From IMG/VR virus record IMGVR_UViG_3300044655_000097, positions 1 to 26,140 of that record: a stretch of DNA of 26,140 nucleotides, one strand, 5' to 3'. Numbering within the stretch: position 1 is the stretch's first letter; each line of letters opens with the position of its first letter. This DNA is from a virus. Position numbers and translations under genes: made by a program. The notes beneath the pieces were generated by a model. The model did no database searches. It was not told the origin of the DNA and saw nothing but the letters and a program-made list of their open reading frames with translations. Shown in pieces: positions 1 to 26,140 of the stretch.

Positions 1-2
1 GA

Positions 3-83
3 AAGAACAGGAACGGCAGCCTTGGAATCGCCCAAGTCCAATGCCAACTGCCTTACACCAAAGCCAACGAATATCCGCTATGA
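3..83 (+). CDS. C-terminal end of an unidentified upstream gene (partial)
   Basis: This frame is open from the window edge and stops at a TGA at 81-83. That TGA overlaps the ATG at 80 of the nuclease gene in the ATGA pattern used repeatedly by genes in this window. Only 26 residues are visible, ending in ANEYPL, too few to name a family. The assignment rests on overlap geometry alone. The nuclease frame is also open to the window edge, so this could be a shadow. Confidence 0.4.
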   Translation, partial: KNRNGSLGIAQVQCQLPYTKANEYPL

Positions 84-406
84 CCCCCGAATACACCCTG
101 CAAGCAGCCTGCGTCAAGTTGTTTAAACTCTTGAAGCCCCACGAAGAAGGGCGGTTGTTCCTGAACCTCAACAACCCCCGAAGCCGAACAAACGGTCATT
201 TTCTCAAAGGAATTGGCCTGACCGCTGGGGTTGCAGACATGACCTATCTATCGGACAAGGGAGCCATCTTCTTGGAGTTCAAAGCCAATAAGGGCAAGCA
301 GTCCCTTTCGCAGAAGTGGTGGCAGAGAGTCGTCCAAGAAGCAGGCTACAGGTACGAGGTTATTCGAAGCGTTGAGGATTTTCAAAACTTAATCACTCAA
401 TTATGA
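80..406 (+). CDS. VRR-NUC domain nuclease
   Basis: The 108-residue product looks like a stand-alone VRR-NUC domain, a PD-(D/E)XK-fold nuclease found in phages and in FAN1-type repair nucleases. Visible signature: GLTAGVADM with Asp53, then FLEFKANKGKQS with Glu66 and Lys68 forming the ExK half of the active site, then a helix with Gln78 and W80-W81 and the AGYRYEVIRS segment that usually closes the domain. I chose the ATG at 80 rather than 41 because it makes an ATGA overlap with the upstream frame and starts near the usual domain edge. In phages such proteins are thought to act in recombination, replication-fork processing or host DNA breakdown; the substrate here is unknown. It overlaps the next nuclease-like gene by four bases. 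Confidence 0.8.
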   Translation: MTPEYTLQAACVKLFKLLKPHEEGRLFLNLNNPRSRTNGHFLKGIGLTAGVADMTYLSDKGAIFLEFKANKGKQSLSQKWWQRVVQEAGYRYEVIRSVEDFQNLITQL

Positions 407-906
407 TAGTCATACCAATTACAAACGAACAAAGGGCAAGAGCCAAGGAATTGTATTCTTTTGATAAACTTAATGGGTCGTTTACAAAAGGAAAAGGAAA
501 TAAATATGGGGCTATTGGTGAAATAATTGTTTTTGATTATTACAAAAACAAAGGTTTTGACGTAAATAACAAAATTATTGGACAAGATAAATATCATTAC
601 GACCTAATAATCAATGAATTTAAGGTTGAAATAAAAACCAAAAGGACAAGATTTTATCCTCAAGGGCATTTTTTATGCAGCATTTCAAACCATAATATCA
701 ACCAAAGGTGCGATTTGTACTTTTTTGTTAGGGTCTTAGAAGATATGCGAACCGGGTTTTTATTGGGATATAAATCAAAAGACGGGTTTTTTAAGAACGC
801 TCAATTTAACAAAAAAGGAAGCCCCGATATTAGTGGTAATGGATGGGTTTTTAAGGCAGATTGCTGGAACCTTCCATTCAAAGATTTAGATAAATTTAAA
901 AAATGA
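403..906 (+). CDS. PD-(D/E)XK nuclease-like protein, AT-rich
   Basis: This 167-residue protein shows the layout of a restriction-endonuclease-like fold: GAIGE with Glu40, then YDLII with Asp67, then VEIKTK with Glu76 and Lys78, matching E...D...ExK. The rest is rich in Lys, Asn, Phe and Tyr with no other recognised domain. It might be a restriction-like endonuclease, a resolvase-like enzyme or a homing-type nuclease; I cannot tell which. It starts in an ATGA overlap with the VRR-NUC gene, so the two are probably translated together. Base composition is very different from its neighbours: a hand count of 541-660 gives 30 G+C in 120 bases, against 35 in 60 for 5281-5340 in the terminase gene. 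That suggests recent acquisition from an AT-rich source. Confidence 0.6.
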   Translation: MIVIPITNEQRARAKELYSFDKLNGSFTKGKGNKYGAIGEIIVFDYYKNKGFDVNNKIIGQDKYHYDLIINEFKVEIKTKRTRFYPQGHFLCSISNHNINQRCDLYFFVRVLEDMRTGFLLGYKSKDGFFKNAQFNKKGSPDISGNGWVFKADCWNLPFKDLDKFKK

Positions 907-935
907 ATAGTAATTACATTCGTTGAATAAGTGTG

Positions 936-943
936 TATATTTG
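936..943 (+). promoter_or_regulatory. Possible Bacteroidota -7 promoter box
   Basis: TATATTTG matches the Bacteroidota -7 consensus TAnnTTTG exactly and lies in the 229-base gap between the AT-rich nuclease gene and the gene at 1136. No TTG sits at a suitable distance upstream, and the region is AT-rich, so a chance match is quite possible. If real, it would drive the small-gene block and transcribe through the repeats at 959-1091. Confidence 0.3.
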
Positions 944-958
944 CCTATACGCAATCGG

Positions 959-1023
959 ATACAATGAATGAGAAATCGGTCAATAAGCACCCTTATCGCA
1001 TATAATGAATGATAAATCCGTCA
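959..1023 (+). repeat. Pair of 24-bp direct repeats, 41-bp period
   Basis: 959-982 and 1000-1023 are near-identical direct repeats (21 of 24 bases), both with core AATGAATGA and ending in GTCA. The start-to-start distance is 41 bases, close to four helical turns, so a protein bound to each copy would face the same side of the DNA. They lie in a gene-free gap just downstream of a possible -7 box. Operator, iteron-like replication site or remnant of duplication are all possible. Confidence 0.6.
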
Positions 1024-1046
1024 GCCTACACGCTTACAAAACCTCC

Positions 1047-1091
1047 CCCAGCGTAAGCCTATAAGCTGACCAACCAAACCACAAACCGCTG
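1047..1091 (+). repeat. 45-bp leader repeat, copy A
   Basis: This copy matches 1437-1481 at 39 of 45 bases, including the perfect stretch ACCAACCAAACC. It lies upstream of the gene at 1136. Its end runs into a potential hairpin, AAACCGC (1083-1089) pairing with GCGGTTT (1103-1109), whose loop holds GTTATGTGC. The reverse complement of that 9-mer, GCACATAAC, occurs at 1413-1421, just after the gene at 1136. Confidence 0.65.
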
Positions 1092-1135
1092 TTATGTGCT
1101 GGGCGGTTTATCAACACTAAATTTAATTTAAAACG

Positions 1136-1408
1136 ATGTTTAAAGATTACAGAAAAACAGCCACAGTAAAGGCTAAATTATTTGAAAAGGGTGATGAAGA
1201 TGGTTTTGCTCACCGTGACGGGATGCTTGGTGCTATGGAAGATGCTAAATATGGATTACAACCCGATTTAGTGCCATACATAAGCACATTGGAAAACCAA
1301 TTTCATAAAGGTGAATTTGGTAAACACTATGTTTGTGTTGGGGTAAAAGATGAACGGTGGCTTGTTGAAAAGTCAATTTTTGAAGCTACTTACGAAGCGG
1401 TCAGTTAG
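1136..1408 (+). CDS. Small phage protein, possibly PGDYG-like
   Basis: The 90-residue product starts MFKDYRKTATVKAKLFEKGDEDGF and ends with ERWLVEKSIFEATYEAV. An N-terminal YRKTA..KA strand and a C-terminal ...FEATYEPV-type end recur in small phage proteins with a PGDYG-type domain, whose function is unknown. The usual PGD motif is not clear here, so the link is weak. A long gap (1092-1135) precedes it, with an AT-rich stretch and no Shine-Dalgarno. The gene is framed by a repeated 45-bp leader upstream and a second copy after its end, which gives it a cassette-like look. Confidence 0.6.
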   Translation: MFKDYRKTATVKAKLFEKGDEDGFAHRDGMLGAMEDAKYGLQPDLVPYISTLENQFHKGEFGKHYVCVGVKDERWLVEKSIFEATYEAVS

Positions 1409-1436
1409 CCTTGCACATAACTCGTTTATTCGCAAA

Positions 1437-1481
1437 CCCATCGTCAGCCTATAACCTTACCAACCAAACCCCAAACCGATG
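1437..1481 (+). repeat. 45-bp leader repeat, copy B
   Basis: This is the second copy of the leader at 1047-1091, exactly 390 bases downstream. Here its last bases include the ATG of the gene at 1479, so it acts as that gene's 5' leader and translation start context. A shorter degenerate relative sharing CAAACCCCAA and ATGAAA sits at 1691-1718, before the gene at 1713. No Shine-Dalgarno sequence is present in any of them. Confidence 0.65.
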
Positions 1482-1697
1482 AAACTATACGCATTCCAAC
1501 CACAAGGACACGGTGAGCAATCGTTCTTCACTATTGCTAAAAGCGAAGAAGAAGCCATCAAAGCCGTAACCAAGCATATTGAAAAAGTTTACCCAAAGGG
1601 CAGTCCTAACGAATACGATGCATACGGATTTGGAACGGACTATTACAAAATGACTGTCATTGAAGAAGGACAGGTCGTTGAGAATAATAACCAATAA
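1479..1697 (+). CDS. Small hypothetical protein
   Basis: A 72-residue, soluble, mixed-charge protein. Its pattern, MKLYAFQPQGHGEQSFFTIAK followed by SEEEAIKAVTKHIEK, suggests a small beta strand followed by an amphipathic helix, as in proteins that report a value through a short alpha/beta fold. I do not recognise the family. The start is supported by the repeated 45-bp leader ending on this ATG. An Asn-rich tail (VVENNNQ) ends the protein. Confidence 0.6.
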   Translation: MKLYAFQPQGHGEQSFFTIAKSEEEAIKAVTKHIEKVYPKGSPNEYDAYGFGTDYYKMTVIEEGQVVENNNQ

Positions 1698-1712
1698 TCA
1701 AACCCCAACCCC

Positions 1713-1865
1713 ATGAAAACCACACCAACCGATTTCCGACGCTGGCAACTGCACATCCGCAAGGAATGCGTCAACTGCAACCGCCCCGACAAATCCGAAA
1801 CCATCAAGGCGTGGTCCGTGAACTGGACCCTGCTTGGTCGAATCCTTCAAGCCAAAAACGCCTGA
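1713..1865 (+). CDS. Small CxxC protein
   Basis: A 50-residue ORF from an ATG at 1713 to a TGA at 1863-1865. It begins MKTTPTDFRRWQLHIRKECVNCNRPD. The single C-V-N-C pair could bind metal as a dimer or be a small redox or structural site. It is preceded by a C/A-rich leader like those of its neighbours and ends two bases before the next start, so it fits the gene train. No family recognised. Confidence 0.55.
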   Translation: MKTTPTDFRRWQLHIRKECVNCNRPDKSETIKAWSVNWTLLGRILQAKNA

Positions 1866-1867
1866 CC

Positions 1868-2047
1868 ATGGAATGGATTAAATGCTTGGACCGAATGCCG
1901 ACACCTTACGAGCCTGTCCTGATTTTTACGACCGACATGAATCAAGCCTACGCATGGCTTGGGGATGGACGCTGGTACTACGAGCATCAAACGTGGTTCC
2001 TAATTGAAGTCAGCCATTGGATGCCACTACCCCCTAACCCGTTCTAA
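1868..2047 (+). CDS. DUF551-like protein
   Basis: The 59-residue product begins MEWIKCLDRMPTPYEPVLIFT and ends VSHWMPLPPNPF. WI....RMP....VLI at the front and HWMPLP at the end are the two hallmarks of the DUF551 family of small phage and prophage proteins, whose function is unknown. An upstream ATG at 1766 would overlap the whole preceding small gene; the ATG at 1868 lies two bases after that gene's stop and gives a protein of normal family length, so I use it. Confidence 0.75.
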   Translation: MEWIKCLDRMPTPYEPVLIFTTDMNQAYAWLGDGRWYYEHQTWFLIEVSHWMPLPPNPF

Positions 2048-2048
2048 C

Positions 2049-2348
2049 ATGGACCTAATCTCACGAACCATACTCGGCTACACGGCAGAGGTCGTCGGAG
2101 TCAGCCCCGATGACATCTTGAGCGAAGTCAAGACCCAAGAACTGGTGCTGGCTCGCAGCATCTTTGCCGACATCGCTTATTCGGAGTACCTCTACACCTA
2201 CTGCCAAATCGGGCGAATCATCAAGAGGAACCACGCAACGGTCATGCACAACCTCGAAATCCTTGCGATAAACATGAGAGCAAGGCCCGACATTAAATTT
2301 CTTCGTACACAAGTTTTAAACAGGACACGAGATTTTTTGCAACATTAG
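2049..2348 (+). CDS. DnaA domain IV-like DNA-binding protein
   Basis: The 99-residue protein resembles the C-terminal domain of DnaA, which binds DnaA boxes in the major groove. It has the helix VSPDDILSEVKTQELVLARSIF (about 18-39), then YCQIGRIIKRNHATVMHNLEIL (51-72), aligning with the DnaA signature IGR..GGRDHSTVLH. The AAA+ ATPase part of DnaA is absent. By analogy it could mark a phage origin, titrate or block host DnaA, or act as a transcription regulator; the sequence does not decide. The ATG at 2049 is chosen over 2004 because it directly follows the DUF551 stop and matches the domain edge. Confidence 0.7.
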   Translation: MDLISRTILGYTAEVVGVSPDDILSEVKTQELVLARSIFADIAYSEYLYTYCQIGRIIKRNHATVMHNLEILAINMRARPDIKFLRTQVLNRTRDFLQH

Positions 2349-2369
2349 CGAGAACCCCCTTCATCTTTG
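2337..2369 (+). promoter_or_regulatory. Possible promoter for the sigma-like gene
   Basis: TTG at 2337-2339 and CATCTTTG at 2362-2369 are separated by 22 bases, within the range reported for Bacteroidota promoters (TTG...TAnnTTTG), though the -7 box has C for the first T. The box ends five bases before the GTG start at 2375, so the transcript would begin at or next to the start codon. Confidence 0.4.
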
Positions 2370-2374
2370 CGTGA

Positions 2375-2923
2375 GTGAACGCAGAGGCTACCATCCTTGA
2401 CCTGTATCGAAGCGGAGAAATCCGCAAGGCTTGCCTCACCATTACGGGGGGCAATCCGCTTTGGAAGGACCTCGAACAAGAGGTCGTCCTCATTCTGCTC
2501 GAAAAAGACCCCGACAAGATTACCAAGATGCAGGTCCAAGGCTACCTGCGTTTTTACATCGTTCGGCTGATAATGAACTTGTACCGGGGCAACAACAACC
2601 AGTTTGCTAAGAAGTACCGACATCACGACGAGAGGGTTGAAGTGGACCCCGAAACCCAAGAACTGGGCAAGGACTACGACTCCCTGCTCGATGACCTTTG
2701 GGCCATTGCCCAGCAAGAGATGGACTCTTGGGCCAAGGACGGAGCGTTCCCGTACGACAAAGAACTGCTGAACCTGCTCATGCAGACAGGGAACATGAAG
2801 GCCATGTCAAGAGAAACGGGCATTCCGTACCGGTCCATTATCTACTCAATCGAACAGGCCAAGGCTAAAATTAAAACCGCAATCGAAGCCAATGGATATA
2901 CTGGTCTATCCCATCCTCATTAG
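2375..2923 (+). CDS. Sigma-70-like RNA polymerase sigma factor (divergent)
   Basis: The 182-residue protein has the two-part layout of a small sigma factor. Residues 31-72 (KDLEQEVVLILLEK...YLRFYIVRLIMNLYRGNN) resemble region 2, and 138-166 (TGNMKAMSRETGIPYRSIIYSIEQAKAKI) form a helix-turn-helix like region 4. An acidic linker (about 87-120) lies between. Similar proteins are common in Bacteroidota phages and are presumed to redirect host RNA polymerase to phage promoters. The start is a GTG because a TGA sits in frame immediately upstream and the first internal ATG would remove most of region 2. Possible partners are the repeated ACATTTAC promoters of the late genes. A different helix-turn-helix regulator is the main alternative. 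Confidence 0.55.
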   Translation: MNAEATILDLYRSGEIRKACLTITGGNPLWKDLEQEVVLILLEKDPDKITKMQVQGYLRFYIVRLIMNLYRGNNNQFAKKYRHHDERVEVDPETQELGKDYDSLLDDLWAIAQQEMDSWAKDGAFPYDKELLNLLMQTGNMKAMSRETGIPYRSIIYSIEQAKAKIKTAIEANGYTGLSHPH

Positions 2924-3143
2924 TGCCTTGGCGACCCTTGCGGTCGTGGAGTTCCGGGTCCTGCCTTCGTGGTTCTACGCTTTGCCCTTTGCGAAGCGAA
3001 AGCCGTTTTCGTGCATGACCTGCTTCGGCTTTTGGCTTGGCTTTGCCCTGACCCTGCCAACCTGCCAATGGTACTTGGCCCCAATCCTTGGCCTCGCCTC
3101 ATCTGCCACCGCAATAATCATCCGGGAATGGACCTTCAAATGA
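2892..3143 (+). CDS. Small membrane protein with CxxC motif
   Basis: The 83-residue protein has a hydrophobic N-terminal helix (about 5-28), a central cationic stretch AKRKPFSCMTCFGFW, and a second hydrophobic region (about 48-78). The C-M-T-C pair before an FW is reminiscent of small phage membrane proteins of the DUF1360 kind, of unknown role. Possible jobs are membrane remodelling, superinfection exclusion or a lysis accessory; none is shown. It overlaps the sigma-like gene by 32 bases and the next gene by an ATGA. Confidence 0.6.
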   Translation: MDILVYPILISALATLAVVEFRVLPSWFYALPFAKRKPFSCMTCFGFWLGFALTLPTCQWYLAPILGLASSATAIIIREWTFK

Positions 3144-3409
3144 CCAACGACCAGTTCATCGTTGCCCAAAAGCATCGCAAGTATTGGGACCAATATGTGG
3201 CATCCCTGACCATGCGACTGCCACCCGATGCCGTTGGGGAACTGCAAGCCATCCTGACCGCTCATGGACGACCGCCCACAAACTGGTGGTGTGCGGACTG
3301 CGTAAAATCGGCTCTCCAATACATTTACCTGCAAGCGGACTTGTTCCTCGAAGCCAACCAAAACACCATAACGTACCCACTGAATGCCAACCCCGAAGGC
3401 GAAGGATGA
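3140..3409 (+). CDS. Small hypothetical protein with WCADC motif
   Basis: An 89-residue protein from the ATG at 3140, which forms an ATGA overlap with the preceding stop; the longer reading from 2969 would run through the whole membrane-protein gene. The middle part has RLPPDAVGELQAILTAHGRPP and then NWWCADCVKSALQYIYLQ, which looks like a helical domain with a possible zinc-binding pair. No family is recognised with confidence. Confidence 0.6.
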   Translation: MTNDQFIVAQKHRKYWDQYVASLTMRLPPDAVGELQAILTAHGRPPTNWWCADCVKSALQYIYLQADLFLEANQNTITYPLNANPEGEG

Positions 3410-3572
3410 CGAAGCCCAAGTGCAGGCTCGGATGGATTCGCTAATGATGGTGATTACGACCCTGTGCGACTGCATCGGAGCGGTGGACGATTCCAATGCC
3501 CCGAATGCATTTGCCGTGAAGATGAAGATAGTGGACAAGATTGACGAACTCATAGATAAAATCGAATACTAA
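3384..3572 (+). CDS. Small helical hypothetical protein
   Basis: A 62-residue protein with a charged N-terminus (MPTPKAKDDEAQVQARM) and two probable helices, the second being KMKIVDKIDELIDKIEY. Its start lies inside the end of the previous gene (26-base overlap), and its stop shares a base with the ATG of the small terminase gene, which supports its being a real member of the train. Position directly before the terminase genes is suggestive of an early/late boundary protein, but no function can be named. Confidence 0.55.
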   Translation: MPTPKAKDDEAQVQARMDSLMMVITTLCDCIGAVDDSNAPNAFAVKMKIVDKIDELIDKIEY

Positions 3573-3994
3573 TGGGAACCAGCAAGGGCAACGGCAAATA
3601 CATTGAAACCCCCGAAAAGATGTGGGAGCACTTTGAAGCATACCGATGGCAGGTCAAGAACAACCCAAGGCTCAAGACGGTATTCCCCGGCAAGGATGCT
3701 ATTCCCCAATACGAACCCTTGGAGCGTCCGTTGACCTTGGAAGGCTTTGAGAACTGGTGTGCGGATGCAGATATAATTGAGGACCTTGGGGCCTATTTTA
3801 CAAACAGGGACAAGCGATATGACGACTATGTAGCCATCTGCTCGCGTATAAGGCGAACCATCCGTCAAGACCAAATTGAGGGGGGCATGGTTGGTCAGTA
3901 CAACCCATCCATCACTCAACGCCTCAACAACCTCGTGGAGCGTCAGGAGAACACGGTCCACATCGAGCAGCCCCTATTCCCCGACAATGACTGA
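3572..3994 (+). CDS. Terminase small subunit (GP3 DNA-packaging family)
   Basis: The 140-residue protein matches the layout of the gp3-type packaging family: YIETPEKMWEHFEAYRW at the N-terminus, then PLERPLTLEGFENWC, then an acidic segment with DYVAICSRIRRTIRQDQIEGGMVGQYNPSITQRLNNLVE. In this family the small subunit binds viral DNA at the packaging start and delivers it to the large terminase. Its position two genes before the large terminase supports the call. It overlaps the methyltransferase gene by eight bases. Confidence 0.85.
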   Translation: MGTSKGNGKYIETPEKMWEHFEAYRWQVKNNPRLKTVFPGKDAIPQYEPLERPLTLEGFENWCADADIIEDLGAYFTNRDKRYDDYVAICSRIRRTIRQDQIEGGMVGQYNPSITQRLNNLVERQENTVHIEQPLFPDND

Positions 3995-5231
3995 TAAACT
4001 AACCCTGCATCATGGCGACTGCTTGGAGGTGCTTCGTTCACTACCTGACTGCTCCGTTGATTCGGTTGTAACCGACCCGCCTTACGGGTTGTCCTTCATG
4101 GGGAAGCGGTGGGACTATGATGTGCCAAGCGTTGAGGTCTGGGCCGAGTGCCTTCGTGTCTTGAAGCCGGGCGGTCATCTTCTTGCATTTGCAGGAACGA
4201 GGACGCAGCACCGAATGGCGGTAAGGATTGAGGACGCAGGCTTTGAGATTCGGGACATGATTGCTTGGGTGTACGGGTCGGGGTTCCCGAAGTCGTTGGA
4301 CGTGAGCAAGGCGATTGATAAGGCGGCGGGTGCCGAGCGTGAGGTGGTGGGCAATAACCCGACATTCAGAAAGATGCAAGAAAACGCATCTAATTACAAT
4401 TTGCAAAGAAACGAGTTCATCACCGCCCCCGCCACCCCCGAAGCAAAGCAATGGCAAGGCTGGGGGACTGCACTCAAACCCGCACTCGAACCGATTACAG
4501 TGGCTCGGAAGCCCTTGATTGGCACGGTAGCCGAGAACGTCCTGCAACACGGGACGGGTGCGATTAACGTGGATGGGGGCAGGGTAGGGACGGAGGATAA
4601 AATTGATTTTGAAAGAAAGGAAAACGGCATAACTCAATCAGGATGGAAGGATGTAAATAGAAATCCCTATGAACAGCACTCCGAAGGCCGCTGGCCCGCC
4701 AACTTCATCCACGATGGGAGCGAGGAGGTAATGGGGCTGTTTCCGCAGGCTGGCGGTGGATTCGGCAAGCGCGGCGGGAGGAATGGTGCAACCGTTGGCG
4801 ATTACGGCATGGGTGCGACGATGGAAACTGTTGGCTATGGCGACTCCGGCAGCGCCGCTCGCTTCTTCTACTGCGCCAAGGCAAGCAAAGCGGATAGGGA
4901 CGAAGGGTGTGAGAAATTGCAAGAGCGTTCTGCGGGAGAATGCGTGGATCGGGTTGAAGGAAGCGCAGGGATGGAAAGCCCAAGGGCAGGGGCAGGCAGG
5001 ACAAGCGGATCACGCAACCACCACCCAACCGTCAAGCCCACCGACCTCATGCGATACCTCTGCCGACTTGTAACCCCCCCAAACGGAATCGTCCTTGACC
5101 CGTTTATGGGGTCAGGCTCAACAGGCAAGGCAGCGATGCTGGAAGGCTTTGCGTTTGTCGGGATAGAACGGGAAGCAGAGTACATCGACATCGCCAAGGC
5201 TCGCATTCAATCCGCAGTCGGCTTGCTTTAA
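3987..5231 (+). CDS. DNA methyltransferase (N6-adenine or N4-cytosine, beta class)
   Basis: A 414-residue enzyme that transfers a methyl group from SAM to adenine N6 or cytosine N4. Catalytic motif IV, DPPY, is at 30-33 and comes first. A long middle part (about 140-340) with many Gly residues is the probable target-recognition region. HPTVKP and then DPFMGSGST at 371-379 (SAM-binding motif I) follow. This IV-to-I order defines the beta class. I chose the ATG at 3987 because the longer frame from 3876 runs through the small terminase gene. In phages such enzymes usually protect DNA against host restriction or mark it for packaging; placement between the two terminase genes is consistent with either. 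No partner restriction enzyme is evident next to it. The target sequence cannot be read from the protein. Confidence 0.9.
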   Translation: MTDKLTLHHGDCLEVLRSLPDCSVDSVVTDPPYGLSFMGKRWDYDVPSVEVWAECLRVLKPGGHLLAFAGTRTQHRMAVRIEDAGFEIRDMIAWVYGSGFPKSLDVSKAIDKAAGAEREVVGNNPTFRKMQENASNYNLQRNEFITAPATPEAKQWQGWGTALKPALEPITVARKPLIGTVAENVLQHGTGAINVDGGRVGTEDKIDFERKENGITQSGWKDVNRNPYEQHSEGRWPANFIHDGSEEVMGLFPQAGGGFGKRGGRNGATVGDYGMGATMETVGYGDSGSAARFFYCAKASKADRDEGCEKLQERSAGECVDRVEGSAGMESPRAGAGRTSGSRNHHPTVKPTDLMRYLCRLVTPPNGIVLDPFMGSGSTGKAAMLEGFAFVGIEREAEYIDIAKARIQSAVGLL

Positions 5232-6403
5232 TGTTTACCCTCACGACCGCTATCAGGCGAATCCGTCGGATGACGGCCCGGAAGAAGGTCATCCAAGGCG
5301 GAACAAGTGCAGGCAAGACCCTCGCCATCCTTGCGGTCCTAATCGACATCGCAGCCAAGAACAAGACCGAGATATCGGTCGTGTCCGAATCCATCCCGCA
5401 CCTACGGAGGGGAGCAATCAAAGACTTTGCCAAGGTCATGCAATGGACGGGCCGATGGGTCGCAGACCGATGGAACAAGACCCTGCTCACCTATCACTTC
5501 GCCAACGGTTCAATCATCGAGTTCTTTTCTGCTGATTCCGAGGCAAGGCTCCGAGGCGCAAGGAGGCAGGTCGTCTACATCAACGAGGCCAACAACATCG
5601 ACTTTGAATCCTACTACCAACTCGCCATCCGTACAAGCGAGGCCATCTACATCGACTTCAACCCGACGCATGAGTTTTGGGCGCACACGGAGGTCCTGCC
5701 CGAACAGGATGCAGAACTGATAATCCTTACCTACAACGACAACGAGGCCCTGCCTGATACCATCAAGAGGGACATCGAACTGAACCGCACCAAAGCCGAA
5801 ACGTCTGCATACTGGGCGAACTGGTGGAAGGTCTACGGCCTCGGTCAGGTCGGGACGCTTCAGGGTGCGATATACGAGGACTTCGAGGTCGTGGAGGGTA
5901 TCGATGTCAGCCGAGCCAAATTCGTCGCCTTAGGGCTTGACTGGGGTTTTAGCAACGACCCAACCGCACTCGTAGCAATATACCGCCAAGGGGACTGCCT
6001 GCTCATCCAAGAACTGCTCTACTCCACGGGCCTGACCAACCAAGACATCGCAGACAAACTGCGCTCGCTGGGCATTACCCGGGCTTGGGAGATCGTGGCG
6101 GATTCAGCCGAACCCAAGAGCATCGAGGAAATATACCGACTTGGCTTCAACATCAAGCCAGCGGAGAAAGGCCCCGATTCGGTCAGGAACGGGATAGACA
6201 TCCTGAAACGCTTTAAATTGCAGGTAACCAAGGACTCGACCAACCTCATCAAGGAATTGCGGTCCTACACTTGGGCCACCGACAAAGAGGGCAAGAACAC
6301 AGGGGTCCCGATTGACTCGTTCAACCACGCCTGCGATGCGATGCGGTATGTGGCACTCAACAAGTTAAGAGTAAGCAACTCAGGGAAGTATGTTGTCGTG
6401 TAA
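5231..6403 (+). CDS. Terminase large subunit
   Basis: A 390-residue packaging motor and nuclease. The ATPase part has Walker A GGTSAGKT (23-30) and a Walker B-like strand VVYINEA with Glu119. The C-terminal nuclease has the usual three acidic positions: LGLDWG with Asp237, VADSAEP with Asp291 and HACDAM with Asp369, as in PBSX/terminase_3-type proteins. It cuts concatemeric DNA and drives it into the prohead through the portal. The length is slightly short but complete, with no frame break. The start codon shares one base with the methyltransferase stop (TAATG). The portal gene, normally close by, lies about 14 kb downstream. Confidence 0.93.
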   Translation: MFTLTTAIRRIRRMTARKKVIQGGTSAGKTLAILAVLIDIAAKNKTEISVVSESIPHLRRGAIKDFAKVMQWTGRWVADRWNKTLLTYHFANGSIIEFFSADSEARLRGARRQVVYINEANNIDFESYYQLAIRTSEAIYIDFNPTHEFWAHTEVLPEQDAELIILTYNDNEALPDTIKRDIELNRTKAETSAYWANWWKVYGLGQVGTLQGAIYEDFEVVEGIDVSRAKFVALGLDWGFSNDPTALVAIYRQGDCLLIQELLYSTGLTNQDIADKLRSLGITRAWEIVADSAEPKSIEEIYRLGFNIKPAEKGPDSVRNGIDILKRFKLQVTKDSTNLIKELRSYTWATDKEGKNTGVPIDSFNHACDAMRYVALNKLRVSNSGKYVVV

Positions 6404-6408
6404 CTTTG
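6401..6408 (+). promoter_or_regulatory. Possible -7 promoter box before the sugar cassette
   Basis: TAACTTTG is an exact match to TAnnTTTG. It overlaps the terminase stop codon and ends four bases before the ATG at 6413. No TTG lies 17-23 bases upstream, so only half a promoter is seen. The short spacing to the start is like that of the other candidate promoters in this window. Confidence 0.4.
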
Positions 6409-6412
6409 GGGC

Positions 6413-6514
6413 ATGAACCCCGAACGCATCCTTGACCTGCTCATCGAAATCGGGAAGACGGTTGCAGCCGTTTTCTTCATCATCACCCTTCTAACCCTCC
6501 TTTGGACCTTATGA
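6413..6514 (+). CDS. 33-residue single-span membrane peptide
   Basis: MNPERILDLLIEIGK followed by TVAAVFFIITLLTLLWTL: a short amphipathic N-terminus and one membrane-spanning segment that runs to the end. It follows the large terminase by nine bases and overlaps the glycosyltransferase-like gene by ATGA, which supports translation. Size and shape fit a membrane anchor, a lysis accessory or a small holin-like peptide; no family could be named. Confidence 0.5.
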   Translation: MNPERILDLLIEIGKTVAAVFFIITLLTLLWTL

Positions 6515-7164
6515 AAGTCATCCACTACTACCACGTTTATTGCGGAGGGAACTGGCAGTTAATCCTTAACCAGCACATGATGGCGGTATGCAACTATGGC
6601 CTCATCAATGTCTTGGATGAGATAAGGGTCGGCATCGTCGGTCCACCCGAACAACGCAAAGCGGTCAAGGAGGTGCTGGAGAACTCGATGGTAGCCGATA
6701 AGGTCAAGGTCGTGGTAACCCGGACCAACGCTTGGGAGCAGGCGACCCTGACCGAGATGTACCGGGCCTCGCAGGAAGAGGAAGCCGTGTACCTGTACGC
6801 CCACACGAAGGGGGCAAGCGACCCATCGCTTATCAACCAGTTGTGGAATCGCAGCATGACTTTCTTCAACGTCGTGGCTTGGGAACGCTGCCTGCAACTG
6901 CTGGAAGGAGTGGATGCAGTCGGCTGCCATTGGATAACCAAGGAGCAGTTCCCTCACATGGCTGACCACAACAACCCCGACGGCTACCCCTATTTTGGTG
7001 GAACCTATTGGTGGGCCAAGTCATCCCACATCAAGGAACTGGGCGAACCTGTACGAGAACACCGCTGGCAAGCCGAACATTGGATTGGAAAGAAGCCCGA
7101 CACGAAGGTCCACGACTCCAACCCCGGATGGCCTTCACCCGAACGCTTTGTAATCACTTTTTAA
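6511..7164 (+). CDS. Glycosyltransferase-like protein
   Basis: A 217-residue protein starting MKVIHYYHVYCGGNW. It has a beta strand and loop YLYAHTKGAS (94-103), then NRSMTFFNVVAWERC, DAVGCHWI (135-142), the aromatic YFGGTYWWAK (161-170), and near the end RWQAEHWIG. This arrangement is seen in uncharacterised GT-A-like glycosyltransferases in phages and capsule clusters; no clear DxD metal site is visible, so catalytic activity is not certain. It is translationally coupled to the membrane peptide before it and to the DUF3431-like gene after it. It probably transfers or prepares a sugar for a virion or host surface glycan together with Glf downstream. Confidence 0.55.
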   Translation: MKVIHYYHVYCGGNWQLILNQHMMAVCNYGLINVLDEIRVGIVGPPEQRKAVKEVLENSMVADKVKVVVTRTNAWEQATLTEMYRASQEEEAVYLYAHTKGASDPSLINQLWNRSMTFFNVVAWERCLQLLEGVDAVGCHWITKEQFPHMADHNNPDGYPYFGGTYWWAKSSHIKELGEPVREHRWQAEHWIGKKPDTKVHDSNPGWPSPERFVITF

Positions 7165-7736
7165 TGCAGATAGTCGTTGCACGGTATAACGAGGACTTGA
7201 CTTGGCTCAATCCTTACAAGCAGCATTGCGTGATCTACAACAAAGGGGAAGCCATTGACCTCCCAAGCATTGCCTTGACCAACATCGGAAGGGAATCGCA
7301 TACCTACCTGCACCACATCATTGAGAACTACAATCGCCTTGACGATGTAACCCTTTTCACGCAGGGCAAGCCCTTTGACCATTGCCCAAAAATTACGGAC
7401 CACATTGACACCATGCTTGATGAAGGGATGGACATTCCCTTCTTAAACCTATCGCAATGGGTCCTACAAATTCACGGGTTAAACTGCAACGCTTGGCCTT
7501 ACCATTGTTGGCCGAACCTTTTGCCGGAAGTCGTTGAGTTTTTATTCGGGCAAACGATTGAGCGGCAGGTTTGGTTTGGAGCAGGGGCAATCTTTGCGGT
7601 TCGCAAGGAAGCCATCCAGCAACGGCCCTTGAAGTTCTATCAAAGAGCAATCACACTACTACCACCAATGGTTGACTGTCAAGGCTACGGCCATGCCTTT
7701 GAACGGCTATGGCCCACAATATTCAACGCACTATGA
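7164..7736 (+). CDS. DUF3431-like protein (probable sugar-related enzyme)
   Basis: The 190-residue protein begins MQIVVARYNEDLTWL and contains YNKG, then NIGRESHTYLHHIIENY (40-56) and LFTQGKPFDH (65-74), the characteristic string of DUF3431 proteins. These are small, possibly glycosyltransferase-like enzymes of unknown activity. A later WFGAGAIFAVRKEAI segment resembles the acceptor-side end of GT-A folds. The ATG at 7164 overlaps the previous stop by one base (TAATG); the longer reading from 7008 runs through the previous gene. Its setting between a glycosyltransferase-like gene, a methyltransferase and Glf points to glycan work. Confidence 0.65.
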   Translation: MQIVVARYNEDLTWLNPYKQHCVIYNKGEAIDLPSIALTNIGRESHTYLHHIIENYNRLDDVTLFTQGKPFDHCPKITDHIDTMLDEGMDIPFLNLSQWVLQIHGLNCNAWPYHCWPNLLPEVVEFLFGQTIERQVWFGAGAIFAVRKEAIQQRPLKFYQRAITLLPPMVDCQGYGHAFERLWPTIFNAL

Positions 7737-8395
7737 AAGACTTATTTTCACGACTATCCGAGTTAGATATTGACTCAATGTCAACCGAAGAACTGGAGCG
7801 TTTACTACCTGAATTTGGGATGAACAACGAGATTCTTCACGAAATGCCGAGCCACCTGTCCGACTACTTCGGGAAGGGCTTGCGGTTTTGGCAGTACCCC
7901 AACCAATTCGCAAAACTGCTCAAGCACATTCACGGCAAGCCCATCAACTCCTACCTTGAGATTGGATGCCGATGGGGTGGGACTTTCGTGATAATCAACG
8001 AAGTCCTCAAGAAAACTAACAAGCAACTAAAGTCCTTTGCGGTGGACCTTATTGAGCCATCCGAAATCCTGAACCAGTACAACGATTATTGGCCCTTTAC
8101 TTACATAGAGGGGAACTCGATGTTGTTCCAAACCATTAGCCCCAAACTACCGAGCCAAGTTGACTTCGTGTTTATTGATGGCGACCATTCCTACGAAGGG
8201 GTCAGGCGTGATTTTGAGAACTCGCTTACTTTAAACCCTGCCTACATCATGCTGCATGACATCAATAGCGTTGCCTGTCCGGGTGTTGTTCACTTTTGGA
8301 ACGAGATAAAGGGCAACTACAAGCACCGCGAATTTATTGAGGGGTACGCATCGGTCAGGGATAACTACTTGGGAATCGGCATCATTGAACTATGA
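7733..8395 (+). CDS. Class I SAM-dependent methyltransferase
   Basis: The 220-residue protein has SAM-binding motif I YLEIGCRWGGT (74-84), an acidic strand end in FAVDLIEP, and FIDGDHSYEGVRRDF (147-161), a set typical of Methyltransf_24/CmcI-type enzymes that methylate small molecules or sugars. LHDINS further on is also usual in that group. The likely substrate is a sugar hydroxyl or carboxyl given the neighbours, but this is inference. Overlaps of ATGA with both neighbours place it inside the sugar cassette. Protein methylation is an alternative. Confidence 0.75.
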   Translation: MKDLFSRLSELDIDSMSTEELERLLPEFGMNNEILHEMPSHLSDYFGKGLRFWQYPNQFAKLLKHIHGKPINSYLEIGCRWGGTFVIINEVLKKTNKQLKSFAVDLIEPSEILNQYNDYWPFTYIEGNSMLFQTISPKLPSQVDFVFIDGDHSYEGVRRDFENSLTLNPAYIMLHDINSVACPGVVHFWNEIKGNYKHREFIEGYASVRDNYLGIGIIEL

Positions 8396-9477
8396 GTTAC
8401 GACTTCGCCATTGTGGGTTCGGGTTTCTTCGGTGCGATTTGCGCCAAGCACTTGCACGACCAAGGCAAGAAGGTTGTGGTTATTGAGAAACGCAACCACA
8501 TTGGCGGTAACTGCTACACCGAGGTCAAGAGCGGTATAACGGTTCACACTTACGGACCGCACATCTTTCACACGAACAAGAAAGAGATTTGGGAATGGAT
8601 TAACCAATATGCAGAGTTCAAGCCTATCCGCTTGCAGGTCATGGCTACGGCCAAGGGAGGCATTTATTCCCTTCCTTTCTCGATGCACACCTTCAGTCAG
8701 GTCTATGGTGCTACAACACCCCAAGAGGCCATGCGTTGCATTGAACGGGATTCGGATTGCGCTGACGATGGCAGCCTTAAATCTGCTGCTATCAAGAAAG
8801 TCGGTAGAAAGGTTTACGAGTTGCTAATCAAGGGCTATACCGAAAAGCAATGGATGAAGCCTGCAACGGACCTCCCGGCAAGCATTGTAAATCGCTTGCC
8901 CGTTCGGATGACCTACGACAACAATTACTTCAACGACCAATTCCAAGGCATCCCGGTTGGTGGCTACACGCCAATCTTTGAGAAACTACTTGAGGGGGTT
9001 GACTTGCTGCTCAACACGGACTTCTTTACCGACCCATTGCCGGATGCCGAGAACCTAATCTACACGGGTCCGATTGACAAGTTCTTTGACTACCAGTTTG
9101 GTCCTTTGGAGTATAAAACAATTAGGCACGAACACGAATGGGTTTTTTCAAACAACGTGCAGGGATGCCCCGTGATGAACTACACGGATGCCGAGGTCCC
9201 ATACACCCGAAAGATTGAACACAAGCATTTTGCCCAAGAGGAAGGGTACGGCTCTTGGGTCAGCACCGAATACCCCCAAGAGTATATTCCCGACAAGACC
9301 GACCCCTACTACCCGGTCAACGACCAAGCGAACAATAAGGTATATCAGTCCTACAAAGAATTAGCCGATTCAACTCCGAATGTTTACTTTGGAGGAAGGC
9401 TCGGTCAGTACAAGTACTTTGATATGCACCAAGTCATCGAGGAAGCACTAACCTTCTGCAAAACCAAACTCCCATGA
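8392..9477 (+). CDS. glf: UDP-galactopyranose mutase
   Basis: A 361-residue flavoenzyme that converts UDP-galactopyranose to UDP-galactofuranose, close to the usual bacterial length of about 370. Family marks are intact: the FAD-binding GSGFFG (9-14), VVIEKRNHIGGNCYTE, TYGPHIFHTN, a central RMTYDNNYFNDQFQGIP segment, NYTDAEVPYTR, and the C-terminal GGRLGQYKYFDM that contacts FAD. Reduced FAD acts as the nucleophile in this family. In bacteria it supplies Galf for O-antigen, capsule or arabinogalactan. In a phage it probably feeds a virion or host-surface glycan made by the glycosyltransferases at 6511 and 18744. It overlaps the next gene by ATGA. Confidence 0.95.
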   Translation: MSYDFAIVGSGFFGAICAKHLHDQGKKVVVIEKRNHIGGNCYTEVKSGITVHTYGPHIFHTNKKEIWEWINQYAEFKPIRLQVMATAKGGIYSLPFSMHTFSQVYGATTPQEAMRCIERDSDCADDGSLKSAAIKKVGRKVYELLIKGYTEKQWMKPATDLPASIVNRLPVRMTYDNNYFNDQFQGIPVGGYTPIFEKLLEGVDLLLNTDFFTDPLPDAENLIYTGPIDKFFDYQFGPLEYKTIRHEHEWVFSNNVQGCPVMNYTDAEVPYTRKIEHKHFAQEEGYGSWVSTEYPQEYIPDKTDPYYPVNDQANNKVYQSYKELADSTPNVYFGGRLGQYKYFDMHQVIEEALTFCKTKLP

Positions 9478-10043
9478 AACTCCAAGACCTGACCATCGAC
9501 CAGTTCCAGCGCATCGGAGCCATTGAGTTCAGCAGCGTCCTTGGGGACTACGACAAGCGTGCAGGAGTCGTCGCAATCGTTGAGGGGGTCGATATATCAA
9601 TCGTTCGAGAAATGCCCGCCAAGAGCGTCCTAAAGCGTTACAAGGCTATTATCAGCGAGTGGAACGCATTGCCTGCATTGGGTTACAAGCGGAAGTTCAA
9701 AGCCGGGGGCAAGTGGTGGATCCCAACGGTGTTCACGGATGAACTTACGGCCGGGCAGTTGATAGAGTTAATGGACGCAAACACGACCGACGAGAAGCAG
9801 TTGTTGCAAAACCTCCACCGAATCATGGCGACCTTGTGCAGGGAGGGTGGTCTATTCGGATTCTTTCCGAAAAAGTACGACGGGGCTGCCCATGCGGAAA
9901 GAGCCGAACTCATGAAGAAACACGCCAAGGTGGGCGACGTTTGGGGGGTTGTCAGTTTTTTTTTGCTAAGTTCCGAATCCTTCTTGAAAGTTTTGAGCGA
10001 CTATTCCAAGCACCTGATGACGAAGGCCGAGGGGCTGACGTAA
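9474..10043 (+). CDS. Tail assembly chaperone, short form (G-like)
   Basis: A 189-residue helical protein whose middle part, FTDELTAGQLIELMDANTTDEKQLLQNLHRIMATLCREGG, resembles tail assembly chaperones with an LT.GQ..EL pattern. Such proteins bind the tape measure before tail tube assembly and are absent from the virion. Eighty percent of the way through, a run of nine T's (9956-9964) forms a T_TTT_TTT slippery sequence in this frame. A second open frame at -1 continues to 10219, matching the lambda G/GT arrangement. The name rests on this architecture and position upstream of the tape measure rather than a strong domain match. Confidence 0.6.
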   Translation: MKLQDLTIDQFQRIGAIEFSSVLGDYDKRAGVVAIVEGVDISIVREMPAKSVLKRYKAIISEWNALPALGYKRKFKAGGKWWIPTVFTDELTAGQLIELMDANTTDEKQLLQNLHRIMATLCREGGLFGFFPKKYDGAAHAERAELMKKHAKVGDVWGVVSFFLLSSESFLKVLSDYSKHLMTKAEGLT

Positions 10044-10219
10044 GCCCTCTCGCAGGGTACGGATGGCTGATGGTGGTGTGGAGGATGGCAAATAAGGACG
10101 TTCTCAAATTCGATGCCATCTTCGCTATGAAGGCGGTGGAGTTCCTGAACTATGCCCTGCTGATTCACGACATCTTGGAAGCAGAGAGGATGGAAGCGGA
10201 GCGGGCGAGGCGCAGATAG
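9474..10219 (+). CDS. Tail assembly chaperone, frameshifted long form (GT-like)
   Basis: Predicted product of -1 frameshifting at the T-run: join of 9474..9962 and 9962..10219, 163 plus 85 residues, 248 in all. The -1 frame extension has a normal protein composition: FERLFQAPDDEGRGADVSPL, then GWLMVVWRM, then VLKFDAIFAMKAVEFLNYA and a charged helical tail EAERMEAERARRR. It has no strong start of its own near the overlap; an ATG at about 10069 could allow separate translation, the main alternative. In lambda the T part links the chaperone to tail tube subunits. Confidence 0.5.
9956..9965 (+). promoter_or_regulatory. -1 ribosomal frameshift slippery site
   Basis: In the reading frame of the 9474 gene the bases read AGT TTT TTT TTG, so both T_TTT_TTT (9956-9962) and T_TTT_TTG (9959-9965) match the X_XXY_YYZ rule for tandem -1 slippage. 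The -1 frame is open from here to 10219. I did not find a convincing downstream hairpin by eye. Confidence 0.6.
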
Positions 10220-10246
10220 ACACATTCCAGCACGGGGGACATTTAC
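10217..10246 (+). promoter_or_regulatory. ACATTTAC-type promoter, site 1
   Basis: GACATTTAC at 10238-10246 lies directly before the gene at 10251. An ATTC at 10224-10227 sits 10 bases upstream of the box, as in sites 3 and 4. The -33 position (10217-10219) is TAG rather than TTG. The -7 box ends five bases before the start codon. Confidence 0.45.
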
Positions 10247-10250
10247 CCAC

Positions 10251-10898
10251 ATGGAAACAACCATCCTCGCCAATGGTAAGCCCGTAAACAAGTTCGGTAG
10301 CGGTTCGATGAAAGGCATTGACGAAACCGCTTTGGAGGGGATTGGTTCAGTTGTCGGCCCCAAAGGTGGAGGCAAGTCGCCAACCCACGACGTGCTGGTC
10401 AAGTGGATTGAACGGGTCATCGAACTTGCGAAGAAGAACCTCGAAGCAGCGAACGCAAATGCAGGGGGAACGCTCTCGGCATCCATCTCACCCGAAGACA
10501 TCGAACTATCCGCAAAGCAAATCGTGGTGGCTATCATGGCTAACCCCTACTGGAAGTATGTGGACCAAGGGGTGCGAGGTAAGTCCTCAAGCGTAAAGGC
10601 TCCGAGGTCGCCATTTCAATACAGGGACAAGTACCCACCTGCCCAAGCCATGGCCGATTGGATAGCCAACAAGGAAAAAGCAGTTGTGCCAACCTATTCC
10701 CGTGAACTCAAGCGGATGCGAACCAAGCAGGAGCAGGGATTGGTGGATGGCAGGTCGGTTGCCTATTGGGTATTCCAGCGAGGAACACGGGCCACAAACT
10801 TCATGTCTAACGCTCTATCCCCCGAAATGATAGACGTTTTGGTGAACACAATCGCTGAAACCCTTGGCAAATCCATAAGCGTAGCAACCAAACTATAA
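10251..10898 (+). CDS. Virion morphogenesis protein, possibly HK97 gp10-like
   Basis: The 215-residue protein contains YWKYVDQGVRGK (about 102-113), SPFQYRDKYPPAQAMADWI, and a C-terminal RSVAYWVFQRGTRATNFMSNALS followed by a helix. A VD.GV.G motif, an F/Y-rich centre and a G.....FM..AL end recall HK97 gp10-type tail completion proteins, which sit at the head-tail joint, but the match is loose. A candidate promoter ends just before the ATG, making this the first gene of a tail block. Gly-rich residues 34-42 look like a flexible N-terminus. Confidence 0.5.
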   Translation: METTILANGKPVNKFGSGSMKGIDETALEGIGSVVGPKGGGKSPTHDVLVKWIERVIELAKKNLEAANANAGGTLSASISPEDIELSAKQIVVAIMANPYWKYVDQGVRGKSSSVKAPRSPFQYRDKYPPAQAMADWIANKEKAVVPTYSRELKRMRTKQEQGLVDGRSVAYWVFQRGTRATNFMSNALSPEMIDVLVNTIAETLGKSISVATKL

Positions 10899-10899
10899 A

Positions 10900-12093
10900 A
10901 TGGCAACAACCGTCCTTTCCGGGTCGCCCCAAGTGGCAACCCCCGTTTACAACAAGATGCTCTTCAAGGTCAGCGGTTCGCTGATTGCACAACCAAATTA
11001 CAGGTACGTCTGCGATGTCAAGAACCCAGCAGGGACGACCCTTGCCCGGCTAAAGTGCGACAAACTGCCCACCACCAACTTCGGGTTCTTTGACGTTGCC
11101 AAGGTCGTTGAAACGCTGATTGCACCGACTAAGCCAACGCTGACCCAAACGGGATTCGTTGATCACGCCGGGTACTATTCGGGGTACAGGCTCGACTTCA
11201 TGGAGGAATACGGCAACACCCCAGTCGTGTACACGGGAACCGTTACAACCGTGTCGGGGAATTTTTCCTTCGCAGGAAACTTGGAGCAGTTAGAACTTGC
11301 GACTTGGAGTGGTGGTCTGTACTTTCCGAGCGGTGTTATCGTCAACGACACGAATCGAATGCTAACAACCCCGACGACTCGCACGGTCTATGCGGACGGC
11401 TACGGATGGCTTTCCATAGGTCAGTTCAATTACGCAGTCGAGAAGGCTTACATCCAATACTGGAGTGCAACAGGAGCGACCTTTGCAAGGCAGTTCGATG
11501 TGTTAGCGTCTAGTGTATCGGGGTCGAATGTGATCCGCTTCGGGGTCGGGCCAATGAACCTCAAAGCTCTCACGTCGGGACAATGCTTGGACGGGAACCC
11601 CGGAGATTACCTATTCCAAGGCAATGCCGGGGACTTCTACGACGTTTACTTCTCAAGGGGGTCAAACATCACGATTCGTCAACGCTACGTCATCGGGCAA
11701 TGCCAGCGGTTCAACTCCATCCCGGTTCACTTCCAAAACAAATACGGAGGCATTGACTCCTACACCTTTACGCTCAAGAACCGCAAGCGGGCCAATATCA
11801 GCAGGCAGACTTTCGGATACAACTCGGACGTTTACGCGACCACCACCTACGACAAAGTTTGGGCAGGTGAGTTCGACTACGTTTACGCACTCAACTCGGA
11901 CTGGCTGACGGATGCCGAATCCGCTTGGCTGATTGAGATGGTCAGGTCCGGGCAGGTATGGCTTGAACTGGATGGGCAGTTAGTTGAGGCTATCGTCAAC
12001 GTTAATACCTACCAATTCACGACACGCAGGAACGACCGACTTACCCAGTTGCAGGTCGAGGTTGCAGTCGCTTACAAGAACAACATCCTATGA
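10900..12093 (+). CDS. Tail or baseplate structural protein
   Basis: A 397-residue beta-rich protein. N-terminal part: a KMLFKVSG...YRYVCDVKN strand pair. C-terminal part (about 280-397) has LKNRKRANISRQTFG, LNSDWLTDAESAWLIEMVRSGQVWLEL and RNDRLTQLQVEVAVAYKNNIL, a pattern I associate with large structural proteins of Bacteroidota phages located just before the tape measure. A distal tail or baseplate hub-side role is likely from position. It starts one base after the previous stop and overlaps the next gene by ATGA. Confidence 0.6.
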   Translation: MATTVLSGSPQVATPVYNKMLFKVSGSLIAQPNYRYVCDVKNPAGTTLARLKCDKLPTTNFGFFDVAKVVETLIAPTKPTLTQTGFVDHAGYYSGYRLDFMEEYGNTPVVYTGTVTTVSGNFSFAGNLEQLELATWSGGLYFPSGVIVNDTNRMLTTPTTRTVYADGYGWLSIGQFNYAVEKAYIQYWSATGATFARQFDVLASSVSGSNVIRFGVGPMNLKALTSGQCLDGNPGDYLFQGNAGDFYDVYFSRGSNITIRQRYVIGQCQRFNSIPVHFQNKYGGIDSYTFTLKNRKRANISRQTFGYNSDVYATTTYDKVWAGEFDYVYALNSDWLTDAESAWLIEMVRSGQVWLELDGQLVEAIVNVNTYQFTTRRNDRLTQLQVEVAVAYKNNIL

Positions 12094-14345
12094 GCGTAAC
12101 CCTCATCGCCTACCCTCTCAACGATTCCAACGCAGAGGTTCCCTACGTCCTTGATACCATGGGCGAAATTGACATCGCCCTGACTTTTTCGGTGGAGGAC
12201 ATTGCCGACATAACCAAGCGGAGGGGGTCGTTCTCCAAGACCATCACGTTGCCTAATACGACAACAAATCGGGCTTGCTTCGGGTACGCTTACAACATCC
12301 AGTCCTTCGTGGGTGGATTCCAACCGAACAAGAAGATTCGTGCTGCGATGTGGGAGGATGGGGTCCAAGTGTTCAGCGGAGTGTTGCAACTCCTGTCCAT
12401 GGCTAAAATCAAGGGACAGGTAACCTACGAAGTCGGGCTATTCACGGACAACGTGAGCCTCTTCAAATCCATTGAGGGTAATATGCTCGTCAACACGGCT
12501 GGCGTTACAGGGATGAACCACGTCCCCAATTCGGGCCACGTTTCGGGAACTTGGACGGCAAGCGGTACGGCTTCGAGCGGTTACGTTTACGGCTTGGTGG
12601 ATTCAGCAGGGTTTAACGACGTGCAGGCCTTGGGTAATTTTGACGTTCCTTGGTGGAGGCTTGGGCCTTCTATCTACGTCAAGAAATTAGTGGACCTCAT
12701 CTTTACCGAGGCAGGATTCCGCTATTCATCCAACTTCTTTAACTCTGCGACCTTCGGCAAATTGGTCATCCCGTATGCAAACGGCTTGATGGCGACCAAC
12801 CTGTCGGGGTCCAACATTTTCACTCAAGCAACGGGTTCGGTCAGCGCATCGCTCGCAGGGCCAGCCATCAACTTTGAGTTCAGCAGGGACAACGTATCGC
12901 CCTTCTATGATAATAGCGGTTATTGGGTCGCATCGTCCAGCACCTTCGTCGCTCCATCGGTTCCGACCCGTTGGAACATCAACCTATCCTACGTTGTCAG
13001 CGGTGTAACCTTCGGGCTTGATGGCGTTGCAGGAGGCGACTTTACGGTATTCAACACGGCCACAAGTTCAACCCTTGCCTTGGTTGGAACGGTTGACCTT
13101 ACCCGGTCAAGTTATCCGCTTTCGGGGAATGTTTACTTTGAGAACGTAACCATCCCAGCAAATGCGGTCGTCAAGTTCAGGTACGATGAAACGGAGGGAG
13201 CCACGTCGATAACCTTCAAATCAGGAGGCACATTGCAGATGATTTGCCTCGAAAACCCTCAAAGCATCGGGACCTTGGATATGCGGACCGCACTCCCTGC
13301 TGACGTAAAGCAGAGCGACCTGTTGGAGGACTTGCAGAAGATGTTCAACCTCCAGTTCATGCCGGACCCACAAGACCCGAAACTGCTATACATCGAGCCT
13401 TGGGTGGATTTCTACTCCAGCGGTTCGGTGGACTGGTCGCAGAAGGCAGACGAGAATCAGGAGCAGGTCCTGACCAATGGCGACCCGAACGCCTACACCA
13501 ACGTCATCTTCAAGTACAAGGACATGGGCGATTACCTGTCCAAGACCTACAAGCAGTCCTATCCGCTTGCACGGGAAGGCTACGGAGGCCGAATCTTCAA
13601 CACGGCCAACTTTTACGGCAAGGGCGACAAGATTGTAGAAACCATCGCAGGGACACTTATTCCCGCATCGTTCACGACGGACAAAATAGTAGGCAGGACT
13701 TGGGACTTGGAGGGAACCTTCACAAGCGGAAACATCAAGGCCCTGCAAACAGGTTACCGCTTGGCTCAATACAACCTCATCACCCCACCGACCGAATGGC
13801 GTTATCAGTACGGGGTAACAGGCACGACTGGCATTCCTTTGGCCGTTCCTCAAACACGGCTGCCCTTCATCAGCCACATTGACAACCCCTACGCCCCGAC
13901 GATGGACTTGGCCTTTGGTCAGCCTCGGACGGTCTTCTACAACGCAGTCAACGCATCGGGTAGTTTTATCAACTACACCAACAACAACCTTTACAACAAA
14001 TATTGGTTGAATTACATCAACGAAACCGTGTCAAGCGAGGCGTTGCAGTTGGAATTGACGATGATGATTAACGCAGCAGATGTTTATCAACTTGACTTCC
14101 GCAAGCCGATTTACTATGGAGGCATCCGCTGGCGATTGCTTGAAGTGCGAGATTACTTGGTTGGGCAGCAGAAGCCTTGTCGGGTAACCCTTCGGAGGAT
14201 TCTAAACCTCGCTGAATTTGCTCCCACAGTAACGACACCGATAGCGAATGACCCATCCGCAAGGTACAACGGACCTATCGACCCCGACCCAGCAGACCCC
14301 GACTACGAACCACCCATCAACCCTGAACTACCCTCCGAAGGTTAA
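12090..14345 (+). CDS. Large tail or baseplate protein
   Basis: A 751-residue protein that starts with a small folded region, IDIALTFSVEDIADITKRRGSFSKTITLP (about 27-55), recognisable in Bacteroidota phage tail proteins. FGYAYNIQSFVGGF and a long beta-rich body follow, with SDLLEDLQKMFNLQFMPD and a later PIYYGGIRWRLLEVRDYLVG segment. The last 25 or so residues are rich in Pro and Asp (DPDPADPDYEPP), a probable disordered tail. It is the second-largest class of protein here and is probably a tail tip or hub component; no enzymatic domain is seen. Confidence 0.6.
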   Translation: MSVTLIAYPLNDSNAEVPYVLDTMGEIDIALTFSVEDIADITKRRGSFSKTITLPNTTTNRACFGYAYNIQSFVGGFQPNKKIRAAMWEDGVQVFSGVLQLLSMAKIKGQVTYEVGLFTDNVSLFKSIEGNMLVNTAGVTGMNHVPNSGHVSGTWTASGTASSGYVYGLVDSAGFNDVQALGNFDVPWWRLGPSIYVKKLVDLIFTEAGFRYSSNFFNSATFGKLVIPYANGLMATNLSGSNIFTQATGSVSASLAGPAINFEFSRDNVSPFYDNSGYWVASSSTFVAPSVPTRWNINLSYVVSGVTFGLDGVAGGDFTVFNTATSSTLALVGTVDLTRSSYPLSGNVYFENVTIPANAVVKFRYDETEGATSITFKSGGTLQMICLENPQSIGTLDMRTALPADVKQSDLLEDLQKMFNLQFMPDPQDPKLLYIEPWVDFYSSGSVDWSQKADENQEQVLTNGDPNAYTNVIFKYKDMGDYLSKTYKQSYPLAREGYGGRIFNTANFYGKGDKIVETIAGTLIPASFTTDKIVGRTWDLEGTFTSGNIKALQTGYRLAQYNLITPPTEWRYQYGVTGTTGIPLAVPQTRLPFISHIDNPYAPTMDLAFGQPRTVFYNAVNASGSFINYTNNNLYNKYWLNYINETVSSEALQLELTMMINAADVYQLDFRKPIYYGGIRWRLLEVRDYLVGQQKPCRVTLRRILNLAEFAPTVTTPIANDPSARYNGPIDPDPADPDYEPPINPELPSEG

Positions 14346-14348
14346 ACT

Positions 14349-15854
14349 ATGGCAGTTACTAAAGAAATCGTCCTCGAAGTAGGACTTAAAGACTCAACAG
14401 GTCAAGGTGCGGAATCCGCAAAGAAGCGGCTCCGTGAGATGCAACGTGCGCTTGTTGACCTTGCAGTCGCAGGCAAAGAGAGTACCGAAGAATTTCGGAA
14501 GTTAGAAGCCGAGGCAGGGGAACTATCCGACACTATTGGCGATGTTAGCCAAAGGGTCAAGAACATGGGTTCGGACACCAAAAATATTGAGGCGTTCACT
14601 CAAGCGGTTCAAGGTGTTGCTGCTGGTTTCCAAATCGCTCAAGGTGCTGCTGCATTGTTTGGCGAGGAAAACGAGGACATCCAAAAGGCGTTGTTGCAGG
14701 TCAATGCGACCATGGCTATTGCCAATGGAATCATGCAAGTAAGCACCTTGCTGCAAAAGGAATCGGCTATCTCAATGACGGCCAATAGGATTGCAACGGC
14801 CCTATATGATAAAACGCTGAAGGGAAGCGTTGTTAGCCTTGGATTATTTAGAACCGCCTTAATTGCAACAGGTATTGGTGCAGCGATTGTTGCGGTTGGT
14901 TTGCTCGTTGAGAATTGGGATAAACTCACCGCAGCGGTCCGCAGGTTCCTGAATCTACCCGACCCGGCCATCGCAGCGAAAGCGAGGGAGGACGCAGCCC
15001 TTCGTGAAGAAGCAGCCCTATCCAATTACCGGGACGCATACGAGAGGCACACGGACGCACAAATCAAAAAAGAAGAGGAAAGGGACCGCAAGCAAAAAGA
15101 GGCAAGTCAAAAACGATTGGAGCGTCTAAAGTCCGAGAACGATGCGATTATCAAGTTTGTTGCAGACCTCAACCTTGAACTCTACGGAATGGAGTTGGAT
15201 AGGCAGGCCGAGGAAGAGGATTTGCAAATAAAAGGAATGCGAGAAGAGGCAGCAAGGAGAGTCCGTCAAGCAAAGGTAACCAATGATATTGCTAAGAAAA
15301 GAGCAGATAACGAGAAGCAGATTCAGGAAGAAATAACCAAGTCAAACGTAGATATTAGCAGGGCAGGCTTTCAATCGTTAGGCGAACTGGCAACCGCCTT
15401 TGCAGGTCAATCCGAGGCTTCGCAAAAGAAGGCGTTTCAAGTCAACAAGGCAGCGGGGATTGCCCAAGCCATCATTGACACCTACGCTGCTGCTCAAGGG
15501 GCGTTCAAATCTCAATTGTCCGTGCCTGACGTTACCGCCCCGATTCGTGCCAAGATTGCAGCAGGGATAGCGATTGCTGCTGGTTTGGCAAGGGTTGCTG
15601 CAATTAGCAAAACGCAATTTAGGACGACATCTTCGGGCGTTCCTTCTGCAACGCCAAGCGGTGGTGGCGGTGGAGAGGTTGCACCTCCTCCAATCTTTGC
15701 TAACCCTCAAACGACCATGCTTGGAACCGATGGTGCTGCAATGGGCCAAGGCCAAGGCTCATCACCAATGCGAGCCTATGTCGTGGAACGGGACATCACC
15801 CAAAGCACTCGGAGGGTTCGGAGGTTGGAGGAATTTGCAACTTTAGGGGCCTAA
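14349..15854 (+). CDS. Tail tape measure protein
   Basis: A 501-residue, mostly helical protein. The N-terminal 1-80 is a charged helical region, 81-190 is Ala/Gly-rich and includes a membrane-like segment LIATGIGAAIVAVGLLVENW (171-190), 215-345 is a strongly charged coiled coil (EERDRKQKEASQKRLERL), and 365-410 is Ala-rich. This is the classic tape measure layout, and position after tail proteins and the chaperone agrees. At about 0.15 nm per residue it would set a tail of roughly 75 nm. The C-terminal hydrophobic and Gly/Pro-rich stretch is usual for release on infection. Confidence 0.75.
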   Translation: MAVTKEIVLEVGLKDSTGQGAESAKKRLREMQRALVDLAVAGKESTEEFRKLEAEAGELSDTIGDVSQRVKNMGSDTKNIEAFTQAVQGVAAGFQIAQGAAALFGEENEDIQKALLQVNATMAIANGIMQVSTLLQKESAISMTANRIATALYDKTLKGSVVSLGLFRTALIATGIGAAIVAVGLLVENWDKLTAAVRRFLNLPDPAIAAKAREDAALREEAALSNYRDAYERHTDAQIKKEEERDRKQKEASQKRLERLKSENDAIIKFVADLNLELYGMELDRQAEEEDLQIKGMREEAARRVRQAKVTNDIAKKRADNEKQIQEEITKSNVDISRAGFQSLGELATAFAGQSEASQKKAFQVNKAAGIAQAIIDTYAAAQGAFKSQLSVPDVTAPIRAKIAAGIAIAAGLARVAAISKTQFRTTSSGVPSATPSGGGGGEVAPPPIFANPQTTMLGTDGAAMGQGQGSSPMRAYVVERDITQSTRRVRRLEEFATLGA

Positions 15855-15864
15855 CCACATTTAC
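15835..15864 (+). promoter_or_regulatory. ACATTTAC-type promoter, site 2
   Basis: TTG at 15835-15837, 18 bases, then CACATTTAC at 15856-15864, ending four bases before the ATG at 15869. The TTG lies within the tape measure gene and the box in the 14-base gap after it. It would start transcription of the capsid block. Confidence 0.5.
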
Positions 15865-15868
15865 CTGC

Positions 15869-16462
15869 ATGGAACTACCCATTTATAGGATGACCGTTGA
15901 CGAGGTGGATGAAGGGGTTCAATTCGTGGCCCTGACCGATATGCCAGCCATCGAGCGGCCATTCCAAGCATTCAGCAAGGCCAAGCAGAAGTTCACCGAA
16001 ACAGGCGAACGCAGGGTCCTCACGGGTCCGCTCATGCTTGCAGATACGCCCATCTTCCGAAAGGACGAAACATACGGGGAATACTACGTCGTATTCGACA
16101 AAGCCACCATCCGCAAGATAGTCCAAAAGTATTTCAAGCAAGGCAACCAGCACAACGTCAATGCTTACCACAACGCTGAACTGGATGGCGTGTTCATGTT
16201 TGAGTCCTACATAACCGACTCCGAGCGTGGTATCATGCCACCCAAAGGCTACGAGGACACCCCCGACGGATCTTGGTTCGGCTCCTTCAAGGTTGAGAAC
16301 GACGAGGTGTGGGACAACCGCAACCTCTTCCGGGGTTTCTCCGTTGAGGGCCTGTTCGGAATGGACAAAACCGAATCCGAACTGGAGGTCGCACTCGCTG
16401 GCTTGGCCGATGAACTTACCGCTTTTTTGCAACAATTAACCCCCACCTACAAATCCCACTAA
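15869..16462 (+). CDS. Prohead protease, XkdF-like
   Basis: The 197-residue protein matches the XkdF-type serine protease family, which matures HK97-fold capsids: LTGPLMLADTPIFRKDE (51-67), GEYYVVFDKATIRKIVQKYFKQG (70-92), the active-site His candidate in AYHNAELDG (His101), KGYEDTPDGSWFGSFKV, and Ser candidate in FRGFSVEG (Ser158). In this herpes-protease-like fold a His and a Ser act together. It lies directly before the scaffold-like and capsid genes, the usual place. It probably clips the scaffold or capsid N-terminus. Confidence 0.8.
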   Translation: MELPIYRMTVDEVDEGVQFVALTDMPAIERPFQAFSKAKQKFTETGERRVLTGPLMLADTPIFRKDETYGEYYVVFDKATIRKIVQKYFKQGNQHNVNAYHNAELDGVFMFESYITDSERGIMPPKGYEDTPDGSWFGSFKVENDEVWDNRNLFRGFSVEGLFGMDKTESELEVALAGLADELTAFLQQLTPTYKSH

Positions 16463-16464
16463 CT

Positions 16465-17097
16465 ATGAACCTGAAAAACGCAATCGAATCCCTGCGGACT
16501 GAACTCCGCAAATTCAGCACCCAAAAGCAGTCCTTCGCTGACTACAAGTTGACCGATGGCACGGTTGTCCGTGTTGATGGCGATTTAGTCGCTGGTACTG
16601 CCGTTTACGTTGTAGCCGAAGACGGAACTCTCCCTGCCCCCGATGGCGAACACGTTGTCGAAGGCGTTGGCACAATCAAGACCGAAGGAGGCAAAATCGT
16701 TGAGGTCATCGCTGCCGAAGTAGCGACCCCGGTCATCGAGCCGTTGCCCGTTGCTGCTGAAATCACCCCCGAAGTAGCCGTTGAGGTAACCGAGGAAATC
16801 AAGGAAGCCTATCCTGCCATGACCCCCGAAGTCGTTGAGGCCATCGTCGCCAAGCACCTCGGAGCCATCATGGACGAACTCAAAGCAGCATACGCTGAAA
16901 TGGGTAAGATGAAGGAGAAAATGTCTGCATTCGCATCGCAGGTTGAAACCATGGCCGACATCGTCGAAAAGGTTTCCGAACTCCCAGCCGAAGCCCCAAA
17001 AGCAAGCGGTTCCGCAATCGTTGAGCAACGCAAGGCCCAAGCCTCGCAGAACTTCAACGCTCTCGCACAAGCACTACAATCACTCAAAAAAAACTAA
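16465..17097 (+). CDS. Scaffold-like protein
   Basis: The 210-residue protein has a charged helical start, then a small beta region with ADYKLTDGTVVRVDGDLVAG and DGTLPAPDGEHVVEGVGTI (about 25-75), a Pro/Glu/Val-rich linker (about 88-118), and a helical coiled C-terminus (about 120-180) ending KAQASQNFNALAQALQSLKKN. Between protease and capsid genes this is the usual scaffolding protein position, and the helical, low-complexity composition agrees. It starts two bases after the protease stop. Confidence 0.65.
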   Translation: MNLKNAIESLRTELRKFSTQKQSFADYKLTDGTVVRVDGDLVAGTAVYVVAEDGTLPAPDGEHVVEGVGTIKTEGGKIVEVIAAEVATPVIEPLPVAAEITPEVAVEVTEEIKEAYPAMTPEVVEAIVAKHLGAIMDELKAAYAEMGKMKEKMSAFASQVETMADIVEKVSELPAEAPKASGSAIVEQRKAQASQNFNALAQALQSLKKN

Positions 17098-17118
17098 CCC
17101 CCTAAACCCCCACTAACC

Positions 17119-18069
17119 ATGGCATACAATTTTGGCAATCTAGCCTCCTACACCGACCAAGAGAGGCTTCCTCTCATCACCAAGGCCGTATTCTCGGCCA
17201 AGTCAGCATCTTTGTTCACCAAGCAAGTTGGTGTTAAGTTCGCTGCTGCGTTGAACCTCATGGACACCGATGCAGTTCTGCAAAGCGGTGACCTTTGCGG
17301 TTACACAAGTTCAGGCACAACCACATTCAGTCAGCGTGTCGTAACAGTTGGCCGTATGAAGGTCATGGAAACTTTGTGTCCTCGCTCCTTGGAGCAGTAC
17401 TGGATGCAGACCCAGTTGACTGCTGGCTCAATGTACGATGGCGTTCCTTTCGAGCAGGCTTTCGCTGAGCAAAAAGCCCTTCGCATTGCCGAGGCTTTGG
17501 AAACCGCTATTTGGCAGGGCAATACCTACTTCAGCGGTGTCAACCAGTTGTTGAACGCTGCTTCTGCTACCGTTGTTCTTGCAAACGCTTCCAGCACAAC
17601 TTGGAACCCAGTTTCTGCTTCCGTTGGAATTACCGCAACCAACATCATCGGAATCTTTGACAAGATTTACAACGACATCCCACAGGCCATCCTGACCAAG
17701 CAAGACCTCGTTATCTTCTGCGGATGGAACAACTACCGCACCTTGGTTCAAGCCTTCAAGCAAGGGAATGCCACGGGTGGTTTGGCTGTATTGTACAACC
17801 AAGTTGACCTCGCAAGCCTTGCCAATGGTGAGTTCATCTACCCCGGCACAAACGTCCGTGTAATTGCGGTCCCCGGCTTGACCAACACCAACCGCATCGT
17901 CTGCACATACCTCGGCAACCTCTTTTACGCGACCGATTTGCTGAGCGACGAAGAGCAGTTTTCCATCTTTTATGCACGCGAAAACGACGAAGTACGGAGT
18001 ATCGCAGCCTTCAAAGCAGGCGTGCAACTGGCGTATCCAGACTTGGTTGTAGACTTCAAGTTGGCCTAA
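17119..18069 (+). CDS. Major capsid protein
   Basis: The 316-residue protein begins AYNFGNLASYTDQERLPLITKAVFSAKSA and includes SLFTKQVGVKFAAALNLMDTDA, MKVMETLCPRSLEQYWMQ and EALETAIWQGN, a set typical of a Bacteroidota phage capsid type with the HK97 fold. Its later part reads IFCGWNNYRTLVQAFKQGN and FSIFYARENDEVRSIAAFKAGVQLAYPDLVV, characteristic of capsid C-terminal domains. It follows the protease and scaffold-like genes and is followed at once by a strong terminator, as expected for a highly expressed gene. Confidence 0.85.
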   Translation: MAYNFGNLASYTDQERLPLITKAVFSAKSASLFTKQVGVKFAAALNLMDTDAVLQSGDLCGYTSSGTTTFSQRVVTVGRMKVMETLCPRSLEQYWMQTQLTAGSMYDGVPFEQAFAEQKALRIAEALETAIWQGNTYFSGVNQLLNAASATVVLANASSTTWNPVSASVGITATNIIGIFDKIYNDIPQAILTKQDLVIFCGWNNYRTLVQAFKQGNATGGLAVLYNQVDLASLANGEFIYPGTNVRVIAVPGLTNTNRIVCTYLGNLFYATDLLSDEEQFSIFYARENDEVRSIAAFKAGVQLAYPDLVVDFKLA

Positions 18070-18075
18070 TGTGTA

Positions 18076-18104
18076 GGGGGGAGGGAAACCTCCCCCTGCT
18101 TTTT
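18076..18104 (+). terminator. Intrinsic terminator after the capsid gene
   Basis: GGGGGAGG (18077-18084) pairs perfectly with CCTCCCCC (18089-18096) around a GAAA tetraloop, and a T-run (18100-18104) follows after TGC. An eight-pair GC-rich stem with a U-tract is a standard Rho-independent terminator. It would limit read-through from the capsid gene to the tail tube gene. Confidence 0.85.
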
Positions 18105-18135
18105 GTTCCTTGAAACTTAAACCCCAAATACACAT

Positions 18136-18666
18136 ATGTCCTGCTCCTTAACAACTGGCTACGCCCTTGGATGCCGAGATTCAGTCGGTGGCATCAAAAC
18201 AATTTATGTCCAATCCTTCATCCCAACGGGGTCCTGCAATGCCAACCTTTCAGGTGCGGTTACAGGCTTCACGGGTTACGCTTCGGGTGGGTTCTTCGAG
18301 TATGACTTGACCAAGGCTACGTCCTCTTTGACTGAACCCTTAAACGCAAGCATCGAGAACGGCTCGGTTTATTACGCCCCCGAAGTAACCTTCACAATCA
18401 ACAAACTGCAAGTCGCAGTCCGCAACGAACTCCGTCTGCTGGTCCGCAACCGTGTCATCGTCATCGTGCAGGATAACAACAACCGCTATTGGTTGCTGGG
18501 CTCTGCCAACGGCTTGGAAGCAACCGCTGGAACCGCTGGAACTGGTACTGCCTTCGGAGATAGAAGTGGCTACGAGTTGACGCTTACCGGGATGGAACCC
18601 GACCCGATGTTCTCGATTGCATCAACAGTCTTTTCACCATCGACTGCGCAGATACTCGGTTCGTAG
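18136..18666 (+). CDS. Tail tube protein
   Basis: The 176-residue protein starts MSCSLTTGYALGCRDSVGGIKTIYV and has GGFFEYDLTK, then a beta-rich centre (VTFTINKLQVAVRNELRLLVRNRVIVIVQD) and a Gly/Thr-rich loop near 142-156 encoded by a short ACCGCTGGA tandem repeat, then GYELTLTGMEPDPMFSI. N-terminal LTTGY.LGCRD-type sequences are frequent in tail tube proteins of Bacteroidota phages. Placement right after the capsid gene suits a major virion protein. A decoration protein is the alternative. Confidence 0.6.
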   Translation: MSCSLTTGYALGCRDSVGGIKTIYVQSFIPTGSCNANLSGAVTGFTGYASGGFFEYDLTKATSSLTEPLNASIENGSVYYAPEVTFTINKLQVAVRNELRLLVRNRVIVIVQDNNNRYWLLGSANGLEATAGTAGTGTAFGDRSGYELTLTGMEPDPMFSIASTVFSPSTAQILGS

Positions 18667-18674
18667 TATCTTTG
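18667..18674 (+). promoter_or_regulatory. -7 promoter box in the gap before the GT4 gene
   Basis: TATCTTTG fits TAnnTTTG exactly and starts immediately after the tail tube stop. A CTG, not TTG, is near the -33 place. It lies upstream of the hairpin at 18701-18737, so a transcript from it would meet the terminator within about 50 bases and could act as an attenuated leader. Confidence 0.4.
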
Positions 18675-18700
18675 ACTTAGGTTTTCATCATCTGAGGTTT

Positions 18701-18737
18701 GAGAGGGGCAGTCAGCAATGGCTGCCCTTCTTATTTT
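18701..18737 (+). terminator. Terminator hairpin before the GT4 gene
   Basis: GGGCAGTCA (18706-18714) pairs with TGGCTGCCC (18719-18727), one G-T wobble, around a GCAA loop. Further G-U and A-T pairs extend the base, and TTCTTATTTTT follows. This is a good intrinsic terminator for the tail tube gene, and it ends only about seven bases before the GT4 start at 18744. Confidence 0.75.
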
Positions 18738-18743
18738 TACCCC

Positions 18744-19820
18744 ATGAAGATTTGCATCGTTTACAACGCCCATCCAACCGGGTGCAGTTATTACCGCCTC
18801 GAAATGCCGAACGCTTACCTTGGCGACAATTACCCGGAGTTCGATTACGTCTGCGTTGAGAACATCACCACGATTAGCGACGAGGGGTTGAAGTCGATTG
18901 ACCTGTTCCTGTTCAGCCGGCTTTGGTGTCAGGGAAGCATGGAGCAAGTTGAAAATGTTTACAAAGCATTGACCCAATACGGAGCGAAAGTCATCCTTGA
19001 CTTGGACGACTACTGGGTGCTTGAATCGGGCCACATCATGTACCGCCACTATCACCAAACCAAACTCGCAGAGGTCATCCGCAAGCACATCAAATTGGCT
19101 GACTGGGTAACTTGTACCACCGAGCATCTTGCTGCTCGTATACGGCCTCTAAACGCCAATGTGAGCATCTTGCAGAACGAACCCTACGAAGCCTATCAGC
19201 AGTTCATCCCCAACCCCGACGAAGAACCCGACAAGCACCTCGTCAAGTTCGGTTGGTTCGGTGGGGCGCAGCACGGAGAGGACATGGAACTGCTCCGTGA
19301 GGGGATGCAAAAGTTACGCTGGGACGCAAACTTGGATGGCAAGTACCGCCTCTATCTCGGAGGGTGGAACGACAACAACCCCGTTTACGAGGGCTACGAG
19401 AAAATCATCAGCGACCAAGGGAACAATCCGAACTACGGACGCATTCAAGCAGCGGATATTTACTCCTACGTCGGGGGCTACAACTTCGTGAACGTTACCC
19501 TTGCACCTTTGCGAGATACCAAGTTCAACAAACTCAAGTCCGAGTTGAAGGTCGTAGAGGCAGGGTGGATGAACAAGGCCATCATCGCAAGCGAAACCAT
19601 CCCTTACACGGACGTAATCAAGCACGGGGAGAACGGGTTTCTCGTACCTTACAACAAGCCGAAAGATTGGTACAAGTACATCAAGCAGTTGATCCTTGAC
19701 CCCGACCTGCGTAAGGGCTTGGCTGACAACCTAACGAGGGACATCAAGAAGCGGTTCAACGTAGCCGAAACCGCCAAGAAGCGGGCCGAACTATACAGGC
19801 AGATTGGGCGCAAATTGTGA
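18744..19820 (+). CDS. GT4-type glycosyltransferase
   Basis: A 358-residue GT-B-fold enzyme. The N-terminal half has MKICIVYNAHPTGCSYYRLEMP and the strand VILDLDDYW (83-91). The C-terminal half has FGWFGGAQHGED, a YLGGW strand, LAPLRDTKFNKLKSELKVVEAGWM with the usual sugar-nucleotide-binding Glu, and IIASETIPY with HGENGFLVPY, characteristic of GT group 1/4. It transfers a sugar from a nucleotide donor; UDP-Galf from Glf would be a natural donor but this is inference. The ATG at 18744 is preferred over 18699, which lies in the hairpin. Its position amid virion genes suggests virion glycosylation. Confidence 0.85.
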   Translation: MKICIVYNAHPTGCSYYRLEMPNAYLGDNYPEFDYVCVENITTISDEGLKSIDLFLFSRLWCQGSMEQVENVYKALTQYGAKVILDLDDYWVLESGHIMYRHYHQTKLAEVIRKHIKLADWVTCTTEHLAARIRPLNANVSILQNEPYEAYQQFIPNPDEEPDKHLVKFGWFGGAQHGEDMELLREGMQKLRWDANLDGKYRLYLGGWNDNNPVYEGYEKIISDQGNNPNYGRIQAADIYSYVGGYNFVNVTLAPLRDTKFNKLKSELKVVEAGWMNKAIIASETIPYTDVIKHGENGFLVPYNKPKDWYKYIKQLILDPDLRKGLADNLTRDIKKRFNVAETAKKRAELYRQIGRKL

Positions 19821-19844
19821 AATTCGGGGGCATCGCACATTTAC
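19815..19844 (+). promoter_or_regulatory. ACATTTAC-type promoter, site 3
   Basis: TTGTGAAATTC at 19815-19825, ten bases, then CACATTTAC at 19836-19844, followed by AA. TTG to box is 18 bases, and the box ends six bases before the ATG at 19851. Site 4 shares the same 11-mer and spacing exactly. The TTG overlaps the GT4 stop. Confidence 0.55.
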
Positions 19845-19850
19845 AAGCAG

Positions 19851-20249
19851 ATGCTTTACCTGAACCCCAACACGACCAACACCCTGACGGTTACTTGGAC
19901 CGAGCGAGCCAGCACGGGGGACCGCTACATCTTGCGCCTTACGAGCATCGCAAAGAACACCACGACCGATTTCACCCTGCTGAAATCTGCCAACCTTTCT
20001 TCCTACACCAACCGCTATGACCAATTTTCGCTTACCTTGGGGTCGCTTGAAACAGGCTCGTATAAGTATGAAGTTTACGATACCAATAGCACGGTTTCAG
20101 CAGCCCTTGCGGTGGTTGAAACGGGCTTGGCATTTATACAAACCGCTGCGATAGGCTTCAACACCTACGCCAATACAATCACTTACAACACCTTCCTCGC
20201 ATCCAGCGTGAGGGTATTCGATTCAACCTTTGACCAATCCTTCGCATGA
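19851..20249 (+). CDS. Small beta-rich virion-like protein
   Basis: A 132-residue protein with a beta-sandwich feel: TNTLTVTWTERA, DRYILRLTSIAKNTTTDFTLL, QFSLTLGSLETGSYKYEVYD, then a Thr/Asn-rich C-terminus. The YxLxL/GxYxYxVYD alternation is like an Ig-type or fibronectin-type domain and is common in virion surface proteins. It lies just downstream of a strong promoter candidate and is coupled to the fibre-like gene at 20246. No family is recognised. Confidence 0.5.
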   Translation: MLYLNPNTTNTLTVTWTERASTGDRYILRLTSIAKNTTTDFTLLKSANLSSYTNRYDQFSLTLGSLETGSYKYEVYDTNSTVSAALAVVETGLAFIQTAAIGFNTYANTITYNTFLASSVRVFDSTFDQSFA

Positions 20250-20800
20250 GCGTACAAACACGAAGTGAACTCCAAGCGAGTGCATTAACTATCACCAACG
20301 AAACCGCTGCCGGGGCGAACACCGCATCCCGTGTGGGCGGCTTGTTCGACGACCTTGCTGACACCGCAACGCTAAACCGGGAGCGAGGCTTTGCGAACCT
20401 TTACCTCGATACCAACACGGCTTTCACCCCAACGCAGGGGCAAAGAGTCAAGTTGACAAGTGCGATGAAATCGGGCGTTTTGTCAACCTATAACTTTTCA
20501 AGGACCACGACATCGCTGACCTACACAGGCACAACAGGGGCGACCCTTCGCATCGCTGCGTCCATGGTCTTAACGCAGGGCAACAACCACCAAATCAAGG
20601 TCTACATCGCCAAGAACGGCACACCGATAGACCAGTCAATGACCGAGATTACAATAAGCCACTCAGACGGCCATGCGATTTACACGGAGGCATACGTTAC
20701 GGGTGCGGTCAACGATGAGTTCACCATCTACATCAACGCAGTCGATAGCGGTACAAGTATCACGATTTCAGCCCTTTCATTCACAGTTCATACGCTATGA
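20246..20800 (+). CDS. Fibre-like virion protein with jelly-roll-like end
   Basis: The 184-residue protein has a helical N-terminus, SELQASALTITNETAAGANTASRVGGLFDDLADTATLN, a type used in Bacteroidota phages to anchor fibre proteins. The C-terminal part (about 85-184) has LRIAASMVLTQGNNHQIKVYIAKNG, then AIYTEAYVTGAVNDEFTIYINAVDSG and a final SALSFTVHTL, like TNF/C1q-type jelly-roll trimer domains. A head fibre or receptor-binding role is likely, not proven. It is coupled to the preceding gene and the portal by ATGA overlaps. Confidence 0.55.
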   Translation: MSVQTRSELQASALTITNETAAGANTASRVGGLFDDLADTATLNRERGFANLYLDTNTAFTPTQGQRVKLTSAMKSGVLSTYNFSRTTTSLTYTGTTGATLRIAASMVLTQGNNHQIKVYIAKNGTPIDQSMTEITISHSDGHAIYTEAYVTGAVNDEFTIYINAVDSGTSITISALSFTVHTL

Positions 20801-22905
20801 GCAAGTCAACGCAGCACTTCACCCAATGGCTTGGGATAGAGCATAAGGTCCCCGTGATGCTGGAGAACAGGTCCGGCAAGTACATCACCTACGGCTTTGC
20901 GAACGAGTATCCCTACTACCTGCTTGACAACTATCGCAGGTCCTCCAAGCACAACGCCATCGTCAACGGCAAGGTGAACTACATCATGGGCGGTGGATGG
21001 CAGGCAGGGGATGACTTGACCGTGGAGCAGCAGGCCCGGTTCATCAAGTTCTTCGACGGAATGTCAAGCACGGAGGACCTGAACGACATCACCGAGAAAC
21101 TGGTCTTGGACTTAGAACTATTCAATGGCTTTGCGGTTGCGGTTACTTGGTCCAAACTTGGGACCATCGCCAAGATGGAACACGTCCCGTTCGAGAAAAT
21201 CAGGGTGGACAAGGAGGAGAAGATGTTCCAAGTCGCTGACTGGTACAACGACGATATGATGCAGTTGTTCCCCAAGGTCGGGGACATCGAGAAGATTCCT
21301 GCATTCGACCCGGAGAATCGCCTCGGAAAGCAGTTGTTTTATTACAGGGTCTACGCTGCTGGCGTGAAGCACTATCCTCTCCCCGAATACATCGGGGGCA
21401 ACGCTTGGATTGAGGCAGACGTACAGGTCGCCAACTTCCACAACAACAACCTACGCAACAACTTTTGGGGCGGTTACTTGATTAATTTCAACAACGGGAT
21501 TCCTACCCCCGAAGAACAGGGGGACATTGAGCGTCAAATCAAGCGTAAGTTTTCGGGAACCGACAACGCTGGTCGCTTTGTTGTAACCTTCAACGACGAT
21601 GCAGCCAAGGCCCCGACGCTGGAACCGCTCACACCGAGCGACATGGATAAGCAGTTTGAAATTTTGAACAAGGCTATCCAACAAGAGATATTTATCGCCC
21701 ATCGTGTAACCAACCCGATGCTTTTCGGGGTGAAGACCGAAGGCCAATTGGGTGGTCGCAACGAATTGGTCGAAGCCTACGAACTATTCAAGGCGACCTA
21801 CGTCAACGACCGGGTGCAGAAAGTGGAGCGGATGATCAATTATTTGGGATCCTTTAATGGCGTTGAGGGTATGGAACTTATCCCTGTTGAGCCTATCACG
21901 GAGCGACTAAGCGAACAAGCCCTGTTGCAGATAATGACCCAAGACGAACTGCGTGAGAAAGCAGGCCTGCAACCTCTTGAGAAACCTGCTGACGTGGTTG
22001 GACCTAATCCCCAACCCGATGAGCAACCGCAAGCCGTGGAAGCCTTGCAGAGCAACGACAACATCAAGAAGTTGTCAGGCCGTGAGTACCAAAACCTGAT
22101 GCGTATTGTCAGGCAGTACATGCAAGAGAAAATCACTTTGGAAATGGCTCGGACCATGCTCTCGGCTGGCTTTGGTCTATCAGCCCAAGAGATTGACACG
22201 ATGCTCGGAGTGCAGTCCCAAGAGTTCAGCGAACCCGATGAGGATGAGGACTACGGATGGGGCGACGAAGAGTTCAAGGTCTTGGAAGTGGTTGCAAGTA
22301 AGTTCGGATGCCATGCCGACGATTACCATGTCATGCACTCCAAGCCGATGCGGTTCGACACCAACATCGAGGAAAACATCCGTTTGGCCTTTGCCGAACT
22401 GGGCGAAGAAGAGAAAGAATTGGACCTTAAGATTGAGGCTTACCGCAAGAAGAACCGGGAAGCCAGCGTTGAAGAAATGGCAAAGGAGTTCGGGGTCAGC
22501 AAGGCGAAGGTCGCCAAGCGGGTCGCCTACCTAATTACAAAAGACCGCTACCCAATCAGCCGGGCCGTGGACAAGATTGCCGAGCAGAACCTACCCAAGA
22601 ATGTCAAGGAAGTTGCCGAGCCAGTCTTGGAAGTCCGCTACAAATACGCATGGGCCACGGGTTTTAGCAACAAGGACAAAGGATCCAGCCGTGAGTTCTG
22701 CAAGGTTATGCTGGACTTAGCCGGTCAAGGCAAGGTTTACACGAGGGAGGACATCGACGGGATTAGTGCGATCATGGGATATTCCGTATGGAATCGCAGA
22801 GGCGGTTGGTATCACACACCGAGCGGAGTGAATCGCCCCCAATGCAGGCACGTATGGGAGCAGCAGTTGGTAATCCGCAAAGGCAACAAAATTTCAAAGG
22901 CATGA
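20797..22905 (+). CDS. Portal protein with extended C-terminal region
   Basis: The 702-residue protein has a portal body in about 1-400: SKHNAIVNGKVNYIMGGGW, DLELFNGFAVAVTW, HVPFEKIRVDKEEKMFQVADWY, and the LEPLTPSDMDKQF...IQQEIFIAHRVTNPMLFG segment typical of PBSX-like portals. It forms the ring through which DNA enters the head. The rest (about 410-702) is unusual: an acidic linker DEDEDYGWGDEE, a helix-turn-helix-like stretch EEMAKEFGVSKAKVAKRVAYLI near 560, and a terminal block with SREFCKVMLDLAGQGKVYTREDID and RPQCRHVW (680-687), somewhat like the ends of minor head proteins. It may combine portal and minor head functions. Confidence 0.8.
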   Translation: MSKSTQHFTQWLGIEHKVPVMLENRSGKYITYGFANEYPYYLLDNYRRSSKHNAIVNGKVNYIMGGGWQAGDDLTVEQQARFIKFFDGMSSTEDLNDITEKLVLDLELFNGFAVAVTWSKLGTIAKMEHVPFEKIRVDKEEKMFQVADWYNDDMMQLFPKVGDIEKIPAFDPENRLGKQLFYYRVYAAGVKHYPLPEYIGGNAWIEADVQVANFHNNNLRNNFWGGYLINFNNGIPTPEEQGDIERQIKRKFSGTDNAGRFVVTFNDDAAKAPTLEPLTPSDMDKQFEILNKAIQQEIFIAHRVTNPMLFGVKTEGQLGGRNELVEAYELFKATYVNDRVQKVERMINYLGSFNGVEGMELIPVEPITERLSEQALLQIMTQDELREKAGLQPLEKPADVVGPNPQPDEQPQAVEALQSNDNIKKLSGREYQNLMRIVRQYMQEKITLEMARTMLSAGFGLSAQEIDTMLGVQSQEFSEPDEDEDYGWGDEEFKVLEVVASKFGCHADDYHVMHSKPMRFDTNIEENIRLAFAELGEEEKELDLKIEAYRKKNREASVEEMAKEFGVSKAKVAKRVAYLITKDRYPISRAVDKIAEQNLPKNVKEVAEPVLEVRYKYAWATGFSNKDKGSSREFCKVMLDLAGQGKVYTREDIDGISAIMGYSVWNRRGGWYHTPSGVNRPQCRHVWEQQLVIRKGNKISKA

Positions 22906-23483
22906 AGGCACTATTCATAAGCGAAGAAACGCTGCTCGACAATAGCATCATCAACGAGAACGTCAGTTACACGCAGATACGGCCAACGGTCATCAAGGTC
23001 CAAGAGATGCGGATTCAGCCCATCGTTGGCTCTCCGTTGTACGGGGAATTGGTTACGCAGGTCGTCAGCGGTTCAACGTCTGCCCTCAACCAAACGCTGC
23101 TGGAGGACTACATTCAACCGGCTATGATTCAGTGGCTCTACTACGAGTTGCCAATGGTCCTTGCGTTTAAGTACATGAACAAGGGCATGGTCCGCAGAAC
23201 AAGCGAAGAGTCCTCGCAAATGAGCATGGAAGAGATTACCCGGCTGACCGACAAAGTGAAGAACGATGCCGAGTGGTATTCCGAAAGGATTACTCGCTAC
23301 CTGATGGAGAACCGCAATTCATACCCCTTGTGGAACTCGCCTCCTTCTGCGTTGGATACCATCTACCCGAACGCAACCAACTATCGCACCGGGATGGTCT
23401 TGGACCGCAACCGAAGGATGGGAATCAGCAACCTTGACTACCCCTACCCCTACGGACCGCTTGCTGGTTGTAATGATTGCTAA
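22902..23483 (+). CDS. Head-tail connector-like protein (DUF6712-like)
   Basis: A 193-residue protein starting MKALFISEETLLDNSIINENVS and followed by IRPTVIKVQEMRIQPIVGSPLYGELV, a pattern seen in DUF6712-type connector proteins of Bacteroidota phages, here directly after the portal gene where the first connector is usually found. A helical middle (LLEDYIQPAMIQWLYYELPMVLAFKYMNKG) and a Pro/Tyr-rich C-terminus (DYPYPYGPLAGCNDC) follow. The ATG at 22902 makes an ATGA overlap with the portal stop; the longer form from 22788 would be a portal shadow. Role: seals the portal and docks the tail. Confidence 0.65.
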   Translation: MKALFISEETLLDNSIINENVSYTQIRPTVIKVQEMRIQPIVGSPLYGELVTQVVSGSTSALNQTLLEDYIQPAMIQWLYYELPMVLAFKYMNKGMVRRTSEESSQMSMEEITRLTDKVKNDAEWYSERITRYLMENRNSYPLWNSPPSALDTIYPNATNYRTGMVLDRNRRMGISNLDYPYPYGPLAGCNDC

Positions 23484-23525
23484 CGATGGGAGCGCACAAA
23501 AAAAACATACTGAAACTGCAGACTT

Positions 23526-24029
23526 ATGTCATGGATAAAAATCAAGCAAGCCCTGCTGGACCTTGCAAATGCTCATCCACAGGTCAACTCCTTCGGGACG
23601 GGCGACCCGCTTGCGGTAGGCACGGACAACACCATCAACCTGCGAACCCCAAGCCGTGAGCGAATCGTCTATCCGCTCGTTTTTGCGGACGTGCAGTCTG
23701 CAAATACTGACGCTGGGACTTTGGACTTGGTGGTTGGGGTTTACTTTTCTGACCGTGTTGAGTCCATCAAGCCGATGGGCGGAGTGGTTTCGGGCAGCCC
23801 TACGTTGGGTTGGCAGGACAACGAGGACGAGGTCCTAAGCGACCAGTTACAAATCGCACAGGACTTCATTTCAAGCCTTACAAACGACCCAAGCGAAGAC
23901 TGGACCCTCTCATCCAGCGTGAGCCTTACGAGATTCGTAGAGAGCCGGGATGACCGCACGGCTGGGTGGCAGGCGACGATGACCTTTGAGATTCCTTACT
24001 CTCACTCGGTTTGTGAAATTCCCACATAA
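23526..24029 (+). CDS. Tail terminator or head-tail closure-like protein
   Basis: The 167-residue protein begins MSWIKIKQALLDLANAHPQVNSF and has RIVYPLVFADVQSANTDAGTLDLVVGVYFSDRV, a DNEDEVLSDQLQIAQDFISSL helix, and WTLSSSVSLTRFVESRDDRTAGWQATMTFEIPY. The order of a helix, edge strands and a final W...M.FEI strand is that of tail terminator/neck proteins. Its position after the connector supports that. A 42-base gap precedes it. A competing 57-residue frame at 23486-23659 is judged a shadow. Confidence 0.6.
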   Translation: MSWIKIKQALLDLANAHPQVNSFGTGDPLAVGTDNTINLRTPSRERIVYPLVFADVQSANTDAGTLDLVVGVYFSDRVESIKPMGGVVSGSPTLGWQDNEDEVLSDQLQIAQDFISSLTNDPSEDWTLSSSVSLTRFVESRDDRTAGWQATMTFEIPYSHSVCEIPT

Positions 24030-24040
24030 AAGACATTTAC
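24011..24040 (+). promoter_or_regulatory. ACATTTAC-type promoter, site 4
   Basis: TTGTGAAATTC at 24011-24021, ten bases, then GACATTTAC at 24032-24040, followed by AA. The 11-mer, the spacing and the AA after the box match site 3. The box ends 16 bases before the ATG at 24057, so this leader is longer than at the other sites. Confidence 0.55.
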
Positions 24041-24056
24041 AATTAAACGCTAAAAA

Positions 24057-24332
24057 ATGCCTACACCCATATTGCAACAAATGCTCGGTCAGGGCGGTAC
24101 GATGGAGTTCGTTGACGGAACCGTTACCGGCAAAAACTACGACTTCTTGATAGTCAACACCGCAGCCACATTCACAACCCTTACCGGAACTGGAAGCGAA
24201 AACCTGCTAACCGCTTACAACTTTAGTGGCAAATCCCTTTCCGCTGGCATCGTTATCAGCGGTCGCAACGGAGGCAAGATTACTGCGGTAACTCCAAGCG
24301 TCGGTTCGGTCATCGGTTTTACATTCCTGTAA
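24057..24332 (+). CDS. Small beta-rich virion-like protein
   Basis: A 91-residue protein with GGTMEFVDGTVTGKNYDFLIV, then TAATFTTLTGTGSENLLTAYNFSG, ending SLSAGIVISGRNGGKITAVTPSVGSVIGFTFL. The Thr/Gly-rich beta pattern suits a decoration or tail-fibre-base protein. No family recognised. It is the first gene behind promoter site 4 and precedes a second small protein by three bases. Confidence 0.55.
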   Translation: MPTPILQQMLGQGGTMEFVDGTVTGKNYDFLIVNTAATFTTLTGTGSENLLTAYNFSGKSLSAGIVISGRNGGKITAVTPSVGSVIGFTFL

Positions 24333-24335
24333 GCA

Positions 24336-24635
24336 ATGCTGATAGGTTACGGCTACGGCTACCCCACAAACCAACTGCTTGGCGGTGGCAATCCTTTTTG
24401 GCTTGCCTTCAACCAACGTGCAGACGCTGACGGGGCTTTGCCTGCCGAGGCTGCGGTCAATGGATGCCTCCAAACCCGATTCCTCAACTCCTTCCAATCA
24501 TACGCTTTCTTCGTCTTTTACTCTAACTCTTGGCTGCCGTTTATGCAACGGGCGAATACCGACACGGCTGACGCTGCGGAGGTTCGCTTCATCAACTGCC
24601 TCGAAGTCCGAATGTATAATCTCTTAAACGCATAG
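24336..24635 (+). CDS. Small hypothetical protein, likely virion-associated
   Basis: A 99-residue protein beginning MLIGYGYGYPTNQLLGGGNPFW. It has two related halves: RADADGALPAEAAVNGCLQTRFLNSF (28-53) and RANTDTADAAEVRFINCLEVRMYNLL (72-97). Both follow the pattern RA(D/N)....A.....NCL..R..N, so this may be an internal duplication. The sequence context is fibre genes. No known family. Confidence 0.55.
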   Translation: MLIGYGYGYPTNQLLGGGNPFWLAFNQRADADGALPAEAAVNGCLQTRFLNSFQSYAFFVFYSNSWLPFMQRANTDTADAAEVRFINCLEVRMYNLLNA

Positions 24636-24638
24636 CAG

Positions 24639-25916
24639 ATGCCTGCAAGTCCATCGCTCCTTATCGTCCCTGCTCGCTTTAAGACGGGGAAACTTTACAC
24701 CCAAATCGCTACGACTTCGGCTGGGGTTGTTCTCGGTTCATCGGGGGACTTTAACGTTACCCGTGCAACTACTGCGACCCGATATAATTCGGCTGGCTTG
24801 ATTGAGTCCGTGGCTTCGGGTGTGCCTCGCTTGGATTACTACACCAGCGGTGGAACGGCTGGCTGCCCTGCGTTGCTCGTGGAGGCGAGTGGGTCGAACT
24901 TATTGTTGCAAAGCGAGGCGTTTAATACAACTTGGACTCCTCTGGGTCTTAATGCCTTTGGTTCGGGGAGTGTTGCAAATTCAACAGGCACAACCGACCC
25001 ATTTGGAGGCACAAATTCCGATTACATTCAGGAAAACGCATCTGCTGGCACGCATATTATTTTACAAACTCCAGCAGGGCAAGTTAGCGGAACAACTTAT
25101 ACTTTTAGTTGTTTTGTAAAATCGGCTCAAAGAACACAAGTAAATTTTCTTAATAATGCGGGAGGTGGGGCTAATGCTACTTTCAATTTATCCGCAGGGA
25201 CGGCAACCTTGGGTGTAGGCGTGTCTGCCTTAATACAAAATTATGGCAATGGTTGGTATCGGTGCATCTTGACTTACACCCCAACCACAACGGCCACTTT
25301 TAATGTGCAAGTCCGACTTGCAGACGCTTCAGGCAATACATCATACACAGGAACGGGAACATCGGGACTCTACATCTTTGGCGCACAACTTGAGGTCGGC
25401 TCCATCGCCACCTCCTACATCCCCACAACCACCGCATCGGGAACACGCAACGCAGAGGTAATAACCCTATCAGGAGCAGTCAGCGGATGCATCGGGCAAA
25501 CGGAAGGGACGATTTATTTGCAAACAGATGCACTTGTTAGCGGGGCAAGTGATTTATTTTGCTTTGCAAGGGCTACAACAAACACTGTATCAATAAGCAA
25601 AAATTCTACCAATATAATTCAAGCCACCGTATACACATCTGGCCCATCGCCAGCTTTATTTATAGCAGCATCAGGCACCGTGTCAGGAAATCTGAAAATA
25701 GCGGTTGCATACAAGACTGGCGAAAGCGCTTTGTATATCAACGGGGTTCAAATTGGGACGAGTTCAACCGCATTCTCTTTTGCTGCTGCATTAACTGAGA
25801 TTAATATAAACGCGACTGGATTTTTTGAGGGGAGAGGCAACGAAAGGATTAGTGCCTTATCCCTCTACACTACTCGCTTAACCAACGCAGAACTCGCTGC
25901 CCTAACAACCCTCTAA
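24639..25916 (+). CDS. Receptor-binding or fibre protein with lectin-like domains
   Basis: A 425-residue protein. The N-terminus (1-85) is Thr/Ser-rich (GVVLGSSGDFNVTRATTATRYN). The middle (about 90-265) is a carbohydrate-binding-module-like beta sandwich ending in FGAQLEVGSIATSYIPTT, a string common in phage fibres. The C-terminal part (about 280-425), GTIYLQTDALVSG...SALYINGVQIG...ISALSLYTTRLTNAELAALTTL, looks like a concanavalin A/LamG-like lectin domain. Likely role: binding host surface glycans. Codon use shifts within the gene: 25381-25440 has 38 G+C of 60 but 25561-25620 only 20 of 60, as if the last domain came from elsewhere. Confidence 0.65.
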   Translation: MPASPSLLIVPARFKTGKLYTQIATTSAGVVLGSSGDFNVTRATTATRYNSAGLIESVASGVPRLDYYTSGGTAGCPALLVEASGSNLLLQSEAFNTTWTPLGLNAFGSGSVANSTGTTDPFGGTNSDYIQENASAGTHIILQTPAGQVSGTTYTFSCFVKSAQRTQVNFLNNAGGGANATFNLSAGTATLGVGVSALIQNYGNGWYRCILTYTPTTTATFNVQVRLADASGNTSYTGTGTSGLYIFGAQLEVGSIATSYIPTTTASGTRNAEVITLSGAVSGCIGQTEGTIYLQTDALVSGASDLFCFARATTNTVSISKNSTNIIQATVYTSGPSPALFIAASGTVSGNLKIAVAYKTGESALYINGVQIGTSSTAFSFAAALTEININATGFFEGRGNERISALSLYTTRLTNAELAALTTL

Positions 25917-25918
25917 CG

Positions 25919-26140
25919 ATGGCTACCTTCCGAAAATACGCATTCCCCAAGCAGGTCGACGCTGACAAGGTGCTGGCTCTTTGCACAGGCACGACCGCTG
26001 CGGTTTCCCTTGGGGTCTTGGACGGCCTTGTGTGCTACGACATCCTTTGGGAGGGCGACGCACCTGAAGATGCGACCCAGTACGAAACTTGGCCCGAACC
26101 AGTCGGAATCCACACCTTCGCAGGATGGGACGAGCAGTAC
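25919..26140 (+). CDS. Small phage protein, 5' part (runs off the window)
   Basis: 74 codons are open to the window end, beginning MATFRKYAFPKQVDADKVLALC and containing TTAAVSLGVLDGLVCYDILWEGDAPEDA. It starts three bases after the fibre gene stop and GC content returns to the normal level. Small proteins of this kind, with a KYAFP...AD..LA start, follow fibre genes in related phages; function unknown. Confidence 0.6.
   Translation, partial: MATFRKYAFPKQVDADKVLALCTGTTAAVSLGVLDGLVCYDILWEGDAPEDATQYETWPEPVGIHTFAGWDEQY

Follow-up and report, generated by a model that had tools for sequence, protein, structure and literature searches.

An ECF-type sigma factor gene in a freshwater Bacteroidota phage clade and its probable role in late transcription

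What directs transcription of the late genes in a phage whose late start signals differ from those of its host? The question is raised by the window analysed here, a 26,140-nt stretch of viral DNA whose source virus infects freshwater Bacteroidota-type bacteria, and it has two parts: (i) whether the 182-aa protein encoded at 2375 is a sigma factor; and (ii) whether this protein, rather than the primary sigma of the host, reads the late promoters. Phage late sigmas are of a known kind; for example, T4 gp55 and SPO1 gp28 and gp34 redirect the host core polymerase to later phage promoters. In these Bacteroidota phages late-gene activation appears to be undescribed, and no paper on it was found in the literature searched, which comprised open papers only. 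We think it quite probable that the phage redirects the host RNA polymerase to its late genes by means of an ECF-type sigma factor of its own; core binding, the match between the sigma and ACATTTAC, the timing and the start sites are the parts of this account that we infer. The features concerned are collected in Table 1.

Table 1. Positions of the genes and promoter elements discussed in the text
Feature	Position	Strand	Description
Stand-alone DnaA DNA-binding domain gene	2049-2348	+	directly before the sigma gene; PF08299, E 4.5e-11
Host-type -7 box of the sigma gene	2362-2369	+	CATCTTTG, 5 nt before GTG
Predicted ECF-type sigma factor gene	2375-2923	+	GTG start, 182 aa; profile and structure matches
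Probable fifth late promoter	3299-3328	+	TGCGTAAAATC N11 ACATTTAC inside ORF 3140-3409, upstream of the terminase small subunit gene (3572)
Terminase small subunit gene, start of packaging module	3572-3994	+	phrog_606, E 5.6e-8
Terminase large subunit (TerL) gene	5231-6403	+	
Host-type box	6401-6408	+	TAACTTTG, 4 nt before ATG 6413 (33-codon ORF)
Predicted late promoter	10217-10246	+	TAGACACATTC (10217-10227), N11, ACATTTAC (10239-10246), 4 nt before ATG 10251
Predicted late promoter	15835-15864	+	TTGCAACTTTA (15835-15845), N11, ACATTTAC (15857-15864), 4 nt before ATG 15869
Predicted late promoter	19815-19844	+	TTGTGAAATTC (19815-19825), N11, ACATTTAC (19837-19844), 6 nt before ATG 19851
Predicted late promoter	24011-24040	+	TTGTGAAATTC (24011-24021), N11, ACATTTAC (24033-24040), 16 nt before ATG 24057

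The late boxes of the window are real and bipartite. The motif SACATTTAC occurs four times, always on the + strand (starts at 10238, 15856, 19836 and 24032, with the 8-mer ACATTTAC beginning one base later), as against 0.38 copies expected, and none of 100 shuffles reached four. All four copies precede late genes, and the gene at 15869 is a protease-like head gene. Exactly 22 nt upstream of each ACATTTAC box a second element begins, and at 19837 and 24033 the upstream 11-mers are identical in front of non-homologous genes. When the upstream elements were scored by leaving one out at a time, these two fell within genome fractions of <2e-5, followed by 10239 (0.007), 15857 (0.038) and 3321 (0.074), the last two being individually weak by this score. 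The copy at 3321 belongs to the probable fifth promoter, where the codons TGC GTA AAA and CAA TAC ATT TAC are identical in 80/80 best relatives while the spacer codons vary; the baseline for invariance among relatives is 8% of cases for GTA and 11% for ATT. Most late boxes elsewhere are retained in relatives, a minority of which carry a variant at 15857 (CATCTAC, CATTTCC) or 19837 (CATTTAGG). A DNA scan for the bipartite site returned at least 119 stretches, compared with 22 for a control spacing one base longer. Nearly all of the matches read were orthologues, from close relatives, of two promoters; the scan is therefore evidence of conservation and not a source of independent instances.

For the host -7 element, work on Flavobacterium johnsoniae gives TAHHTTTG; T-12, A-11, T-8, T-7, T-6 and G-5 hardly vary, and 4-5 nt separate the element from the start (PMC6847099). 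The preliminary description had claimed that the late boxes depart from the host consensus alike each time, and the claim holds: T-12 is replaced by G or C, and G-5 by A, at all four late genes, and none of the four SACATTTAC boxes belongs to the TAHHTTTG class of Bacteroidota primary-sigma promoters. It had also placed the sigma gene's own promoter nearer to the host consensus. Here too it was right: the box CATCTTTG is of host type and is conserved, with its ATCTTTG kept in 78/78 relatives, and a TTTG at 2336-2339, 22 nt apart from it, is a possible -33 element. Relatives that extend further upstream carry host-type boxes in their early region (TATCTTTG or TACCTTTG, TACATTTG, TAAATTTG). Over the whole window exact TANNTTTG shows no enrichment (11 copies against 12.9 expected); among these, the copy at 6401 is the clear promoter-like one, and it is retained wherever its surroundings are. 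The box types are thus split, with host-type boxes at the early genes and the sigma gene and ACATTTAC at the late genes, and the late start signal should be read poorly by the host's own sigma.

It is nevertheless conceivable, though in our judgement unlikely, that the host primary sigma itself reads the late boxes as weak variants of its -7 element, perhaps with a phage activator such as the DnaA-domain protein, and that the phage sigma controls something else. ACATTTAC is still similar to the host box (nACATTTA against TAnnTTTG), retaining A-11 and the TTT; a TTG trinucleotide lies upstream at three of the late sites; and the DnaA-domain protein adjoins the sigma gene upstream. This reading has to contend, however, with the concerted change of T-12 and G-5 when early boxes fit the host consensus (PMC6847099), with an upstream element that is longer than TTTG and fixed in spacing, and with the homologous sigmas of other phages, which accompany clearly non-host late promoters.

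We return to the preferred reading, a phage sigma dedicated to late genes, and to the protein on which it depends. At least 311 stretches in IMG/VR encode relatives of the 182-aa protein, and conservation figures refer to the best 80 of these, in which protein identity to the window sigma is at least 97% (97-100%) and the DNA of the gene is 90-95% identical, except for two near-identical copies (99.4%). Most of the changes are therefore synonymous, a sign of strong purifying selection on the gene; ORF 2375-2923 is a real, strongly selected gene. The region 2-like and region 4-like parts with an acidic linker that had been described for its product are seen in the sequence: region 2 occupies approximately residues 3-82 (the region 2-like segment spans GNPLWKDLEQEVVL...YLRFYIVRLIMNLYR), the linker approximately 84-110 (10 D/E against 2 K/R) and region 4 approximately 100-175, with a C-terminal helix-turn-helix, KELLNLLMQTGNMKAMSRETGIPYRSIIYSIEQAKAKIK. 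This is the layout of ECF (group IV) sigmas, which have a region 2, a linker and a region 4 without regions 1.1 or 3.

Searches with the window protein itself gave no significant sigma match in Pfam, PHROGs, NCBIfam, PDB sequences or named phages (tblastn), and a direct search of genome contigs found no relative; the protein alone lies below the Pfam thresholds for Sigma70_r2 and Sigma70_r4 and below every family threshold searched. Passing such a threshold is not what defines an ECF sigma. There is, however, a weak direct PHROG match to phrog_31712 (E 0.21), which is gp33 of Nonlabens (Persicivirga) phage P12024S, a protein with the record note 'Sigma-70 region 2' and a score above the Pfam Sigma70_r2 threshold (25.2 against 24 bits). 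A BLASTP comparison of the window protein with gp33 gives E 2e-5 for this one pair, over region 2 only, and the two can be aligned over almost their full length with 23% identity. From gp33, and from an alignment query of gp33 relatives, homologues were reached at 80 diverse loci. A profile of this phage sigma family built without the window clade matches residues 16-171 of the window protein at E 4.2e-9, compared with E 3e-5 for the best of 5,000 shuffled window proteins. Matches to Sigma70_r2 were obtained for 36 of 46 aligned family members, and matches to the PHROG 'RNA polymerase sigma factor' for 33. Only two columns of that alignment, D32 and Q35, are invariant; they belong to the core-binding signature D-x-x-Q-E of region 2.2 (residues 32-36), of which the window protein keeps D32, Q35 and E36. 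The combined family profile in turn picks up solved ECF sigmas, with both domains covered (5uxx, E 4.6e-7; also SigL, SigW and SigE). By homology, then, it is close to certain that the 182-aa protein is an ECF-type sigma, and its place in the family was assigned from sequence homology, the promoter trait not being used.

Structure prediction points the same way. The AF2 model of the window protein is of low confidence overall (pLDDT 58.6, pTM 0.41) and weakest at residues 58-99, yet both regions 2 and 4 were recovered from it. Its leading structural matches in the PDB are almost all sigma factors, and five predicted viral structures match it at E <1e-3, the best being named 'RNA polymerase sigma-70 region 2'. 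Residues 103-176 fit region 4 of E. coli sigma-E on -35 DNA (2h27; Z 8.9, 1.8 A, 68 residues), and residues 1-76 fit region 2 of the ECF sigma-H (6kop; Z 7.5, 2.9 A, 73 residues). Because common helical arrangements can reach Z values such as these, the sequence profile is the main evidence for a sigma.

A sigma fold does not by itself make a working sigma, and the protein could be a sigma-derived regulator, such as a sigma appropriator, an anti-sigma or a co-activator. Its divergence, with no direct Pfam match, its enlarged region-2 loop and the low-confidence middle of the model would suit such a role, but we regard it as improbable, given that both domains and the D-x-x-Q-E signature are kept in a two-domain ECF layout and that the family is linked to bipartite promoters with ECF spacing.

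That link came from a prediction: if such sigmas drive late genes, other members of the family should have late promoters of their own. In P12024S, AAAACAAA-N13/14-CGTTAATA lies just before the CDSs at 3031, 5412, 23961, 25201 and 26802, with variants at 179 and 21280, and two further loci (L166 and L167), whose sigmas are 67% identical to gp33, have the same promoter. Across the family, the spacer between AAC and CGTT near ORF starts peaks at 16-17 nt (11% and 15%, against 2-3% elsewhere), with an additional peak for AAC at 10 nt from CGTT. The pattern AAC-N16/17-CGTT-N7..9-ATG has 36 unique occurrences in 909 kb of sigma loci (27/80 loci, 11/31 sigma clusters), compared with 0-7 for control patterns with altered spacings or scrambled cores, and none in the 358 kb of eight phages in which a profile search found no such gene. 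Because family loci share ancestry, the counts are partly dependent, and 11 of 31 clusters is the more cautious measure. The other 20 clusters have no strict AAC/CGTT promoter in the sequence examined, which for some includes little late sequence. Generic k-mer enrichment across the diverse contigs was uninformative, being swamped by A-rich start regions. The trait, AAC-N16/17-CGTT-N8-ATG, was found in this analysis and has no published definition.

After deduplication by core, 29 of these promoters are on the sigma strand downstream of the gene, two start within it and one lies downstream on the other strand; upstream of the gene there are none in the 365 kb searched. Host-type boxes on the sigma strand number 63 in 365 kb upstream as against 31 in 508 kb downstream, approximately a threefold higher density on the upstream side. 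In 67 of the 80 diverse loci the sigma gene lies 1-5 kb before TerL on the same strand, as it does in the window (2.9 kb). Extended in this way to diverse homologues at 80 loci, the co-occurrence check shows the sigma family accompanied by a dedicated class of late promoter. When genome contigs were searched with the family alignment, only one relative came up, in a MAG titled Bacteroidetes bacterium, and no AAC-CGTT promoter was found with it. Taken together, these observations make a dedicated late sigma well supported.

The family promoters mirror the type read by M. tuberculosis SigH, for which -35 GGAACA, -10 GTT and a rigid 17-bp spacer have been described (PMC6411747). With SigH-like geometry, and a CGTT-to-ATG distance that peaks sharply at 8 nt (30/58), family transcripts would start approximately one base before the ATG and be leaderless or nearly so; in F. 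johnsoniae, leaders exceed 10 nt in 87% of predicted transcripts (PMC6847099). The proximity of ACATTTAC to start codons, in a phylum without Shine-Dalgarno signals (PMC6847099), might instead suggest a translation-initiation signal, or a leftover of shared ancestry, and no promoter, but this is very improbable with distances to the ATG of 4, 4, 6 and 16 nt, one conserved copy in the middle of a gene, and an upstream element at a fixed 22 nt in non-homologous contexts.

Within the family, the window clade appears to have changed its specificity. No AAC-CGTT promoter was found before the ORFs of the window, and TTGTGAAATTC-N11-ACATTTAC occupies the same slot. At the genes at 10251 and 15869, ACATTTAC begins 12 nt before the ATG, the same start as CGTTAATA in P12024S, where the upstream element begins 21-22 nt before the -10 element; the geometry is therefore the same and the letters are different. 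Exact ACATTTAC near starts was found neither in other sigma clades nor in the eight phages without the gene, and in this comparison its occurrence before genes is confined to the window clade. The sigma differs as well: the segment from Q35 to the conserved Y61 has 26 residues in the window clade against 16-22 in other clades, with an 8-residue insertion where ECF sigmas have their -10 specificity loop, the element that reads the flipped -10 base (PMC6411747). The simplest reading of this correlation, which comes from one clade, is a joint change of sigma and promoters. It is likely, from one clade compared with the rest, that the window sigma reads the ACATTTAC promoters.

A motif without the gene would weigh against this. 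The sigma gene is present in 11 of 15 long records of relatives; the four without it (G003, G009, G010 and G011) are incomplete fragments whose coordinates end before its expected position. No counter-example was thus found among 15 long records, none of them a complete relative, and the absence of counter-examples is only moderately strong evidence. In records of relatives such as G008 (31,447 bases), the sigma gene and two box sites follow each other in a different order than in the window, which is what circular permutation of a genome of roughly 31 kb would give.

In the scheme that we propose, the host primary sigma would read the early promoters (TAHHTTTG) and the promoter of the sigma gene, CATCTTTG; in P12024S, early transcripts would be expected from TATATTTG boxes. 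The 182-aa sigma would then bind the host core polymerase through the D-x-x-Q-E signature of region 2, with region 4 reading the upstream element (TTGTGAAATTC and its variants) and region 2, with its enlarged loop, reading ACATTTAC. Transcription would begin at or beside the ATG, and late mRNAs would be leaderless or nearly so at the sites 4-6 nt from it. More broadly, and with somewhat less assurance, we lean towards the view that Bacteroidota phages widely share an ECF-type late sigma gene before their packaging genes and near-ATG starts from AAC-N16/17-CGTT, and that in the abundant freshwater window clade the sigma and all late promoters switched together to TTGTGAAATTC-N11-ACATTTAC, alongside the 8-residue loop insertion.

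The closest parallel is P12024S/L gp33 (phrog_31712), which, like the window protein, is a small two-domain sigma encoded between a VRR-NUC gene and terminase, and in P12024S, as in the window, late genes have a dedicated bipartite promoter just before the ATG. The promoters differ (AAC-N16/17-CGTTAATA against TTGTGAAATTC-N11-ACATTTAC), and the region-2 loop of gp33 is approximately 8 residues shorter. Bacterial ECF sigmas such as M. tuberculosis SigH and E. coli SigE likewise have regions 2 and 4 only; unlike them, the window sigma is phage-encoded and lies beside the packaging module, and unlike SigH-type promoters, those of the window clade lack the AAC and GTT cores. T4 late promoters have a lone -10 type element and need a clamp, whereas those of the window have two elements, ECF-like spacing and predicted starts at the start codon. 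In overall spacing the late promoters of the window are similar to the Bacteroidota primary-sigma promoter, TTTG / TAHHTTTG. Neither the family promoter class nor the specificity change of the window clade was found in the literature searched (open papers only).

The sigma gene and its predicted target promoters offer a concrete, testable answer to the question of late-gene activation for an abundant group of freshwater phages and for the cultured P12024S. If the scheme is correct, the family would provide a natural series in which sigma and promoter change in pairs, suited to the study of shifts in ECF specificity, as well as orthogonal promoter parts for Bacteroidota. It would also mean that near-leaderless late mRNAs occur systematically in a phylum that dispenses with Shine-Dalgarno signals.

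Several observations concern the neighbouring genes. The DnaA-domain protein could act in replication or regulation, and weak relatives of it are encoded approximately 2.5 kb before the sigma gene in two of the family loci (L182 and L238). Beside the terminase genes, 3987-5231 of the window holds a variable gene for an N6/N4 DNA methylase, with a similar start in only 8 relatives. At 7164-9474 there is a cassette of DUF3431, methyltransferase and UDP-galactopyranose mutase genes. Nearly all relatives lack it in their DNA matches, which pass directly from 7164 to 9474, marking a mosaic cargo region.

Other repeated elements were seen in the phages compared. In Flavobacterium phage Fpv5 (L384), which lacks the sigma gene, AACTTAAAA lies just upstream of 21/59 predicted genes and is possibly a translation or promoter signal. 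In Microcystis phage Mea-Yong924-1 (L163), AACACGCTGTCCTT is repeated upstream of 13127, 23807 and 28729 and is a candidate phage promoter or operator. Locus L203 has two identical 48-nt stretches, at approximately 13483-13530 and 13857-13904, upstream of neighbouring genes. In locus L022 (4836-4968; also in L041, L077 and others), the host-type box TAAATTTG is followed by approximately 120 nt that contain ACATTTACAATTAAACGC and a strong, terminator-like hairpin (z -2.3) before the next gene. The ACATTTAC copy at 4854 of this locus was discounted as a late promoter because of its setting, a short, hairpin-terminated stretch downstream of the host-type box. The stretch has no match in Rfam; a small RNA and an attenuated leader are candidate readings, and the 18-mer ACATTTACAATTAAACGC recurs at 24033 in the window.

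Follow-up and report, generated by a model that had tools for sequence, protein, structure and literature searches.

An exchangeable sugar-enzyme module in a phage late operon and its possible role in varying the virion glycan

Behind the terminase gene of a phage lineage we found a short slot in which a module of sugar-modification genes is exchanged as a block, with borders that fall on the start and stop codons of constant flanking genes. The most natural reading, which we hold to be narrowly probable, is a cassette-switched glycan locus with a constant core and a variable, often methylated cap, whose target is most likely the virion. The slot was studied in a 26,140-base stretch of viral DNA, IMG/VR record IMGVR_UViG_3300044655_000097 (hereafter the window).

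Results

A coupled cassette in a late operon

Five intact ORFs, all on the + strand, were located between the terminase large subunit gene (5231..6403, +; Pfam Terminase_3C, 1.1e-17) and the late-operon gene g9474 (9474..10043, +), at the positions given by the first-pass annotation. They encode a membrane peptide of 33 residues (6413..6514, +), the putative glycosyltransferase GT1 (6511..7164, +), a DUF3431 protein (7164..7736, +), a SAM-dependent methyltransferase that is likely a sugar O-methyltransferase (7733..8395, +) and the UDP-galactopyranose mutase Glf (8392..9477, +). From the membrane peptide to g9474 every stop codon overlapped the following start codon. A scan of positions 5100-10300 revealed neither promoter-like sites nor, on the coding strand, any site resembling a terminator, which is consistent with one late transcription unit, a tightly overlapping operon between the terminase and the morphogenesis genes.

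Purifying selection was observed for GT1 (dN/dS 0.094, 90 pairs), Glf (median 0.13), DUF3431 (0.14, 4 pairs only) and the methyltransferase (0.13, one usable pair), so this gene arrangement is not due to chance. Together with the intact ORFs, the overlapping frames and the Pfam matches, this bears out the earlier claim of a coupled five-gene cassette inside the packaging/tail region. The membrane peptide, with one hydrophobic segment (KD19 2.19), was the only hydrophobic product of the cassette by hydropathy. It was weakly constrained (median dN/dS 0.70) and semi-constant, recurring in most relatives.

The module is replaced at exact gene boundaries

A Glf-based search returned 44 loci. The order GT1-DUF3431-Glf behind the terminase was found in 21 loci of the lineage (L002-L009, L011-L022, L045), several of them without the methyltransferase (L006, L007, L017-L019, L021, L022), and L010 carried GT1-DUF3431-Glf in a different phage. 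A terminase-based search, which was blind to the module, returned 80 relatives with 84-99% identity. These relatives kept the terminase as the left flank, the membrane peptide, GT1, and as the right flank g9474 (95-98% in close relatives; dN/dS 0.061), and had DUF3431, the methyltransferase and Glf replaced. The exchangeable module thus spans 7165..9473 (+), with DUF3431 as its first gene, the methyltransferase as an optional member and Glf as its last gene, and it is block-replaced in most relatives. In most of the relatives compared, nucleotide identity of about 90% stopped, at the left border, at 7163-7166, the stop codon of GT1 (7143 in one relative), and at the right border it resumed at 9465-9474, the start codon of g9474. 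Inside these borders the window gave no nucleotide alignment to relatives that carry a different module.

The modules fell into at least eight combinations, of which Glf-DUF3431-(methyltransferase) is one. Most modules included one SAM methyltransferase recognized by Pfam, together with one or two proteins that could not be confidently placed in a family. Among the 61 loci that were sampled through the terminase and showed a module, a methyltransferase was found in 52, a putative glycosyltransferase in 58 and Glf in none, counts that are lower bounds because some loci were cut by contig ends. Five of the alternative module genes were weakly glycosyltransferase-like (three with sub-threshold Pfam E-values of 0.0035-0.1, two with none), and the putative glycosyltransferases of different modules showed no detectable sequence similarity to one another. 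In seven samples, more than one kind of module occurred within a single metagenome. Third-position GC was 0.58-0.62 for the module genes versus 0.70-0.72 for GT1, GT4, terminase and g9474; the capsid gene was also at 0.61. No empty slot was seen among the loci spanning the slot. Additional small optional ORFs were present next to it.

The first-pass annotation had proposed looking for the same six-gene set in other Bacteroidota phages, and had held that absence from close relatives, together with inactivity of the genes, would count against it. GT1-DUF3431-Glf did recur in the 21 lineage loci, with GT4 constant; the set itself is not fixed, its methyltransferase being optional and its module mostly replaced. 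The absence of Glf from the 61 terminase-sampled loci would, taken by itself, seem to refute the claim, yet analogous sugar modules stood in its place, which is not simple loss.

A Glf predicted to be catalytically active

The window Glf (PF03275 (GLF), 1.2e-71) could be aligned along its whole length with two solved mutases, 1i8t from E. coli (7.9e-119, residues 3-356) and 4mo2 from C. jejuni, contained the FAD-binding domain (NAD_binding_8, 6e-21) and matched phrog_9677 at 6.5e-127. The alignment to 1i8t showed equivalents of E. coli W156, R170, Y181, R278, Y311, Y346 and D348, the catalytic residues of that enzyme; the equivalent of R247 was lysine. The position of His59 was also His, in the motif HIFHT as in E. 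coli versus HIFRT in 4mo2, and His59 in place of Arg59 distinguishes Galp from GalNAcp mutases. From its sequence, the protein very probably has enzymatic activity. The earlier proposal that an intact Glf lets the phage make its own UDP-Galf is plausible, since the protein is full length and aligned throughout with both solved mutases. A phage-borne Glf is not new in itself, having already been recorded in 88 phage records with up to 51% identity.

A DUF3431 branch and a methyltransferase linked to Glf

The DUF3431 protein matched PF11913 (2.5e-18) at 67 bits, versus a curated cut-off of 25. Across the lineage, 21 loci held both DUF3431 and Glf, one truncated locus held DUF3431 only, none held Glf only, and 61 held neither. 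In almost every viral locus that included both ends, DUF3431 adjoined Glf, although the order of the genes varied. Outside the lineage the two genes were neighbours in L250-L254, L256-L258, L262 and the Patescibacteria contigs L236 and L237, and in L248 they were neighbours in reversed order with a Glf only 40% identical. Because DUF3431 adjoins Glf in unrelated phages too, this branch is likely a galactofuranosyltransferase, an assignment made from gene linkage only. No match to DUF3431 was found among 50,697 phage records, and a profile search against PDB sequences returned nothing credible. The AlphaFold model was too poor (pLDDT 48.8) for a fold assignment. We also considered DUF3431 as a Galf-specific family as a whole and rejected this, as Glf was present in only 5 of the 11 cellular genomes bearing DUF3431.

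The methyltransferase matched Methyltransf_24 (2.7e-9) and also RMNT_CmcI (0.0022). In one phage record, G009, a homologue with 52% identity directly precedes Glf, and this linkage fits a methyltransferase that would act on the Galf residue or on the Galf acceptor.

GT1 and GT4 are constant and putatively build sugars

GT1 had no Pfam match, and a profile search against PDB sequences gave nothing credible. Its AlphaFold model (pLDDT 77.6, pTM 0.80) was compared with the PDB by Foldseek and resembled GT-A nucleotide-sugar folds, including GtrB and GlfT2, with a best TM of about 0.5-0.56. The model was closer to viral proteins (TM 0.70-0.80), some of which are annotated as glycosyltransferases, e.g. 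in Klosneuvirus and Harvfovirus, and it matched M1IF74, an unnamed viral protein of 638 residues, at TM 0.75. An obvious DXD motif was absent from GT1. The predicted fold is GT-A-like, and we treat the protein as a putative glycosyltransferase. Only five homologues, all distant, were found among phage records, and GT1 of L005 looks mosaic between two types. M1IF74 is equal in length to the chlorovirus protein PBCV-1 A064R.

The GT4-type glycosyltransferase (18744..19820, +; Glycos_transf_1, 5.2e-8; phrog_7162, 9.4e-48) lies between the capsid and portal genes. It was present in every lineage record spanning its site, was constant in 80 loci, and lay between the same two genes wherever both neighbours were visible. 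In an unrelated phage, G004, GT4, GT1, DUF3431 and Glf are contiguous, with 46, 42, 57 and 70% identity to those of the window, respectively. As GT4 and the cassette adjoin there, gene neighbourhood assigns GT4 to the sugar system, and the claim that a GT4 embedded among the downstream virion genes goes with the cassette was upheld.

Capsid variation, genome size and host

The major capsid protein (17119..18069, +), assigned from its position and a weak family match, is a candidate glycan acceptor. It showed two variable patches, at about residues 140-180 and 200-240, while the neighbouring proteins were mostly more than 95% conserved; scaffold, protease and portal were nearly constant. We found no coupling between capsid type and module type, so the patches are only suggestive of a glycan acceptor. 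A relative of 44.4 kb wraps onto itself with a period of about 33 kb, which is therefore the probable genome size. The closest isolate terminases, at 50% identity, were those of Flavobacterium psychrophilum phages, and a Bacteroidota host, as the first-pass annotation assumed, is no more than plausible.

The virion as target compared with other explanations

We searched 8 lineage records for genes that would point to another target. There was no match to an integrase or resolvase (PF00589, PF00239), to a polysaccharide flippase (PF01943) or to thymidylate synthase in these records, and the controls worked in each case. GT1 and GT4 contained no transmembrane segment by hydropathy. The late-operon position and the absence of a membrane glycosyltransferase, a flippase and an integrase favour the virion over lysogenic conversion of the host surface. 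The main rival is that the enzymes alter the host surface (lipopolysaccharide or capsule) during infection, blocking adsorption of competitors or of released progeny, with competing phages driving the diversity. Such a role has been inferred by the authors for the glycosyltransferase-rich hypervariable islands of pelagimyophages (PMC7029224) and for 'Gratiaviridae' (PMC8008677). It would agree with the usual service of Glf to surface polysaccharides, with a membrane peptide that could dock enzymes at the membrane, and with G004, where the cassette is not among the virion genes. However, the enzymes of the window are all soluble by hydropathy and placed in the late operon, the scanned gene set contained no polymerase or lipid-carrier transferase in addition to the missing flippase, and with no integrase there would be no lysogen to protect. 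We consider host-surface modification unlikely, though far from negligible.

The absent integrase and flippase bear equally on the idea of a gtr-type serotype-conversion cassette, as carried by temperate phages. An interchangeable specific glycosyltransferase behind constant genes would recall gtr, but none of the hallmarks looked for (a PF01943 flippase, a multi-pass membrane glycosyltransferase, an integrase) was found and the locus sits in a late operon rather than beside an attachment site; we rejected this candidate as scarcely credible. Sugars could instead be put on the phage DNA against restriction enzymes, as DNA can be a substrate of phage glycosyltransferases, and in Lactobacillus phage ATCCB the Glf gene lies next to genes for a thymidylate synthase and for a protein annotated as beta-glucosyltransferase. 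The 8 lineage records, however, held no enzyme of the thymidylate-synthase type (the pyrimidine hydroxymethylase family), the DNA methylases seen were all ordinary ones (N6/N4 and C5), and interchangeable, optional O-methyltransferases would be unexpected for a base modification, making this explanation very improbable. Variable modules with small optional ORFs adjoining might also mark a neutral hotspot in which functionless sugar cargo is gained and lost between the terminase and g9474. Against this, GT1, Glf and DUF3431 are under purifying selection, GT1 and GT4 are constant, and loci spanning the slot carry a module there, in most cases a glycosyltransferase-like gene with a methyltransferase; neutral cargo is thus highly unlikely.

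Discussion

Under the preferred reading, a glycan locus that decorates the virion, GT1 and GT4, both constant and soluble, would build a common sugar core, to which the exchangeable module would add a terminal sugar, usually with an O-methyl group. In the window, Glf would convert host UDP-galactopyranose to UDP-galactofuranose, the DUF3431 protein would transfer the galactofuranose, and the methyltransferase would probably cap it. The enzymes would be made late, alongside the particle proteins, with the virion (capsid or tail) as their most likely target. Phages would swap modules by recombination in the conserved flanks, and several glycan types would consequently circulate in the phage population. 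A wider statement, that this is a small, probably strictly lytic lineage whose combinatorial virion-glycan locus (a GT1/GT4 core with swappable terminal modules) is the phage counterpart of the chlorovirus signature, and that this DUF3431 branch is a new galactofuranosyltransferase family, is tentative, and taken whole we hold it slightly doubtful.

If true, the locus would offer a compact system, open to testing, in which phages vary the sugars of their particles through cassette exchange much as bacteria vary their surface antigens. One would then ask whether host defences, adsorption or competitors select for glycan diversity in nature. One DUF3431 branch would gain a likely activity, and many unannotated phage proteins of 200 residues that adjoin methyltransferases may, by the same token, be glycosyltransferases.

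The capsid N-glycan system of chlorovirus PBCV-1 (A064R, A061L, A111/114R) likewise combines virus-encoded glycosyltransferases with sugar O-methyltransferases. There A064R, a 638-residue protein with one methyltransferase and two glycosyltransferase domains, makes the methylated terminus of the capsid glycan, and a conserved core with a variable, methylated and partly furanose periphery forms a virus-specific signature whose variants are antigenic classes, according to the available portions of PMC9614988. Unlike the present lineage, PBCV-1 is a eukaryotic giant virus, its enzymes are fused in one protein and scattered over the genome with no swappable cassette, and those portions note no Glf. 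The mycobacteriophages Che8, Corndog and Myrna are likewise tailed phages with their own glycosyltransferases, which glycosylate the capsid and tail tube (excerpts of PMC12363180 and PMC12619734); the virion glycan is demonstrated there and predicted here, the hosts differ, and neither Glf nor cassette exchange is reported in those excerpts. Variable glycosyltransferase genes in a structural region are also found in the pelagimyophage hypervariable island (PMC7029224), but that island, in T4-like phages, has a mean of 44.6 kb, tail fibres and many genes, compared with a one-module slot of 2-3 kb and exact gene-boundary exchange here. Glf of phrog_9677 in Rhizobium, Agrobacterium, Aeromonas, Streptococcus and Lactobacillus phages belongs to the same family, but has no GT1 or DUF3431 partner. 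Our literature search found no described short slot with exact gene-boundary swaps, which is not proof of novelty. Compared with these systems, the present locus is different in its single-module slot within a late operon, its constant glycosyltransferases, its exact gene-boundary exchange and the recurrent pairing with a sugar methyltransferase.

A second variable slot lies at 3990-5231 of the window, where a DNA N6/N4 methyltransferase gene sits between the terminase subunits; its presence varies among relatives. In relatives (e.g. L078, L100, and L004), optional ORFs of several types, 44-80 residues in length, were also found between the terminase and GT1, inserted alongside the membrane peptide. 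The predicted major capsid protein (17119-18069) showed two strongly variable patches, at residues ~140-180 and ~200-240, while in contrast the nearby scaffold, protease, portal, and GT4 genes were mostly >95% conserved. One larger record, G001 (44.4 kb; loci L055-L057), wraps around at 33.3 kb, and since its repeats were only 90-96% identical, it probably represents two strains joined by the assembler.

Outside the lineage, two cyanophage-like loci, with photosynthesis-type and ferredoxin-like genes close by, encode a protein of ~480 residues directly upstream of Glf (L251, 7248-8690; L256, 7245-8684). This protein appears to be a glycosyltransferase-like domain fused to DUF3431. The DUF3431-adjoining Glf genes of two Patescibacteria loci contained 2 and 6 in-frame TGA codons (L236 and L237, respectively), which suggests that TGA is recoded there. 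In Lactobacillus phage ATCCB (L283, 3028-6083), thymidylate synthase, an annotated beta-glucosyltransferase, and Glf are encoded consecutively, a possible case of DNA glycosylation with galactofuranose.
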